The notes: a model not told the origin generated them from the letters alone. A stretch of DNA of 64,000 nucleotides from Ferroplasma acidarmanus Fer1 (GCF_000152265.2 NC_021592.1:1178001-1242000), one strand, 5' to 3'; counted from the stretch's first letter, positions 1-64,000 are shown. Made by a program: numbers and translations.

Positions 1-2
1 CA

Positions 3-2519
3 GCAGTAAAATATAAAATTAGTTCGACTATGAATACGACAAAGTACTACAGCGGTACATATGAAATATTAGCGGCAAATTCTACAGGCCAGCACTATAC
101 ATTGCTGGATTACAACTATGCAAATTCGAGTATACCATATACAATATACCTGCCAAGCGCTAAATATTCATTTGCCGGAACAGGTACATACAATGGCAAA
201 ACAATGGCCGGTTTCAATATATCCACGACGGCAACTAGTGTAAACATCAACCTAACAGATTCAGACAGCCATTCAATATTGACTTCAACTAACAATACTA
301 TAGGATATGTAAGCCAGGGGATCATGCTGGTTTACAATAATTCAACACCGTACTACTATACAGAAATCTCGGGTGGAACTGGAAAAGTATATGGATATAA
401 TACCAGCACGGTTGGGATACAATCACCTTACTACTATAACAGTACTATTCCGATAAATAGCTCCATATATTATGCGAAGCAGAATATGGTTTCTGTATCA
501 ATGTCAGTGTATAATGATTCAAAACTCACAAACTATACCGGCACTATTACACTAACTGGTCTTTATAACACATACACTTTGAATATGACTAAGGGTGTTG
601 CCAGCAAGGAAATTGCTATGGGTGTGTACTACACACAGGTATCAAATAACAGCGCATACATAGTTCCGGATCTCACAGGAACAGTTGTTAATAGTTCAGC
701 TTCCCAGTCCTTTGTGAAGAATTCGAACCTGTATTTCACATTTAAGAATTCAAATACAACAATAACAGGCTCCGGAACGACACTGTTCAATTCAACGGGT
801 GTTAATGTAGGCCTTAACCATCTGCCTGCAGGGACATACACACTGTATTCCGTAAACGCAACCCTTGTGAATATGACTACAATTACCCTTGACAAGAACA
901 CGAGTCTATCACCGGTATACCATACAGGGTATAATCTGAGCATAACAAACAACCTGAGTATATCGGCCGCATATCATATCAAAAATGGCTCAATGGAAAT
1001 TACAACCAGTTCAAGCAAAAACCTGACAATTATGCTTCCAGATATTAATTTCACTATAACTTCAAGCGGGAACTTCACTAACTCTACCGGCGCATATACA
1101 TATGTTAATACCAGTACACCTGCAAATAACGTTACACCTGGAGCAGCAGTCCATAACTTCAAAGTCAATCTAACTCCTAAAGAGGTATACGACAAAATAT
1201 CAGGTAATGTCTATTTAAAAGGAACTAATGTATCGGGTGTTAACGTAATACTGACGAAAAACGGTAAGCAGATTGATAACACTACATCATCTTCTACTGG
1301 ATTCAATTTAACAAAGTTGGTTCCCGGTACCTACGGACTATACGCTAACTACACTACTGCTGGAGGAAATGAATATGCCTATTTCCAGAATGTTACACTG
1401 CAGCCATTCAAAAATCTTACCTATAATATATCTCTGATGCCTGCATATAAAGTAACTCTGGGAGGTTTAAATAATACTAATTCCAGTGTTCCAACGCAGC
1501 TCACAGTTACCGGCGGATCTCCAATATCCCCATCTATGTATATAACATCCACAGGTGAATCAAACTCGATCATATTGCCGGGAAATGAGACCTATAACTT
1601 CACAATTACAAACACAACAGTTCAGAGTGGCATTACTGTTAATTACTCGGCTTCGCAGACAATATTCCTTAATAATACAGACAATAAACAATTAACGCTG
1701 CATAAAGACTATGTTTCAAGATATATACTTATGGACCCTTCAGTTACAGGATATATAGGCGAGAACGTTACAACAACAGTAAAGGTATACAATAAGGGAA
1801 CTACAAATGACACACTGCATCTTTATTCAGGCAATTCAACATGGGCATTATCTTTCAGCCCGTATAATCTTACTGTACCTATGGGTGCAAACAAAACTGT
1901 GGTAGTTAATATTACTATCCCTATAGCTAAGGCAGGCAACAACACAGTAGATGTTATGGCATTAATAAACGGCACATCACACTATATAGGTAATATAACT
2001 GTTGATGTTGAAAAAGGTTCGAGCTATAATGTTTCATATTCTAAATATGCTGAAGTCAATGGAACATTAAATATGATACCTGTTACAATAAAGAATACAA
2101 ATAACACAGCTTTAACAATAAATCTAGGCGTTATCAATTCATCGAAACTCTTATCAGATTACGATATTGTGGCATATGCAACCGAGAATGGAAAAAATGT
2201 TACAAACGTAACCCTATCAACCGGGCAATCAGTAACCATTTACATACTTGCATATGGCATAAATGGAAGAACACTGCATTCAGTACCTATAGAATTTGAA
2301 ACAAATGCCACAATAAACGGTAAATTAACATACCAGAATGAAACTATTACACCTGTGCTCCCATCAGCTACTGTTGGAACAGGCTCATCCGGCGACCATA
2401 TAATAAGTAATTATAATAAGAATCCAGCAATTACCATATATATTGGAATTGGAATCATAGTGGCTGCACTCCTTGCCGGCGTCATCGGTTCATCAATAAG
2501 ATCCAGGAAAAAGAGGTAA
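3..2519 (+). CDS. Large cell-surface glycoprotein, C-terminal part (5' end outside window)
   Basis: The reading frame is open back to the first bases, so the first ATG at 30 is internal and the N-terminus with any signal peptide lies upstream. The visible 839 residues are very rich in Asn, Ser and Thr with dozens of N-x-S/T sequons, as expected of a heavily glycosylated archaeal envelope protein. Around residues 390-450 there is a carboxypeptidase-regulatory-like repeat, and around 570-650 a CARDB/NEW3-like beta domain. The C-terminus has one hydrophobic helix followed by the basic tail RSRKKR, so the protein is anchored with its bulk outside. The next surface gene starts 6 bp downstream, so the two are probably co-transcribed. 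Function beyond a surface role is not visible. Confidence 0.8.
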   Translation, partial: AVKYKISSTMNTTKYYSGTYEILAANSTGQHYTLLDYNYANSSIPYTIYLPSAKYSFAGTGTYNGKTMAGFNISTTATSVNINLTDSDSHSILTSTNNTIGYVSQGIMLVYNNSTPYYYTEISGGTGKVYGYNTSTVGIQSPYYYNSTIPINSSIYYAKQNMVSVSMSVYNDSKLTNYTGTITLTGLYNTYTLNMTKGVASKEIAMGVYYTQVSNNSAYIVPDLTGTVVNSSASQSFVKNSNLYFTFKNSNTTITGSGTTLFNSTGVNVGLNHLPAGTYTLYSVNATLVNMTTITLDKNTSLSPVYHTGYNLSITNNLSISAAYHIKNGSMEITTSSSKNLTIMLPDINFTITSSGNFTNSTGAYTYVNTSTPANNVTPGAAVHNFKVNLTPKEVYDKISGNVYLKGTNVSGVNVILTKNGKQIDNTTSSSTGFNLTKLVPGTYGLYANYTTAGGNEYAYFQNVTLQPFKNLTYNISLMPAYKVTLGGLNNTNSSVPTQLTVTGGSPISPSMYITSTGESNSIILPGNETYNFTITNTTVQSGITVNYSASQTIFLNNTDNKQLTLHKDYVSRYILMDPSVTGYIGENVTTTVKVYNKGTTNDTLHLYSGNSTWALSFSPYNLTVPMGANKTVVVNITIPIAKAGNNTVDVMALINGTSHYIGNITVDVEKGSSYNVSYSKYAEVNGTLNMIPVTIKNTNNTALTINLGVINSSKLLSDYDIVAYATENGKNVTNVTLSTGQSVTIYILAYGINGRTLHSVPIEFETNATINGKLTYQNETITPVLPSATVGTGSSGDHIISNYNKNPAITIYIGIGIIVAALLAGVIGSSIRSRKKR

Positions 2520-2525
2520 AAATCA

Positions 2526-3371
2526 ATGAGATATAAACTATTAATACTATTTTTAGCTGTATTCGCTTTAATAGCCTTATCAGGCACTGCAGCCTCGGGC
2601 AGCAATACCCATGGCAACTCACCTGAGACATCATCCAGTTCGTTCTCTCCGGGTATTTCCGTTCCAACCTATGTATATGAGAACGAAACTTTCTACCTGA
2701 ATGTAACGGAATTCACTTCAGGATACCATAATTACTCACTATCAGCATATCTTGGCGCGGAAAACGATACAGGTTTATCACCCCTTTTCTATTATGGGCA
2801 CTCTAAAACTGGAAATTTCTCCATACCGGTCACTGCTCCCTCAGAAATAGAAAATATACACGGATTTATAAATGCTACTGCAGTTAATTCTACAGGAAGC
2901 ACTGTTAGCAGCGTTTCTAGCATATCACTTATAAATGTAAGTGCTCCTGTAATATTCAATTCAACCATCAAGAATACAGACCCGGTTCCGATCACAAACA
3001 TAACTGTTACATATACCATATCCCATGGCACATCTTCTGTGGTTGCCGGGATAAGCCATATAAATGAAATAAAAAGCAATTCAACATATAAGGACAATAT
3101 AACAGTTCCGGCATCTCTGGTATATAAGGGAAAAGACACACTTACAGTTACTACAAATAATCCTGTTATCACCATAGCAGGGAAAAGTACCACAACATTC
3201 TATTACGGCCAGTCACCTAATTACGACTGGGTGTATTATATCGCTGCTGTAGCTGTTGCGTTTTCTGTGTTTTTGATTGTTGCCAGTGGAAGAAGAAATA
3301 CCGTGAAGGTACCGAAATGGAAAAGGTCTAAATCGTCCAGAAAATCAAAAAAACTGGAAAAAGCCAAATAA
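2526..3371 (+). CDS. Secreted, membrane-anchored surface protein
   Basis: The 281-residue product starts with a signal peptide (MRYK, a hydrophobic stretch, then a small-residue region near residue 24). It has a Ser/Thr/Asn-rich extracellular part with many sequons and ends in a transmembrane helix near 235-253 plus a strongly basic cytoplasmic tail. The beta-rich middle resembles archaeal exported adhesion-like domains, but no family could be named. It follows the large glycoprotein gene by 6 bp and converges with the gene on the other strand 1 bp after its stop. The two surface proteins may work together. Confidence 0.75.
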   Translation: MRYKLLILFLAVFALIALSGTAASGSNTHGNSPETSSSSFSPGISVPTYVYENETFYLNVTEFTSGYHNYSLSAYLGAENDTGLSPLFYYGHSKTGNFSIPVTAPSEIENIHGFINATAVNSTGSTVSSVSSISLINVSAPVIFNSTIKNTDPVPITNITVTYTISHGTSSVVAGISHINEIKSNSTYKDNITVPASLVYKGKDTLTVTTNNPVITIAGKSTTTFYYGQSPNYDWVYYIAAVAVAFSVFLIVASGRRNTVKVPKWKRSKSSRKSKKLEKAK

Positions 3372-3372
3372 T

Positions 3373-4014
3373 TTAAATAAGTGAGTGAAGGGTAATAAAC
3401 TCTTTATCATATATGTTTTTTCTGCTAAATTTTACCGGCGTCCTCGATGTATCATATCTATCATCTATCAATGATATCCTGGCCGCTGAAAGGGCATTGT
3501 CATGTATTTTATGAGGCGTGCTTGTGTTTTCCTCATTTACTATGACCATGGGTGCTATGTTTTTTAACTGTTTTATTATTATATCTCTGTTAGGGCGATC
3601 ACCGTTCCCTATCTTTATCATAATGTACCTGTAACTATAGTTTTTCACCACATCTAGAACATCATCCTTTACACCGCATATAGTGGGGCATTCCCAGGCT
3701 TCCATCAGTACATTATCTGACATTACGGCTATTCCTGGCCTTGGCCCCGGGTCTATTCCAATTATAACTCTGGTAAACTGGCTTTTATTAAGGAGTACGG
3801 GCAAACTCCGCCTTATGCCTTCTGTAGCTGTGACAGCTTTTATCTGGCCGGGCAATGTAAACGGATCCTGTTCTGAACTAAGTATAACATTTATGTCGCC
3901 AGGTATAGAATAAAGGTCAGGTATGCTAAAAAATGGCAGATTCCATCTCTTCAATTCTTTTATAATATCATGGTAAAACTTGAAATCGTGAGTATATATT
4001 CCTACACGTGTCAT
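3373..4014 (-). CDS. RuvC/DUF460-like RNase H-fold protein
   Basis: The 213-residue protein carries an RNase H-fold signature in its second half: IGIDPGPRPGIAV with a likely catalytic Asp88, Glu161/162 in VNEENTST and Asp172 in HDNALSAARIS. This D-E-D order is that of RuvC-like resolvases and the archaeal DUF460 family. The first 80 residues form a separate alpha/beta region. Inference: a metal-dependent nuclease acting on branched nucleic acid, or an inactive relative; the exact substrate cannot be read from sequence. It is transcribed towards the surface genes and lies downstream of the actin gene on the same strand with a 79-bp gap. Confidence 0.6.
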   Translation of the reverse strand: MTRVGIYTHDFKFYHDIIKELKRWNLPFFSIPDLYSIPGDINVILSSEQDPFTLPGQIKAVTATEGIRRSLPVLLNKSQFTRVIIGIDPGPRPGIAVMSDNVLMEAWECPTICGVKDDVLDVVKNYSYRYIMIKIGNGDRPNRDIIIKQLKNIAPMVIVNEENTSTPHKIHDNALSAARISLIDDRYDTSRTPVKFSRKNIYDKEFITLHSLI

Positions 4015-4093
4015 TTATAATATTAAGTATTTCATTGCTAATAAATATTATTATTTAAATTTTTCAGATCTGTTTACAAAAAATAAATTGTAT

Positions 4094-5074
4094 TTATTTT
4101 GGTTGTTCAGATGCTGCTATTTTATAACCCAGTACATTCGCAAATTGCATATCTTCCGGTGGAACTTTTATCATATGTCCAGGTGCTATAGTGTCTAATT
4201 TGTTTCCGATAAGTATCGATCCTCCTCCGACTGGAAGCAGTGCTGTAATCCTGTTCATGTCTTCCCTCAAGGTTTCCTCTACCTCGTTAACGATTCTAAG
4301 GGCTAATTGATCCAGAAGTGGTCCTGAAACATCTGGCCCGCCTATTTCATTTTGCTTAAAAACTATTTTCTCCCCTATGGCATCCCTGGCTACATCTGGG
4401 GGAACCACAAAACCTGTTTGCTTACCTATAACTTTGCTCATGCCTGAAACAACATCACCAATTCCCGCCTGTATACTGAAAGAGTCCTCTATGATCGGCT
4501 CCATATTTTTCAAATTAATTGTCAGGACATCGGTTGTTTTGAATCCTATGTCTATAATTACGCCATTTCCATATTGCGTCTTTAATATTCCATGATTCAA
4601 CGCATAAATGGCCGCACCTACCCCCTGGGGACGCATAACCAGTTTAGATATTTTAAAATCCTGTTCAGTTCCCTGTGCAGACTTTATCTTTAAAGTTTTT
4701 CCCTCAAGGAGTTTTGCAGCTTCCACTACTTCCCTATCGAAACTACCAAGCTGCACCCCACTGGAGAGTGTAACATCCGTTTTTTCTCCTTCATGCCCAA
4801 TTCCACTTGTCCATAATGCTCCGGCTAAAAGCTGAATAGCATTCGGATCAGTAAGCCTTCCGTCTCCCTGTGGCTCTCTTAAATTAGTTCCCGTAGCATC
4901 CTCGCCGAAGATAAATGACTCACCGTCATTAACGGATATTACAGGTATATTACCTCCTATTCCCCAGTTACGTGATTCAGCGGGTGTCCATCTGGATGGA
5001 AATTTAGCCTTTTTATTTCCCTCCGTTACTAATTTGGTATCTCCATATCCTAAGTCAACTCCCAGTATTACCAA
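4094..5074 (-). CDS. Archaeal actin-like ATPase (Ta0583 type)
   Basis: The 326-residue product closely follows the Thermoplasma Ta0583 actin homologue over its whole length. It has the phosphate-1 motif GVDLGYGDTK near the N-terminus, FPSRW and QGDGRL, the phosphate-2 motif VIIDIGFKTTDVLTINL near 175, and the adenosine motif PVGGGSILIG near 280. The family polymerises with ATP and is related to ParM-type filaments. The start is TTG at 5074, chosen because a perfect GAGGTGAT ribosome-binding site lies 5 nt upstream. Inference: a cytoskeletal or DNA-segregation filament. It sits next to the tRNA-Cys/CRISPR island, and no partner adaptor gene is visible nearby. Confidence 0.9.
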   Translation of the reverse strand: MVILGVDLGYGDTKLVTEGNKKAKFPSRWTPAESRNWGIGGNIPVISVNDGESFIFGEDATGTNLREPQGDGRLTDPNAIQLLAGALWTSGIGHEGEKTDVTLSSGVQLGSFDREVVEAAKLLEGKTLKIKSAQGTEQDFKISKLVMRPQGVGAAIYALNHGILKTQYGNGVIIDIGFKTTDVLTINLKNMEPIIEDSFSIQAGIGDVVSGMSKVIGKQTGFVVPPDVARDAIGEKIVFKQNEIGGPDVSGPLLDQLALRIVNEVEETLREDMNRITALLPVGGGSILIGNKLDTIAPGHMIKVPPEDMQFANVLGYKIAASEQPK

Positions 5075-5079
5075 TTTCT

Positions 5080-5087
5080 ATCACCTC
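5080..5087 (-). promoter_or_regulatory. Shine-Dalgarno site that sets the TTG start of the actin gene
   Basis: The minus strand reads GAGGTGAT five bases before TTG. It is complementary to the archaeal 16S rRNA 3' end. This stands out because many genes here have a TATA box about 26 bp from the start codon and so look leaderless. AT-rich TATA-like sequence follows upstream at about 5100-5125. Confidence 0.7.
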
Positions 5088-5389
5088 TGAAAAAATTCAT
5101 AGAATATGATATATATTATATATTTAAATATTTGTCTAAATATGATAATTTTTTGATAATAACTAAATATATATGTCGTACAATGTCTTATTTTGTAGAA
5201 TATATTCAAATAAATGATGATATATAGATTTTATAGCCATATTTTGCCAGAAATATGAAATATAAAATTATACCAACAGAAATATTGTATATTACTTTAT
5301 TTGATAGATGTTATTTTATAATTTAACTAGATCCTATATTAAAGCAATTCCGGTAAAAAAATAAATATGGATTTGCAATACACATTAAC
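5088..5389. other. AT-rich intergenic region, actin promoter to tRNA-Cys
   Basis: About 300 bp with no credible ORF. It holds the AT-rich promoter of the actin gene (TATATATTATATATTTA near 5110 on the plus strand) and presumably the promoter of tRNA-Cys at the right end. Nothing else was seen. Confidence 0.5.
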
Positions 5390-5461
5390 GGATAGGTGGC
5401 AGAGAAGCTATGCGTGAGACTGCAGATCTCATCTACTTGGGTCCAAATCCCAACCTATCCT
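5390..5461 (+). tRNA. tRNA-Cys (anticodon GCA)
   Basis: The acceptor strands GGATAGG and CCTATCC pair fully. The anticodon arm TGAGA/TCTCA encloses CTGCAGA, giving anticodon GCA, and the T-arm TTGGG/CCCAA encloses a 7-nt loop. The base after the acceptor is T, the U73 discriminator typical of tRNA-Cys. No CCA is encoded. Oddities: the D-loop reads AGAAGCTA rather than having the usual GG, and the T-loop reads TCCAAAT rather than TTC at positions 54-56. The last bases plus the 3' flank recur at 17163-17183 beyond the CRISPR array. Confidence 0.85.
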
Positions 5462-5471
5462 ATACTCTATT
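5451..5471 (+). repeat. tRNA-Cys 3'-end repeat, left copy (possible attL core)
   Basis: CAACCTATCC then TATACTCTATT: the tRNA 3' strand plus 11 bp of flank. It matches 17163-17183 at 20 of 21 positions in the same orientation, and weaker similarity continues for about 25 bp more. A repeated tRNA 3' end is the usual footprint of an integrated element. No integrase gene lies between the copies, so this is an inference. Confidence 0.5.
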
Positions 5472-5713
5472 GAGTGCTAAAAGATTTATTATATAAAGAA
5501 ACGAAGTAATTATTATAATTCATTTGAGCCCTTTGACCTTTATATCAAAATTCTTAGAACATAATGCACGACAACGGCTTAAATTTAATGCGAAAGCACC
5601 TCATGGTTTTTATACAAAAGGCAATTACAAAACTGCAATATAAGTTATCCAGAATTAAAATAAAAATAATTATGTAATTTAATTGAGCATCTTCACTCCT
5701 TTTATCATATAAG

Positions 5714-5748
5714 GACTATATAGTCATTAGTTTGCGGGAGGACTATAC
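5714..5748. promoter_or_regulatory. Palindrome plus half-site, cluster A
   Basis: A perfect 12-bp palindrome GACTATATAGTC at 5714-5725 is followed 15 nt later by the half-site GACTATAC at 5741-5748. A similar layout occurs at 6009-6042. The arrangement suggests a dimeric DNA-binding protein site, but no gene starts within 300 bp and no regulator gene is adjacent. Confidence 0.4.
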
Positions 5749-5877
5749 CAATTATAGCACATATAATATTACGTCCATGAAATAAATAATAATAGTAGAT
5801 TGTTAAAGAAAATAAGATTGTGTTTTAATTTACATACTCATATTAAGTTATATTTAATACCTTAATACATTAAGTCG

Positions 5878-5939
5878 GTTGCCGTGAGTTAAGACCCTAT
5901 TTACGTATATATGCAATATATGATTTAACGCGCGAGGCA
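5878..5939. other. Possible long stem-loop
   Basis: TTGCC at the left pairs with GGCAA at the right, with a second inner pair GTTAA/TTAAC inside unpaired internal loops. Between them is an AT-rich part that could also fold. It might be a small RNA or a decayed element end; the sequence alone does not decide. Confidence 0.25.
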
Positions 5940-6008
5940 ATATAATATCATACCTGAAAATATTATTTTGTAATTTCATTAACCTTTATGGACGTTATAT
6001 CTTAAAAG

Positions 6009-6042
6009 GTCTATATAGACGTAAGTCCCAGGATGTCTATAC
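6009..6042. promoter_or_regulatory. Palindrome plus half-site, cluster B
   Basis: A perfect 12-bp palindrome GTCTATATAGAC at 6009-6020 is followed 14 nt later by half-site GTCTATAC at 6035-6042. It shares the AAGG-palindrome-spacer-half-site layout with cluster A, 295 bp upstream. Confidence 0.4.
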
Positions 6043-6120
6043 ACATCGTGGAATATACGGATATAATGCACGCGGGAGAAAGGCGAAATATTAGAGTGGA
6101 ATTTGATAAGTAGAATAAGG

Positions 6121-6520
6121 TATCTCATATTTTAGCAAATTACGATTTTCATTATCTCCATTAGTTTTTCTCCAAGTTCGCTGTTTGGTATCACCGTGAG
6201 ATTGTATGTAATAGCCTTTAATCCAATTGCAGTATAATAATCCTTGTTACTTGAATGTAGATCAATTATCCTCACCCTCCTTGAAATAGCCTGGAAGCTT
6301 GGCATTTCTCTGAGGCCAGCTATCCTGATATATTGTTTATGATTTGTAAGGAACATTCTTGCCTATCTGTAAGATATATTGAATATCTGCAGTACAACAA
6401 GGATCTTCACTGGATCTTCAATATCTGTCTATCTGTATAGTATTTTTTCTTTTTCGATCATCAGGTGAAACTATTTTGTTAATAATGTTCGACAACTACC
6501 TGATATCTCATAAAATGTAA
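6121..6520 (-). mobile_element. Remnant of a DDE-transposase IS, left of the CRISPR locus
   Basis: Similar at both DNA and peptide level to 17199-18190 on the other side of the locus and in the same orientation. A 74-codon frame (6132-6356, minus) joins an N-terminal piece (MFLTNHKQYIRI..RIIDLH) directly to the C-terminal piece (AIGLKAITYNL..LGEKLMEIMKIV). The whole catalytic middle is therefore deleted and the element is dead. The remnant ends about 60 bp before the cas promoter. Confidence 0.7.
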
Positions 6521-6576
6521 AACACCATAGATATATTAAATAAGGAGAAGTCAAACAATTGAAGTTTTCCGTAAAA

Positions 6577-6605
6577 TTTATAAGTATACACATTATAATC
6601 CGTTG
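6577..6605 (+). promoter_or_regulatory. Promoter of the cas operon (leaderless)
   Basis: TATA box TTTATAAG at 6577-6584, preceded by a purine-rich BRE-like stretch. Its centre is about 26 bp from the cas6 ATG, which places transcription start at or next to the start codon. Confidence 0.6.
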
Positions 6606-7349
6606 ATGAGATATAAAATAAAATTCACTTTTAAAGATGAATTGAAATTGCCTATACATTATAATCATTTAATTCAAGGCCTAATTTATTCTCATATTTC
6701 AAATGTAGATGAAAGAAATAGAATTCATGATTATGGTTTCATGGTAGGCGCAAAGAAAATTAAGTTGATGACTTTTTCTAAGATATTTGGCTTATATAAC
6801 ATAGATAAAAATTATATAATTTTTAAACCTCCAGTAGAATTAATATTTGCATCTTATTATGATGAAATATCATCTGAAATAGCATATAATCTGTTAGCAG
6901 ATGAAAATATTTTTCTAAACAGTACAAAGATTAATGTTATTGATATAAAATCTCATTCTTTTGACGATGAAAAATATAAAAACATTAAATATTACATGAT
7001 TGAAATGATTTCACCTCTTACCGTGTATATCACGCAAAATAATCATAGAAAGACTTTCTTCTCTCCATGGAGTCCAGAATTCGAAAATGCAATAAGCAAT
7101 AATATAAGTACAAAATTCAGTGCAATAAGCAATAATAGAAATTTTTTGTTTAATATTAGGCCCAACAATATAAAAAACAATAAAGATGAAAAAGTAATAT
7201 ACTTTAAGGATACACTAATCAAGGGATATAATGGTATCTTCACATTAAAAACAGACTCAGAAGTAATGAAGATGTTATATTATACCGGGATAGGATCTAA
7301 AAACTCGGAAGGATTTGGGTGTTTTAATATATTAGGTGATAAAATATGA
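6606..7349 (+). CDS. cas6: Cas6 CRISPR RNA endoribonuclease
   Basis: This 247-residue protein processes the CRISPR precursor transcript into unit crRNAs. The diagnostic glycine-rich loop GIGSKNSEGFG lies near the C-terminus, and the overall length matches the RAMP-fold Cas6 family. His19 in LPIHYNHL near the N-terminus is in the usual place of the catalytic histidine. ATG at 6606 is preferred over the in-frame TTG just before it because the TATA box fits a leaderless start. It is the first gene of the cas operon; its stop overlaps the next start (ATGA). Confidence 0.92.
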   Translation: MRYKIKFTFKDELKLPIHYNHLIQGLIYSHISNVDERNRIHDYGFMVGAKKIKLMTFSKIFGLYNIDKNYIIFKPPVELIFASYYDEISSEIAYNLLADENIFLNSTKINVIDIKSHSFDDEKYKNIKYYMIEMISPLTVYITQNNHRKTFFSPWSPEFENAISNNISTKFSAISNNRNFLFNIRPNNIKNNKDEKVIYFKDTLIKGYNGIFTLKTDSEVMKMLYYTGIGSKNSEGFGCFNILGDKI

Positions 7350-9190
7350 TGCCAGCAATTAGTAGTTTAGGCTCCAATTTAACTGAGGATTCACTTTCTA
7401 ATAAAATTAATAATATAAAATTTAAAAACACTAAAAATAAAGATTTTTACCTATGTATATTGGATTTCAGTTCTAAAGAAAGCTGCATAACAATTTCACC
7501 TATTAAAGTAGTAAAGAATGAGAATGATAAAAATATTGCAGAAAAATATCACTGGGTAGGAAATTTAACAGGCAATATACCACAATGGCATGTTACCAGT
7601 GATAATTTATTATATGCTCTAAATTCTTTATATTTCCTATATAAAAAAACTGAGATTAAAACATTGAAAGATAAAATTTATAATATAGTTAAATTATATT
7701 ACGATGATAATCCAGTAATACACATTAAAAAGAGCAAAATAATCGATCAACCTTCGGGTAAGGTTTATTTCTTTCTTCCTAACAATAATGAAGCCCATGT
7801 TAAAAGCAAAGAGTTTAATAAAAATTATATTAATAAATTTTTAGAGGATACTAAAGATAATGAGTATATTACTAGAGCAGTACTGTATACCATTTTTGTT
7901 GATGGCGAATGTATTGCAGAGGACAAGGATTATATAAAAATGTTGGATAGCAGAGAAATAAAAGAAGATGAATACTATGATGGAATATGCTCTCTTTGTG
8001 GCAGTATTGGAAAAGTTACTGCTAATACAAAAGAATTGAAATTTAAATATTATAACACTGACAAATCTTCTTTTGCATCTAATATGAATGGCAGTTATTT
8101 TAAGAAAAATCTTTCATTGTGTTCCAATTGTTATAATAATATAATTAGTGGAGAAGATTATATATTTAAGAGAAGCGCATCGTTTGCAGGTATGAATTTA
8201 TTGATGATACCGGAATCTTTACCTTTCAAGGATGGAGATGATCTGTATATAGAGAACATATTTAATGTAAATCGGGATATAATATTAAAAAACAATGAAA
8301 TAGCACATATTGAGGATAACTTAGATGGGTTTTACACAATAGATTTGATGTTTTACCGGAAACATAATAATTCTTTTAAGATCTTAGAATTTATTCCAGA
8401 AATACCAGAAAGCAGGATGATAAAAATAAGTAAATATATGTACAAAACATCTTTAAAATTCAAAAACGTATTTGATAACTTCAACTATTTAACTATAAAT
8501 GGGTTCTATTTATCTATCAAAAACACTAGAAACAGTAACTTTAACGAGTCGTTAAGAATGTTATCAAGTCTTTTTAACTCTAAACCTATTGACCGAAATT
8601 ACTTGATAAGAATATATTTAGATAGAATAAGAACCGATTATTATAATAATAACATTAATAATATAACGATGTATATATTACAAAAATATGCATATATTGA
8701 ATTTCTTGAAAAAATAGATTTAACGAAAGAAAATAAAAAAATAACAGGTGATAATGATATGGACAGTGAAATAGGAAATAAAACCCTTGATTCAGGTTTA
8801 AATTTTATAAAAAATATGAACTTGCCCGAGGAAAGTGAAGGTTTATTCTGTATCGGCTATGCAATAAGATATATAGGTATGATATTATTCAAAAAGAAAA
8901 TAAATAATAATCCATTGCTGGAAAAAATCAATTATCAGGGCATGAACTTTAGGGCAGTAGAGAAATTAATGAACCAGATTGACGAAAAGGTTAAACAATA
9001 TGATATATATGGCGAAGAGATAGCATACGTTTTATATAAGGCGCACTTTGTTTTATCTAAATATACGCTGGTCTCATCTAAATGGCCTATCAACGATGCA
9101 GAAAACGTATTTCTTATTATGACAGGCTATAGTATAGAAAACCAATTTATATTTGGGAAAAATAAAAAAACAGATAACGGTGATGAATAA
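7346..9190 (+). CDS. cas8b: Cas8b, large subunit of type I-B Cascade (Csh1-like)
   Basis: The 614-residue product is in the place and size range of the Cas8b/Csh1 large subunit, which recognises the PAM and target DNA within Cascade. A zinc-ribbon-like pair of CxxC motifs is visible: Cys215/Cys218 (CSLC) and Cys259/Cys262 (CSNC), as in many Cas8b proteins. The sequence is otherwise fast evolving and Lys/Asn-rich. It overlaps cas6 by 4 bp, and cas7 starts 2 bp after its stop. A GGTGAT ribosome-binding motif for cas7 lies over its last codons. Confidence 0.85.
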   Translation: MMPAISSLGSNLTEDSLSNKINNIKFKNTKNKDFYLCILDFSSKESCITISPIKVVKNENDKNIAEKYHWVGNLTGNIPQWHVTSDNLLYALNSLYFLYKKTEIKTLKDKIYNIVKLYYDDNPVIHIKKSKIIDQPSGKVYFFLPNNNEAHVKSKEFNKNYINKFLEDTKDNEYITRAVLYTIFVDGECIAEDKDYIKMLDSREIKEDEYYDGICSLCGSIGKVTANTKELKFKYYNTDKSSFASNMNGSYFKKNLSLCSNCYNNIISGEDYIFKRSASFAGMNLLMIPESLPFKDGDDLYIENIFNVNRDIILKNNEIAHIEDNLDGFYTIDLMFYRKHNNSFKILEFIPEIPESRMIKISKYMYKTSLKFKNVFDNFNYLTINGFYLSIKNTRNSNFNESLRMLSSLFNSKPIDRNYLIRIYLDRIRTDYYNNNINNITMYILQKYAYIEFLEKIDLTKENKKITGDNDMDSEIGNKTLDSGLNFIKNMNLPEESEGLFCIGYAIRYIGMILFKKKINNNPLLEKINYQGMNFRAVEKLMNQIDEKVKQYDIYGEEIAYVLYKAHFVLSKYTLVSSKWPINDAENVFLIMTGYSIENQFIFGKNKKTDNGDE

Positions 9191-9192
9191 AT

Positions 9193-10110
9193 ATGGAAAA
9201 CAATAATGTAAAGGACGGAGAGATCTTATTTTTGTATGAAGCTAAACTGACAAACCCTAATGGAGATATTGATGATGAAAACAGGCCTAGAATGGATTAT
9301 GATACATTTACAAATCTTGTTTCCGACGTCAGACTTAAAAGATATATAAGAGATTATTTGCAGGATGATTTATCTGAAGATAAATATAATATATTTATAA
9401 ATCACGGTGATGTACAAACTGCAAAAGACAGATTAAGGGAGATTGTTAGCGATGATATATTCAAGGATATTAAAAAAGCTCGTGATGCTATAACACAAAA
9501 ATTTATTGATATAAGAATGTTTGGTGCTATGGTTCCAATACCTAAAAAAGGCAATAACTCGGGCGAATCAGGTAGTGGAGATTCAATAAAAATAATTGGC
9601 CCGGTACAGTTTTCATGGGGATATTCTCTAAATAAGGTTCAATTATTAAACTCATATTCAATAACAAGTGGTTTTTCAAGCTCTGAAGGCAACAAAATGA
9701 ATTCAATAGGGAAAGATTATAGAGTGTATTATTCTCTTATAGGATTTTATGGTGTTATAAGTTCCAGTAGAGCCAAAAAAGCAAATCTTACCTCGGAAGA
9801 TATGAGGAAATTAGACGATGCAATGATAAAAGCTATACCGTCCCAGGCAACAAGAAGCAAAATAAATCAAATGCCACTATTATATATGAGAACGGAATCT
9901 GAAAATGGTTTTATTGGTGATTTGAGAGATTATGTAAAAATTAGTATTAAAAGCGATCCTATACGTAATATAAATGATTATAAATTGGACATAAATGATT
10001 TAATAAGCACATTAAAAAGTAGAGATATAAAAATAGCAAAGTCATTTGTGCATGAAAAGCTAGATTGTGAAAATAAGGATGGAATCAAAAATATATCAAA
10101 TGATGATTAA
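9193..10110 (+). CDS. cas7: Cas7 backbone subunit (Csh2-like)
   Basis: This 305-residue RAMP protein forms the helical backbone of type I-B Cascade along the crRNA. The N-terminal part with NPNGDIDDENRPRMD, then VSDVRLKRYIRDY, is the hallmark of the Cas7/Csh2 family. A flexible Gly/Ser-rich stretch (NNSGESGSGDS) near 118-128 precedes the IIGPVQFSWG segment typical of the thumb region. It sits between cas8b and cas5 with 2-bp gaps, the canonical I-B order. Confidence 0.92.
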   Translation: MENNNVKDGEILFLYEAKLTNPNGDIDDENRPRMDYDTFTNLVSDVRLKRYIRDYLQDDLSEDKYNIFINHGDVQTAKDRLREIVSDDIFKDIKKARDAITQKFIDIRMFGAMVPIPKKGNNSGESGSGDSIKIIGPVQFSWGYSLNKVQLLNSYSITSGFSSSEGNKMNSIGKDYRVYYSLIGFYGVISSSRAKKANLTSEDMRKLDDAMIKAIPSQATRSKINQMPLLYMRTESENGFIGDLRDYVKISIKSDPIRNINDYKLDINDLISTLKSRDIKIAKSFVHEKLDCENKDGIKNISNDD

Positions 10111-10112
10111 AT

Positions 10113-10883
10113 ATGCTGATATTTGATATAAAGGCTAAATTTGCAAGCTTCAAGAAACTTTACACTAATTCGTCATCAATGACGTATATGTTCCCACCGA
10201 GAACAACCTTAGAAGGCATCATAGGCGCTATTATGGGTTATGATTTTGATTCTTATTATGAGAAATTCAATTTTAAATATACATTAATTGCAACATCACT
10301 AAAATCGATAATAAGGACTTATATGACTAATTTAAATTACATTAAAATAGTAGACAATAATTATTTTATTAAAAATATTATTAATAATAATGGATATAAT
10401 TACACACAAATTCCATTTGAATTCCTATTGCCTGAAAACTTCTCCAAAAACATAATATATAGAATATATTTTTTTTCTAAAGATGACGATTTGATGGCGA
10501 AGTTAGAGGAAAAAATAATAAAAAATAACCCGGTATATCCAGTAAGTCTTGGAAATGCTAATATGCTAGCATCAATAAATTACATCGCAAAGGGAAAAAT
10601 ATCTAAAATTAAAACTGGCGATCCGATAAAAATAAATTCTCCAGCACCGATGAAATATATAAAAGGAATACCAGCAAATAATGATATATATTTACAAAAA
10701 GATGTGTTTCCTGTATCCTTTGATTTAAATAGGTATCCTATAACAATGACTTATGTATTTAATAGCAAGGGTGAAAAAATTAATGTATTGACTGATAATC
10801 AGGTAATCAAAGTTGAATATGATGGTATAGAAGAAAATATACTATTTCCAGAGGTTGCGTCGAATGAATTTTTATTCCCATAA
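10113..10883 (+). CDS. cas5: Cas5 (type I-B)
   Basis: The 256-residue Cas5 protein caps the 5' handle of the crRNA in Cascade. The N-terminal segment FDIKAKFASFKK, then SSMTYMFPPRTTLEGIIGAIMG is the family signature (the FPPRTT..G..GAI block). The glycine-rich KYIKGIPA region lies further on. It is separated from cas7 by 2 bp and its 3' end overlaps the cas3 start by 20 bp, which suggests coupled translation. Confidence 0.9.
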   Translation: MLIFDIKAKFASFKKLYTNSSSMTYMFPPRTTLEGIIGAIMGYDFDSYYEKFNFKYTLIATSLKSIIRTYMTNLNYIKIVDNNYFIKNIINNNGYNYTQIPFEFLLPENFSKNIIYRIYFFSKDDDLMAKLEEKIIKNNPVYPVSLGNANMLASINYIAKGKISKIKTGDPIKINSPAPMKYIKGIPANNDIYLQKDVFPVSFDLNRYPITMTYVFNSKGEKINVLTDNQVIKVEYDGIEENILFPEVASNEFLFP

Positions 10884-13275
10884 ATGGTATGAAAATGGGA
10901 ATGTCAAATGCAGACTATTGAAAACACATTTAATCGAAGTTGGAGAAAACGTTTATAACTCATTGAACGAATTAAAATTTAATGGCAATGTTGAACTTTT
11001 GTTAAAGTCATCTATTATAATCTCATGTTTACATGATTTTGGTAAATATACTTCATTCTTTCAAAATTATCTCATGTCTGATAAAGATAGTAAAAGTAAA
11101 TCTGATGGATATAGTAAATATAAATCCCATGCTTTTATATCCGCATTATACGCAGCATATTGTGCATCAAAGAATAATCTGCCCAATGAATACATTTTTT
11201 ATGTATACCTGTCTATAAAACACCACCATGGGAACTTGTGCAATCTGGATTCAGATATAGGGACAAGCACGCAAGACTTTCTGAGGCCAAAGATAAGTGA
11301 AGATATAAAAATAGCAAAAAAGCAACTGGAAGACTTAAAACATGAACCGATTAAAAAAGACATGGAAGATATTTTTACCTTTGGAAGCAACCACGGAGTT
11401 TTATTAAATTTTATTGATGATTTTTTTAAAGAAGATTTAACCAATATATTTAATATGCTTGTTAAAATAAATAAAAATCGCTGTTTAAACAATACAAATA
11501 TGAATATAGATTTTTCAGAATTTTTATTGCTATATTCTTTATTAATAGATAATGACAAGCGTAATGCAGCATCTATTAAGAATTATGATAGAAAAGATAT
11601 TTCTCCCGACATTATTGATAAATATAAAAATCAGAATTTAAGTGGAAAAACTGAAATAAATAAAATACGAAATAATTTTTATGAATCTGTGAAAAAAAAT
11701 GTTCAGAATATCGATTTAAATGATCATTTTTTTACAATTACATCACCAACAGGCACGGGTAAAACTATATCTGGGTTATATACGGCTTTTAGTATAAGGA
11801 ATAAACTATTTAAGAATACAGGAAATATTTTCAGAATAATTTATACCTTACCATTTACTACAATTGTAGACCAAAATTATGATACTGGAAGAAATATATT
11901 AGAAACTTGTAGCGGTTTTAAAAATAATGATGAAAGATATATTATAAAACATCATCATTTAAGCATATTATCCGGTAAAATAGACGATGAAGAATTATCA
12001 GCTGATGAAGTTTTAATGCTAACGGAAGATTGGGATAGTGAAATAATTTTTACAACGTTTGTACAGTTATTTTCCGCTTTAGCTGGATATAAGAATAAAA
12101 ACTTGAAGAAATATTATAGAATAATAAACTCCATAGTCATACTAGATGAGATACAAGCCATTGATATAGCAAAATGGCCACAAATAAGATATTTAATGAA
12201 TTATTATGCAAAAAAATTTAATATATATTTTATTTTGATGAGTGCAACTTTACCAGAGTTGGTAAATAATTCAATAGAATTGGGTGGAGATTATCAAAAA
12301 AGATTTGAGGAATTGAATAGAGTCAATATGCATATAAATATTCTTGAAAGATTAACTCCAAAAGAAATCGTAAAAAAATATATGTACCATTCTGAAACTG
12401 CCAAACTATTTGTTTTTAATACTATAAATACATCTATTGAAGCCTTTAATTATCTTAAGGAAAATGTAAGCAATGATGTTAATACTTATTATTTGTCTTC
12501 AAATATAGTACCTATCAAAAAGAAGGATGTTATAGATAATATTAACAAAGATATAAAAAACAATAAAAAAATTATAGTTGTGGCTACACAAATTTTTGAG
12601 GCTGGTGTTGATATAAGTTTTGATATGGTAATACGTGATATTGCACCAATTGACTCATTGATTCAATCATCAGGCAGGGTTAACAGGAATTCGTTCAATA
12701 CTAGGGGTAACATGTATATAGTTAATTGTGTACCTGAAAAAAATGGCTATGATGGCTATTATTGTAGACAAGTTTATGGGAAAATACATACAGATACTAC
12801 GATAAAAATTTTAAGTGATCGCAAAATTGTAGAAGAAAAAGATTATCTTAAATTGATAAAACATTATTACAATGAAATAAATCAGAATTTAATAGGAAGT
12901 TCAGAAAATTTACAAAATGCATTAAACAAGTTAGATTTTAATAGTAAAAACCGTGATGAGCATTATTATGTTTCTAATTTTAGCATGATAGATGATATGG
13001 ACAAATATATTAGTATTTTCGTTGAATTAGATTCCAATGCAATGAGGATTATTGACACGTATATTAATAGAAAATCCTATGAGAGAGCTGACATTATTCA
13101 GCTGAAAAGAGAGATGTATAATTATATTATATCTGCAAGAATAGAAGATATAAAAAATATTACCTGTGAAAAACTGTATAGTGATTTCTATATAATACGT
13201 AATAATTATTTAGAAAATTCATACAGTAATGATACTGGATTGAAAAAAGCAAGTGATGGGAGTATTGTGATATAA
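10864..13275 (+). CDS. cas3: Cas3 helicase-nuclease (HD domain plus SF2 helicase)
   Basis: The protein unwinds and degrades target DNA recruited by Cascade. An N-terminal HD nuclease domain carries LHDFGKY (His57-Asp58) and a later HHH cluster. The helicase follows with Walker A SPTGTGKT (about 294-301), the DEIQ box (about 428-431), SAT motif III (MSATLP) and motif VI QSSGRVNR. The length of 803 residues is normal for a fused HD-helicase Cas3. The ATG at 10864 is chosen over an in-frame start 9 bp upstream because it opens with MNFYSHKW, the usual Cas3 start. All catalytic motifs look intact. Confidence 0.92.
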   Translation: MNFYSHKWYENGNVKCRLLKTHLIEVGENVYNSLNELKFNGNVELLLKSSIIISCLHDFGKYTSFFQNYLMSDKDSKSKSDGYSKYKSHAFISALYAAYCASKNNLPNEYIFYVYLSIKHHHGNLCNLDSDIGTSTQDFLRPKISEDIKIAKKQLEDLKHEPIKKDMEDIFTFGSNHGVLLNFIDDFFKEDLTNIFNMLVKINKNRCLNNTNMNIDFSEFLLLYSLLIDNDKRNAASIKNYDRKDISPDIIDKYKNQNLSGKTEINKIRNNFYESVKKNVQNIDLNDHFFTITSPTGTGKTISGLYTAFSIRNKLFKNTGNIFRIIYTLPFTTIVDQNYDTGRNILETCSGFKNNDERYIIKHHHLSILSGKIDDEELSADEVLMLTEDWDSEIIFTTFVQLFSALAGYKNKNLKKYYRIINSIVILDEIQAIDIAKWPQIRYLMNYYAKKFNIYFILMSATLPELVNNSIELGGDYQKRFEELNRVNMHINILERLTPKEIVKKYMYHSETAKLFVFNTINTSIEAFNYLKENVSNDVNTYYLSSNIVPIKKKDVIDNINKDIKNNKKIIVVATQIFEAGVDISFDMVIRDIAPIDSLIQSSGRVNRNSFNTRGNMYIVNCVPEKNGYDGYYCRQVYGKIHTDTTIKILSDRKIVEEKDYLKLIKHYYNEINQNLIGSSENLQNALNKLDFNSKNRDEHYYVSNFSMIDDMDKYISIFVELDSNAMRIIDTYINRKSYERADIIQLKREMYNYIISARIEDIKNITCEKLYSDFYIIRNNYLENSYSNDTGLKKASDGSIVI

Positions 13276-13277
13276 AT

Positions 13278-13568
13278 ATGAATAATATAAATGGAACTAT
13301 GATATGGTACTATTTCATATGCAAACGTGAAGTATGGCTAATATCTCATGGAATAGAATCGGATCAGGAGGATGACAATATACTCCTTGGCAAAATATTG
13401 CATGAAGAGGCATATAAAAGGAACGATAAAGAAATTGCTATCAATAGTTCCAGAATAGACATGGTTAAGGACAAGGGGGATAATTTAATAATAGTTGAAA
13501 TTAAAAAATCAAGTAAAACCGCAGAAGCTGCGAAAATGCAATTATTATATTATATTTACGAAGCTAAA
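13278..13568 (+). pseudogene. cas4: cas4, 5' fragment (codons 1-97), split by an IS
   Basis: Cas4 is a RecB-like nuclease that trims prespacers and checks the PAM during adaptation. This fragment holds the N-terminal Fe-S cysteine (FICKREVWL), the GKILHE motif with a RecB-family His, and the nuclease core D-x..EIKKSSK (VEIKK). The frame is cut after YEAK by an insertion sequence. Removing the IS and one 9-bp target copy restores a single frame of 163 residues with the fragment at 14839-15048. The gene is therefore a recent knock-out, not a slow decay. The frame reads into the IS and stops at 13829. Confidence 0.93.
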
Positions 13569-13583
13569 GGGTGTGGGACACTA

Positions 13584-13745
13584 TTATTCGTCCCTGGTTA
13601 TTACAATGTAAACCCTTTTGCCGAGAAATTCCTTAGGGCAATCCACCTTTGCACCCGATCCGAACTTTGTTACTTTCCTCTCTATGAATCCATATATTCC
13701 TTTTATAGAGACCTCTGTTGTCTCATGTATTTCCACTTTTCCCAT
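13584..13745 (-). CDS. DUF2080-like transposon-encoded protein (IS copy 1)
   Basis: A 53-residue protein beginning MGKVEIHETTEVSIKGIYG and ending YIVITRDE, with a central VTKFGSGAKVDCPKEFLGKRV segment. It fits the short DUF2080 family of archaeal transposon proteins, thought to be small DNA-binding beta-barrel (AbrB-like) partners. It is transcribed divergently from the transposase across a 35-bp spacer with a 16-bp palindrome. Inference: it may regulate the transposase promoter. The identical gene is present in the second IS copy at 24724-24885. Confidence 0.7.
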   Translation of the reverse strand: MGKVEIHETTEVSIKGIYGFIERKVTKFGSGAKVDCPKEFLGKRVYIVITRDE

Positions 13746-13748
13746 AGT

Positions 13749-13764
13749 AATGTATATATACATT
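13749..13764. promoter_or_regulatory. Divergent IS promoter with 16-bp palindrome
   Basis: AATGTATATATACATT reads the same on both strands and contains TATA sequence. It lies between the two divergent IS genes, about 25 bp from the transposase ATG at 13781. It is a good candidate for shared core promoter and autoregulatory operator. The same site occurs in copy 2. Confidence 0.5.
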
Positions 13765-13780
13765 GTATATATATCTATCT

Positions 13781-14821
13781 ATGGGTCTTGTCAGGAGTGA
13801 GGACATACAGTATAAACTTGAGGAGATAAACAATATACTGGGGAAGAAGTATGTACAGGAACATCCGGAAAAGGGGAGAAACTGGAGAACATACGAATCC
13901 GAGTTTTCACGGAGAATTAAAACTGCAATGAAGGAACTTGATCCCCTTATTGAAAAAGCCGTATCCATTATGCATATTGCTAAAAGGCCAGGGCATCCAC
14001 ATTCATTATTACTTGCCCAGAGGGTGAAATTAATACTTATAAAACAGCTTGTTGGCGAATCAAACAGGATGTTTGTTAATATGCTCGATATATTTTCTAT
14101 GCTTTCAGGCATAGATGTATCATATAAAACAATAGAAAGGCTATATTCAGACAATGAAGTTGTAATGGCCATATTCAATCTCCATGTATTGTTACTGAAG
14201 AATAAGAATATTGCAAATTCAGATGCAACAGGCGATGGCACGGGCTATTCATTAACAGTAAAGAAGAACTACGAATCCTATGCACAGAGGTTGAAAGACC
14301 TTGCAAAGGAGAATAAAGAAATTGGAAAGGAAGAACATAAGGATAAAAAATCAAAAGGGCATAGAAAAAGATTGTTTGCATATTCCTTTTCCATTATGGA
14401 TTTAAGGACAAGGATGTATATAGCCTCCGGAACAAGCATGAAATCTGAAAGAAATGCATATGACAATGCAATGAGGATTGTCAACAAAATAGGTATTAAT
14501 ATAGATTCTATAAGGCTTGACAGGTATTATTCATCACCTTCATATGTAGATAAATTAGGGGATACAAAGGTATACATTATACCTAAGAAGAATTCTACAT
14601 TGCACGGTTCACATAAATGGAAATCTATAATAAGGGAATTTCTCAATGACACTATGAATTACCTTGAAAAGTACCATAAAAGAAGCAATTCAGAATCAGG
14701 ATTTGCAGCAGACAAGAAGATGCTGGGATGGAATATGGCACAGAGAAGGGATGACAGGATAGGCAATGCACTGTTATGCACCAATGTCTGGCACAATTTA
14801 TTCAATATGGGGAGGTATTAG
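13781..14821 (+). CDS. Transposase of IS copy 1
   Basis: A 346-residue transposase identical in protein sequence to the one at 23648-24688. A likely DDE triad is Asp in SDATGDGTGYS, Asp in IRLDRYYSSPSY and Glu in NSESGFAADKKMLG, with spacing like cut-and-paste enzymes. The N-terminal 100 residues are helical and Lys/Arg-rich (DNA binding). The ATG at 13781 is preferred over an in-frame TTG 18 bp upstream, because that codon lies inside the TATA region. It points the same way as the cas genes, so its promoter might also read into cas1-cas2. Confidence 0.88.
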   Translation: MGLVRSEDIQYKLEEINNILGKKYVQEHPEKGRNWRTYESEFSRRIKTAMKELDPLIEKAVSIMHIAKRPGHPHSLLLAQRVKLILIKQLVGESNRMFVNMLDIFSMLSGIDVSYKTIERLYSDNEVVMAIFNLHVLLLKNKNIANSDATGDGTGYSLTVKKNYESYAQRLKDLAKENKEIGKEEHKDKKSKGHRKRLFAYSFSIMDLRTRMYIASGTSMKSERNAYDNAMRIVNKIGINIDSIRLDRYYSSPSYVDKLGDTKVYIIPKKNSTLHGSHKWKSIIREFLNDTMNYLEKYHKRSNSESGFAADKKMLGWNMAQRRDDRIGNALLCTNVWHNLFNMGRY

Positions 14822-14838
14822 AATAGTGTCCCACACCC

Positions 14839-15048
14839 GAAGCTAAACAAGAAGGTGTTAATATCACCGGTGAATTGAGGATCCCAAAAGAAAAGAAAAT
14901 CATAAAAATTGAACTTAATGAAGATAATACTAAAGAACTTGAAAATGCAATCGAAGGAATTAAAAATATAGTAAATGGCAGTATACCTAAACTGGTAAAA
15001 AACTCACATTGTAGAAATTGTGCATATTCTGAATTTTGCTGGGCGTGA
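14839..15048 (+). pseudogene. cas4: cas4, 3' fragment
   Basis: Starts with the second copy of the 9-bp target duplication and continues the cas4 frame (QEGVNITGELRIPKEKK..). It ends with the C-terminal iron-sulfur cluster motif CRNCAYSEFC. Its stop (TGA at 15046-15048) lies 5 bp before the cas1 ATG, the same spacing as other junctions of this operon. Without its N-terminal half this piece cannot make a working Cas4. Confidence 0.92.
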
Positions 15049-15053
15049 TTAAA

Positions 15054-16046
15054 ATGAAAAAATCAATTTATATATTTTCAAATGGAACTATACGGAGGGA
15101 TGAAAATACAATATCTATAGTTAATGATAATGATAAAAAATTTATACCGATCGAAAACACATCTGAAATATACATGTTTGGAGAAGTTACTTTCAACACA
15201 AAATTATTGACCTATTTAAGTGAAAAAGGTATTATTATTCATTATTTTAACTATTATGGCTATTATTCTGGTACAATATTCCCTCGACAACACCTTTCTT
15301 CTGGAGCTGTTATACTTAATCAAGTTAGTTACTATCTTGATATGGAGAAAAGATTACAAATAGCGAAATTAATAGAACACGGCTCTGCTATTAATATTAT
15401 TGCTAATTTAAAATATTATTATAATCGTGGGCGTTCTCTCGCTGAAGAAATAGAGAAAATAAGCCGATTAAATGATACCTTTGATGAACAGACAACAATA
15501 AATTCATTGATGCTTATTGAGGCGAATATAAGAGAAATTTATTATTCTACTTTTGATAAAATTATAGCAGATAAAAATTTTAGATTCGAACATAGAACGA
15601 AACGTCCACCACAAAATAACGTAAATTCATTAATAAGTTTTATCAATTCAATGTTATATACTACAGTTTTATCAGAAATATATAAAACGCATATGGACCC
15701 TAGAATAGGCTATTTGCATGAAACAAATTTTAGAAGATTTACTTTAAACTTAGATGTTTCTGAAATATTTAAACCTATTATAGGCGATAGAATTATATTC
15801 AAACTCTTGAATGAAAAAATTATTGATGCCAGTAATTTCAAAAATATTGGCAATATTGTAAATATAAACGAATCAGGAAAGAAAAAAATTATACAAGAAT
15901 TAGACAATAAATTGTCAACAACCATATCCTATCCGGGAATTATGCATAAAATTTCATATAAAAGATTAATAAGGCTTGAAATATATAAATTAGAAAAACA
16001 CATACTTGGAGATATGGCTTATAAGCCATATAAGTCTAATTGGTGA
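15054..16046 (+). CDS. cas1: Cas1 integrase
   Basis: Cas1 forms the spacer-integration complex with Cas2. The 330-residue product has the beta-rich N-terminal domain and then the helical catalytic domain. Metal ligands are expected at Glu in SLMLIEANIREIYY, His in GYLHETNFRRFTLNLDVSE and the following Asp/Glu, all visible and intact. ATG 15054 is chosen over an upstream in-frame start because it begins MKKSIYIFSNGTIRR, as in homologues, and lies next to a GTGAT motif. cas2 begins 5 bp after its stop. Confidence 0.92.
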   Translation: MKKSIYIFSNGTIRRDENTISIVNDNDKKFIPIENTSEIYMFGEVTFNTKLLTYLSEKGIIIHYFNYYGYYSGTIFPRQHLSSGAVILNQVSYYLDMEKRLQIAKLIEHGSAINIIANLKYYYNRGRSLAEEIEKISRLNDTFDEQTTINSLMLIEANIREIYYSTFDKIIADKNFRFEHRTKRPPQNNVNSLISFINSMLYTTVLSEIYKTHMDPRIGYLHETNFRRFTLNLDVSEIFKPIIGDRIIFKLLNEKIIDASNFKNIGNIVNINESGKKKIIQELDNKLSTTISYPGIMHKISYKRLIRLEIYKLEKHILGDMAYKPYKSNW

Positions 16047-16051
16047 TTAAA

Positions 16052-16315
16052 ATGTATATAATATTGGTATATGATGTTTCTGAGAAACGTGTCTTTAAGG
16101 TTTTAAAAATAGCGAGAAAATATATAACCTGGATACAAAATTCCGTTTTAGAAGGTGAAATATCGAAAGGTAATTATGAAAAATTTAAAGTTGAAATAAG
16201 AAAGACCATTAAACCGGAAGAAGATTCAATATTATTCTATATAATTAGGGATTTAAAATATACATCCAAAGAGAATATAGGAATTATAAAAAACACAGAT
16301 GAAAAGTTCTTTTAA
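16052..16315 (+). CDS. cas2: Cas2
   Basis: The 87-residue protein starts MYIILVYDVSEKRV, the typical Cas2 first strand with the conserved Asp after VY. Ferredoxin-like length and the C-terminal SILFYIIRD strand fit the family. It pairs with Cas1 for spacer insertion. The ATG at 16052 follows a GGTGAT ribosome-binding motif overlapping the cas1 stop. It is the last cas gene, with the leader and array downstream on the same strand. Confidence 0.9.
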   Translation: MYIILVYDVSEKRVFKVLKIARKYITWIQNSVLEGEISKGNYEKFKVEIRKTIKPEEDSILFYIIRDLKYTSKENIGIIKNTDEKFF

Positions 16316-16317
16316 TT

Positions 16318-16365
16318 TCGTCGACCAACAATAATGCAAAAAATACTGGAGGTCGACGATTTCGT
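16318..16365 (+). terminator. Inverted repeat and T-run after cas2
   Basis: Nine-base arms TCGTCGACC (16318-16326) and GGTCGACGA (16351-16359) flank 24 nt, and a T-rich run follows. It starts 3 bp after the cas2 stop. It could end the cas transcript; alternatively it is a protein-binding site at the far edge of the leader. Confidence 0.45.
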
Positions 16366-16567
16366 ATTTTTTAATCATTAATATTGTAAAATAAAGGCTT
16401 TAAAATTAATATAATTTAATTATAATGTATACTATTAAATAATATTAAAATGCATTTAGTAAAATTATTTATAATATTATATTTCGTACCTGTATAATTT
16501 ATAGAAGCTTCAAAACACGAATTTATAGAATAAAAATATAAATATATAATGGTAATATAATTGATGG
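16366..16567 (+). promoter_or_regulatory. CRISPR leader
   Basis: About 200 bp of very AT-rich, gene-free DNA between cas2 and the first repeat, on the side where new spacers are added. It carries several TATA-like stretches; the last (AAATATATAATGG) is about 20 bp before repeat 1. Leader identity rests on position and composition. Confidence 0.55.
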
Positions 16568-17066
16568 GTGTTTAGTCTATCTATAAGGGTTTGAAATAAA
16601 ATAGGTTTTTACGGTAATGAGGGTTGCTGTGGAAATGTGTTTAGTCTATCTATAAGGGTTTGAAATTTTTCATATCTTTTGCCACCTCCGAATTTGATAA
16701 ATGTGTTTAGTCTATCTATAAGGGTTTGAAATCGTAAACGGGGGGGTAATTAATACCGTGTAGAATATAGTGTTTAGTCTATCTATAAGGGTTTGAAATT
16801 TGTCCTAAATCCTATCAATTCCTTTGTTTCCATTTTAGTGTTTAGTCTATCTATAAGGGTTTGAAATTAACACCAAGTCCTAATAAATTATTCCATGCCT
16901 CTAAGTGTTTAGTCTATCTATAAGGGTTTGAAATTCTGAGGCCTGATTACCTGAGGATTCTTGACCTTGGTGTTTAGTCTATCTATAAGGGTTTGAAATA
17001 TAAAATCCTGGACTGTAAACACAATCCGAGCTGCCGGTGTTTAGTCTATCTATAAGGGTTTGAAAT
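16568..17066 (+). CRISPR. Type I-B CRISPR array, 8 repeats and 7 spacers
   Basis: Eight identical 30-bp repeats begin GTGTTTAGTC and end GGTTTGAAAT; the end fits the GAAA(T/C) handle of type I-B. Repeat starts: 16568, 16637, 16703, 16770, 16838, 16905, 16970, 17037. Spacers are 39, 36, 37, 38, 37, 35 and 37 bp, all different. Even the last repeat is undamaged, so the true trailer end may have been trimmed. The array is short for such a full cas set, which fits a locus whose acquisition was reduced or whose tail was lost. Confidence 0.98.
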
Positions 17067-17162
17067 TTTATGCCGAGTGCTGATTTTAAGTCTACTACTA
17101 TGCAATGTAGGTTGCTATCACAGATAACCCTGACATTCTTAAACCCAATAAAGTATAGGTAC
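17067..17162. other. Sequence between last repeat and tRNA-like copy
   Basis: Non-repeat DNA. GTAGGTTG at 17107-17114 is the inverse of CAACCTAC at 17163-17170, and AGTATAGG at 17152-17159 is the inverse of CCTATACT at 17171-17178. The second pair encloses the start of the tRNA-Cys-like copy and recalls an acceptor stem. No gene was identified. Confidence 0.35.
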
Positions 17163-17183
17163 CAACCTACCCTATACTCTATT
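17163..17183 (+). repeat. tRNA-Cys 3'-end repeat, right copy (possible attR core)
   Basis: Matches 5451-5471 at 20 of 21 bases in the same orientation, 11.7 kb away. Preceding bases ATAGGT resemble the 5' acceptor strand of the same tRNA, so it might also be a tRNA gene with its middle removed. Either way it marks the far edge of the CRISPR island. Confidence 0.5.
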
Positions 17184-17198
17184 AAGAGCAATAATATT

Positions 17199-18190
17199 TA
17201 TTATTATAAGATGTCTCACATTTTAAGAATTGACTATTTTCATTACCTCCCTTGGTTTTTCTCCCAGTTCCCTGTTTGATATTATCATTAAATTGTATGC
17301 AATGACCTTTAATCCAATTGCAGCATCATAATCTCTATTGCTTTTGTATCAGATATTTTCACACTTCAGTATCTCTTCAAGTATGCTGAAGGTACACTTT
17401 ATTTCCCCATCTTAATTGGTACATTTGAAACATATTCCTTTCTCAAATCAATGCCTATCTTTCTGTTTGCCGGTAACTTCTCATGAATAATACACCTCCT
17501 TATATTTGTATCAATTACTGGAATTTCATGCGTATTTTTAAACACATAGTCATAAATATCCAATGTCTCATAAGCGGAATATGCTAGAGTATATGAGAAA
17601 TCTTTAACTGAATCAACCATATCACGTGATACATGGGGATCATGCATATTTCCCTTTGTAAAAAGCCATTCCATTATAAGGAGAGAATCAACATCAATTG
17701 CCATGTGGCACTTACGGTCATAGGACCATCCCTTTGTGGTCTTTGACCAACCCGACACATGGTCTTTATAGTTATTTCATGCTTCTCTCCTCATAGCAGT
17801 TGAGTGCTTCCATATACGGATCATAAAGTAACCTATTGTAGCAATTGATTCAATTAAATAGAAAGAAGTAATTTCTTTATTTATTGGATGTAGATCAATT
17901 ATCCCGACTCTCCTTGAAAGAGTTTTAAAACTAGGCACTTCTTTCAGTCCAGACATTACGATATATTATTTATGATTGTGAGGAATATTCTGGCTGATCT
18001 GTAAGGTATATTGAAAATCTCCAAAACTATCACAACCTTAACTATCTATCTGTGTACTTTCTTTTCCTATCATCAGGCGAAACAATATTATCTGTGATTT
18101 CCATAATCAATGAGATTTGCTGTGAGGGCATATCCCATTATTGTTTTTTGTTAATAATGTTCGACATTTGTCCGATGTCTTATGAAATAT
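17199..18190 (-). mobile_element. Remnant of a DDE-transposase IS, right of the CRISPR locus
   Basis: Same element type and orientation as the remnant at 6121-6520, here longer. On the minus strand it holds an N-terminal piece (about 17880-17990), a mid piece (17399-17758) and a C-terminal piece (about 17230-17345, reading AAIGLKVIAYNL..LGEKPREVMKIV). Stops and frameshifts lie between them. The shared distal end (TTAATAATGTTCGACA) is at about 18149 here and 6479 on the left. Confidence 0.7.
17399..17758 (-). pseudogene. IS4/IS5-type transposase, middle fragment
   Basis: 119 codons of a DDE_Tnp_1 transposase: KGWSYDRKCHMAIDVDS, then a KGNMHDPH motif, then a region matching the second catalytic Asp strand with the Asp seemingly lost (LAYSAYET instead of the usual ADxGYD). 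The fragment PVIDTNIRR is also typical of the family. It lacks both ends and the final catalytic Glu in frame, so it is not functional. Confidence 0.7.
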
Positions 18191-18360
18191 GAGGCACATT
18201 AATTAAATTCATTATTAACCGGAGAGTTTATATTTACACATAATTACATACACAACCGTTCCAATGATTATGTTGTTATTAACATCAATATTATTTAATG
18301 TAAAGGATAATGGATCAATTAGAAATAAAAAGGCAATAGCAATATCAAAAAACTAATTTT

Positions 18361-18720
18361 TTATGAAATATGGCTATCTATTGATTCCACTATATTTTTA
18401 AGTGCAACGGCGCTGTTGTGTTCAACATTCCTGGCAGAATATACAAATGTAACCTTAGTATGTTCTTTAACAAGCTCTTTTAGTTTTCCAATTTCCTCAT
18501 TGCCTGACAGTTCTATGGTATACCGCTTAACAAATTCTTCCCATTTTTCATCCTCATGGTTAAACCATTTCCGCAGTTCTGTTGATGGGGCTATGTCTTT
18601 CATCCACAAATCTATATGTGCTTTCTCCTTTGAAATTCCCCTGGGCCATAATCTTTCAACCAGAACCCTGAAACCCTCCTCTGGAGTGTATTTATCATAA
18701 ATCCTCTTTATGTATATCAT
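18361..18720 (-). CDS. DUF488 family protein
   Basis: The 119-residue protein has the family's landmarks: IYIKRIYDKY near the start, VLVERLWPRGISKEKA, LWMKDIAPSTELRKWFNH and the C-terminal VTFVYSARNVEHNSAVAL. DUF488 (YeaO-like) proteins are small alpha/beta proteins of unproven function. It is the first intact core gene after the CRISPR island, transcribed towards it. It stands alone, divergent from the protease gene at 18826. Confidence 0.85.
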   Translation of the reverse strand: MIYIKRIYDKYTPEEGFRVLVERLWPRGISKEKAHIDLWMKDIAPSTELRKWFNHEDEKWEEFVKRYTIELSGNEEIGKLKELVKEHTKVTFVYSARNVEHNSAVALKNIVESIDSHIS

Positions 18721-18825
18721 TTATTAAAAATCCCGAGTGCATTAATAAGTTTATGGTATCCAGCTTCAATTGAATCTGGAAATAATTAACAATATGTTAA
18801 ATAAAGGATTTGAATTATTATAGAT

Positions 18826-19812
18826 ATGACGCCAGCGGATAAAAAGCAAATTCTCCAGAAATCAGCAATATTATCCAATTTATCCTTAATTATTATATTC
18901 TTTGTTTACATAATTCTCTCTGAAATTCCATTCACAGTATATACCATACTTGTCATGGTTAGCATAATTATCATAAACAGCCTTCTATTCATGCATTTCA
19001 AGGATGCAATGCGCGACCAGGAATCTGATGAAAACATATTTCAGTATATTACAGATGACCTGAGCTGGAGATATGTAACATATCTTTCCATATTTTTCCT
19101 TGCAATGTTGATTGCACAGGGATATATAAAAATCGTAGATACCTATTCATATCTCGTTATATTGAATGCATTTATAATATTCATATGGTCTATCTCTGCC
19201 AATAATCCTATGGTAAACATTCTTGTCAGGAAATCAGAAAAACTCCAGGACATTTATTTAAACAATGAAGCAGCGGATCTATCAACCCAGATGGGTATAA
19301 AAGAGCCGGAAATTTACGTAATCAATACAAATGGGAGAATAGCCAATGCCTTTGAGATAAATAAAAGGGAATCCTATGTTTTTATAACCAGTTATTTGAT
19401 GTCTATACTAAACCATGACGAGATTGTTGGGGTCCTGGCCCATGAACTTTCGCACATAAAACTGGGGCATAACCGTAAAACAACAATGGTTAATTTTGTT
19501 GTATTCATCATAATGCTGAACCTGATTTCACTGGCAATTACCTCCACAAATGCACTGTTATTTTATTTAACTCCTGTATTTATCATTATATTATTTTTAT
19601 TTATCTTTCTTGTTTCTCCTGCCATAAAACGGCACAATGAAACTGAAGCAGACCTTAACGCCGTAAAATATGTGAATAAGGATTACCTCATTAACGGCTT
19701 AAGAAGAATAGCAGAAACAGACAAAATCCCGGAAAATGTAATGAGATCTTTGAGCCTGGACCACCCTTCCACCGAAAAAAGAATCAAACTCATAGAAAAT
19801 AGTAAATCCTGA
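18826..19812 (+). CDS. HtpX-like M48 membrane zinc metalloprotease
   Basis: The 328-residue protein has four hydrophobic segments (about 15-58, 80-125, 220-262) around a cytoplasmic protease domain. The zinc motif HELSH is at His206-Glu207-His210. NETEADLNA supplies the likely third ligand, Glu274. Family role: quality control of damaged membrane proteins. The start ATG follows a short AT-rich leader. Nep1 begins 17 bp after its stop, but the functions are not obviously linked. Confidence 0.88.
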   Translation: MTPADKKQILQKSAILSNLSLIIIFFVYIILSEIPFTVYTILVMVSIIIINSLLFMHFKDAMRDQESDENIFQYITDDLSWRYVTYLSIFFLAMLIAQGYIKIVDTYSYLVILNAFIIFIWSISANNPMVNILVRKSEKLQDIYLNNEAADLSTQMGIKEPEIYVINTNGRIANAFEINKRESYVFITSYLMSILNHDEIVGVLAHELSHIKLGHNRKTTMVNFVVFIIMLNLISLAITSTNALLFYLTPVFIIILFLFIFLVSPAIKRHNETEADLNAVKYVNKDYLINGLRRIAETDKIPENVMRSLSLDHPSTEKRIKLIENSKS

Positions 19813-19829
19813 ATTAGCATTTATTATAT

Positions 19830-20498
19830 ATGCTCAGGTTAATCATAGCGGATGCGGAACTCCAGACAGTTCCGGAAAAAATGGCAAAGGACAGATCAAT
19901 AAGGAACATTGCAGAAAAAAACCATAAGAACCCAGCTGAAATGCTTCTAGATTCAAATTATATGCATACCACAATAGAAAAATTTTATCCAGGCGAATCC
20001 AACAGGAGAGGCAGGCCCGATATAATATACATATTTCTGGAAATGGCTATGGAATCCATATTAAATAAAAATAATATGCTGGATGTTTACGTCCATACAA
20101 GGGATAATTTCATAATACATATCAATAATCAAACAAAATTGCCGCGATCATACAATAGATTTCAGGGCTTGATGGAGGACCTTTTCAAAAAACGCTCTAT
20201 CGAGTATAATGGCAATGAATTGCTTTCTATGGAAGAGGGGAAGATCATACCATTTCTAAAAAACCTCGATGGCAAAACAGTCGTACTTTCACCTGATGGC
20301 AAAGAATCTTCATTATCAGGAATAATCAACGATAATGATTTAAATGTTGTAATAGGTGGATTCTCCCAGGGTGATTTCATATCAGACCTCTATGGAAATT
20401 TCCCCTCATATAAAATATTCCGTGAAGAACTTACCATATGGTCTGTTGGCATGGAAATAATATCCCAGTATGAACGGTTTACTTCGTTGCTCGGATAA
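19830..20498 (+). CDS. nep1: Nep1/Emg1 rRNA pseudouridine N1-methyltransferase
   Basis: A SPOUT-class methyltransferase of 222 residues that modifies a hypermodified pseudouridine in helix 35 of 16S rRNA and helps assemble the small subunit. Recognisable blocks are LIIADAELQTVP at the start, LLDSNYMHTTIE, RRGRPDIIYIFLEM, NQTKLPRSYNRFQGLM and the SAM-site knot GGFSQGDF, followed by SVGMEIISQYER. All regions are intact and the length is normal for archaeal Nep1. Confidence 0.92.
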   Translation: MLRLIIADAELQTVPEKMAKDRSIRNIAEKNHKNPAEMLLDSNYMHTTIEKFYPGESNRRGRPDIIYIFLEMAMESILNKNNMLDVYVHTRDNFIIHINNQTKLPRSYNRFQGLMEDLFKKRSIEYNGNELLSMEEGKIIPFLKNLDGKTVVLSPDGKESSLSGIINDNDLNVVIGGFSQGDFISDLYGNFPSYKIFREELTIWSVGMEIISQYERFTSLLG

Positions 20499-20641
20499 TT
20501 CCGGAGTATTTCATGTTATTCTATTAAGATGGAATATTGCACGCTTCGAGTTCAGGCATAGGAAATGTTATTCCTGGTTTGACAATACGTCTACTTAAAA
20601 ACCCTTATTACTGTAATAGAATTAATTAAATGGGGATAAAT

Positions 20642-21442
20642 ATGGTTAAACTTGGAAACAAGGAGGTTTCTAGCATTGGTCTGGGAACATATGGGATGGG
20701 AGGCAAGAATTCACCGGATTATAAAAATGACGCTAAAGAAGTAGAGGCTATAAAATACGCAATAACAAATGGGATGAATCTTATTGACACTGCAGAGTAT
20801 TACGGACATGGGCATTCTGAGGAACTGGTAGGAAAAGCAATAAAGGATTTTGAAAGGGAAGATTTATTTATAATATCAAAGGTGTGGCCTGTTAATCTGC
20901 ATTATAAGGACGTTATCAATTCTGCAAAAGAGTCATTAAAAAGATTGGATACAGATTATATTGATCTTTATCTTATACACTGGCCAAACCCAAAGATTCC
21001 TGTTAAGGAAACACTGGGTGCTATGGGCGAATTGCTGGACAGTCATTTAATAAGAAATATTGGAGTTAGCAATTTTGATATAGCCAACCTAACAGAAGCA
21101 ATAGACCAGCTCAAACATGGAAAAATAATTGCAAACGAGGTAGAATATAATCTGGAGAATTATTATATAGAAGATGATTTAATCCCGTTCTGCGAGAAAA
21201 ATAACATTAAAATAATAGGCTATTCCCCACTGAACCAGGGCCGCATAAGCAGTAAAATAAACCATGTTGCAAAATCACTTGGCATGTCCAGTATACAGTG
21301 TACCCTCGGATACCTGAAGAAAAAATCTATACCTATACCTAAAGCATCCAGTATTTCACATATTAATGAACTGGTAGAATGCATGAATATTGATCTGGAT
21401 GAAAATGAATATAACAGAATTAAGGAAGCTGTAAGAAGATAA
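20642..21442 (+). CDS. Aldo/keto reductase
   Basis: An NADPH-dependent (beta/alpha)8 oxidoreductase of 266 residues. The catalytic tetrad is visible: Asp in NLIDTAEYYG, the following Tyr, Lys in IISKVWP and His in LIHWPNP. The C-terminal cofactor region IPIPKASSISH matches the family. ATG 20642 is preferred over the in-frame ATG at 20630, because homologues begin close to the first strand (VKLGNKEVSSIGLGT). Substrate unknown; in these organisms relatives act on sugars or aldehydes. It is a single gene between Nep1 and S15. Confidence 0.88.
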   Translation: MVKLGNKEVSSIGLGTYGMGGKNSPDYKNDAKEVEAIKYAITNGMNLIDTAEYYGHGHSEELVGKAIKDFEREDLFIISKVWPVNLHYKDVINSAKESLKRLDTDYIDLYLIHWPNPKIPVKETLGAMGELLDSHLIRNIGVSNFDIANLTEAIDQLKHGKIIANEVEYNLENYYIEDDLIPFCEKNNIKIIGYSPLNQGRISSKINHVAKSLGMSSIQCTLGYLKKKSIPIPKASSISHINELVECMNIDLDENEYNRIKEAVRR

Positions 21443-21700
21443 TTTAGTTCATTCAAGAATTTTCTGGATTTTATTTAAATGTAACCACATTTGTCATATT
21501 TTTATTTTGATTTAAAACCCGTAATAGTATAATGAGAAATATCTGGATCAGTTCAGTATTTATTTTATCTACTGCATAAACTTCCTGCCATAGCATTTCC
21601 TGTATACACCTTACAAAAATATAAACGCAGGGTATTATCAAGGAATGGTACAGAAGATAAAAAATAAAATATATAAAGATAGAAAAAACAAAAAGAATAA

Positions 21701-21730
21701 ATTTATAGTAATAATACCATATGGATTTCA
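21701..21730 (+). promoter_or_regulatory. rps15 promoter
   Basis: TATA box ATTTATAG at 21701-21708, centred about 26 bp before the rps15 ATG, implying a leaderless mRNA. The rest of the 288-bp gap upstream shows nothing else convincing. Confidence 0.55.
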
Positions 21731-22165
21731 ATGGCACGAATGCACACAAGAAAGAGAGGAAAATCAAGATCCACGAGACTCGTACTGGCTGAGAAGCCCT
21801 CATGGATGCAGAATGATGATGAAATAAAGGAAGAAATATTAAAATTCAGAAAGGATGGCTTATCAAATTCTATGATAGGCATTAAACTCAGGGATCAGTA
21901 TGCTGTACCGGGTGTCAGGCCTGTTCTTCATCAGAAAATGGGAAAAATACTTGAAGAAAACGGCATTAAGGATGAGATACCTGAAGATCTGGCTTTTCTT
22001 CTGAAAAGATACAAGAATGTTTCACAGCATCTGGCTCTGAATAAGAAAGATATAAGCAATAAAAGGGGAAGCCAGCTTATAATGTCCAAAATTTTACGCC
22101 TTATGAGATATTACAAGCGTACAGGCAGATTGCCCGCAGACTGGTCCCTGAAAAGAGCCCTATGA
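21731..22165 (+). CDS. rps15: 30S ribosomal protein S15
   Basis: 144 residues with the archaeal S15/S13e layout: the N-terminal extension MARMHTRKRGKSRSTR, the archaeal PSW motif, GVRPVLHQKMGKIL, then the conserved helical region ending RLMRYYKRTGRLPADWSL. It binds the central domain of 16S rRNA. Its stop overlaps the start of the RecJ-like gene (ATGA), a pairing well known in euryarchaea. Confidence 0.96.
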   Translation: MARMHTRKRGKSRSTRLVLAEKPSWMQNDDEIKEEILKFRKDGLSNSMIGIKLRDQYAVPGVRPVLHQKMGKILEENGIKDEIPEDLAFLLKRYKNVSQHLALNKKDISNKRGSQLIMSKILRLMRYYKRTGRLPADWSLKRAL

Positions 22166-23493
22166 TTTATGACATTTTAGGGGACTCTCTCTTTAATATT
22201 TTACACCAGGCAGGTGAAAAACTTAAGGAAGAAAAGTATGTCCGTGTACTCGCACATTATGACGGTGATGGTGTCAGTTCATCAATAATACTTCTTAAAG
22301 CGCTGGAGCGCCTGGATATAAAGTACCATTTATCATATATAAAAAACCTTGACAATGAAGGTTTTAGGTCACTGTATGAGGAAGAAGCAGACTCGTTAAA
22401 TATCATTGTTGATGCCGGTTCCTCCCAGATTCCAGCTATAGCAGACCATTCAAATTTTATAATTCTGGACCACCATTTTTACAATAAAACGGAAACATCC
22501 TGCATAAATATAAATGCCCGGGATTTTGGCATCAATGGCACAAGGGATGCCTGTGGGGCTACAATGGCATACATATTTGCACTTGCACTTGATGAAAACA
22601 ACCGGGACTTATTCCCATTTTTTATGTCCGGCGTAATGGCAGACAAACAGGATATAGGCGGGCTTTCTGGCCTGAATAAAGATCTTTACAGTGAATATAA
22701 TTCATATAAAACCCATCACACACTCAATCTTGAGGGCACAATTTCCGATGCAATTACATATTCAATAGACCCTTTCTTTGATGGCCTTACCGGACATCCA
22801 GATGAAGTTAAAAAATTTCTTGAAAGCAATGGAATAGATCCGGATAAAAATATTATTGATCTGACAACAGATGAGAATAAAGCACTTGGAAACAGGCTTG
22901 CATTGAAAATACTTGAAAACAACGTTGGTTCTGATGCAATAAAATATCTTGAGGGGGATGTTCTTTATTTTGACAATTTAGGATTCTCATCCAAAGAATT
23001 GAATTCAATTATAGATGGCAATGCAAGAATAGGTTTGCAATCCCTGCCGGTTCAGTATTTTCTGGGAGATAACAGCGCAGGAAATGATATGGTGGCCAAT
23101 GTAAAAATATTCAAGACAAAGTTGATCGATTACATATACAGGGCAAAATCAGATTTGAAGGAGGAAAAATACCTCCGCTATTTTTATGCACCGGAATCTG
23201 AAATGGCCGGTCCTATAGCCGGGGCAATAGCTCTCTACACAGTAAAGCCAGATAAGCCTGTAATTGGATTTAACAGCGGCACAGACGACGTCAAAATATC
23301 ATCCAGGGGATCACGATACTCAGTCAGCAGGGGATTAAACCTTTCTGAAGTAATGAAAACCGCATGCGCTGCTGCCGGAGGCTCCGGTGGCGGGCATGAC
23401 ATTGCAGCAGGTGGAGTAATTCCAAAGGGCAGGGAGAAACAATTTCTGGACGCTGCCAATGAAATGATAAAATCACAGATTAAGATATTTTAA
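22162..23493 (+). CDS. RecJ-like DHH exonuclease (GAN type)
   Basis: 443-residue DHH-superfamily phosphoesterase. Motif I HYDGDGVSSS, motif II VDAGSS, motif III LDHHFYN and the VMADKQDIGG motif IV are all present. The DHHA1 end GGSGGGHDIAAGG is intact. Archaeal homologues are single-strand exonucleases that associate with the GINS replication complex. The 4-bp overlap with rps15 indicates one operon. An IS lies 138 bp downstream and does not damage the gene. Confidence 0.9.
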   Translation: MIYDILGDSLFNILHQAGEKLKEEKYVRVLAHYDGDGVSSSIILLKALERLDIKYHLSYIKNLDNEGFRSLYEEEADSLNIIVDAGSSQIPAIADHSNFIILDHHFYNKTETSCININARDFGINGTRDACGATMAYIFALALDENNRDLFPFFMSGVMADKQDIGGLSGLNKDLYSEYNSYKTHHTLNLEGTISDAITYSIDPFFDGLTGHPDEVKKFLESNGIDPDKNIIDLTTDENKALGNRLALKILENNVGSDAIKYLEGDVLYFDNLGFSSKELNSIIDGNARIGLQSLPVQYFLGDNSAGNDMVANVKIFKTKLIDYIYRAKSDLKEEKYLRYFYAPESEMAGPIAGAIALYTVKPDKPVIGFNSGTDDVKISSRGSRYSVSRGLNLSEVMKTACAAAGGSGGGHDIAAGGVIPKGREKQFLDAANEMIKSQIKIF

Positions 23494-23647
23494 GCTTTAA
23501 TTGCGTTGTTTCCATATTTAACTTATGTTTCAGTACAATTTTACTTGATGAATATTTTTCCGGAATTATCACATATATCATCAATTAATCCACTTTTTAA
23601 TAATTATCCGGGCAATTCTATCTATTATTCGGGTGTGGGACACTATT

Positions 23648-24688
23648 CTAATACCTCCCCATATTGAATAAATTGTGCCAGACATTGGTGCATAACAGTG
23701 CATTGCCTATCCTGTCATCCCTTCTCTGTGCCATATTCCATCCCAGCATCTTCTTGTCTGCTGCAAATCCTGATTCTGAATTGCTTCTTTTATGGTACTT
23801 TTCAAGGTAATTCATAGTGTCATTGAGAAATTCCCTTATTATAGATTTCCATTTATGTGAACCGTGCAATGTAGAATTCTTCTTAGGTATAATGTATACC
23901 TTTGTATCCCCTAATTTATCTACATATGAAGGTGATGAATAATACCTGTCAAGCCTTATAGAATCTATATTAATACCTATTTTGTTGACAATCCTCATTG
24001 CATTGTCATATGCATTTCTTTCAGATTTCATGCTTGTTCCGGAGGCTATATACATCCTTGTCCTTAAATCCATAATGGAAAAGGAATATGCAAACAATCT
24101 TTTTCTATGCCCTTTTGATTTTTTATCCTTATGTTCTTCCTTTCCAATTTCTTTATTCTCCTTTGCAAGGTCTTTCAACCTCTGTGCATAGGATTCGTAG
24201 TTCTTCTTTACTGTTAATGAATAGCCCGTGCCATCGCCTGTTGCATCTGAATTTGCAATATTCTTATTCTTCAGTAACAATACATGGAGATTGAATATGG
24301 CCATTACAACTTCATTGTCTGAATATAGCCTTTCTATTGTTTTATATGATACATCTATGCCTGAAAGCATAGAAAATATATCGAGCATATTAACAAACAT
24401 CCTGTTTGATTCGCCAACAAGCTGTTTTATAAGTATTAATTTCACCCTCTGGGCAAGTAATAATGAATGTGGATGCCCTGGCCTTTTAGCAATATGCATA
24501 ATGGATACGGCTTTTTCAATAAGGGGATCAAGTTCCTTCATTGCAGTTTTAATTCTCCGTGAAAACTCGGATTCGTATGTTCTCCAGTTTCTCCCCTTTT
24601 CCGGATGTTCCTGTACATACTTCTTCCCCAGTATATTGTTTATCTCCTCAAGTTTATACTGTATGTCCTCACTCCTGACAAGACCCAT
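23648..24688 (-). CDS. Transposase of IS copy 2
   Basis: 346 residues, identical to the product of 13781-14821; see that entry for the proposed DDE residues. It is intact, so either copy could supply transposase for both. The start ATG at 24688 follows the same divergent palindromic promoter (AATGTATATATACATT at 24705-24720). Confidence 0.88.
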   Translation of the reverse strand: MGLVRSEDIQYKLEEINNILGKKYVQEHPEKGRNWRTYESEFSRRIKTAMKELDPLIEKAVSIMHIAKRPGHPHSLLLAQRVKLILIKQLVGESNRMFVNMLDIFSMLSGIDVSYKTIERLYSDNEVVMAIFNLHVLLLKNKNIANSDATGDGTGYSLTVKKNYESYAQRLKDLAKENKEIGKEEHKDKKSKGHRKRLFAYSFSIMDLRTRMYIASGTSMKSERNAYDNAMRIVNKIGINIDSIRLDRYYSSPSYVDKLGDTKVYIIPKKNSTLHGSHKWKSIIREFLNDTMNYLEKYHKRSNSESGFAADKKMLGWNMAQRRDDRIGNALLCTNVWHNLFNMGRY

Positions 24689-24723
24689 AGATAGATATAT
24701 ATACAATGTATATATACATTACT

Positions 24724-24885
24724 ATGGGAAAAGTGGAAATACATGAGACAACAGAGGTCTCTATAAAAGGAATATATGGATTCATAGAGAGGAAAGTAAC
24801 AAAGTTCGGATCGGGTGCAAAGGTGGATTGCCCTAAGGAATTTCTCGGCAAAAGGGTTTACATTGTAATAACCAGGGACGAATAA
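24724..24885 (+). CDS. DUF2080-like transposon-encoded protein (IS copy 2)
   Basis: 53 residues, identical to the product of 13584-13745 and divergent from the transposase. It begins MGKVEIHETTEV and ends VITRDE. The presence of an intact copy in both elements argues that it is a real gene. Likely a small DNA-binding accessory or regulator; this is inferred from family and position. Confidence 0.7.
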   Translation: MGKVEIHETTEVSIKGIYGFIERKVTKFGSGAKVDCPKEFLGKRVYIVITRDE

Positions 24886-24955
24886 TAGTGTCCCACACCC
24901 CTATTATTCTAAAAGCTTATATAGGCTGATAGGTTATTATTAGTTGGGTAGTTTT

Positions 24956-25981
24956 ATGTCGGTTTATAATGCAGTTGTTTTAAGATCAATAAAAAGAAAC
25001 ATGTCGAGAGTTAAGAATAAAAAGTTACCTACAATAGCAGGCCATAAGCTATTGTATGAATGCAACTTAAGATGCAAAATGTGTCCGTTCTGGAGGAGGC
25101 CAGATAGCAAACTTCTGTCTATGGAACAGGAAATAGCAATGATGGAAAAACTGAAAGAGGGTGGAGTGTCATACCTTGGATTTGAGGGCGGTGAGCCCCT
25201 TCTTAGAAATGATACCCCGGAAATATTGAAAGAAAGCCACAAGAGATTTCATACATCCATGGTAACAAATGGATGGCGCCTTGAGAAGAAAATAAATGAA
25301 ATACACACTTCTTTAGATTTCCTTTTTGTCTCTATTGATGGAAGCAAAGAGGTGCACGATACCATGAGGGGAATGCAGGGTTCATTTGAGCATGCAGTAA
25401 GGGGAATCAATGCATCAAAACATATGGTACCAGTTGCCATGAGTTCAACAATTACAAGAGAAAACATAGATAGCATAGGAGATATACTTGATCTAGGTGA
25501 TAAGTTAGAAGTCCCGATAAATTTTCAGATAGAATATGACTATTCAACAGCAGAGAAAATATCACCCGAAAAGGAAAAACTCCTTGGCGCTCTGAATATG
25601 CTTATTGATAGGAAGAAAGCCGATGGCCCTATAATGAATACTGTACAGTATTTTGAGGCAATAAGGGATTCCTGGTTTTACGGATATAAATGGGAATGCA
25701 GGCCATGGCTTACCATAAACATTGACCCGGAGGGCAGGGTTGTGACCCCATGCTATATCATCAACGAATATTCAGGATCTGATTATGTATGGAACATAGA
25801 CATTAAAAAGATGTGGAACACATTTGACTGGGAACCCTACAGAACCTGCAATAAATGTGCATTATCATGTTACCTTGAACCTTCCCTGTTTAAATGGACA
25901 AGGCCGGCAATGGTAAAAAGCAGAATAATAGATGCCACTATAGATTACATAAAATTCAGTGCGTCAAAGAGAAATTTTTAA
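24956..25981 (+). CDS. Radical SAM protein with C-terminal cysteine cluster
   Basis: 341 residues. The CxxxCxxC motif CNLRCKMC binds the radical SAM [4Fe-4S] cluster, and the GGEPLL motif follows at the expected distance. The C-terminal part has a SPASM/twitch-like set of cysteines (WECRPW, TPCY, CNKCALSC), suggesting a second cluster. The substrate is unknown. ATG 24956 is chosen over a TTG at 24944 because TATA sequence CTTATATA lies about 35 bp upstream. The IS at 24900 ends 56 bp before the start and sits just outside this promoter. The gene ends 8 bp before the att repeat of the tRNA-Thr element. Confidence 0.85.
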   Translation: MSVYNAVVLRSIKRNMSRVKNKKLPTIAGHKLLYECNLRCKMCPFWRRPDSKLLSMEQEIAMMEKLKEGGVSYLGFEGGEPLLRNDTPEILKESHKRFHTSMVTNGWRLEKKINEIHTSLDFLFVSIDGSKEVHDTMRGMQGSFEHAVRGINASKHMVPVAMSSTITRENIDSIGDILDLGDKLEVPINFQIEYDYSTAEKISPEKEKLLGALNMLIDRKKADGPIMNTVQYFEAIRDSWFYGYKWECRPWLTINIDPEGRVVTPCYIINEYSGSDYVWNIDIKKMWNTFDWEPYRTCNKCALSCYLEPSLFKWTRPAMVKSRIIDATIDYIKFSASKRNF

Positions 25982-25989
25982 ACTATTTA

Positions 25990-26007
25990 TAAGCCGCCGA
26001 CGGGATT
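25990..26007 (+). repeat. attR: 18-bp copy of the tRNA-Thr 3' end
   Basis: TAAGCCGCCGACGGGATT is identical and in the same orientation as 35622-35639, where it forms the 3' end of the intact tRNA-Thr. It marks the left border of an integrated element of about 9.6 kb carrying its own tyrosine recombinase. Confidence 0.88.
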
Positions 26008-26012
26008 AACAT

Positions 26013-26023
26013 TAAAAGGTTAA
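26013..26023 (+). promoter_or_regulatory. Arm site of the integrative element, left side
   Basis: TAAAAGGTTAA, 5 bp inside attR, is the exact reverse complement of TTAACCTTTTA at 35607-35617, 4 bp inside attL. In the circular form both would flank the 18-bp core symmetrically, as expected for recombinase-binding arms. Confidence 0.6.
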
Positions 26024-26921
26024 AGCTATAAGCTAAAAATACCTAAATTATTTTTTTTCTTTATATACTCACGATCCGGTTTTTGTAATATAAAAATACA
26101 ATTATATAATCGCATGATTATTTTATAGTTTTAAGCCAGGTTAAAATTTAACCCTTGAGTTATAAAAAATATGGCCATAATTGCAACTTTTAATCTTGCC
26201 TTAATTTTCATACCCTATAATGCCATTTTACAAGGCAATTTTACAAGGCAAAGTCATTTACTGGTATAACTACACCCTAAAAGTAAGTCATGCTCCAAAA
26301 TCATAAAGGAAACCTGTTATTTTTTTCCAGGTTATCTGCCAATTTTAACATACATAAAACAACTCATGCAGAAATCTTAACCTTTACCTCTTGATTCACA
26401 ATTATATAATAATAGGAAAGCAGCCGCCGCCATGTTAGATATTTCATAAAGGATCCAGAGAAAAAAATCTCCATATAGCAATCCCCTATATCCCTCTCTC
26501 TTGCGTCAAGCAAATGCGAAAATGCAAAAAATAAGCAAAATCCATTGAAATTATTATGTTTAAAATTTCGTAAATGCAAAAAAATGCGAAAATAAAAGAG
26601 ATTAACTTCCCCTTAAGAAATACATACAGAAACCGGCATAAACCTGGATTTCACCCAATGGTATATAATTGACATGGAGATAATTCCAACCCTCCACAAT
26701 ATTTTGGTTATATACAGTTATTTAAGGTATGAGGTATTTTTCTATCTACCTTTCTATAAAATATTCAGTTAAACTTATAGTCATGGTTTTCAAAATAAAG
26801 CAACCTTGGTTGGGATTATCATTTTCTATGTTAGATTATCCAAAAAAATTTAGCAGGGAGAACTAAAATTGACCTACCTGAGCTTAAGAATGGGATTGAA
26901 TGTATAAGGTAAATCATGCTA
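26024..26921. other. Gene-free AT-rich end of the integrated element
   Basis: About 900 bp with no convincing gene. It contains a perfect tandem pair of 13-mers (TTTTACAAGGCAA, 26226-26251) and a cluster of iteron-like sites (separate entry). A 71-codon minus frame at 26364-26579 has no recognisable features. Confidence 0.5.
26512..26592. repeat. Iteron-like AATGC(G)AAAA boxes
   Basis: Two clusters of two boxes: AAATGCGAAAATGCAAAAA at 26512-26530 and, in mirrored order, AAATGCAAAAA then AAATGCGAAAA at 26572-26592. The AT-rich DNA between them suits an origin or a replication-protein binding region of a former plasmid. No replication gene is left nearby, so this is inference. Confidence 0.35.
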
Positions 26922-27341
26922 TCAAATCATATAATAAAATATACTCTGTAATCTCAAATCTATGAAATCTATTCTATTTACTATTTCATCAAGCTCTTTG
27001 TTTTCCTTTGCTATTTCATTTATACCCCTTGACATGTTTTCTTTGAGCTTTTCCCTATCTTTCCTTATATTGTTACAGAGAGCATTCTCAGGAACCATAA
27101 AGTTATGGAATTCATTGCTGACTGCACGTTTGCCTGCCTCTGATTCGTCAATGCCTGCTTCCTCCATGATTTTTGACATGGCATCCTCAACTTCCTCTTT
27201 CCACCCGTCACTCAGTCTTTTAATAAATAAGAGAATCAGAATATATTTGTAATCCACAGATGTCCGTACTAGATCTGCAGCATTATCCATCAATTTAACC
27301 AGATCATTTTTTGTAATTTTGCGAAAACAGTCAACTGCCAT
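26922..27341 (-). pseudogene. HsdM N-terminal fragment (type I restriction-modification)
   Basis: 139 codons resembling the N-terminal helical domain of type I methyltransferase subunits: LMDNAADLVRTSVDYKYILILLFIKRLSD, then a charged helical region. The methyltransferase core with the SAM and NPPF motifs is missing, and no hsdS or hsdR gene follows. Full HsdM is around 480-500 residues. It is a decayed cargo gene of the integrative element. Confidence 0.7.
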
Positions 27342-27418
27342 AGAACTCTAAAGTATCAGTGCACTCTTATATTTGGAGTATACTATACGTGGTATGTGTC
27401 ATTAAGAATTTATATGAT

Positions 27419-28294
27419 TTAGATATTGTCTCCATTGTTGGACTCAAATTGTACTGTAACATGATTGACACCGTATTTTGACAGTATTCTTTCGATGTCT
27501 TTCCTCACGGAATCAAGTTCACCTATCTGCATCTGAGAAGGTATACTCATATGCAGGGTGGCCACTCTCTGGTGCTGGCATATGTCCCAGATGTGCAGAT
27601 GATGTACACTTGGAAACTCCTTCCTAATCATCTCTTCAACCTCTTTGACACTGACGGAAGAGCCTTCGAGCAGTATGTTAACGTTTCTCCTGAACATATT
27701 GCGGTTTCCGTATAGTATTATGAAGAGAACAATGTAGCTCCCCAGGTAGTCAAGATACTGGCTGAAGAAGTAGAACGGCAGTAGCGAGAATGCCAGTACT
27801 ATAATCATTATTGCAAGGTCCTGCAGTGTATGAATGAACATAATCCTGAAGTTGGACTTTTCGTCATGTTCAATAGTAACTCCTGCCACTATCAGCAACG
27901 GAATGGCTATTATAGCCGATAAGGCGGTGCTGCCACTTGAGATTGGAATGCCGTGTATCAGCAATTCCGTTGTGAGTATTGCAGAATATGCTGAGATTGC
28001 AATGAACAGTGTGATAATCGTGATATTCAGCAGTGCCTCGACTCTATGGAAACCGTATGAGTGAAATTCATCCGTAGGTTTATTCGAAATTCGGTTAACC
28101 AGGAAAATCATTGATATCGACAAGGCGTCTACCAGACGGTCGGATACCACGGAAAGGGATAGTGGATTATCGGACTCCAGGTAAGAATAGAGGAACAAAC
28201 CGAGAATAATCCAATATAATAAAGCAGTGATAACATTGTTCTCCGACCTGCTCCACTTAATTTTGGACAGTTTTTTAGTGTAATGTTGAGACAC
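27419..28294 (-). CDS. Cation diffusion facilitator (CDF) metal transporter
   Basis: 291 residues with six hydrophobic helices followed by a cytoplasmic domain. Metal-site signatures are SDRLVDALS in helix 2 (Asp-x3-Asp) and HTLQDLAIM in helix 5 (His-x3-Asp). The C-terminal domain carries VHHLHIWDICQHQ, a typical CDF metal-binding block. Role: proton-driven export of Zn, Fe, Mn or similar ions; the exact metal cannot be told. GTG start at 28294. It appears intact cargo of the integrated element and would suit a metal-rich acidic habitat. Confidence 0.88.
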   Translation of the reverse strand: MSQHYTKKLSKIKWSRSENNVITALLYWIILGLFLYSYLESDNPLSLSVVSDRLVDALSISMIFLVNRISNKPTDEFHSYGFHRVEALLNITIITLFIAISAYSAILTTELLIHGIPISSGSTALSAIIAIPLLIVAGVTIEHDEKSNFRIMFIHTLQDLAIMIIVLAFSLLPFYFFSQYLDYLGSYIVLFIILYGNRNMFRRNVNILLEGSSVSVKEVEEMIRKEFPSVHHLHIWDICQHQRVATLHMSIPSQMQIGELDSVRKDIERILSKYGVNHVTVQFESNNGDNI

Positions 28295-28439
28295 TTCTAT
28301 TCATCCTCTTCATATTAATTTTCCTGTTTCTCAATCTCCTTTCCTCTTTTTTCTTTATCCCATCCATAAACCTGTTCCTGAATTCCGTTTATTTCTAAGG
28401 CTGTTTACTGTTCCCATTATCTCTTTCCTCTATAATTTT

Positions 28440-28700
28440 TTTTACTCATCGATAACCAGTGCTTGGTCACCTACCAGCCTTTTCAATTTTTCATTCTTTC
28501 TGGTATTCATTATCTCCAGATCTGCCGGCTCCATAGAATCCCGTTTTCCCAGATTCTATAAATTTATCCCTCCATTTATAGAAGTTGGCTCCTAATACTC
28601 CCATGCCTCCTGCATAGCTCTGCTATACTATTAGTTGTAAATGATTCTATTACTATTCTACCTTTTCATCTGATGTAAATTTCTCCATTATATCACTTCC
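28440..28700 (-). pseudogene. IS3-type OrfA remnant
   Basis: On the minus strand the pieces KFTSDEKVE, then SIAELCRRHG-like, then NFYKWRDKFIESGKTGFYG and LKRLVGDQALVIDE appear in different frames with stops between. Together they match the helix-turn-helix OrfA of IS3-family elements. The rest of the element is gone. The remaining bases between 28295 and 29054 hold only the small ORF listed next and a weak hairpin near 28967-28983. Confidence 0.55.
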
Positions 28701-28787
28701 TCATATTCCACTTGGTAACTGTCCAAATAATAAAGGGTATGCACCACTACACATTAAAATTAAGGAGTTATTTATATACCCCCTGAT

Positions 28788-28931
28788 CTATTTTTTGTTG
28801 TCCGAAAAAGAACTCTTTGCCGGACATGTGTTTGCAGGGCATACACCTGTACAGTTGGTGACCGGCTGAGTTGCTGCATCATTTGATGATATCTTTTCCC
28901 CTATCCTTATTGTAGTATCTGCAACGCACAT
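28788..28931 (-). CDS. Small Cys-rich ORF, 47 residues
   Basis: Starts MCVADTTIRIG and ends in CTGVCPANTCPAKSSFSDNKK (shown to its C-terminal part only): one Cys near the start and three in a C-x3-C-x4-C cluster. An in-frame TGA lies directly before the ATG. No ribosome-binding site is obvious. It might bind a metal, given the CDF gene 0.5 kb away, but it may equally be a leftover of a longer gene. No family recognised. Confidence 0.3.
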   Translation of the reverse strand: MCVADTTIRIGEKISSNDAATQPVTNCTGVCPANTCPAKSSFSDNKK

Positions 28932-29054
28932 TCAGGCAGGTTACAGACTAGACTTCACATGGCTTGCCCATGAGAGGCAATAACGAGGAGGTATCTTAAT
29001 AAATGTAAATCGGGACGCTGCCAAAAGTTAATTCCGCTTAATACATATGACTTG

Positions 29055-29558
29055 TCATGAATGCAAATGCGCAGCCTTGGATTCTATCGAAATTGAATAA
29101 AGCAGAAAAACGAACGAAATGACTGCGATGATAAACCCAATGGACATAGTGAAAGAGAAAGTATTATTCTGGAAGTTAGAAAATATGAATTCGAGACCGC
29201 TTAATCCAGCAAGTAAAATCGAGATTGATGCTATTGCACTTACGACCATCGATTTATAGTCCCCCAGCATCAGGGTCATCATAAATATCATTAATGACAA
29301 CAGTCCAATAAGAACGCCAATCATCATATGAACCATAAGTTCAGGAATTGAAAACATAATATCCATCATTCCATACATCGGAAAGGCATTGTTATATGAA
29401 GGATAGACTGCAAAGAGATTCATCCACATTCCGATTATGAACTGCACTGCAAGAAGAGATAATTCAGCCACTATGGCTATGGACAAGAAGTGAGTGCCCT
29501 GCCCATTGAATTGAAACACGTGTCCTCTAGACGTCATGATTTTACCTGTATATTCCAA
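29055..29558 (-). CDS. Four-helix membrane protein, Met-rich, unknown
   Basis: 167 residues with four hydrophobic segments (about 24-50, 70-98, 105-128, 135-157) and a striking number of Met residues (MWMN, MYGMMDIMF, MVHMMIG, MIFMMTLML). His pairs flank the ends (HLHS at the C-terminus). Met/His-rich membrane proteins can handle copper, and the neighbour is a metal exporter, but this is only a hint. It lies between the CDF region and a full IS and is probably cargo of the element. Confidence 0.55.
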   Translation of the reverse strand: MEYTGKIMTSRGHVFQFNGQGTHFLSIAIVAELSLLAVQFIIGMWMNLFAVYPSYNNAFPMYGMMDIMFSIPELMVHMMIGVLIGLLSLMIFMMTLMLGDYKSMVVSAIASISILLAGLSGLEFIFSNFQNNTFSFTMSIGFIIAVISFVFLLYSISIESKAAHLHS

Positions 29559-29667
29559 TATCCGAGAGAACTATTAAAGCTTTCCTAAAATGCTATGGCA
29601 ATTACATTCCGTTAGGTGAATAATTGTATGCCTCTCTGGATCATTGCCTCAAAGTTCATAATTTCCT

Positions 29668-31350
29668 CTAAGCGGCCTGAATATTTCTTGACGCCTGAGC
29701 CGCATTCATCATCTGATCGTTGTATGGAGTATCGCTCAGATTGTCCTCAAGTATCATTCTTGTTCCATCAGCTACGAGTTTATTAACAGTGCTCACTGTC
29801 ATACCAGGTTTCCTGAAATGTTCTCTCCGCTTTGCAAATACAGCGGAGATCCCATCCGAACCAAAGACAGTTTTCACGTAGATCGGGTTGTCCAGGTTCT
29901 GGAACAGGGCAAGCTGGACACCGCTCTGTGCCAGAACATGCCCTGTTGCTGTATTGCCATTTCGTTTCCTCACATTCCTCCTGATCTTCCTGAAGAACCT
30001 CTCCATGCCGTTGTTCGTCCTTGGCATGGTTCCATCTGCGTTGTTTGCAAACAGCATGATTTCACGCTCATGGTACCTTTCAATGATGTGTTTCGCAGCC
30101 CTGATTATGTGAGGAGCTATGTTCTCATGAAGGTATACTTCCATCTCCCCTATGACCGTGTTGCACTGATCGTGAATGGATGCATCATCCGGAATGTCAT
30201 CCGACAGATTGCCCTTTTCCGGGATCCGGAAGGCAAATCGAAGCTTCTGGAAGAGCATGTTCACCTCGGAGAGTTTCTTTGCAGTTTCCACTATGCTCTG
30301 ATCGGTTACTATGCGGCCTATGTATTTCCTTGCACTGCTGATCAGTTCCATGGATTCTTCGCCTGCTGCCTTTTCTGAAAGCTCAGATAAGAGCTTTCCC
30401 GCTTCTTTCAGTGAAGTGAAGAAGTTCAGGTGGTTCAGGGAGAACGGGAATCCATAGCCTGAACTACCGTTAACCGAAAGAACCGGTTCAATTATTCTCC
30501 TTATGGCCATGATCTCCATCTTTCCCCGGTCGGAACAGAACCCGTTTTCTATCTCTTCCAGTGTATTCTGATCGTAATCAGGCATTGATCTCAGAATGGA
30601 TTTCAATGCCGATTTTATCCCCTTCCTGTTTATCTTGAGACCGAGATTGTTATGCATGTCCACCATCAGACCCTTTCCAAGGTCTCTGAGAAAGTGCATC
30701 AAGCAGATCCTTATGGGCATTCCATGGAAGACCTCTGCAAGGGCGGTGAGTATGCCCGATCTCATATCGGATATGGATCCTGATGGCGATCCGAATCTTT
30801 CCTTCACCTTCATCAGGATGTCCTTGATGTTCTCATATGATTCCGAGGCGTATTTCTCCGCATGGAGAGTGAAATTAGATATCGAATCCCTTACAACGAC
30901 GATCATGTCAAACTTCGAATCCGTCGTTCCGTCTATCTGCAACACATAATTATGCATGGCACCCTTCAGCTTTTTCCAGCTTTCCTCATGAATCCTGGAT
31001 AATATGCGGAGTGCCATGTTCGTCACATTCCTTGCATGGCTCCCGCTTATTCCCCTCATCCCGCCCTGTTCGGATATTTCCGAGCAGCTAAGTCCATGGA
31101 TGAACCTGCCCATGGAGGCCTCAATCATGATGTCATTGGCGTATATGCAGTGTGGATTAACGATGGACTTCAGCCTTTCGGATCTGAACATTGTTCCATG
31201 TCTTCTGCATCCCATGATTTTATGGACTGCGGTGAACTCGCCCATCTCCCATGATCTGATCGTCCTCCTCTCCGTCTTGTATTCCACAAGACGGGAATGG
31301 CACTGAGGGCAGACAGTGCGATCCGTCCGGAATATGATCTCCGAGATCAT
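29668..31350 (-). CDS. Transposase, main ORF (orfB)
   Basis: 560 residues from the ATG that overlaps the orfA stop as ATGA; a longer frame starts at 31416 but its extra 22 codons overlap orfA in another frame. An N-terminal zinc-ribbon-like part (CPQCHSRL, later GCRRHG) precedes a DDE core: Asp in LQIDGTTD, Asp in ISDMRSGI and Glu in NNGMERFFRKIRRN. The sequence around the last motif resembles MULE/ISL3-like transposases. The protein looks intact. A related C-terminal fragment lies just downstream at 31843-32064. Confidence 0.75.
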   Translation of the reverse strand: MISEIIFRTDRTVCPQCHSRLVEYKTERRTIRSWEMGEFTAVHKIMGCRRHGTMFRSERLKSIVNPHCIYANDIMIEASMGRFIHGLSCSEISEQGGMRGISGSHARNVTNMALRILSRIHEESWKKLKGAMHNYVLQIDGTTDSKFDMIVVVRDSISNFTLHAEKYASESYENIKDILMKVKERFGSPSGSISDMRSGILTALAEVFHGMPIRICLMHFLRDLGKGLMVDMHNNLGLKINRKGIKSALKSILRSMPDYDQNTLEEIENGFCSDRGKMEIMAIRRIIEPVLSVNGSSGYGFPFSLNHLNFFTSLKEAGKLLSELSEKAAGEESMELISSARKYIGRIVTDQSIVETAKKLSEVNMLFQKLRFAFRIPEKGNLSDDIPDDASIHDQCNTVIGEMEVYLHENIAPHIIRAAKHIIERYHEREIMLFANNADGTMPRTNNGMERFFRKIRRNVRKRNGNTATGHVLAQSGVQLALFQNLDNPIYVKTVFGSDGISAVFAKRREHFRKPGMTVSTVNKLVADGTRMILEDNLSDTPYNDQMMNAAQASRNIQAA

Positions 31351-31661
31351 TTCAGCCTCAGGAAGGTCTTCTTCAGCTTGAGATCGTTCTCTATCATGAT
31401 CTTTGTTATTGGCCATGAATCATACTCGATCCCGATCTTCTTCAGGATCGAATCTATATCCTCCTGGCTTATCTTCTTGTCCAGGAGCCTTTTGATATAG
31501 GGCAGTATGTCCTCCAGTTTGATCTCATTCTTCGAATGCAGGTCCTTTCCAAGGTATCCAACATACTTCTGCACAACCTTTCCTTTCACACGCTTTTCGT
31601 CAACAAGGCTGTAATAGGTATTTCCATCCTTTCTTGTTACTTTTTTAGGTCTCACTGTCAT
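31347..31661 (-). CDS. Transposase N-terminal ORF (orfA)
   Basis: 104 residues starting MTVRPKKVTRKDGNTYYSL with the KVVQKYVGYLGKDL block found at the N-terminus of several archaeal and IS1634-like transposases. The ATG at 31661 is chosen because TATA sequence TTTATATT lies about 25 bp upstream; the frame is open further into the terminal repeat. Its TGA overlaps the orfB ATG (ATGA), so translation is likely coupled. Confidence 0.65.
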   Translation of the reverse strand: MTVRPKKVTRKDGNTYYSLVDEKRVKGKVVQKYVGYLGKDLHSKNEIKLEDILPYIKRLLDKKISQEDIDSILKKIGIEYDSWPITKIMIENDLKLKKTFLRLK

Positions 31662-31842
31662 GTGGACTGTAATTACATCCCACAATATAAATGTTTCGGT
31701 ACGCCGTATTTTACGCAAGAAATGATACAAAACATTGCTATTCATCTAACGGAATATAATTGCCATAGCTAAAATGCTATGCCGGACATTGACTGTCTGT
31801 GCTGTATATAGTATTTATACCAGTAATTAACATGTCAGAATT

Positions 31843-32064
31843 CTATGTTTTAACAGATTTTATTGATTGAAACAGTTTATCTGTATATGGATTGTCTTTT
31901 ATTCTGCTGTTTATTATCATATCAGTGCCCTTTTCAACAAGCTGTATAATCTTTTTATGTGTCATTCCATTATTCCCGTATGGCATAATGTGCTTTGCCA
32001 GTACTGAAGCAATATTGTTGTTTCCAAATACTGCCTTTACATAATCCTTATTCTCTATTGGTGT
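31843..32064 (-). pseudogene. C-terminal remnant of a related transposase
   Basis: The minus-strand peptide DYVKAVFGNNNIASVLAKH, then GMTHKKIIQLVEKGTDMI and DNPYTDKLFQSI aligns with the last 75 residues of the neighbouring intact transposase (YVKTVFGSDGISAVFAK, GMTVSTVNKLVADGTRMI, DTPYNDQMMNA). It comes from an older, diverged relative that was cut by the next IS at about 32064. The intact IS thus landed next to a fossil of its own family. Confidence 0.7.
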
Positions 32065-33084
32065 GTCCCCTCTAAATTTGGACACTTATGATGATATGGT
32101 TAGATTAATAAAATCATTTATTTTGCTGTATCTCCATAGGCGAACCTTATCATCATATTTTTACAGTATATCCGTGTGATTTTTACTGGGTTACTAGGTA
32201 AATTATGTTCTGGGAATGGTTAATCCCTATCTTCGTATATCTGCCAATAATCGCGAATATAGCACACTTTTGGGATATTATAATATTTTTATATATTCTC
32301 AATTATAACCGTCCTAAATTAAGTGGAATAGATCATACTCCCTCCTTTTATTATCAATATCCGGTGATACAAGCCTCAATTCCAATCCATTCCTGAACCC
32401 TACAATCTTAGAGTTGAACGTTTCCTCTTTTATTACAGTATAATCGGCATTCTTCCTGAGCCTTGAAACAAAGTTAATATTATTCTCCTTTAATTCCTTA
32501 AGCCTGTCATAGCTATAGTACCCTAAATCAAATGTTAAAACAGTATTGCCAGACATGTATTCGTTTATATGCCATAACAGATCATCAAATACTTTGGAAT
32601 CATTTACATTTGCAGGTGTTATTATTGCCTTCAATGGCAATGCATAGTGATTTGTTTTAGCTGCAATATGGATCTTTATCCCATTTCTCCTTTTCTCCCT
32701 CTGGTATATGCCGGAACCATTAACCATTGTTTCTATAAATGTAGAATCTATTGCCAGAATACTGTATAGTTTGTCAAGATAATCATGGTATATATCATAC
32801 CTGTGTGCCTTTATGAATGTGTTTAAAAGGCTGTAGAATACCTTCTCAGATATAGTGTATGGCCTTTTATTGTTGAGCTTTGACAGCTGTGATTTGCTTA
32901 TTCCATTGTTATATGCTATATCTGTAAGGTCATTCTTTTTAATTATCCCTTTTGCTAATATGGATAGATGTGCTGACAGGTTAAACTTCTTAGAATAGCT
33001 GTCTATGCCTATTCCTTCAACCTTTGATTCCCTTGATATTTTATTGCAGTGTTTTTTAAGAATTTTATTGACATGCTTGAACAT
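32065..33084 (-). mobile_element. Truncated IS4-type element
   Basis: The left edge GTGTCCCCTC, then GGACAC near 32065 looks like an IS end. A 256-codon frame (32314-33084) holds the N-terminal two thirds of an IS4-type transposase: a helical N-terminus, the first catalytic Asp in LAIDSTFIE, and the second in LTFDLGYYSYDRL followed by NFVSRLRKN. The Glu-containing C-terminus is missing; about 230 bp of unreadable sequence follow. No clear right-end repeat or target duplication was found. Confidence 0.65.
32314..33084 (-). pseudogene. IS4-type transposase, C-terminally truncated
   Basis: 256 codons, MFKHVNKIL to DLFHLI. The first two catalytic Asp are in LAIDSTFIE and TFDLGYYS, and the middle KIHIAAKTNHYALPLKAIITPANVND is typical of IS4/IS5 enzymes. 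Full-length relatives extend some 100-150 residues further with the YREMT-like Glu motif, absent here. Judged inactive. Confidence 0.65.
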
Positions 33085-33179
33085 GATTATAAATTAAGGC
33101 TCTTCGCACTTTCGTATGGGTAAATAAAAATGATAGACCGCAGAGAGGCTTCATTTATTGGGTTTTATCGCTCATCATA

Positions 33180-33290
33180 AAAGACTGGTCTCGCTGGGCA
33201 TCCGCTAACTCCCACTGACCTTAAAAAACCGGCTTTCCTTGTTATCCCATTGATGGGGACCCACATGAAAGTGGGAAGAACCTAAATTAA
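33180..33290 (+). other. Possible IS605 tnpB 3'-end relic
   Basis: A plus-strand frame reads KTGLAGHPLTPTDLKKP and ends GTHMKVGRT before a stop. It is followed by little else and preceded by a stop. The ending resembles tails of archaeal TnpB/OrfB proteins, and CCCAC-ATGAAA-GTGGG can form a small hairpin like an element right end or an omega-RNA scaffold. Too short to be sure. Confidence 0.25.
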
Positions 33291-33323
33291 ATCATAGAAT
33301 AAATATGATACGGTCATACATAA

Positions 33324-34301
33324 TGGTTAAATACTGGAAACTGGTATGTTATTATTGGAATTGTTTTTGAGATTATTGGTATCATAGCTTTTTTATTGGC
33401 AGGTAATGCACCAGAACTATTTCTAGCAAGGGCTATGCAGGGTTTAGCAAGTGGTGCAATATCTGGTCCAGCAGGTGCATTATTATTTCATTATCGTGGA
33501 AAAACAGGTGCAATCCTAACATCTTTTTCAACATCATCAGGAATCGCGGTGGGGCCATTACTTGGCGGTTTTATGGCTGAATATTTACCTTTCCCTTTAA
33601 AACTGGTATATATTATCTCATTAATAATTACTATAATTCCTTTTATTTTTATTATTCCTGTAATAAATAGATTCAGAATAGATAACAATCATAATGTTTT
33701 TAAATTCCATTTTCCAAAACTGGATATGGAAGCAAAGAATTTATTTATATTAAGTGCAGCCACAGCATCTATTGCCTGGTCTATTACCGTATTTTATTTG
33801 TCTTTGTCACCGTTTTATATTATAGAGTTATTGAACATTTCAAATATAGCAATAACAGGTTTATTAGTATTTTTGATGTTAGTAATATCTTCAATAATGC
33901 AGATTTTATCAATGAAAATTAATATATTTAATTCTTTAACTATTGGGATAATTTCTATTATTATTGGCATTATCCTCATTATTGTATCATTGCCGTTTAA
34001 ATCTATATTAATTTTTAGTGCAGCAACAATCACGATTGGAATAGGGGGCGGATTTGCCTTTACAGGAGCTACCAGGGGAATCAGGACAATTGCACCTCCA
34101 TTAAGAATGGGTAATGTTTTATCAAATTATTATATGATACTTTATTTCTGTATGGGATTTTCTGATATTATTCTAGGACTTATAGATAATATGTTAGGAT
34201 TATTCAATGGGATTTTATATTATGGTTCCAGTTTAATAATTATTTCATTAGTAATTATAATATTTCTATATAGGCATAGAATGAAAATAATTATAGATTA
34301 A
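33324..34301 (+). pseudogene. MFS transporter, 5'-truncated
   Basis: The open frame starts at a stop-bounded TGG at 33324, and the first usable start is TTG at 33396. The product begins inside helix 2-3 of a major facilitator (ARAMQGLASGAISGPAGALL is the helix 4 region) and continues to the end with helices 5-12. Helix 1 and the family A-loop signature are missing, so the transporter cannot be complete. It seems to have been cut by the neighbouring IS debris. Substrate unknown; the drug-exporter group is the closest in feel. Confidence 0.7.
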
Positions 34302-34345
34302 TATCGTTTTATATTAGATTTTTATTATATAAATATTATTGATTT

Positions 34346-35581
34346 TTATTTCTCACCATTCCTGGATTCTTCTTTGAATCTCTTCAGCAGCTCCGGATCC
34401 TTTAAAATTTCTTCCAGGATTTCCTCAATCATTTTATTTTTGAATCCTTCCGGGGCTTTTTCCAGGATGCTCTTGGTCATTCCAGGTATAACAGAGGAGC
34501 TTTTCAGTGTGGACACAATATTGTTTTCCTTATCCTTGTATTCCAGGGCCAGCTTCTCATTGAATGGCATAAAGCAATTTGTGCAGTATAATGCAGTTGA
34601 AGCGTTTAAATGGTCGCATCTCGGGCATTTCTTAGGCTTTTCCTCTATTATCCGATCCTCATCTACATGTATTCCATAGGCTTTTAGGATCGCATTATCC
34701 TGGCCCCTTCCAGACAAATGCACATATATTGCAGTCATCTGGCTACCATGCACCCATCCCATTTGATTCTCACGTGGTGCTTCCGGAACTTTAGAAGCCA
34801 GCATTGAGGCCCTGGTATGCCTGAACAGATGCGGATATATCCTTTTCTCTATTCCTGCACGCCTTCTCACATTAATAAATAATCTTCTGATAGCAGTATA
34901 TTGCAGCTGCTTATGCATGGTAGTACCCTGCAGGCCGGTAAAAAGGTATTCATCCCTGCCATCCTTGGTTTTTAAGTAATCCCTCAGGTAAGCGATTGAA
35001 TCTCCTATTATCCTTACACTGCGGTTTCCCGTCTTTCCATGCACATGCAATAATGCACCGTATTCATCATAAACAACATCTTTTATCCTCAGGTCCAGTA
35101 TTTCCCCTATCCTGCACCCTGAATCGTATGGAATGGAGATAATTGCCTTATCCCTGGCATTGTTGCAGTTGTTAATCATTTCATCTATATCTGCCCTGGT
35201 AATAAGATCCATCTTCTTGTCATGGCTTGGCTTCCGGCTAACTTTAAGATTTGCCATATAATCGGGTAGTGTGCCAAATTTCCATCTGTAGAACCGTTTC
35301 ATCACGTTTTCATAATCAATTAAAGTCTGGTCCGTGTATTTTTTCTTGAAGTCCAGGAGCATTGTTATAATTGCCCTCTTGTCCGGGTTAAGGAACTTAT
35401 CCTGAAGATTGTTGTAAATAATCCTTAGCTTTGTCAAATAGAATAATTCCCTGAAACCTGTTATGCCTGTTATCTTGACTTCATCAACAAAATCTAATAT
35501 TGCATTCCTGGCTTCTGCGTTTATCTTCCCTAATCTTGTATGCTCTGATTTTATATCCCTTTCTACCCCATATATTGCCAT
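34346..35581 (-). CDS. Tyrosine recombinase (integrase) of the tRNA-Thr element
   Basis: 411 residues. An N-terminal SAM-like core-binding domain (about 70-130) precedes the catalytic domain with Arg in DSGCRIGEIL, Lys in HGKTGNR, HLFRHTRAS (His-x2-Arg), a second His/Trp in GWVHGSQM and the nucleophile Tyr in TAIYVHLSG. The C-terminus carries a zinc ribbon (CPRC, CTNC) seen in some Thermoplasmatales recombinases, then a Lys/Glu-rich tail. The gene ends next to attL, 41 bp from the tRNA-Thr core repeat. It reads away from the tRNA and is intact, so excision may still be possible. Confidence 0.92.
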   Translation of the reverse strand: MAIYGVERDIKSEHTRLGKINAEARNAILDFVDEVKITGITGFRELFYLTKLRIIYNNLQDKFLNPDKRAIITMLLDFKKKYTDQTLIDYENVMKRFYRWKFGTLPDYMANLKVSRKPSHDKKMDLITRADIDEMINNCNNARDKAIISIPYDSGCRIGEILDLRIKDVVYDEYGALLHVHGKTGNRSVRIIGDSIAYLRDYLKTKDGRDEYLFTGLQGTTMHKQLQYTAIRRLFINVRRRAGIEKRIYPHLFRHTRASMLASKVPEAPRENQMGWVHGSQMTAIYVHLSGRGQDNAILKAYGIHVDEDRIIEEKPKKCPRCDHLNASTALYCTNCFMPFNEKLALEYKDKENNIVSTLKSSSVIPGMTKSILEKAPEGFKNKMIEEILEEILKDPELLKRFKEESRNGEK

Positions 35582-35606
35582 TACTTTGCTATTGATACAG
35601 AGGGAT

Positions 35607-35617
35607 TTAACCTTTTA
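35607..35617 (+). promoter_or_regulatory. Arm site of the integrative element, right side
   Basis: TTAACCTTTTA, 4 bp inside attL, is the exact inverse of the site at 26013-26023. A near match (TTAAAGGTTAA) also lies just outside the tRNA 5' end at 35699-35709. Confidence 0.6.
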
Positions 35618-35621
35618 GCAG

Positions 35622-35639
35622 TAAGCCGCCGACGGGATT
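35622..35639 (+). repeat. attL: 18-bp core inside the tRNA-Thr gene
   Basis: Identical to 25990-26007. It covers the acceptor and T-arm 3' strands of the tRNA plus 3 flanking bases, the classic target region of tRNA-specific recombinases. The tRNA gene is kept whole. Confidence 0.88.
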
Positions 35640-35697
35640 CGGTCCCGCGACCTCGTGCTTACCAAGCACGCGCTCTACCAGGCTGAGCTACGACGGC
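35624..35697 (-). tRNA. tRNA-Thr (anticodon GGT)
   Basis: Acceptor strands GCCGTCG and CGGCGGC pair with one G-T. The D-arm GCTC/GAGC has a loop with CCTGG. The anticodon arm CGTGC/GCACG encloses TTGGTAA, giving GGT, and the T-arm GCGGG/CCCGT encloses ACCGAAT. The discriminator is T, and no CCA is encoded. Oddity: the T-loop lacks the usual TTC at 54-56. The promoter lies at the right, with TTTATACA about 25 bp upstream. Confidence 0.9.
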
Positions 35698-35889
35698 ATT
35701 AAAGGTTAATGTTTAGTATGTATAAATTATTTTTGAATTTCACCGGATAAGTATTAGTACCATCTTATTGTTTTCACCGGTCTCAAACATGCCGTAGATG
35801 CAATTCCATTAATAAACTGTGTTGAAAGCTATCCATAAATAATTTTAATTGCTAATCAATCTGCAATAGAAGCTAGAAAATAAAGTGCA

Positions 35890-36183
35890 TTATTTTATCG
35901 ATATGAGCGTAATAGCTTTTTCAGGACATGCTTTAACACAATCTCCGCAGGAATGGCATAGTGCCGGGTCAATAACATACGCCTGTTTGCCACCATGTGC
36001 CCTGGCTTTCAATTTTCCAACCAGTGACATATTCTTTTTGTCTTCATCCTTCAGAGGTATTAATTCAAAAACATTGTATGGGCAAATAGAAACACATTCG
36101 CCCTTTGCTTCGCAACTGTTTCTGTTTATTGACGGTATCACCAATCCGGTTGTTTTGCAGTTTTCATTAATGTTGTTTGCCAT
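35890..36183 (-). CDS. Ferredoxin with two 4Fe-4S sites
   Basis: 97 residues from MANNINEN; an in-frame start 9 bp earlier is less likely. Two cluster motifs are present: CEAKGECVSICPYNV (near 24-36) and CHSCGDCVKACPEKAI (near 75-90). The spacer of about 40 residues and the N-terminal extension resemble the long archaeal ferredoxins of Thermoplasma and Sulfolobus, electron carriers for 2-oxoacid oxidoreductases. In the first motif CxxxxxC replaces CxxCxxC, so that site may carry a 3Fe-4S or altered cluster. It is a single gene, divergent from MCM. Confidence 0.85.
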   Translation of the reverse strand: MANNINENCKTTGLVIPSINRNSCEAKGECVSICPYNVFELIPLKDEDKKNMSLVGKLKARAHGGKQAYVIDPALCHSCGDCVKACPEKAITLISIK

Positions 36184-36387
36184 TTGCAGCATCCTTTTCC
36201 ATATCTATGCTACCTGCGTAAATATATATTTCTTTTTGCCTGTTATGATTACATATCGCCCAGAATGATATGCCACACTAAATGCCAGGCCATTTACAAT
36301 TCGCAAAAAAGTATATGGATAACACATTTTGTTACCCCCAGCAGGCTTAATAAAGTGTTAAATACTTATTATCAATAATAATTATAC

Positions 36388-38481
36388 ATGATTAGCCAGG
36401 ACATAGAAGCAGACAATATTAAACGCCAATGGATAGATTTCTTCGACCGTTATGACTATAATGATCAGATTAACAAACTCAGAAGCGACTATCCGGATAT
36501 AAAATCACTATACATTTCATATAACGATTTATCAGGCTATAGCACCGATTTTATTGAAGGGCTGATGAAGGACCCATATTATTATCTTACAATTGGGGAA
36601 TTTTATATAAAGGAAACATTGGGAATTACATACAATAAGGTCAGGAGGATAAATATCAGATTGGTAAATGTCCCTGAAATTATTGGTATAAAATATGATA
36701 TACGCAATGTAAGGAGCAGCAATGTAAATTCATATATCTCAATCAACGGAATAATAAGGAAAAATACAGAGGTATTGCCAAGGCTCCAGAATGCAGCATT
36801 CAAATGCCCCGCATGTGGCGAACTTACCATAGTCCCGGAAGACATACAGAAACTTTTTGAGCCTACAGCGTGCCAGGCATGCGGATGGAACAAGGGAAAG
36901 CTAAAACTAATCCCTGAGGAATCAGAATTTGTTGATACACAGAAACTTGAGATACAGGAAAATCCGGATACAATAGATAGCACTTCACAGCCACAGAGGA
37001 TTACACTGATAATAGAGGATGACATTACTGGAAAGATATACCCCGGTGACAGGGTAACCGTATATGGAATACTGAAGGCAGATGAAAAACATATTGGAAA
37101 TACAATGCTGACTGAATATAATATATATTTAAATGTAAATAATTTCAAGAAGGAAACCAGAGATTTCGAAGAAATTAAAATAAACGACGAGGATGAAAAA
37201 AAGATAAAGGAACTGGCAAGGGAGCCAAACATCATAGACCGGCTGGCAAAATCTATAGCACCATCAATATACGGTTTAGACGTTATTAAAAAATCACTTG
37301 TATTACAGCTTTTTGGTGGCGTCAGGAAGGTAATGAAAGATGGAACTCATATAAGGGGGGATATACATATACTCATGATAGGAGACCCGGGTACCGCCAA
37401 ATCACAGCTTTTAAGGTATATGACTTTCATCTCACCGAGGAGTGTATTTGCTTTCGGGAAAGGTTCAAGTGCTGCAGGATTAACAGCAGCTGCAGTAAGG
37501 GATGATTTTGGTGAGGGCAGATGGACGCTTGAGGCAGGTGCCCTTGTTCTTGCAGATAACGGTTTCGCGGCAATAGACGAACTTGACAAAATGGATAAAA
37601 ACGATACCGCATCCATGCATGAAGCTATGGAGCAGCAATCTGTTACCATATCAAAGGCAGGCATAATGGCCACCCTTAAATCAAGATGCTCTATACTTGC
37701 GGCTGCCAATCCTAGATTCGGCAGGTATGACCCCATGAAAACCATAGCTGAACAGACAGAATTCCCACCACCCTTGCTTTCCAGGTTTGATATAATTTTT
37801 AAATTAATCGATACGCCTAACAGGGAAATAGATGACAAACTGGCAGAACATGTACTTAAAACTAACCGGCTCGGAGAGATATACAGGAGTCTGGAAAACA
37901 ACAATCTTGAGATCGATATACCTGATGAGGAGAATTTCATAGCAGAACTGGACAAAGACCTGATAAGAAAATATGTGTCATATGCCAAAAATAGAGTGTT
38001 CCCAAGGTTGAGTGATGAAGCCATAAGCATATTGAAGGAAGAGTATGTAAAAACCCGTGCAAGTGGCATAGACTCTGTGCCCATCACCGCAAGGCAGCTT
38101 GAATCAACAATAAGGCTTGCAGAGGCAGCGGCAAAGGCAAGGCTCTCACCTATTATCACCGTTGAAGATGCACTGCTTGCCAAGGGAGTTGTTGATTACT
38201 ACCTTAAGGAAGTATCGGCTATGAACGGTCAGGTGGATATTGATATACTTAACACAGGAATAAGTACAAAACAGAGGACCGAACTTGAAGTAATTCTGTC
38301 CGTGATTAAGGAAGCTAAAGAAAACAGTGGGGATCAGAAAAAGGCACCGGAAATTGAAACAGTAATAGAGATGTTAAAGCAAAAAGGAATCAGCAGGGAA
38401 CGGGCCGAAACAGACCTGGCAAGGCTAAAAAGTGATGGGTTTATCTATGAGCCTTCAAATAAAAGGGTAGATGTGATCTGA
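36388..38481 (+). CDS. mcm: MCM replicative helicase
   Basis: 697 residues. The N-terminal domain has a zinc site Cys140-x2-Cys143 / Cys162-x2-Cys165 (CPAC, CQAC). The AAA+ core has Walker A GDPGTAKS at 332-339, Walker B AAIDELDKM and the arginine finger LLSRFD. A C-terminal winged helix (about 620-697) ends VDVI. The hexamer unwinds DNA at the replication fork. All motifs are intact. The DUF424 gene starts at the next bases, indicating an operon. Confidence 0.95.
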   Translation: MISQDIEADNIKRQWIDFFDRYDYNDQINKLRSDYPDIKSLYISYNDLSGYSTDFIEGLMKDPYYYLTIGEFYIKETLGITYNKVRRINIRLVNVPEIIGIKYDIRNVRSSNVNSYISINGIIRKNTEVLPRLQNAAFKCPACGELTIVPEDIQKLFEPTACQACGWNKGKLKLIPEESEFVDTQKLEIQENPDTIDSTSQPQRITLIIEDDITGKIYPGDRVTVYGILKADEKHIGNTMLTEYNIYLNVNNFKKETRDFEEIKINDEDEKKIKELAREPNIIDRLAKSIAPSIYGLDVIKKSLVLQLFGGVRKVMKDGTHIRGDIHILMIGDPGTAKSQLLRYMTFISPRSVFAFGKGSSAAGLTAAAVRDDFGEGRWTLEAGALVLADNGFAAIDELDKMDKNDTASMHEAMEQQSVTISKAGIMATLKSRCSILAAANPRFGRYDPMKTIAEQTEFPPPLLSRFDIIFKLIDTPNREIDDKLAEHVLKTNRLGEIYRSLENNNLEIDIPDEENFIAELDKDLIRKYVSYAKNRVFPRLSDEAISILKEEYVKTRASGIDSVPITARQLESTIRLAEAAAKARLSPIITVEDALLAKGVVDYYLKEVSAMNGQVDIDILNTGISTKQRTELEVILSVIKEAKENSGDQKKAPEIETVIEMLKQKGISRERAETDLARLKSDGFIYEPSNKRVDVI

Positions 38482-38496
38482 GTGAATAATATAAAT

Positions 38497-38784
38497 ATGA
38501 AAATACTCAATATAAACGGGGAGGTCATGCTGGCCGCCGCTGATAGTGAGCTTATCAATAAAGACCTACGGGAGGGAAAGCTTCATCTGAAAATTAAGCC
38601 GGAGTTTTATGGAGAAATGAAAGTATCAGAGGAGACATTTCTTTCCTCCCTTGATATATGCACCATAGCAAACCTTGTAGGTGAACATGTGGTAAATGCA
38701 GCTATTGATGCAAATTATATTGAAAAGGATAACATAATAAAAATTGCCGGGGTTCCACATGCACAGCTTGCAAAAATTGTGTAA
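38497..38784 (+). CDS. DUF424 family protein
   Basis: 95 residues from MKILNINGEVML; an in-frame GTG directly after the MCM stop (38482) is possible but adds an unusual MNNIN tail. The family is small, archaeal and widely conserved next to translation or replication genes. Landmarks are AAADSELINKDLREGKLHLKI, FYGEMKVSEE, NLVGEHVV and the C-terminal GVPHAQLAKI. Function unproven. It follows mcm and precedes the ribosomal protein cluster by 90 bp. Confidence 0.82.
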   Translation: MKILNINGEVMLAAADSELINKDLREGKLHLKIKPEFYGEMKVSEETFLSSLDICTIANLVGEHVVNAAIDANYIEKDNIIKIAGVPHAQLAKIV

Positions 38785-38874
38785 TGCTATTGTGCACAGG
38801 GCTCCTGAATATAATGGTAAAGGATATATATAGTTAAATAATAGGGAATAACTTACACTTAACAGGATGGTAAT

Positions 38875-39354
38875 ATGGCTGATAACAAAAAAGATAATGA
38901 AAATTTTCAGTATATTGTTCGAATTGCGAATAAGGATATAAGAGGAGAGAGAAGGATGGACCTTGGTCTGGCCGATATTAACGGTGTAGGCGAAAGGCTT
39001 GCAAATATTCTTATTAAGAAACTTAATCTGGATCGTAACAGGCAGATAGGAGACCTGTCTGAGGATGAGGTTCTCGAAATCCGGAAATATGTTGAAAGCA
39101 AGGAATATGAAGGAATGCCTGTATGGCTTTTAAATCACAGGAAAGATGTAGCAACCGGGAAGAATTTTAACCTTTTATCCAACGATCTTATTCTTAAGAT
39201 TAATGATGATATAAACCTGATGAAAAAAATGAGGTCATATCGCGGGCTCAGGCACGAGCAGGGGCACAAGGTAAGGGGCCAGAGGACACGTTCGAATGGC
39301 AGGCATGGATTATCAATGGGTGTTATCAGAAAAAGGCAGGAACAGAAAAAATAA
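38875..39354 (+). CDS. rps13: 30S ribosomal protein S13
   Basis: 159 residues with the archaeal/eukaryal S13/S18e pattern: YIVRIANKDIRGERRMDLGLADINGVG (helix-two turns-helix), then MRSYRGLRHEQGHKVRGQRTRSNGR near the C-terminus. It sits at the head of the small subunit and contacts tRNA. It is first in the cluster S13-S4-S11-RpoD, the conserved archaeal order. Confidence 0.96.
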   Translation: MADNKKDNENFQYIVRIANKDIRGERRMDLGLADINGVGERLANILIKKLNLDRNRQIGDLSEDEVLEIRKYVESKEYEGMPVWLLNHRKDVATGKNFNLLSNDLILKINDDINLMKKMRSYRGLRHEQGHKVRGQRTRSNGRHGLSMGVIRKRQEQKK

Positions 39355-39363
39355 GGTGATATA

Positions 39364-39951
39364 ATGGGAGATCAAAAATTTCAGAGAAAAAGATATTCAA
39401 CCCCAAGGCATCCCTGGGAAAAAGAGAGAATAGACAGTGAAAGGCAGGTTGTAGCAAAATATGGATTAAAAAATAAAAGAGAATTATGGAAGGCTGAAGC
39501 TATATTATCTTCCTACAGGGCACAGGCAAGAACTCTTCAGGCAAAGGTCAGGTATAACGATCCTATTGCTGAGAAGCAGTTCCAGCTTTTACTGAAAAAG
39601 CTGGATAAGTTAAGCCTTTTAAGTGAGGGCGCAACGCTTGATGATATACTTGCGTTAAACATAGAAAATATTCTGGATAGAAGGCTTCAAACACTGGTAT
39701 ACCAGTTAAACATGGCTACAACCATGAAGCAGGCCAGGCAACTTATTACCCACGGGCATATTAAGGTGGGAGACCATATTGTAACAATACCCAGCATTGC
39801 AGTTTTGAAAGGTCAGGAAGACAGTATTACATACAGTGAAAAATCACCCTTTTCAGACGATAAGCATCCCATAAGGCTTATACTGGCTGGAATACAGGAA
39901 AGGGAAGACAAGGAAGAACCGGAAAAAGCAAGCAAAGGTGAAGCTCAATGA
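39364..39951 (+). CDS. rps4: 30S ribosomal protein S4
   Basis: 195 residues. The typical N-terminal [14 protein letters not shown] and the S4 RNA-binding domain ([30 protein letters not shown]) are clear. It is a primary binder of the 5' domain of 16S rRNA. It begins 9 bp after rps13, with a GGTGAT ribosome-binding site in the gap, and its end overlaps rps11 by 4 bp. Confidence 0.96.
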
Positions 39952-40331
39952 ATAAAATTGGAATTGCACATATATACGCATCCCAGAATAATACTATAAT
40001 ACTGATAACGGATCAGACCGGATCAGAAACAATAGCAAAATCCACCGGAGGCATGGTGGTAAAGAACGATAGAGAAGAATCAAGCCCATATGCGGCAATG
40101 AAAGCATCAGATATCATTACAGAGAAACTCAGGGAAAAGGAAATTACAGATTTGATTATAAGGGTCAGGGCTCCTGGTGGAAGCAGATCAAGAATACCGG
40201 GTCCAGGCGCACAATCAGCTATAAGGACACTTTCCAGGGCAGGATTCAAGATTTTGAGAATTGAGGAAGTAACGCCCACACCACACGATGGAACCAAGAA
40301 GAAAGGCGGTAAGAGAGGAAGGAGAGTTTAA
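39948..40331 (+). CDS. rps11: 30S ribosomal protein S11
   Basis: 127 residues: [21 protein letters not shown] at the start, [10 protein letters not shown] in the middle and [28 protein letters not shown] before the C-terminal [21 protein letters not shown]. It forms the platform of the small subunit. ATGA overlap with rps4, and the next gene is 2 bp away. Confidence 0.96.
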
Positions 40332-40333
40332 GC

Positions 40334-41146
40334 ATGATGAAAATTCTGGAACTAAAGGATAATTTTATACGTTTTTCCATTGATGGGATTACACCTGCAA
40401 TTGCCAATTCTATACGCCGTACATTAATAAATGACATCCCGAAATTAGCTATTGAAAACGTTATCTACCATCATGGAGAGATAAGGGACGCAGACGGAAA
40501 CGTATATGATTCCTCACTTCCATTATTTGATGAAATACTGGCATCGAGGATTGGCCTTATTCCATTAAAGACCGACCTTTCAATGAATTTCAGGGATGAG
40601 TGCTCATGTGGCGGCAAGGGTTGTGACCTCTGCACTGTAACATACTCAATTAACAAACTGGGGCCTGGAATGGTTTACTCATCCGATATTATGCCTGTCA
40701 ACAATCCGGAACTAACTGTAACAGACCCATTAATACCCATTGTAGAACTTAAAAAGAACCAGGCCATGCTTGTAACATGTGAAGCTATACTTGGCAGAGG
40801 AAAAGAACATGCAAAGTGGCAGGCAACATCCGGTGTTTCCTACAAATATCACAGGAATTTCCACGTCAATAAGGCTGCACTGGATAACTGGCAATTTTAT
40901 AAGGACACATGCCCGAAGTCTGTTTTAAGTGAAAACGATACTACAATATTATTTACAGATGATATACCATGCAGTTATCTTTCACAGTTAATGGAGAGGG
41001 ATGGCGTAGTTGTAGAGGAAGACAGTACTAAATTTATTTTTAAATTTGAAACAGACGGCTCATTAAAAGCTTCTGACGTTTTAAGCTATGCATTGCATAG
41101 ACTTGAAAATAGATTTACAGCCCTTATGGAAAGCTTATCAGATTAA
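40334..41146 (+). CDS. rpoD: DNA-directed RNA polymerase subunit D (Rpo3)
   Basis: 270 residues, the archaeal partner of Rpo11 in polymerase assembly (alpha-like). The dimerisation motif is [25 protein letters not shown]. An inserted cysteine group [13 protein letters not shown] (about 86-98) is where many archaeal RpoD proteins bind a 4Fe-4S cluster; four Cys are present here. It could start at either of two adjacent ATG codons (40334 or 40337). It closes the S13-S4-S11 cluster. Confidence 0.95.
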
Positions 41147-41167
41147 AATTTTTTTTTAAAAATTATA

Positions 41168-42019
41168 TTATAATATAAATAACATATGAACCAGTGCTGG
41201 ATATGATTCATAGGCCACGTATATTCCTACAAGTATAATTATTATGGAGAACACTTTTCTTAATGTTCCTTTTCTGCCTCCAAGGTTTACAGATAATTTT
41301 GTTCCAAGATACCCGCCGAATATTCCACCTATTACATATACTATTGCAACAAGGAAAAGTACATCGCCTATCATGCCACTGCTAATAAACTGAAGCCCGG
41401 GGGCTACTATGGAGTATCTAATTGCCGTTACAATGCCAAATGTGCCCACTGCGAGCAGAGATGTTCCTATTGCCATGTTTATTTTAATTTTTGATGATGC
41501 CAGGAGCCCAGGGACTATTAAAAATCCACCTCCTATGCCGAAAAATCCTGATGCAAATCCGACTATCAACGAATATCCGGATACTTTGCCGTACTTTGTT
41601 TGTTTTGCCAGTTCTTTGCAGTCCTCATTGGGTACAGCCCTGCATTTGCTGATGTACATATAAATGCCGATAATGATCATAAGCATTGAAAAGAAGAATA
41701 AAAGCTCCCCACCTTTTATAATGAGGCCTATGGTTGACCCAATCAAAACCCCTACGATTCCAACCAGGGCAAATACTCCTCCCAGTTTAATATTTGCGTT
41801 TTTCTTTCTAAGATGCTGTGCAAAATTTATGTACGCTGTAATTCCTACAGCCAGTGCCGTTGTTCCGATTGCCAGATGCGGGTGATTTATACCTACAAAA
41901 TATATGAAAAGAGGAACAGCAAGGATTGACCCACCTCCACCTATAAGTCCCAGGCTAAATCCCACTGCGATTCCGGATATAATTGCAAGGATATACTGGA
42001 TTAATGTTACGTCTATCAT
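41168..42019 (-). CDS. TauE/SafE family permease
   Basis: 283 residues with about eight hydrophobic helices in two related halves. The family signatures GFSLGLIGGGGSILAVPLFIYFVG near the start and VGFASGFFGIGGGFLIVPGLL in the second half are clear. Such proteins export sulfite or other sulfur oxyanions or organic anions; in an acidophile, a sulfur-compound role is plausible but not shown. Convergent with rpoD and not in an operon. Confidence 0.85.
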   Translation of the reverse strand: MIDVTLIQYILAIISGIAVGFSLGLIGGGGSILAVPLFIYFVGINHPHLAIGTTALAVGITAYINFAQHLRKKNANIKLGGVFALVGIVGVLIGSTIGLIIKGGELLFFFSMLMIIIGIYMYISKCRAVPNEDCKELAKQTKYGKVSGYSLIVGFASGFFGIGGGFLIVPGLLASSKIKINMAIGTSLLAVGTFGIVTAIRYSIVAPGLQFISSGMIGDVLFLVAIVYVIGGIFGGYLGTKLSVNLGGRKGTLRKVFSIIIILVGIYVAYESYPALVHMLFIL

Positions 42020-42123
42020 TATATCAGGACATTATTACATATTACTATAAATATATATTCATAATTCAACGTAATTATTCATGTCAGTGTAAAATTATAA
42101 AATAAATCCATATTTGTGAATTA

Positions 42124-42690
42124 TTAATTTTCATGAAGGAGTGTGCTCAGCCGATATAATGCCTTTCCAGCATTGGAATTGTCTATAATTATCCATATTT
42201 CAGTATCCAGCCTGTATATATTCGTAAATTTAATTCCATACGTCATGAGATAATCGGTTATCAGAAGGGTAAGCCCGGGAGTAAACGATGATTGTTTTGG
42301 GAGTATTATTTTGATCAGGGCAATCTTGCTCTGCTGATTCCCTGTATTGGCTATGCATATGTATATGTTTGACTCTTTCATCACCAGGATAGAGTTTTCC
42401 GGGATTTTTTTTATATCATCAAAATAAAGTATACTGTATTCATATTCTATTGTGAGAGAAGACCTCTTAAGTATTTCAAGATCATCAGTATACTCGGGCT
42501 TCTCAGTTTTCATATTTGCAAGGACCTTCACAATAGTATTGAATTTTACATTTTTTCCCGTCATAGCTTCAACTTTATCCTTTATATTTTCAGCTATTTT
42601 GGTATAATTGCATAAACCACTTGAAATTGCCATTGAATAGATAAGATTGTTTGATACTATCACTTTTACCGAATCAGATACTTTTGCCAT
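42124..42690 (-). CDS. Conserved-looking protein with ACT-like end, unknown
   Basis: 188 residues. The first 70 (DSVKVIVSNNLIYSMAISSGLCNYTKIAENIKDKVEAMTGK) look like a helix-turn-helix domain. The last 60 (IALIKIILP..TPGLTLLITDYLMTYGIKFTNIYR..WIIID) look like a beta-alpha-beta ACT-type sensor. This suggests a ligand-responsive DNA-binding regulator, an inference from pattern only. No neighbour shares its strand closely. Confidence 0.55.
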   Translation of the reverse strand: MAKVSDSVKVIVSNNLIYSMAISSGLCNYTKIAENIKDKVEAMTGKNVKFNTIVKVLANMKTEKPEYTDDLEILKRSSLTIEYEYSILYFDDIKKIPENSILVMKESNIYICIANTGNQQSKIALIKIILPKQSSFTPGLTLLITDYLMTYGIKFTNIYRLDTEIWIIIDNSNAGKALYRLSTLLHEN

Positions 42691-43042
42691 AAATCTTCAT
42701 TATATACATGTATAAATTCATTGCCATTGAAAATATTCATATATATGCTATTATGTGATTCACATATATTCATTTTGCAATCCAATAACAGAAAGTACAC
42801 CGGCTTTGGCCATGAAATGAATGTGCAAATTATATACACATGAAATACAGTTATTAATGCATGCACACTGAATGCATTATTGATCCGGCAGAGCCTGTGT
42901 AACAGTTTTGGAACGTTCCTTTGTTCCGGTTAAGCATGGCAGAAGCAAAAGGTATATAAATTTATTAACACAGCCTATTTTTATAATAATAAACATAAAA
43001 TTAATTAAATGCTATATAATAGATGAAAGTACCGGTGTGTAA
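42691..43042. other. Intergenic region before NAD kinase
   Basis: About 350 bp without a credible gene. It holds TATA-like sequences on both sides (ATATACATGTATAAAT at about 42698; GGTATATAAATTTATT at about 42952, the latter 70-90 bp before nadK). A local GGAACGTTCC palindrome lies near 42912. No RNA family recognised. Confidence 0.4.
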
Positions 43043-43858
43043 ATGAAAATAGGAATTATAGCTAGAATCAATTGCCATTCATGCATTAAAATTGCAAGGC
43101 GCATAATAGAGTTGATTCCGGAATCATGGGAATTGGTGCTTGAAGATAAACTTGCAAAAGCCTTAAACAGGAAAGGTGTTAATTTCAAAGACATTGATGC
43201 CGATATAATAATTGTTGTAGGGGGTGACGGAACAATTCTCAGGACTGCACAACTTTCCAGAGGAAAAATACTTGGGATTAATGTTGGAGGATTGGGATTC
43301 CTCTCTGAAGTTGAAATCGGCAATATTGAAGAATCAATATACAATTTAATTAAGGGAAATTACAAGACATATGAAGTAATGAAATTAAATGTGTATGTAA
43401 ACGACCAGCTTTTCGGGAAAGGCATAAATGATGTTGTCATACATACGGCAAGAATATCAAAGATAAGGAAATTCAGCGTTTATATTAACGACCGCTTTAT
43501 GGAAAACACAAGTGCAGATGGTGTTATAGTGGCAACACCTATAGGGTCAACATCATATTCATATAGTGCAGGTGGCCCTATACTGATACCTTCATTGAAG
43601 GCTATGGTTATATCTTATATTGCACCATTTGGTTCAAGGCTCAGACCCATTGTGTGCCCTGATGATAGCAAGATAACAATAAAAATTATTGGCAGGTTCA
43701 GCTCTCTGGTAATAATAGATGGCCAGAGGGAAGCCGTTGTGAACGGGAATGATCGTATAGATATCAGGGTTTCAGATGAAAGACTGACATTTATAGAGCT
43801 AAAAAATTCATTCTATGACAGGTTAAGGGAGAAACTGATTAAAGATGTGGTCAATTAG
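43043..43858 (+). CDS. nadK: NAD kinase
   Basis: 271 residues; phosphorylates NAD to NADP with ATP or polyphosphate. The diagnostic GGDGT motif (VVGGDGTILRTA, near 60), the NxxxLGFLSE-like segment (NVGGLGFLSEVE), the TADGVIVATPIGSTSYSYSAGGP block and the C-terminal DGQREAVV are all present. Length is normal. It overlaps the JAMM-domain gene by 14 bp. Confidence 0.93.
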   Translation: MKIGIIARINCHSCIKIARRIIELIPESWELVLEDKLAKALNRKGVNFKDIDADIIIVVGGDGTILRTAQLSRGKILGINVGGLGFLSEVEIGNIEESIYNLIKGNYKTYEVMKLNVYVNDQLFGKGINDVVIHTARISKIRKFSVYINDRFMENTSADGVIVATPIGSTSYSYSAGGPILIPSLKAMVISYIAPFGSRLRPIVCPDDSKITIKIIGRFSSLVIIDGQREAVVNGNDRIDIRVSDERLTFIELKNSFYDRLREKLIKDVVN

Positions 43859-44207
43859 GGAAAGAACGTTGAAGATGATTATGGAAGCATCCCGGGATGC
43901 ACTTCCGAACGAATTTGGAGCCCTTCTAAGGGCAGAACACCAGATAATATATGAAATAGCGCTGGTTCCGGGCTCTATCAATGGCCCTGTACATGTAATA
44001 TTCAGAACATATACCATGCCACTTGATTTTTCATATGTAGGCTCTGTACATTCCCATCCATCAGGCAATACACACCCATCAGACGCTGACCTGCATATGT
44101 TCTCCAACACCGGCCCTGTCCATATAATAGTGGGTTATCCATATAATATGAATAACTTTTCAGCATATACGAGGAATGGAGACCCGTTAAAACTTAATAT
44201 CATTTAA
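43845..44207 (+). CDS. JAMM/MPN-domain metalloprotease-like protein
   Basis: 120 residues forming one JAMM domain. A Glu in NEFGALLR, then the zinc motif VHSHPSGNTHPSDAD (H-x-H-x7-S-x2-D) is complete, so it is likely an active zinc isopeptidase or protease. Archaeal relatives remove ubiquitin-like SAMP modifiers. No ubiquitin-like gene is next to it. It overlaps the end of nadK, and its stop overlaps that of pelota by 4 bp on the other strand. Confidence 0.85.
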   Translation: MWSIRERTLKMIMEASRDALPNEFGALLRAEHQIIYEIALVPGSINGPVHVIFRTYTMPLDFSYVGSVHSHPSGNTHPSDADLHMFSNTGPVHIIVGYPYNMNNFSAYTRNGDPLKLNII

Positions 44208-45232
44208 TATTTATATCGCAATATTCCGCAATAACCACCAAATTGTTTTATTATATCACCGGATTCTGTGTAATCGCTAATAACATGTATATTGATTCCT
44301 GTTGCCTCATTGAGAAGTTTCCTGGTTTCAGGGTCTTTGAATTTTGATTCAGATATAAGAATATCCTCGACCATATTCATTCTGGAATACTTAACAAGTT
44401 CATCATATCCATATATGCTTAACCCTGTTTTATTTAAATTAATGAGAAAATTCTCTATAAGCTTTTCATCTGCAGCCAGCCTGGCACCTTTTAAAATATC
44501 GCCTGATTTTTTATCAGCCATAAATTCATATATGCCACGTTTTCCATTATCCGTTTCCGGAAAATCGTGAAGTGCTATTCCATTGAAAAACGGGTCATCC
44601 ATTATTTTTTTGTATAACTTTGTGTGTTCAAATCCCGGGCCAAGTATGATTATTGACGCAGGATTTTTTATATTTTTTATAGATGCAATTATTTCTTTAT
44701 AGTATCCAGGATCTTCACCATTTGAACCATAATCCTTACCTGATTTTTTAGAAGATATATCTGCTATTTCCTGGATGCCATATGATTTCATCAACGCTAT
44801 GATGCATGATTCATCATCCAGTGAAACAAACACTATACTGTTTTTATAATAATTCTCTACAGCTTCATTGAGGAATCCCCTTTCTCCAGAATCCAGGGTC
44901 TTTATAATAGTTATTTCATCATCTACGCCTATCATTACGGATTGATGGCTGCCGGAATTTTCACCTTCCAGTATTTCACCGAGAATTTTGAGATTATCCG
45001 TATAGGGAAGAAAATCTATTTTTTCAACGTTTAACTTTATATTTATTTTCTTCCTTTCTGTGGCTTTTGATCTATTTAAATCGGCATTCTGTTCCTGGCG
45101 CCTGAAAACCGATGTAATAATCTGATCGCCCCTGTCAAGTATATTCTTTAAATACCATAAATCATCTATAGTATTTATCATAAGAACCAATTTTGATTCT
45201 TTAGGGTTATCTTCTATTATTTTCAATAACAC
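44204..45232 (-). CDS. pelA: Pelota (Dom34), ribosome rescue factor
   Basis: 342 residues in three domains. The N-terminal Sm-like part contains WYLKNILDRGDQI. The central eRF1-like domain contains TIIKTLDSG and IILGPGFEHTKLYKKI, and the C-terminal L7Ae-like domain ends GGYCGILRYKY. With aABCE1 and an EF1A relative it splits stalled ribosomes. It is last in the minus-strand operon ubiX, Mut7-C, pelA, 25 bp after the previous gene. Confidence 0.93.
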   Translation of the reverse strand: MLLKIIEDNPKESKLVLMINTIDDLWYLKNILDRGDQIITSVFRRQEQNADLNRSKATERKKINIKLNVEKIDFLPYTDNLKILGEILEGENSGSHQSVMIGVDDEITIIKTLDSGERGFLNEAVENYYKNSIVFVSLDDESCIIALMKSYGIQEIADISSKKSGKDYGSNGEDPGYYKEIIASIKNIKNPASIIILGPGFEHTKLYKKIMDDPFFNGIALHDFPETDNGKRGIYEFMADKKSGDILKGARLAADEKLIENFLINLNKTGLSIYGYDELVKYSRMNMVEDILISESKFKDPETRKLLNEATGINIHVISDYTESGDIIKQFGGYCGILRYKY

Positions 45233-45257
45233 CTAATTTCATATTTGATTAAAAAAT

Positions 45258-45704
45258 TTAACCTTTTATTATACTGTTGAGCTGTGACAATATTCTGGAA
45301 TAATGGGAACCTTCCCAGTAATATTTTCCGCATCCAGGACAAAATTTAACAGTGTCATATCTGGATTTTACAAGATCATAGCCGGGCCCCATTGTTTCAG
45401 TTTTAACAGTCTGAAGTATAGTATTGCATTCTGGGCATCTTGAGAAAAACAGTTCACGATCAGGTGGAAACATAGTTACTACCTGCTTTAATTGCTCCTT
45501 AAAATCAGGGCTGTCAAGGAATATGGAATTGCTATACCTTTTATAAAACTCGTAATCCCTTGTGAGCAGTATAAGGTTTTCCTCCTTGCATTTTTTAAGT
45601 ATATCATTATCGGAATGGCACTGCGGATAACCTGTATCATATCCCATTATCCTCATCCATTTGCATGTCCTGCCAAGCATATGGTCAGCCATAAATTTAT
45701 TCAT
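45258..45704 (-). CDS. Mut7-C RNase-domain (PIN-like) protein with zinc ribbon
   Basis: 148 residues from MNKFMADHMLG; an earlier in-frame start overlaps ubiX more. FMADHMLGRTCKWMRIMGYDT, NLILLTRDYEFYKRY and the two CxxC pairs (CPEC, CPGC) are the hallmarks of the Mut7-C family, thought to be ribonucleases. Asp in MADH and TRDYE are the expected acidic residues. It lies between ubiX and pelota, so an RNA quality-control role is attractive but unproven. Confidence 0.85.
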   Translation of the reverse strand: MNKFMADHMLGRTCKWMRIMGYDTGYPQCHSDNDILKKCKEENLILLTRDYEFYKRYSNSIFLDSPDFKEQLKQVVTMFPPDRELFFSRCPECNTILQTVKTETMGPGYDLVKSRYDTVKFCPGCGKYYWEGSHYSRILSQLNSIIKG

Positions 45705-46251
45705 CTCTCCACCGTGGCGATATATCATTTTTTATCCCTGCAAGGTCAAGCACCCTTGCCACTACAAAATTCAAAAGGTCTTCCACGCTTGATGGCTTAT
45801 TGTAGTATCCGGGAACAGCCGGTGCTACTATCACATTATTCATTGACAGTTTCAGCATGTTCTCAAGCATTATCGTGCTGAATGGCATTTCTCTTGGCAC
45901 CACTATAAATCTACGTCTTTCTTTCATAGCTACTGTAGCCACTCTCGTTATAAGTGTATCTGATATGCCTGCTGAAATTTTAGCCAGGGTAGATGAAGAA
46001 CAGGGGATCACTACAAATGTATCAAAGAGAAAGCTCCCTGAGCTAATTCTAGCAGCTATATCTGAATCGTGATAATAATAATCTGCAAGGCTTTTAATAT
46101 AATCTATAGAATAGTCTGATTCAAGTTTCATAACCTTCTTTGCACTTTCTGACATTACCAGGTGAATTTCCATATCTTTTATGTTTTCAAGAAATTTTAC
46201 TCCCAGGGCAGTTCCGGATGCTCCAGTTATTCCCACCACAATCTTTTTCAT
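45697..46251 (-). CDS. ubiX: UbiX-like flavin prenyltransferase
   Basis: 184 residues that make prenylated FMN for UbiD-type decarboxylases. VGITGASGTALG at the start, VVIPCSSSTLAKISAGISDTLITRVATVAMKERRRFIVVPREMPFS in the middle and the VPGYYNKPSSVEDLLNFVVARVLDL end are characteristic. All flavin-site residues seem kept. First gene of the minus-strand operon. The cognate decarboxylase is not in this window. Confidence 0.92.
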   Translation of the reverse strand: MKKIVVGITGASGTALGVKFLENIKDMEIHLVMSESAKKVMKLESDYSIDYIKSLADYYYHDSDIAARISSGSFLFDTFVVIPCSSSTLAKISAGISDTLITRVATVAMKERRRFIVVPREMPFSTIMLENMLKLSMNNVIVAPAVPGYYNKPSSVEDLLNFVVARVLDLAGIKNDISPRWRDE

Positions 46252-46278
46252 AGCTTATAAATATGGTTTAGTTGGATA

Positions 46279-46827
46279 TTACTTTTTCCTGTTAAACACA
46301 TAATACAGAGCTATCATGCCTGCAATTATTGCAACAAATATTCCAACATACAGATATTGAGTAGATAAGGGCTTAACTACTGGTTTAGAGAATGAAAATC
46401 CTGGATAAGCACCTGCATTTAATGCCTCGATGTCTGTATATCCCTTAACCTGCGAAGACATGTTTTTCGTTTCATTGAAAGCCAGGGTCATATTTTTTAA
46501 TGTAGGTGTTCCTATGCCTGATAATGCATTTATAAACTGAAGCCCGTAGGGATTCATCCCTGTATAGCTTAGATCATAAACTATTAAACACTGGGTTGAT
46601 GTATTGAAACTGTATTTCACATAGTGCGTGTTGTCTATTACAGATGAAAAGAAAGCCGTCCAGTTTGAATCTGATATAGATTCATTTGTACCATTATAAT
46701 TATAACTGATTGACGGCAGAGATGTGGGGGCAGCTGGCAATGTTACAGGGGATGCTGAGGAGGCAAATGGAGCCATAACCATAACAAGTGAAATTATAAC
46801 TATGATAGCTGGAAGATACTTTTTCAT
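46279..46827 (-). CDS. Secreted, membrane-anchored protein, unknown
   Basis: 182 residues. Signal peptide MKKYLPAIIVIISLVMVMAPFASSA, then a Ser/Thr/Asn-rich domain with several sequons, and a C-terminal helix (YVGIFVAIIAGMIALYYV) with the tail FNRKK. The layout equals that of the larger surface proteins in this window. It is divergent from the sedolisin gene with about 115 bp between the starts. No family recognised. Confidence 0.7.
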   Translation of the reverse strand: MKKYLPAIIVIISLVMVMAPFASSASPVTLPAAPTSLPSISYNYNGTNESISDSNWTAFFSSVIDNTHYVKYSFNTSTQCLIVYDLSYTGMNPYGLQFINALSGIGTPTLKNMTLAFNETKNMSSQVKGYTDIEALNAGAYPGFSFSKPVVKPLSTQYLYVGIFVAIIAGMIALYYVFNRKK

Positions 46828-46944
46828 TTATCCTGTATATTAATTTAGGTTTAAAATCTTTTTCTTTAGCATGCAGTTAAATTTTAATTTTTTATGAAAA
46901 TAATGTCATTAAGTTTTTAAACGAGGATTAATTTCAAGAAGTAT

Positions 46945-49900
46945 ATGGAATATCCTATAAAGAAATTACTTACAGTCACATTAATTTTTATACTCGTTAT
47001 TTCATCACTTGCAATTCTGGATACAGCCCAGAATCCTGTAATTAGTCCTGTAAACAATTCTGATAATAAAAATTCCACATCTCAAACTATAATGGCTTAC
47101 GTACCTACTGGCCTCAAATCATACGTAGGAAACCAGCTAAATTCAACAGGCATTCCATACAGTTATTATGGGAATCTCCTGAATGTCAACGATTCAACGC
47201 AGAAGGGCACAATATCCTATGTTTTCAGTGAGCTTAACCGCACACTAGGTATAACATATTTTACATTCAATAATTCTAATGATTTCATTCCGTATATTCA
47301 AAATCCATCCTATCAGGCCAGGCCATATTTACCATCAAATATCTACAATGCATATGATATAAATTATACACATAATGAGGGTTATTATGGAAATAATACT
47401 ACAATAGTTATTGTTGACGCCTACGGAGACCCGACACTTAACTATGATGTTAGTGTTTTCGACAATAAAACCGGGTTGCCTCCAATAAATCTTACAGTAA
47501 CAACCCCTGAAGGCGCAATAACATCTACAAATTCCCAGTGGGCTTCTGAAACAGCTATTGATGTAGAGTGGGCACATGCTATAGCACCTGGTGCCAAAAT
47601 AGACCTGGTACTATCACCGGGTTCAGGATCAAGGCTTCTTGATTCTGTGGCTTATGCCGTTACCCACAAATTAGGAAATATAATTTCTATCAGCTGGGGA
47701 GAGGCAGAAAGTGATCTCTCACCTCATACTCTAACGAGCCTTAACAATATTTATGAACAGGCAGCCGCGAATAACATTACTGTGGTGGCTGCATCAGGCG
47801 ATCAAGGTGCAAATGATGGTACTTCCCATCTTGCAGTAAATTTCCCGGCATCGGATCCATATGTCCTTGGAGTAGGGGGAACAACGTTAAATCAAATCTC
47901 AAGTGGTCAGTATACACAGACTGCCTGGGGTGACATAGTTAACGGAAAAGAAGAGGGAAGTGGAGGAGGTTTTTCCTCCTATTTCACCACTCCATATTAC
48001 CAGGTAGCCCCAAATTATACGGAGTCCTACAGAGGAGTACCTGATGTTGCTCTCGATGCCAATCCAAACACAGGTGTACTGGTGGTTGTTGATGGCGCAA
48101 CATCCGTTCTTGGTGGAACCAGTATTTCTACTCCTATGTGGGCAGGGATAATTGCAATAATGGACCAGTACTACGGGAAATCTCTTGGGCTAGTTAATCC
48201 CCTGTTTTATAAGCTTTCTGAAACAAAGTATTATAAAAATGCATTTACCCCGATAACATCTGGAAGTAATGCAGGATACAGCGCAGGACCGGGATGGAAT
48301 CCAGTCACAGGGCTGGGAACACCAAAGGTAAGCAACCTTATAAACGATACTGGCAAAATTATGAATGGATACGGAACTGTGGCTGTTTTCAATAACACTT
48401 CATATGCCACCGATATATCTGCCAGTATTAACGTTCCAGGAAATAATGTGGAGCAATTCAATGGAAGCACCTATTATTACCTTGGATTCTACGAAAATCA
48501 AACTAATTATATAAAATTCGGAATTTCAACAAATTCTACAGGTTATTATTATAAGTACAGTATTTATGATAATGGAACAGAAACCCGGGGAATCCTACCC
48601 GGGGCTCCATCTGCCTACATTGGAATAAAAATTTCCGGGGCAGAAATTTACTTTACAGTTAACAATTCAACTGTGAAAGAATTAAATGTTCCAGTATCGT
48701 TTTCAGGTGATTACCATGCTGTTGCAGGTGCACAGCAGGATAATGCAAAAATCAATTTTGTGAATATTTCTAAGGCAACATACAGCAACATAGACATTAC
48801 CAATGCTACAGGCAGGATAAACTATACTGGAATATACACATCAGGCTATAGCAATATGGGGACTGATTATAGCAATATAACATTTTCATACAACTCTTCA
48901 GCGAAATCACTCACCGCATACATGGGAAAGGAAGTAAATAAACAAATATATGGAACAGCAGGCGCTGTACACATCCTGTATAGCATAACTTTTGGGAAAA
49001 ACTCCACACTAAAATTCAGCCTGAGCAATGGGAATTCTGCAACTTATGCGGTAAATGGAAGCACCAAATTCAATCCCGTTTCTCTATCAGGGGGATATTA
49101 CAATATATCAGCAACTGAATCCAGTGGCGTTACTTTTTATAGAGAAATACACGTTCCCACCATAAGGGTTGTTAGCGTAACCATAAGCTCAAGCCCATCC
49201 TATTATTCTCCACAGTATACACTACTTGTGGATCATTACTTTGGATACACATCCAGTTCAAAAACTATAGATGTTTACGAACTTTCCGGCAACAATAACG
49301 CGACCATTAATTCTACCGGCTACTTCACAGCAAATGCCAGTGCCAGTACCATAGGCTTTTTAACACTTAAGCCAGAGAAAGTACTGGTGGACGTTTTTGT
49401 CTCAAACGGGAATGCTACTGTAACACTGAACGGGGTTAAAACTAACAGCATAGGGGGCTATCATTTTCTATACGTTACTCCGGACACTACATATATTAAT
49501 GCAACAGATACAGGATATACATCCCAAAACCAGAGCATGAACTTAACACCCGGACAGAATATCCACATTTCCCTTGTTTTATCCCCCAAAAACTCAAGCT
49601 TCAAAGCAGTTCAAGGCACTGTTGAGAACGTTCAATATGGATACGGGCTCAGCAATGTTAATATTACATCAGATGGAAAGACAATAGGGTATACAAATAG
49701 TTCCGGCCAGTTTGTATTATTTTTAAACGGAACAACAAATGCAACATTCCATGAATATCTGTATGTTAATAATACTACATCCATATCTCCCGGTTCTTCT
49801 CCTGTTGTTTACATGAGCCCGGCAAGTGTATCTGTTCTGGTTATTAATTTCAAAATCACATATTCGCTTCCACTTGGATTTTATTATGCCTTCGTATCCT

Positions 49901-50253
49901 GGGATAAATATCCATCCACCAACTTTGCAGAATACGTTGTTGCCTATTCCAACAACTCATTAATGTTAAATCCCCACACAGAAGTAATATCCTCAAGGGG
50001 CACTGACTTCGGTTTCATTCCAGGTTTAACGCCCGGAAAAACATACTATGTGATTGTAGATGCATATACTCCCAGTGGATCATTCGTTTCATCCAATGAA
50101 GTTGCAGTACACTATACAATCATATCATATCTGATAACCCTGTTGATCTTTGCGGGCATACTGGCATATATCGTTTTTATAATACTATTCTTTATACGGA
50201 GAAAAAAGAGAAAAAAGATGAATGAAGAGGAATACGATTACTTCCAATATTAA
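46945..50253 (+). CDS. Giant membrane-anchored sedolisin (S53) acid protease
   Basis: 1102 residues. Signal peptide (1-27), a short pro-region (to about 115), then the S53 catalytic domain: Glu202 and Asp206 in SETAIDVEW, Asp286 in ASGDQGA and the nucleophile Ser393 in GGTSIST. A large sequon-rich beta region (about 480-780) follows, then PEGA or carboxypeptidase-regulatory-like modules (near 800-960), a fibronectin-III-like module (near 970-1060), one transmembrane helix and the tail RRKKRKK. Sedolisins act at low pH. Inference: it degrades proteins at the acidic outer surface to feed a peptide-using heterotroph. Confidence 0.92.
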   Translation: MEYPIKKLLTVTLIFILVISSLAILDTAQNPVISPVNNSDNKNSTSQTIMAYVPTGLKSYVGNQLNSTGIPYSYYGNLLNVNDSTQKGTISYVFSELNRTLGITYFTFNNSNDFIPYIQNPSYQARPYLPSNIYNAYDINYTHNEGYYGNNTTIVIVDAYGDPTLNYDVSVFDNKTGLPPINLTVTTPEGAITSTNSQWASETAIDVEWAHAIAPGAKIDLVLSPGSGSRLLDSVAYAVTHKLGNIISISWGEAESDLSPHTLTSLNNIYEQAAANNITVVAASGDQGANDGTSHLAVNFPASDPYVLGVGGTTLNQISSGQYTQTAWGDIVNGKEEGSGGGFSSYFTTPYYQVAPNYTESYRGVPDVALDANPNTGVLVVVDGATSVLGGTSISTPMWAGIIAIMDQYYGKSLGLVNPLFYKLSETKYYKNAFTPITSGSNAGYSAGPGWNPVTGLGTPKVSNLINDTGKIMNGYGTVAVFNNTSYATDISASINVPGNNVEQFNGSTYYYLGFYENQTNYIKFGISTNSTGYYYKYSIYDNGTETRGILPGAPSAYIGIKISGAEIYFTVNNSTVKELNVPVSFSGDYHAVAGAQQDNAKINFVNISKATYSNIDITNATGRINYTGIYTSGYSNMGTDYSNITFSYNSSAKSLTAYMGKEVNKQIYGTAGAVHILYSITFGKNSTLKFSLSNGNSATYAVNGSTKFNPVSLSGGYYNISATESSGVTFYREIHVPTIRVVSVTISSSPSYYSPQYTLLVDHYFGYTSSSKTIDVYELSGNNNATINSTGYFTANASASTIGFLTLKPEKVLVDVFVSNGNATVTLNGVKTNSIGGYHFLYVTPDTTYINATDTGYTSQNQSMNLTPGQNIHISLVLSPKNSSFKAVQGTVENVQYGYGLSNVNITSDGKTIGYTNSSGQFVLFLNGTTNATFHEYLYVNNTTSISPGSSPVVYMSPASVSVLVINFKITYSLPLGFYYAFVSWDKYPSTNFAEYVVAYSNNSLMLNPHTEVISSRGTDFGFIPGLTPGKTYYVIVDAYTPSGSFVSSNEVAVHYTIISYLITLLIFAGILAYIVFIILFFIRRKKRKKMNEEEYDYFQY

Positions 50254-50257
50254 AAAA

Positions 50258-51295
50258 TTATTCTATTTCTTTCAGTATTTCATTTCTTGCTGTATCCATA
50301 TTTTTTAATTTTTCATATCCTGTTTCAATAGACCTTGTTCTTAGCCCGCAATCCGGATTTACCCTTACCAGTTCAGGAGGCATTATGTTTAAAGTATAAT
50401 TTATTCTATCTTTAATTAGCCTGACAGGTTCTATGTAGTCAATATGTACATCTGTTACTCCAAGCCCTATGAATTTTTTCTTTGTGTTCAACTGCTGGAA
50501 ATACTTCAATTCTTCATAGCCTGGCCTTGCAGCATCGGATGTCCCCGGTTCCAGTTTATCCCTGTTCGCGAACTCAAGGTTAAGCCCATCTATTTTTATA
50601 TCATTCATAACATCATATAGGAGCCTGTAATCGGTACTATAGCACACATGAATGGTAAACTCACAGTTATCTATCCCTTCTACAGATTTATTAAGCGAAT
50701 CTACCACTATATTCATCTCATCAGGATGGGTGGTTGTAGCAGGTTCGTCAAGCTGTATTTCCAGCTTTCTTCCAGGATATTTTGAATCCCAGAGTTTTTT
50801 CAGGTTTTTCATTTCACTGTTGAGAAGTGATGCAAATGCCATTGCTGTTTCGTATCTGTCACTGTAATGTTCATTAAATGACCAGTCCATCATGGTATAT
50901 GGCCCTGTCACAGGTATTTTTATATTATCATACCCCTTTGAGAGAAGATATTCCAGTTCATCAGAGTGGAAAGATTCTTTAATTGAAATATCCTCCACTA
51001 TGCTGCCTTTTTTATAATACCTGTTGTCAAATGACCTCACAGGCCCATAGAATTTTATTCCGTCAACTCTATTTGCCTGATGTTCATACATTTCCCAGCG
51101 GAACATCTCTCCGCCCACGCCTATATTATCTAACCCTGCATGCCTGAAAAGGTCTATTGTTTCCTCTGTAGCTTTTTCTGATAATTTATAATATTCCTCA
51201 GTTCCATATATTTTGTGAAATACGGTACTGAGGTATTTTGGCTTCCTGAAACTTCCTATTTCCTGAGATATTAAATATTTCCCCATTTTATTCAC
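50258..51295 (-). CDS. metE: Cobalamin-independent methionine synthase, catalytic half
   Basis: 345 residues matching the C-terminal barrel of MetE. Zinc ligands are His and Cys in IHVCYS and the final Cys in NPDCGLRTR, with a Glu in LEFANRD as the fourth. QLDEPATTTHPDEM is the other conserved block. It methylates homocysteine using a folate-type or corrinoid methyl donor. The start overlaps the preceding gene by 8 bp. The short archaeal core form exists in two genes here, so the two halves likely work together. Confidence 0.88.
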   Translation of the reverse strand: MNKMGKYLISQEIGSFRKPKYLSTVFHKIYGTEEYYKLSEKATEETIDLFRHAGLDNIGVGGEMFRWEMYEHQANRVDGIKFYGPVRSFDNRYYKKGSIVEDISIKESFHSDELEYLLSKGYDNIKIPVTGPYTMMDWSFNEHYSDRYETAMAFASLLNSEMKNLKKLWDSKYPGRKLEIQLDEPATTTHPDEMNIVVDSLNKSVEGIDNCEFTIHVCYSTDYRLLYDVMNDIKIDGLNLEFANRDKLEPGTSDAARPGYEELKYFQQLNTKKKFIGLGVTDVHIDYIEPVRLIKDRINYTLNIMPPELVRVNPDCGLRTRSIETGYEKLKNMDTARNEILKEIE

Positions 51296-52169
51296 CTATT
51301 TTTGACATAAGGTCAAGTTTTCTATCTGCAATGAGTCTTGGCAGGAAATCAAAATATTCCCTGTGGCTAACTATTATCCTGTCAGCATCAAGTGACTCTA
51401 CCGTTCTGTTTATTTCATTAACATTTTCCAATCTGGTATTGGAGCCATCAATGAGCTTGACACCAGGAACCTTTGAATTTTCCTTTGAAATTTTGAAATT
51501 CTCCGGACTGTAATCAGCAATTATAGAGTACAGGTTTCCCTTTATATTGTTTTTGTACAGCTTTCCGGTTGTCACTAACTTTATTTTAAAATCGCCCAGT
51601 AAAGAAAGATCAAGGATATCTGATTTTTCATATGGAAGTGGATCGTAAAGTACAAGGTCTTTTAAGCCAAATTCCTTAAGTATGTTAGCATAAACGCCTT
51701 CTATTTTTTCCTGGAATATGCCATACGGTATACTGCTCCTTGACATTTTATAGAATGAAAGGGGCGATGGAAGAAAAGCATTAAATCCATTTCCATTGTT
51801 AACATATAATGGGAGTGGCGGGTTCTCATTCAAAGGAGAAAAATCTTCCGGGTCTATTGAAATACCTGATATATTATTAATTACCGGCATTCTATAGAAG
51901 CTATTTGTCTCTTTAAATCTTGTAAGTGGCCCGAGGTCTATGCCATCAACTATTAGCGATACTGGCCTGAGTATATCATACCAGTTGAACAGTGGATCTG
52001 TATGCTCAATGCTGCCCCCCTTCAATAAATCATAAAACATTGCTTTCTCAGATTCTATATTCTCGTTTAATGTAGCATCAGGAATCTTTCCTTTCTCCCA
52101 TCTGCCAATGTGCAATCTTAATTCATTGGTTTTCGGGTAAATACCATAAACTAATTTATCTATCTGCAT
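51288..52169 (-). CDS. MetE N-terminal-like partner protein
   Basis: 293 residues, in the position and size of the N-terminal half of MetE. It contains VYGIYPKTNELRLHIGRWEKGK, LFNWYDILRP, LTRFKETNSFYRMP and LPSPLSFY, as in archaeal paralogues. It lacks the zinc motifs, so it is not itself a methyltransferase. It overlaps the catalytic half by 8 bp, indicating coupled translation. Likely role: substrate or donor binding for the catalytic half; unproven. Confidence 0.78.
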   Translation of the reverse strand: MQIDKLVYGIYPKTNELRLHIGRWEKGKIPDATLNENIESEKAMFYDLLKGGSIEHTDPLFNWYDILRPVSLIVDGIDLGPLTRFKETNSFYRMPVINNISGISIDPEDFSPLNENPPLPLYVNNGNGFNAFLPSPLSFYKMSRSSIPYGIFQEKIEGVYANILKEFGLKDLVLYDPLPYEKSDILDLSLLGDFKIKLVTTGKLYKNNIKGNLYSIIADYSPENFKISKENSKVPGVKLIDGSNTRLENVNEINRTVESLDADRIIVSHREYFDFLPRLIADRKLDLMSKIGE

Positions 52170-52252
52170 GGTGGTTTATAGTCCGATGTTAATAAAACAT
52201 TTTTGTCAAATATATGATTTTCAGTAATACCATTAAATGTTATTATAATGTT

Positions 52253-53191
52253 TTAATCAACAACATTTTCTTTTAATTCCATGTAAGGCTCCTCATCGCT
52301 TATGCCTATCCTGGCATTCAGTGGAAGTACCATCTGTTCTTCCCCATGTCCAAATGGTGCACCATACAGGGACGGTTTATTTATCTCATTCATAAATTTC
52401 TGTACCACATCTTCTATGGATGGCATTGGCTCTTCCTTGTCAAATATGGCTTTGAAATCCCCGAATACAAACCCGTTAAACTGTTCGATAATATGTGCAA
52501 GTTTCATGCTGAAGAAATAGCGGTCAATATCTCCTGAAGTTACGTCCGTGTCTTCAATGAAAAATATCCTGTTTGTTGTTTCCGGGATATAATTGGTGCC
52601 CAGCAGTGATGCTACCAGTGAAATATTTGTGCCCATGGAATATCCTTCTGTTTTTCCAGGAATGATGTATTTTATTAAGCGATCCCGGTATATATTTATC
52701 TCATCGGATTTTCCTGAAAGAATTCCAAGGAATTCCTTAAATGAAGGTTTTGATATATCATCAACATCGGATGCAACCATTGGCCCATGGAATGTGATTA
52801 AATTTGAATTCCTGTTTATAGCCAGATGGAGTGCTGTAATATCGCTGTATCCCATGAATATCTTCGGGTTTTCCCTTATGGCTTCATAATCCAGCAATGA
52901 TAGTATATGTATGCTCCCGTAACCGCCCCTTGCACAGAATATGGCTTTTACATTGTCATCACGGAAGGCTGACATTAATTCCTCTGCCCGGTCCTTGGCA
53001 GGTGCTGCAAGATCGTTTCTCTGGTTGAGCTTCTTTATATTTTTGCCCACTGTTACCTTATATCCAAGCTTTTTAAGTTTTGATATCCCCCTTGATAATT
53101 TTATCATATCCGGTGCACTTGCCGGTGCAATAACCCTTATTTCATCCCCAGGCTGCAATTTTGGTGGCTTTACCCTATTTTCCATTATCAA
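52253..53191 (-). CDS. S66-family carboxypeptidase (MccF/LD-carboxypeptidase-like)
   Basis: 312 residues. PGDEIRVIAPAS at the start, ARGGYGSIHIL, the catalytic Ser in GYSDITALH, and the Glu/His parts FIEDTDVTSGDIDRYFFSM and GAPFGHGEEQMVLPLNA fit the S66 family. Archaea without murein use such enzymes on other peptides or amide conjugates, as MccF does. It overlaps the M20 peptidase gene by 17 bp, so the two probably form a peptide-degrading operon. Confidence 0.87.
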   Translation of the reverse strand: MIMENRVKPPKLQPGDEIRVIAPASAPDMIKLSRGISKLKKLGYKVTVGKNIKKLNQRNDLAAPAKDRAEELMSAFRDDNVKAIFCARGGYGSIHILSLLDYEAIRENPKIFMGYSDITALHLAINRNSNLITFHGPMVASDVDDISKPSFKEFLGILSGKSDEINIYRDRLIKYIIPGKTEGYSMGTNISLVASLLGTNYIPETTNRIFFIEDTDVTSGDIDRYFFSMKLAHIIEQFNGFVFGDFKAIFDKEEPMPSIEDVVQKFMNEINKPSLYGAPFGHGEEQMVLPLNARIGISDEEPYMELKENVVD

Positions 53192-54338
53192 ACTCCTCCT
53201 TTATTTTGTTTAAGCGCTGTTTATCCTGCATGATCTTCAGTATAGCGGAGGAAGCAGCACGTATTGCAATCATAAGATTTTCTCCTGCCCTGGCTGGATT
53301 GGCAGCTTCCCTGAACTGGTCTGAATGCCCGGGGAGACCTGTTCCAATTTTCAGGTCAATATGCCCTGTAGGAACCGCAAGGCTGACATTTGCTTCATCG
53401 GTGCTTCCACTAGCAGCCTCATCACTATCATCTATATTGAATGCATCAATGCCAATTTTCTCCAGTTCATCATAAAGTACACCATCTATAACACGGTTTG
53501 CCTTATACTCTGTGTACATTGGCATCAAATCCTTTATCTCAAGTGTGGTGCCATAGCCATCTGAAATCCCCTTTGCTAGTTTTTTAATTTTCTCTATGAA
53601 TTCAACCAGAAATGAGGAATCGCTGGACCTCAGGTCAACCTCCATTGCTGCTCTGTCCGGTACCACGTTTGAAGCTTTTCCGCCATCCCTTATTACCATG
53701 CCAACAACAATATTTTTGTCACCCTTTGCCCGGTCCCTCATATTGTTAATGGCTGAATATGTTGTGACCAGTGCATCAAGGGCATTGATTCCATAACACG
53801 GGGAGGCAGCCATATGTGCAGACCTCCCATGGAAAATAAATTCCATTTCAGAGTCTGCAAGGGCTTTTGAGCCTACTGCCCATCTGTCGTCAGGATGCAT
53901 GCCGATAACGAAATCTATATTGTTGAATGCTCCTGATTTTGCCATTATGGCCTTGCTTCCAGCATAGGGCCCTATGCCCTCTTCAGATGGTGTTCCGAAG
54001 ACAACAATTTTTCCACTAGAAATAAAGTTTTTAAGAACTATAGCAGTACCATAGGCCCATGCAGATATTAAATTATGCCCGCACGAGTGCCCATTTGGAA
54101 GGGCATCGTACTCCATAAGAATCCCAACAACCGGAGAACCTACCCCATATTCTGCCCTGAAAGCTGTATCCATGCCCATATAGGGATTTACAATTGTAAA
54201 TCCTTCCTTCTTCAATTCATCCATCATAAGTGTGGACGATTTATATTCCCTGCTTCCAAGTTCAGCGAAATTATAAATCATATCAGATATGGACAGAATA
54301 GAATTTTTATGCTGTATAATAATAGAATCTATATCCAT
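53175..54338 (-). CDS. M20-family amidohydrolase
   Basis: 387 residues. Metal-site motifs are visible: NGHSCGHNLI (Cys/His), GTPSEEG (Glu pair), GMHPDD and a late GHSDQFREAANPARAGE. The middle dimerisation domain (HGRSAHMAASPCYGINALDALV) has the typical His. The family cleaves aminoacylated amides such as p-aminobenzoyl-glutamate. First gene of the pair with the S66 peptidase; both point to amide turnover. Confidence 0.88.
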   Translation of the reverse strand: MDIDSIIIQHKNSILSISDMIYNFAELGSREYKSSTLMMDELKKEGFTIVNPYMGMDTAFRAEYGVGSPVVGILMEYDALPNGHSCGHNLISAWAYGTAIVLKNFISSGKIVVFGTPSEEGIGPYAGSKAIMAKSGAFNNIDFVIGMHPDDRWAVGSKALADSEMEFIFHGRSAHMAASPCYGINALDALVTTYSAINNMRDRAKGDKNIVVGMVIRDGGKASNVVPDRAAMEVDLRSSDSSFLVEFIEKIKKLAKGISDGYGTTLEIKDLMPMYTEYKANRVIDGVLYDELEKIGIDAFNIDDSDEAASGSTDEANVSLAVPTGHIDLKIGTGLPGHSDQFREAANPARAGENLMIAIRAASSAILKIMQDKQRLNKIKEEFDNGK

Positions 54339-54559
54339 AATTCCTAATCCTTAATAGGTTAATATTTTTACCTGAACATTATATTTGTGCTGGAATTAAA
54401 TCGGACAACCCTTCAAACAATTAAAGTTTATCCAATTTTAATGGCTCCTGCAGGCATTGGCCATCAAAGGTTATCTCCTGTATTTGCAATTATTCAATGA
54501 AATATCTTTGCTATGTTGCCGCAGGATTTTGAGATTAACGGGGATAAACCAGAATAATA

Positions 54560-55495
54560 TTATTCGTTATACTGGGTAATTGCTATGGTTCCCAGATCAG
54601 CCCCATTTTTTAAGGCCTTTAAAATCCTGACCGGCCTTTTCATAGATTTCATCTCTTCCCTCACAGCTAACCTCAGGGGGTGGAACAGGTCTTCTCCCTC
54701 AAGCGATAAGCCTCCGCCTATAATAATGGCCTGCGGGTCGAAGATATTTATGATATTCACTATGCCCACGGCGAGATAATATATAGTTTCCTCGACTATT
54801 AACTGTGCAAACATATCACCCGCTCTCCTGGCGGCAAAAATCTTTTTTGCATCTATATCTGCAGGATTCATATCAGAAAATATTGTGGAATTTTTAACTT
54901 CACTTATATTCTCTATCACTCTCCTTGCCATGCCTTTCCCGCTTGCAATAGCTTCCAGGCATCCTCTTCTGCCACATCCGCAAATAGGCCCGTTGGGAAG
55001 TATAACCATATGACCGAGCTCACCGGCCATTCCATGGCTTCCCTTATAGAGTTTGTTGTCTATGAATATTCCCCCTCCGATTCCGGTACTCAATGTAATA
55101 TATACAAAATTAGAGAAATTCTTTGCAGCGCCATATAACTTTTCGGCTATGGTGGATGCAGAAGCGTCGTTTTGAAGGTATACATCTACATTAAAGTGTT
55201 TACGTATACTGTCTGTTATGTTATAATTTTTTAATCCAATAATATTTGGTGATGAAATAATGGTGCCTGTTTTCGAATCAACCGGCCCTGCAAATATAAT
55301 TCCTATCTTCGATACCTTTTCAATGCCAGCTTTTTTAATTAATTCATCGCCCATGGATATTAACTGGTCAGTTATGCCCGATTTTCCGTAGTCTTTCATA
55401 GTCCTCCTTGTTATTTTTTTCATTATCCGGCCGGTCCCATCACCTATAACAGCAGAAATTTTTGTGCCACCAACATCGTAGCCAAGTATGTACAT
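54560..55495 (-). CDS. ROK-family sugar kinase
   Basis: 311 residues. The phosphate motif ILGYDVGGTKISAVIGDG, the second ATP motif TLSTGIGGGIFIDNKLYKGSHGMAGELGH with the catalytic Asp in LQNDASAS, and the zinc motif CGCGRRGCLEA are intact. Likely an ATP-dependent glucokinase or N-acetylhexosamine kinase; the substrate is not decidable. Thermoplasmatales mostly use a non-phosphorylated Entner-Doudoroff path, so it may serve another sugar. The flanking gaps (54339-54559 and 55496-55719) hold no gene. Confidence 0.87.
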   Translation of the reverse strand: MYILGYDVGGTKISAVIGDGTGRIMKKITRRTMKDYGKSGITDQLISMGDELIKKAGIEKVSKIGIIFAGPVDSKTGTIISSPNIIGLKNYNITDSIRKHFNVDVYLQNDASASTIAEKLYGAAKNFSNFVYITLSTGIGGGIFIDNKLYKGSHGMAGELGHMVILPNGPICGCGRRGCLEAIASGKGMARRVIENISEVKNSTIFSDMNPADIDAKKIFAARRAGDMFAQLIVEETIYYLAVGIVNIINIFDPQAIIIGGGLSLEGEDLFHPLRLAVREEMKSMKRPVRILKALKNGADLGTIAITQYNE

Positions 55496-55719
55496 TATGT
55501 GTATATTTTTAGATTACATATAAATATAATCAATAAGCCACTTATAGTATCATAAAAAAAGTATCCTCTGAAGTTTTTGCCAGGGTAACAGAAATTACAG
55601 GTTTATACTATCAGGTTTAAAGATCAAAGAAATAATAGTCTCTAATGTGGATGTTAACATGGTTAAAGAAAACTATAAACGTATATTTCTAAATCCCACA
55701 CCATTATATACTGTGAATA

Positions 55720-57030
55720 TCAAATTTTCTTGACAATTAAGGTAAGCCCCTTTCTTTCTATTATAACAACTTTTTCGCTTCTGTTGACATCAACTCCTAT
55801 ATTGATGGCTTCCCATTGGACTCCATCAATCATTACAAATCCTTTCTCATTTCGCTTCATGGGTGTTACAACATCAGCACTGTGTCCTTTTAAGGATTCG
55901 GCACCTGTGTATATTTCTCTCCTCTGTGATTTTAATATCTTGCTAATATAAATGATCAGAAGTATTCCTATAAGAATTATTGCAATGGAGAACATGTAAA
56001 AACTTTCTCCAAACGGTGCAGGCGAATATCCCGGGCTTGAGGTTCCATATGAAGACGCAAGAAAATAGATTCCCGCAATGCCCGTAATTAATCCTGATAA
56101 AAGGGCTATTCCATGGTTAGTTTTAAATTCCAGAAATATTAAAATTCCTGCAAGGAGAAGTAAAATCAGGCCGAATATTGAAGCATTTATTATATCCGCT
56201 CCAAGCAAGCCAAGCCCTATCATAACCACCCCTATTACAGACAGAACTATTGTTCCATGATAAAGGTCAAGAAATACTGCCACAATTCCTATAAGTATGA
56301 AGATTCCGGCGATCAGCGGATTGGCTATAAAGCCCAGAAAATTATCATAGACACTCTGGTGAACATATTCTTTTCCATATGCGCTCAGGTTCAACCCTGC
56401 CAGCATCGCATTCATCGAAGCAAAATTTCCATCTGATAATTTTATGTTTGATGCCTGGGCAGAAGAATACTCGGAATCATTTAACACCATACTGCTGGCA
56501 GCAGTCCCATTTCTATTATGTGCCAGTGCCATTGATTCCATAACATGCCCCATCTGGATAATATCATTCTGTTCCTGGGTGGATGTACCGCCGACAAGGT
56601 CAGGCTGCGAGAGCCCGATCATAGTCCCTGGTGCCATGTAAAGCCCGGTTGCATCCATTGTTACATAGGTTGCTGTATATGTGGCAGATCCACCGGGCAG
56701 GACATATGCGTATACATTAATTCCTTTATTCTCGGTTGAATTTATGTATTTATCAATATCCAGTGCCTGCTGAAGCATTCCTCCACCGGCATCAACGCTT
56801 ATAATTACAGCTTTCACACTGGAATTATCTATATTTGAAAGTTCTGACCTGAACATATTTGTTGTACCTGCACTCACTGTTCCCGTCAGGTTTATAAAAA
56901 GTACTACTTTGCCATTGCCAGCCTTATACGAATTTTCTGTTTGCCCTGTAGAATGCCCGGCCGATGAAGCTACCATTAGAAGGAAAATAAAAATTATAAG
57001 GACTATTATAAGCCCCTTTGGCTTTGTCAT
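55720..57030 (-). CDS. NfeD-like membrane protein with a degenerate ClpP-type protease domain
   Basis: 436 residues: signal or anchor helix (5-24), ClpP-fold domain (about 40-215), four to five helices (250-365), and a C-terminal OB (NfeD) domain (about 385-436). It matches membrane-bound stomatin-operon proteases in layout. In the active site, PGGSATYTATY replaces the usual P-x-G-x-AASAG-x-Y, so Tyr118 stands where the catalytic Ser is expected. The protein may thus be inactive, or the nucleophile is a nearby Thr. No stomatin gene is adjacent. Role: probably membrane protein turnover or a scaffold. Confidence 0.78.
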   Translation of the reverse strand: MTKPKGLIIVLIIFIFLLMVASSAGHSTGQTENSYKAGNGKVVLFINLTGTVSAGTTNMFRSELSNIDNSSVKAVIISVDAGGGMLQQALDIDKYINSTENKGINVYAYVLPGGSATYTATYVTMDATGLYMAPGTMIGLSQPDLVGGTSTQEQNDIIQMGHVMESMALAHNRNGTAASSMVLNDSEYSSAQASNIKLSDGNFASMNAMLAGLNLSAYGKEYVHQSVYDNFLGFIANPLIAGIFILIGIVAVFLDLYHGTIVLSVIGVVMIGLGLLGADIINASIFGLILLLLAGILIFLEFKTNHGIALLSGLITGIAGIYFLASSYGTSSPGYSPAPFGESFYMFSIAIILIGILLIIYISKILKSQRREIYTGAESLKGHSADVVTPMKRNEKGFVMIDGVQWEAINIGVDVNRSEKVVIIERKGLTLIVKKI

Positions 57031-57100
57031 TAAATGTATAATAGATTTAAACTATTATATTTTACTTTCAATAGAATAATTATAAAAATAAAGCGGCAGT

Positions 57101-58246
57101 TTAAATTTTTTCAAGGGCATTTTCAAAATCCTGCAATAAATCTTCTGAATCCTCTATTCCAACTGAAAGCCTTACAAGGTTGTCCGTGATTCCTGATGCT
57201 TTCCTTTCTTCAGGTGATAGTGCTTTATGTGTCCCTTCAACAGGAATGGATATCAGGCTTTCTACGCCCCCGAGGCTTACTGCATATTTCGGAATATTAA
57301 GATTTTTTATCAATTTATGTGAATTTTCTATTCCACCCTTTACCTTAAATGACACCATTCCACCATAACCCTTCAGGTTTTTCTCAGCAACATCGAAATA
57401 TTCACTATTTTTGAGACCCGGGTAATAAACCTCCTCTATTCTACTAGACTCGTTTAATACTTTTGCAAGTTCCATTGCATTTTTATTATGCCTTTCCATC
57501 CTTAATCCCAGGGTTTTCAATCCCCTGTATGCAAGAAAAGCCTGAAATGCATCAGGCGTTCCCCCAAAAGTTTTTCTGTAAAAATCAAGGTTATCATAGT
57601 TATCATTGAAGCCCGCAAGCCCTATCAAAAGGTCCGAATGCCCTGATATGTACTTTGTCCCGCTATGCAACGCCATATCCGCCCCCAGTGAAACAGGATT
57701 CTGGTTGTATGGGGTGGCAAAGGTTGCATCCACCATGAGTTTTATTCCCTCCTCCTTACAGATTCTGGAGAGGTTTACAATATCAGGTACTTCCAGCAGT
57801 GGGTTAGTAATTGATTCCAGATAAAGCAGTTTATAATTTTTATTTTTAAAATCCAGTCTATTCAGGTCATTGACAGATGTAAAATCAACATTGATTTTAT
57901 ACTGTGGCAGAACTTTTGAGAAAAAACCAAATGTTTGCCCGTAGAGTTCATTGAGCGCAAGTACAGAGTCGCCACTCTTCAGGTATGGCATGATGCTTGA
58001 GGTTATAGCTGCCATGCCCGTTGAAAAGGCAAAAGCATGTTCTGTTTTCTCAAGGTCTGCATACTTTTTTTCAAAGGATTCAACTGTAGGGTTGCCCCAT
58101 CTTGAATAGATATATTTGCCGGCTACGCCACTCTCAGGGAACTCGAAGGTTGAATTTTCAAAAATAGGCGTTACAACGTTTCCAACACCTTCTATTTCCA
58201 TGTCTCCGGAATGGACACATCTAGAATTAAAGCCATTGTTGTTCAT
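57101..58246 (-). CDS. Cystathionine gamma-synthase/lyase family PLP enzyme
   Basis: 381 residues. The PLP lysine is in LHSGTKYISGHSDLL, with VDATFATPYNQNPVSLGAD before it, and SGMAAIT (as STGMAAITSS) and YSRWGNPTVESFE near the N-terminus complete the Cys/Met-metabolism signature. It could make cystathionine from an activated homoserine, or split cystathionine or methionine. The split MetE genes 5 kb away and this enzyme are consistent with methionine synthesis. Confidence 0.87.
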   Translation of the reverse strand: MNNNGFNSRCVHSGDMEIEGVGNVVTPIFENSTFEFPESGVAGKYIYSRWGNPTVESFEKKYADLEKTEHAFAFSTGMAAITSSIMPYLKSGDSVLALNELYGQTFGFFSKVLPQYKINVDFTSVNDLNRLDFKNKNYKLLYLESITNPLLEVPDIVNLSRICKEEGIKLMVDATFATPYNQNPVSLGADMALHSGTKYISGHSDLLIGLAGFNDNYDNLDFYRKTFGGTPDAFQAFLAYRGLKTLGLRMERHNKNAMELAKVLNESSRIEEVYYPGLKNSEYFDVAEKNLKGYGGMVSFKVKGGIENSHKLIKNLNIPKYAVSLGGVESLISIPVEGTHKALSPEERKASGITDNLVRLSVGIEDSEDLLQDFENALEKI

Positions 58247-58362
58247 AAATATACGTATAATTAATTAAATATTAATCTTTGTAATATCCTGAATATAATA
58301 ACAGGACATGTTAAAATTCCAAAAAGTTAAAAAATTTAATAATAGATGAATATACCATAAAG

Positions 58363-59646
58363 ATGAGAACTTATATAGCCGATATAAAAACACTTGATGA
58401 TGGATCGGATGTAACGATAAAAGGCTGGGTACAGGAAACAAGAAAAATTAAAAACCTCATGTTTATAATTATGAGGGACAATACCGGGAGCATTCAGGTA
58501 ACAGCAAAAAAGGATAGTATGAAGAATTATGACCAGCTCTATGACATAACAAGAGAATCCGTAATTTCTGTGTATGGAACTTTGAATAAAAAAAGTATCA
58601 GCAAATCAGGTATGGAAATCCAGGGAATTGAAATAGAGATACTTTCTATAGCCGACACACCGCTTCCACTTGGTGTTATTGACCGTGTTTCCGCTGATTT
58701 TGATACGCGCCTTAACAATAGATTTCTTGATTTAAGAAAGCCGGAACATCTCCTGATATTCCAGTTCGAAAGCCAGCTCCTGTTTGGAATAAGGGAGTTT
58801 ATGAATAAAGAAAATTTTATCGAGGTACATACACCAAAGATAGTTGCAGCTGCAACTGAAGGCGGAGCGGACCTCTTCAGGGTCGAGTACTTTGAGAAAA
58901 ATGCTTTTCTTAACCAGTCCCCGCAACTTTATAAGGAAATACTTATAGCTTCCGGCTTTGATAAGGTATTCGAAGTAGGGCCTGCATTCAGGGCAGAAAA
59001 GGAAAATACAGTAAGGCATCTGAACGAATTTACATCAATAGATATGGAAGCCGCATTTATCGATGACAAAAAGGCAATGGAATACCTTGAAAATGCAATT
59101 TCCTATGCAGTGAATAGAAACATTGACCTGATGCATACAAAGCTTGAGGAATATGGCTACCATCTGGAGAAAATCGAAACGCCTTTCCCGAGGATAAGCT
59201 ATGAAGATGGCATTGAATACCTGAATGATCACGGGTTAAAACTGAATTTCGGTGATGACTTTTCGCCCGAAGCTAATAAAATACTTGCGGAGAAGTTCAA
59301 CGGGTTTTACTTTATTACTGGCTGGCCCTCCGATATGAGGCCTTTCTATACACATCCGGATACAAATCCGGCTTTGACAAAATCATTTGACCTGCAGTTA
59401 AATGATATAGAGGTAACGTCCGGAGCCCAGAGGATCCATAATTACAAAATGCTTGAAGATAACTTCATGAAAAAGGGATTAAACAAAAATGATTTCGAAT
59501 TTTACGAAAAAGCATTCAAATTTGGGATGCCACCACATGCCGGATGGGGACTCGGCCTTGAACGGCTGGTGATGAATCTCCTCCATTTAAACAACGTTAG
59601 GGAATCTACATTATTTCCTAGGGACAGAACCCGCCTTTCTCCCTGA
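58363..59646 (+). CDS. aspS: Aspartyl-tRNA synthetase (archaeal type)
   Basis: 427 residues. OB anticodon domain (about 15-100) then a class II core: AATEGGADLFRVEYF, motif 2 FRAEKENTVRHLNEFTSID and motif 3 GWGLGLERLVMNLL. The short form without the bacterial GAD insert is typical of archaea. Whether it is non-discriminating (also charging tRNA-Asn) cannot be settled by eye. It is a single gene with a short leader. Confidence 0.94.
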   Translation: MRTYIADIKTLDDGSDVTIKGWVQETRKIKNLMFIIMRDNTGSIQVTAKKDSMKNYDQLYDITRESVISVYGTLNKKSISKSGMEIQGIEIEILSIADTPLPLGVIDRVSADFDTRLNNRFLDLRKPEHLLIFQFESQLLFGIREFMNKENFIEVHTPKIVAAATEGGADLFRVEYFEKNAFLNQSPQLYKEILIASGFDKVFEVGPAFRAEKENTVRHLNEFTSIDMEAAFIDDKKAMEYLENAISYAVNRNIDLMHTKLEEYGYHLEKIETPFPRISYEDGIEYLNDHGLKLNFGDDFSPEANKILAEKFNGFYFITGWPSDMRPFYTHPDTNPALTKSFDLQLNDIEVTSGAQRIHNYKMLEDNFMKKGLNKNDFEFYEKAFKFGMPPHAGWGLGLERLVMNLLHLNNVRESTLFPRDRTRLSP

Positions 59647-59742
59647 ATTATTTTTTTCCTCTCTCCATATATCTTTTTCTAAATCTTCATAGCTGGCTAC
59701 TTCATCTAATTCGTCCTTTCCTTTCTTTCTATATAATGACAT
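59611..59742 (-). CDS. Small charged ORF, 43 residues
   Basis: Starts MSLYRKKGKDELDEV and ends SVPRK, overlapping the end of aspS by 36 bp on the other strand. A TATA-like TTTATATAC lies about 30 bp upstream, which fits the leaderless promoters of this genome. Highly Lys/Glu-rich with no cysteine or hydrophobic segment. It might be real, but coding status is not proved. The stretch 59743-60013 holds nothing else. Confidence 0.35.
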   Translation of the reverse strand: MSLYRKKGKDELDEVASYEDLEKDIWREEKNNSGRKAGSVPRK

Positions 59743-60013
59743 TAGGAAGACCAATTAATATATTGTAATAATAGTATATAAATTTTTGGTAATAGAACCA
59801 CGGCATATGCAGTTTACCATTACCCGGGCTAATGGATACTGGTTTTACATTTTTTGCTTTTATCTACTAATTTTATGAAACAGTTTCATATGAAATATTA
59901 TTTACTTTACAGGAAACAAAAATAAGTTCTGGTGCTTTTATCAGTTTAATACCGATATAAAAATTAATTTAAAAAACAAAAAATATCATATCCAGAGAAC
60001 CATAAAAAATTGC

Positions 60014-60295
60014 CTATTTTTGTAATGCACCTCGCTGCCTGTTTAATATAACTATAGTTGGAGTTATCCTGTATTTTGATTTTGATATTCTTTCTATTGA
60101 TATTATTGCGGATTTTTTGTCTGTGTTTGCAAAGAATTTGTTGATTTCCTTTGATAGGCTTCTGTTGATAATTAACTCGACATATATTGGGTTTCCCAGG
60201 CTATAATATGTAGCTATTACCGAACCCTCCTTTACGTTCTCTATGTCAGACCTTTCTATTTCGAAATCACATTTTTCTCCTATTTCTATTTTCAA
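60014..60295 (-). CDS. Small protein, unknown
   Basis: 93 residues, alternating hydrophobic and charged as in a compact beta-rich fold (KEGSVIATYYSLGNPIYVELIINRS; KSAIISIERISKSKYRITPTIVIL). No motif or membrane part. Low-complexity AT-rich flanks on both sides. Perhaps a protein restricted to the order Thermoplasmatales. Confidence 0.5.
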   Translation of the reverse strand: MKIEIGEKCDFEIERSDIENVKEGSVIATYYSLGNPIYVELIINRSLSKEINKFFANTDKKSAIISIERISKSKYRITPTIVILNRQRGALQK

Positions 60296-60529
60296 GTCTC
60301 TTACCTTAATATTACATAAAAAAGAGAACTATATAACCTTTTCTAATATACTTTCATGTCAAATTAAATATATATGTAAACACAAAAAATTATTTATTTC
60401 AAAAATGAAAATAAAAACGAATTTATGTAATAATTCTCCTGTATAATTCTCATTCAGGTATGAAATTTGGATTATAAATTAATTATTTAACTTCAGTTAT
60501 TATAATTATTTGAAAGTGTGTGCATGACA

Positions 60530-61192
60530 TTATCTCTCTAAATATACAAAGTAATTGCCAATATCATATGGTTTAAGGTCTATTATTTCTTTAACCTTAA
60601 AATCCTTTATTTCCCTTATTGCAGAATTAACAATGCTCTTTTCCGGCCTGTTAGAGGATATAGCCCTTGCCTTTATTATTAACATGGCTTTTTCAGCGTT
60701 TTTAAATTTCTTTGAATTTTCATTGAATATTTGAATCTGGTTCCTCTGTGCAATATCCTGGTATATAACGTCGGGCCCGTCAATTAAAAATTCATACTTT
60801 TCCGGCAGGTTCGCATCTTCCAGGATAGGGTATATGTTGTTTCTTTTTTCTGCCAGAGTGTATAATTTAACAAATGAATCGTAAGAAAACTCAACAGCAA
60901 ATACCATTCCCCTGAAACAAATATCCGATACATGGCTTACGGTTGTACCGGTTGACGCACCGAGATAGAGTACGGATGAGTCGTCCTTTAATGGCATGGA
61001 CTTAAACCCTTTAAGCAATGCTGCACCTAGTTTGCTCCTTCTTGGATCCCATTCCCTTAAATAAAAACCGCCAGATTTTTTAATTTTTTCTCCATAAATT
61101 GACTGGTTAAAACCGCTTACAGTGAATATTTTACCTCTGTCATTAACTATTCGCCTGTTATTTATCTGTAATGGCTGGGCATGCTTTTTCAT
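60530..61192 (-). CDS. flpA: Fibrillarin-like 2'-O-methyltransferase
   Basis: 220 residues. Small N-terminal domain, GGFYLREWDPRRSKLGAALLKG, the SAM motif VLYLGASTGTTVSHVSDI, and VYQDIAQRNQIQIF in the middle are diagnostic. It is the catalytic subunit of C/D box RNPs, methylating rRNA and tRNA. The usual partner Nop5 is not next to it here. The gap 61193-61444 holds AT-rich DNA only. Confidence 0.94.
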   Translation of the reverse strand: MKKHAQPLQINNRRIVNDRGKIFTVSGFNQSIYGEKIKKSGGFYLREWDPRRSKLGAALLKGFKSMPLKDDSSVLYLGASTGTTVSHVSDICFRGMVFAVEFSYDSFVKLYTLAEKRNNIYPILEDANLPEKYEFLIDGPDVIYQDIAQRNQIQIFNENSKKFKNAEKAMLIIKARAISSNRPEKSIVNSAIREIKDFKVKEIIDLKPYDIGNYFVYLER

Positions 61193-61444
61193 ATGTCTTT
61201 ATATCTATTGAAAATAAATAATTTCCCTAATTTTTGAATGCAGAAGTTCTATCAATAATTGAAATTTTTCTTACTGTATCTACCTTCCACCTGCAAACTA
61301 TTCAAATCAACAATAATAACAGAAGTAGATAAGGTTGAACTTCCATTGTTCCCCATGAAATTTTAACAATTAATATGTATCAGATCCTATTCGTTATTAT
61401 CCCTGAAATGGGAAAAACTATATTTTAGTAGGGCATATATATCT

Positions 61445-61897
61445 ATGAACTGTGAAATGTGTGGGGTATCCAGTGATAAATTAATTAAGGTAAAGATATC
61501 AGGTGCCATATTGAATGTATGCCCGCAATGTGCGAAGTTTGGAGAACCTGTTGAAGAAAAGAAATTGAACAAAATAAGTGAAAACGTTACAATAAAATTC
61601 CCTGAAAAGAAGATAAATGTGGTTACATACAAGAAACCATTCAAAAAGCCTGTAACAACAAAAAAACCGGTACACAGGGAAAATGTGGAGGAACTGGATG
61701 TTGTTGAAGATTATGCTGATCTGATAAAGGCCAAAAGGGAAGAAATGAACATGACCCAGGATGAACTTGCAAAGAAGATATTCGAGCGGAAGAATGTATT
61801 ATCCAATATAGAAAGAGGGGAATTATTACCAGATATAGCAACCGCAAGGAAACTTGAGAAAGTTCTCAATATTAAACTCCTTGAAAAAAATGAATAA
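61445..61897 (+). CDS. MBF1-like transcription/translation factor
   Basis: 150 residues. An N-terminal zinc-ribbon-like part (CEMC, CPQC) is followed by a Lys-rich linker (about 45-90) and a C-terminal helix-turn-helix (IKAKREEMNMTQDELAKKIFERKNVLSNIERGELLPDIATARKLEKVL). This is the archaeal multiprotein bridging factor 1 architecture. Archaeal MBF1 binds the small ribosomal subunit. Single gene with a short AT-rich promoter. Confidence 0.9.
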   Translation: MNCEMCGVSSDKLIKVKISGAILNVCPQCAKFGEPVEEKKLNKISENVTIKFPEKKINVVTYKKPFKKPVTTKKPVHRENVEELDVVEDYADLIKAKREEMNMTQDELAKKIFERKNVLSNIERGELLPDIATARKLEKVLNIKLLEKNE

Positions 61898-62028
61898 TAT
61901 GTGAATGGTTAAATATCCGGCGTTAAGACAGAAATTTAACAATTATTTAATTTTAACTCGCATTATATTGCATTGGACCAGTAGTGCTACGTTTATAACC
62001 TTAATATACATTGAAATAATTATCTCTG

Positions 62029-62547
62029 ATGTATTTAGATTTAGTTATTTCACAGTCAGAACATAACATACTATTTTTGATTCTTCTCTCCATACACGTT
62101 CTTTCAGCTATAACATTTGTAGGAGGATCCATATTTATATGGTTGATACTGTGGCCTGCATCATACAAAATGAACGATGATAAGTTGAGGACCCGGCTTC
62201 TGGGTTTTGTGGGGCACAGATTTGCATTCTGGACTAATTTAACCCTGGGCCTGCTTATCCTGACAGGGTTATTGATGACCTACCGGTATGTGCTAAATCC
62301 TTCTCTATACTTTCAAAGCACTGGCGGTGAATTGCTTTTCTCTGCAGAAATATTGATAATAGCCATGGTTATTATTATGTACGGAAATAATATTTACCAC
62401 GGGAAACTCATCGTCCGGTTAAACGAGCAGGGTAAACTGGAAGAGGTTAAGAAAATAAGAAAAGTGACACATATATATTCTATGATAACCATGGTATTAT
62501 TAATCATCATAGTTTTATTGATGGTATCTATAACTGTTTACCACTGA
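62029..62547 (+). CDS. CopD-like membrane protein
   Basis: 172 residues and four hydrophobic helices (about 12-42, 58-85, 100-122, 148-170). HVLSAITFVGGSIFIWLILWPASY at helix 1 and THIYSMITMVLL in helix 4 carry the His residues found in CopD/DUF2269-type proteins, linked to copper or haem in membranes. Exact role open. It lies between MBF1 and the convergent ribosomal genes. Confidence 0.65.
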   Translation: MYLDLVISQSEHNILFLILLSIHVLSAITFVGGSIFIWLILWPASYKMNDDKLRTRLLGFVGHRFAFWTNLTLGLLILTGLLMTYRYVLNPSLYFQSTGGELLFSAEILIIAMVIIMYGNNIYHGKLIVRLNEQGKLEEVKKIRKVTHIYSMITMVLLIIIVLLMVSITVYH

Positions 62548-62636
62548 TATTACAATTTAACTTCTAAATATCTACTTTGCAGTATGTCTAAAATTTTTTT
62601 ATATCTGAATAAATAAAAAAACAAAAATTTGAAAGA

Positions 62637-63200
62637 TTACCTTGCAGAAGCTGCAACTCTTTCAATTTCTTCCTTTTTGCTTATTGCAAATGAGTTTGCG
62701 TCATTTCTGGCAGCAAGTAGAATCTCATTGGCAAGACAATCCTGGATATGGATTTTATGTTTGAATGATGCCTTCGTAGCTCCCCTGGCTATATTCCTGA
62801 GAGCCTCATCAAGCCTTCTGGATGGAGAAACATCAACTGATTTTGGTACGGCAATTCCACCATACTTTAACCTTGTTACTTCTTCCCTGGGTGCGGAATT
62901 CTCTATTGCAGATACAAGTATCTGAACTGGGTTCTGCTTGGTTTTTGTAGCTATGATATCAAATGCCTGGCTCATTACTTTATATGCTGAATACTTTTTT
63001 CCTGTCCACTTCTCGGTTCTCATCAGGTTATTAAGCAGCCTTTCAATTGTATTGACATTTCTTTTTCCTGACAGATAATTGGAAAACCTTCCGCCAGTAT
63101 CTAAATTAAGATATGATGTTAAATTTATATACGTTGCAAGCCCCTGATCCTTTATCTGTATGCCCGAAACGTCATATTTATTCATTATTAATTGTTCCAT
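62637..63200 (-). CDS. rps7: 30S ribosomal protein S7
   Basis: 187 residues with the archaeal N-terminal extension, [39 protein letters not shown], the rRNA-binding [41 protein letters not shown] region, and the C-terminal [13 protein letters not shown]. It starts assembly of the 3' major domain. It follows rps12 by 4 bp, the standard str-type order. Confidence 0.96.
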
Positions 63201-63204
63201 GAAA

Positions 63205-63633
63205 TCACCTTACTGTTTTCTCCTTTCTTCCACGCACAAGCTCGTTAAGTGATATGCCATTAACTTTAATGACTTTGAACCTTACTCCGGGTATATCTCC
63301 TTTACTTCTGCCCATTCTTCCGCCTATGCCTTCCACCATAACTTCGTCATGTTCATCTATATAGTTAATTGCTCCATCTCCGGGGGCAAAGGCGGATAAC
63401 TGCCTTCCATTTTTTATTAACTGTATTTTGACACATTTTCTAATTCCGGAGTTGGGCTGCTTAGCCTCTATTCCTACCTTCTCTATAACTATGCCCTTGG
63501 CCTGTGGGGACCCTTCAAGGGGATCGCTTTTCCTTCTAAGATCAAGCATTCTCCTCTTATAATCACGATCCGACCACGCATAATGTTTCCTTGCTTTCAT
63601 CAATTTTTTTCCTGCATTCATACCATTGGGCAC
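63205..63633 (-). CDS. rps12: 30S ribosomal protein S12
   Basis: 142 residues: [27 protein letters not shown] (archaeal start), then [52 protein letters not shown], the decoding-centre PNS loop. Complete and intact. It precedes rps7 in the operon and follows the YchF-like gene by 4 bp. Confidence 0.96.
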
Positions 63634-63637
63634 TATA

Positions 63638-64000
63638 TCACCTTGAATTTGAAATTATCTTGATAACGTCATTATTTAATAATTTATAATCTTTTCCAAT
63701 TACTCTCTTGGTTCTTCCGTTCACTGCCCTTATAAAGTTCTTTCCTATATCCGTGTGTATTTTATATGCCATATCCAGTGCTGTATCGCCATCCTTCATC
63801 AGGTAAGCATCAGGAAGCACATTGCCATTTTTATCCTCCCATTTTGTTTCATCCAGAACTGGATATACTACAATATACCCCAGTGATTTTATTATTGAAG
63901 TGAGAACATCATAAAATCGCATGATCTCTCCATTCCTGTACTTTTCCTTTATCCTGTTAAGAACGGTTTTCTGGGCTTCTCCAGATTTATCCGTAAAGGT
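63638..64000 (-). CDS. YchF-like GTPase/ATPase, C-terminal part (5' end outside window)
   Basis: The frame is open to the window edge, so the internal ATG at 63922 is not the start. The visible 120 residues end in a TGS domain: [46 protein letters not shown], then [22 protein letters not shown]. The preceding helical part matches archaeal Obg/YchF-type NTPases. They bind the ribosome; the catalytic G domain lies upstream, outside. It seems to be first in a cluster with S12 and S7. Confidence 0.85.

Follow-up and report, generated by a model that had tools for sequence, protein, structure and literature searches.

An integrative element in a tRNA-Thr gene of Ferroplasma acidarmanus Fer1 and the predicted mirror-symmetric attachment sites of its integrase family

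The stretch of DNA analysed here (the window) comprises 64,000 nucleotides at positions 1178001-1242000 of the genome of Ferroplasma acidarmanus Fer1. An 18-bp core, TAAGCCGCCGACGGGATT, occurs in it as two exact copies, one at 25990-26007, a displaced tRNA-Thr 3′ fragment at the distal junction of the integrated element, and one at 35622-35639, overlapping the 3′ end of the intact target gene tRNA-Thr(GGT) (35624-35697, minus strand; ARAGORN and Rfam RF00005). Sixteen of the 18 core bases belong to the tRNA-Thr 3′ end and the remaining two lie beyond the tRNA. Pattern searches of the 1.935-Mb (~1.94 Mb) genome, from which all genome-wide counts given here derive, returned no further copy of the core with up to two mismatches, and the exact tRNA-Thr 3′-end repeat reported in the initial annotation is thus confirmed as the only pair in the genome. 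Direct repeats of the tRNA 3′ end thus mark both limits of the region, as is characteristic of tRNA-targeting integrative elements.

The gene next to the intact tRNA encodes a tyrosine recombinase (integrase) of 411 aa (34346-35581, minus strand; Pfam PF00589), whose start codon lies 42 bp from tRNA-Thr. The ORF is intact and has the catalytic residues of a tyrosine recombinase (R, K, HxxR, W/H and Y) as well as a C-terminal zinc ribbon (CPRC-x10-CTNC). An alignment shows both sets of residues to be conserved in relatives, the pattern CPRC-x10-CxxC being kept in nearly all full-length ones. Both an intact recombinase adjoining the tRNA and a C-terminal zinc ribbon had been claimed beforehand, and both were borne out. 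PF00589 was the only domain matched in the Pfam scan at E ≤ 0.01, which detected neither a SAM-like N-terminal domain (PF02899 or PF13495) nor Phage_integr_3 (PF16795); the ORF is unsplit and lies outside the core. Of 250 genomes in the class, 41 contain relatives of the integrase at E ≤ 1e-20; no relative was found among viral contigs. A single-sequence structure model of the integrase reached a pLDDT of 35.7, too poor to use.

Between the integrase and the distal repeat lies a degenerate cargo, now mostly insertion sequence (IS) debris and transporters. It comprises a fragment of a type I modification subunit (HsdM_N; 26922-27341, minus strand; PF12161), a cation-efflux (CDF) transporter (27419-28294, minus strand; PF01545 and PF16916), a small predicted membrane protein with no Pfam match (29055-29558, minus strand), a MULE-like transposase (29668-31416, minus strand; a weak PF10551 match below the cut-off), transposase remnants (31347-32085, minus strand; ORFs 31347-31745 and 31843-32085) placed by alignment with L045, a probably truncated DDE transposase (32314-33084, minus strand; PF01609, profile positions 3-120 of 200), and a truncated MFS transporter (33396-34301, plus strand; PF07690, profile starting at position 85). 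The integrase is the only non-IS gene recognised as common to the element and its relatives. The Pfam scan of the ORFs of the element recognised no replication or conjugation genes, and no excisionase or transfer gene was recognised in it, which argues against an integrative and conjugative element or an integrated replicon. A pleolipovirus provirus is likewise not supported, as neither VP3/VP4-like structural genes nor a rolling-circle Rep were recognised in the element.

Empty sites are found in relatives, as expected of an integrative element: in seven of the ten congeneric genomes the tRNA-Thr end is present just once. Four of these congeneric assemblies (G024, G026, G027 and G028) have a radical-SAM gene directly after tRNA-Thr, in agreement with one half of the empty-site arrangement radical SAM-tRNA-Thr-ferredoxin that had been predicted; the other half did not hold, the ferredoxin part being seen in G000 and G020 alone. 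A site lacking the cargo but keeping both 18-bp repeats, an arrangement that would have spoken against the initial annotation, was not seen. In another species, represented by the metagenome-assembled genome (MAG) UBA567 (G021), the same element occupies the same tRNA. The two copies are 99.97% identical along 6.1 kb and 99.7% identical along a further 3.8 kb, whereas identity is 80.6% in the left flank and 82.9% in the right; the step falls at the repeats. UBA567 carries ~4.9 kb more in mid-element (transposases and a methyltransferase gene), at the place of the transposase remnants in the window. In G020, of the same species as Fer1, one mismatch was counted in 9,650 bp, as against 98.4% identity in the right flank. 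Together with the empty sites, the unique repeats and the step in identity bear out the proposed 9.6-kb integrative element, which entered tRNA-Thr by site-specific recombination between attP and the tRNA 3′ end.

Because the element is near-identical to that of UBA567 inside flanks of ~80% identity, the comparison indicates, as read from the MAG contig, that it moved between Ferroplasma species recently. Two other accounts of these data were considered. The region could be a fossil, an immobile genomic island derived from one old insertion, inherited vertically and decayed; the truncated genes and IS remnants of the cargo, the lack of recognised replication genes and the lack of a detected circular form would all fit, but the near-identity with UBA567 inside such divergent flanks requires recent movement, the integrase is intact with its motifs conserved, and both 18-bp repeats are still identical, which makes this account unlikely. 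The identity could also stem from homologous recombination or from a chimeric metagenome contig, UBA567 being a metagenome assembly whose right junction holds an identical 74-bp tRNA. Against this, both 80-83% flanks continue on one UBA567 contig, and at the left junction the 18-bp core is the only shared sequence, which is below the usual assembly k-mers and too little to give rise to an ordinary assembly chimera or to support homologous recombination of the ordinary kind; we regard such an origin as very unlikely. Site-specific transfer of the element is thus favoured. Given so recent a move with a cargo made up mostly of IS debris and transporters, the element is either self-excising but reliant on others for transfer, or was mobilised by chance. 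Circular junctions were detected neither in viral contigs nor in the 10 congeneric assemblies; the element may still be able to excise.

The core is flanked by a perfect inverted repeat, TTTAACCTTTTA, of 12 bp at 26013-26024 (minus strand) and 35606-35617 (plus strand), standing 4 and 5 bp off the core. The initial annotation had placed such a repeat 4-5 bp from the core, which is correct, and had given its length as 11 bp, which is not, as the repeat is perfect over 12 bp and sits within arms of ~17 bp. The far arm is the 17-mer TAGCTTTAACCTTTTAA (26012-26028, minus strand), and the integrase-side arm is GGGATTTAACCTTTTAG (35602-35618, plus strand), a 17-mer that is also found upstream of a paralogous integrase. 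Joining the two ends gives the predicted circular junction TTTAACCTTTTA-GCAG-core-AACAT-TAAAAGGTTAAA. The 11-mer of the arm has seven copies in the genome, two of them being the arms of this element and a third lying 25 bp upstream of the paralogous integrase (70% identical). Such a 12-bp match seldom arises by chance: when AT-rich 45-mers were drawn at random from the same genome, 5 of 20,000 pairs had one. In the weight matrix the far arm scores 7.3 bits and the integrase-side arm 20.8 bits, and the low score of the far arm counts against the main explanation given below.

The arms were then compared across the family by weight-matrix search and by permutation of arm pairs. The arm-core-inverted-arm plan could be rebuilt for 11 relatives in Leu, Phe, Met, His, Gly and Asp tRNA genes, where an arm is followed by 5-11 bp, the tRNA core, 2-9 bp and the inverted arm. 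Examples are the pairs GTAGGGATATGGACTT / GTAGGGATATGGAATT of an Asp-tRNA element, CGCATTGAACTATTTAG / CGCATTGAACTTTTATA of a Gly-tRNA element and GGCATTAAACCTTTGAG / GGCATTGAACCATTGAG of a Phe-tRNA element. A matrix trained on integrase-side arms alone found the inverted copies beside the matching tRNAs, and arm identity within elements was 12.9/17, compared with 9.6 after permutation of the pairs (p<1e-5, or p=0.003 when each clade is represented by a single element). The link drawn beforehand between arm symmetry and recombination is strengthened by this recurrence of mirrored arms in the relatives that could be rebuilt. The automatic arm-rebuilding pass gave no arm signal in G062, G033a, G023b and G023a; G023a was aligned by eye after that pass. 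The arms of the paralogous element, taken alone, gave p=0.10, and the element of G023:C3 in tRNA-Leu(AAG) has good arms and two mismatched cores, its core being left out of the evidence. Mirrored arms are a trait of the whole family, whose elements reside in many different tRNA genes. Since arms match more within than between elements, their sequence varies while the mirroring is kept, as would be expected of the binding sites of a co-evolving protein, and the arms are accordingly predicted to be sites bound by, and co-evolving with, each integrase.

Two simpler origins of the arms were weighed. One is that they merely form the promoter or operator of the integrase gene (BRE/TATA-like AAAGG-TTTAA) and take no part in recombination, a notion that fits the AT-rich integrase-side arm ~20-60 bp upstream of the start codon; however, the rebuilt relatives have an inverted, element-specific matching arm at the other end, far from any integrase gene, and several show a separate TATA-like stretch nearer the ATG. 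A promoter-only role is discounted on the matching far arms, and this origin is rated quite unlikely. The other takes the left half-arm to have arisen by duplication of part of the tRNA-Thr leader rather than to be an integrase site, as the 5′ leader of tRNA-Thr, TTAACCTTTAATG, closely resembles the arm. This leader is nevertheless present, and varies independently, in congeners with an empty site, which discounts the arms as a by-product of it, and the arms at other tRNAs differ in sequence; the probability left to this origin is close to negligible.

A conserved terminal motif of ~70 bp, TTTATATACTCNCGATCCNGTTTTTGTAATATAAAAATA... (26057-26126, plus strand; profile match), lies 52 bp from the core at the end opposite the integrase. 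A pattern search of 77 genomes of the family gave 22 matches, against none for the reversed control, and a tRNA 3′ end precedes 18 of the 22 by 50-54 bp, the tRNAs being of the Gly, Leu, Asp, Arg, Val, Pro, Met, Phe and Glu kinds; among the other four, one is close to the edge of its contig, where a tRNA-Gly end can be seen, and three are copies of the present element. No match was found in viral contigs. The genes by the motif differ between relatives, some being SocA/Panacea and ParE-like toxin-antitoxin genes. A function as the promoter of one particular gene is not supported, the motif standing before the SocA/Panacea-ParE pair in some relatives and facing convergent genes in others. Because its distance from the core is constant, the motif may belong to the recombination complex or serve transcription at the junction.

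In the relatives, the motif adjoins the intact tRNA and the integrase gene is at the far end, whereas in the window, G020 and UBA567 the integrase gene adjoins the intact tRNA and the motif is found by the displaced fragment. As motif and integrase are at swapped ends, the body of the element is inverted relative to the core, between the arms. The integrase is beside the intact tRNA also in G003 and G002, at tRNA-Gly. The flip possibly went by exchange between the mirrored arms, and the comparison of spacers (60 v 48 and 61 v 52) weakly favours an exchange within them. With 42 bp between tRNA-Thr and the start codon, transcription of the integrase gene from the tRNA promoter can be speculated upon.

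The best account of these observations, which we consider probable, is a tRNA-targeting integrative element with a compact, mirror-symmetric attP. The integrase most likely recognises an attP in which a ~17-bp core, identical in origin to the tRNA 3′ end, stands between two inverted ~17-bp arms, each about 4-11 bp away from it. If strands are exchanged within the core, the tRNA would stay intact and each junction would receive one arm. The ~70-bp motif, given its constant spacing, would probably be an accessory-factor site or a promoter of the same recombination module, and the inverted body would put the integrase gene directly downstream of the tRNA, where it might, speculatively, be read from the tRNA promoter. 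An element-encoded factor instead of the integrase could alternatively bind the arms, although no non-IS gene other than that of the integrase was recognised as common to the relatives.

The element was compared with known archaeal integration systems, whose attachment sites are poorly defined. An SSV-type (suicidal) integrase is excluded, as in that type attP lies inside the integrase gene, which is split by integration, whereas here the gene is intact, outside the core and matched by PF00589 alone. Assignment to the pNOB8, XerA or SNJ2 integrases by N-terminal domain found no PF02899 or PF13495 match. A XerA dimer resolvase was set aside on an NF040815 score of 108.7 bits against the archaeal equivalog cut-off of 220. 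The SNJ2 integrase gene shares an operon, named orf1-3 in PMC13107129, with two small accessory genes; 3′ of the present gene, the convergent MFS fragment is found and no small same-strand ORFs of at least 50 aa, which speaks against an SNJ2-type system. The non-suicidal tRNA-integrating elements of the pNOB8/XerA-like class, as presented in the available part of PMC8371274, share with ours an intact integrase by the att site, a tRNA 3′-end direct repeat and a preserved tRNA. The core of pNOB8 integrases is 40-50 bp in that account, in contrast to 17-18 bp here; ours differ further in the Pfam result without a SAM-like N-terminal domain, the zinc ribbon at the C terminus, and the mirror arms and terminal motif, which that part of the source does not describe. 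The same source notes that a shared core alone is often insufficient for recombination, extra neighbouring bases being needed. Like attP of the lambda type, the present sites have a core with flanking extra sites absent from attB, but lambda attP spans ~240 bp (PMC8371274) and ours about 50 bp in all, with one mirror pair of arms 4-11 bp from the core. Islands next to tRNAs have been reported in AMD archaea, acidophiles including Ferroplasma (PMC12302457, PMC12350378), and the available portions of these reports mention neither the anatomy of att sites nor arms, a terminal motif or a transfer from one species to another. The arm layout and motif are likewise undescribed in what was available of the four sources PMC8371274, PMC12302457, PMC12350378 and PMC10919331; the subscription literature, including the SNJ2 integrase paper, lay outside this comparison and may hold an earlier description.

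The family offers a comparative answer for one integrase group, with about a dozen rebuilt attP sites whose co-varying arms can be mutated singly, and the arm pair together with the terminal motif makes a simple finder for such elements, including decayed ones without an integrase. The present case also documents a recent species jump by an element without recognised transfer genes. The paralogous element, which occupies tRNA-Leu(CAA) elsewhere in this genome (G000:C1:1387298-1402842; 15.5 kb; core AAATCCGACCCTCCGCA), resembles ours in its tRNA core, identical integrase-side arm and 70% identical integrase; unlike ours, it carries primase-polymerase/D5 helicase, Dam-type methylase and PD-(D/E)XK genes and has its integrase at the end away from the tRNA. 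It is conceivable, if doubtful, that a compact attP class of its own serves the zinc-ribbon integrases found in Thermoplasmatales and in some pleolipoviruses of Archaeoglobi, with a tRNA-end core, co-evolving mirror arms and a motif at a fixed distance. In this class arm symmetry would let the body flip, here bringing the integrase gene to the tRNA and perhaps under control of the tRNA promoter. Among named viral integrases, the nearest belong to the Archaeoglobi pleolipoviruses (PMC10919331) GacPV1 (BK065156; 37.5% identity over 81%) and ThalV2 (BK065158; 35.2% identity over 78%), which share the C-terminal zinc ribbon (CPRC-GYLN...CGRC). Arms are weakly supported in GacPV1 (7 bp, p=0.15), and in the Archaeoglobus pleolipovirus ThalV2 inverted arms match at 13 of 14 positions across the circular junction region (p=0.0005).

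Besides the 9.6-kb integrative element in tRNA-Thr(GGT), the Fer1 genome carries a sister element in tRNA-Leu(CAA) (G000:C1:1387298-1402842; loci L041 and L042), which encodes a primase-polymerase/D5 helicase, an ATPase, a Dam-type methylase and a PD-(D/E)XK nuclease, and within which a second integrase-like fragment is also located. A weak copy of the ~70-bp terminal motif adjoins tRNA-Gly(CCC) at L042:19614-19673 and probably marks a third, decayed element of the same genome. Terminal motifs accompanied by arm-like sequence are also present at tRNAs in genomes G025 and G028, neither of which encodes an intact close relative of the integrase of the 9.6-kb element; these sites are decayed or satellite elements. 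At loci L147, L152, L146, L149 and L150, the terminal motif is directly followed downstream by a SocA/Panacea antitoxin-like gene and, in at least one of them, then by a ParE-like toxin gene.

Two loci lie on contig G023:C3. At L050:5846-10400, a 71-bp identity extends past the tRNA-Asp core (the tRNA 3'-end repeat) at both junctions, as expected from two elements inserted in tandem. The arms of the 3.8-kb element at L049:169-4080 match while its two cores derive from different sequences, hinting that elements have recombined with one another.

Between tRNA-Thr and the MCM gene of the window lies a ferredoxin gene (35890-36192), which is absent from this position in UBA567 and other congeners and found there only in Fer1 and the conspecific G020. 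A second short conserved stretch at the left end of the 9.6-kb element (26386-26447) is also found in G022 and G028, lying in the latter, for example, ~2 kb inside the terminal motif.
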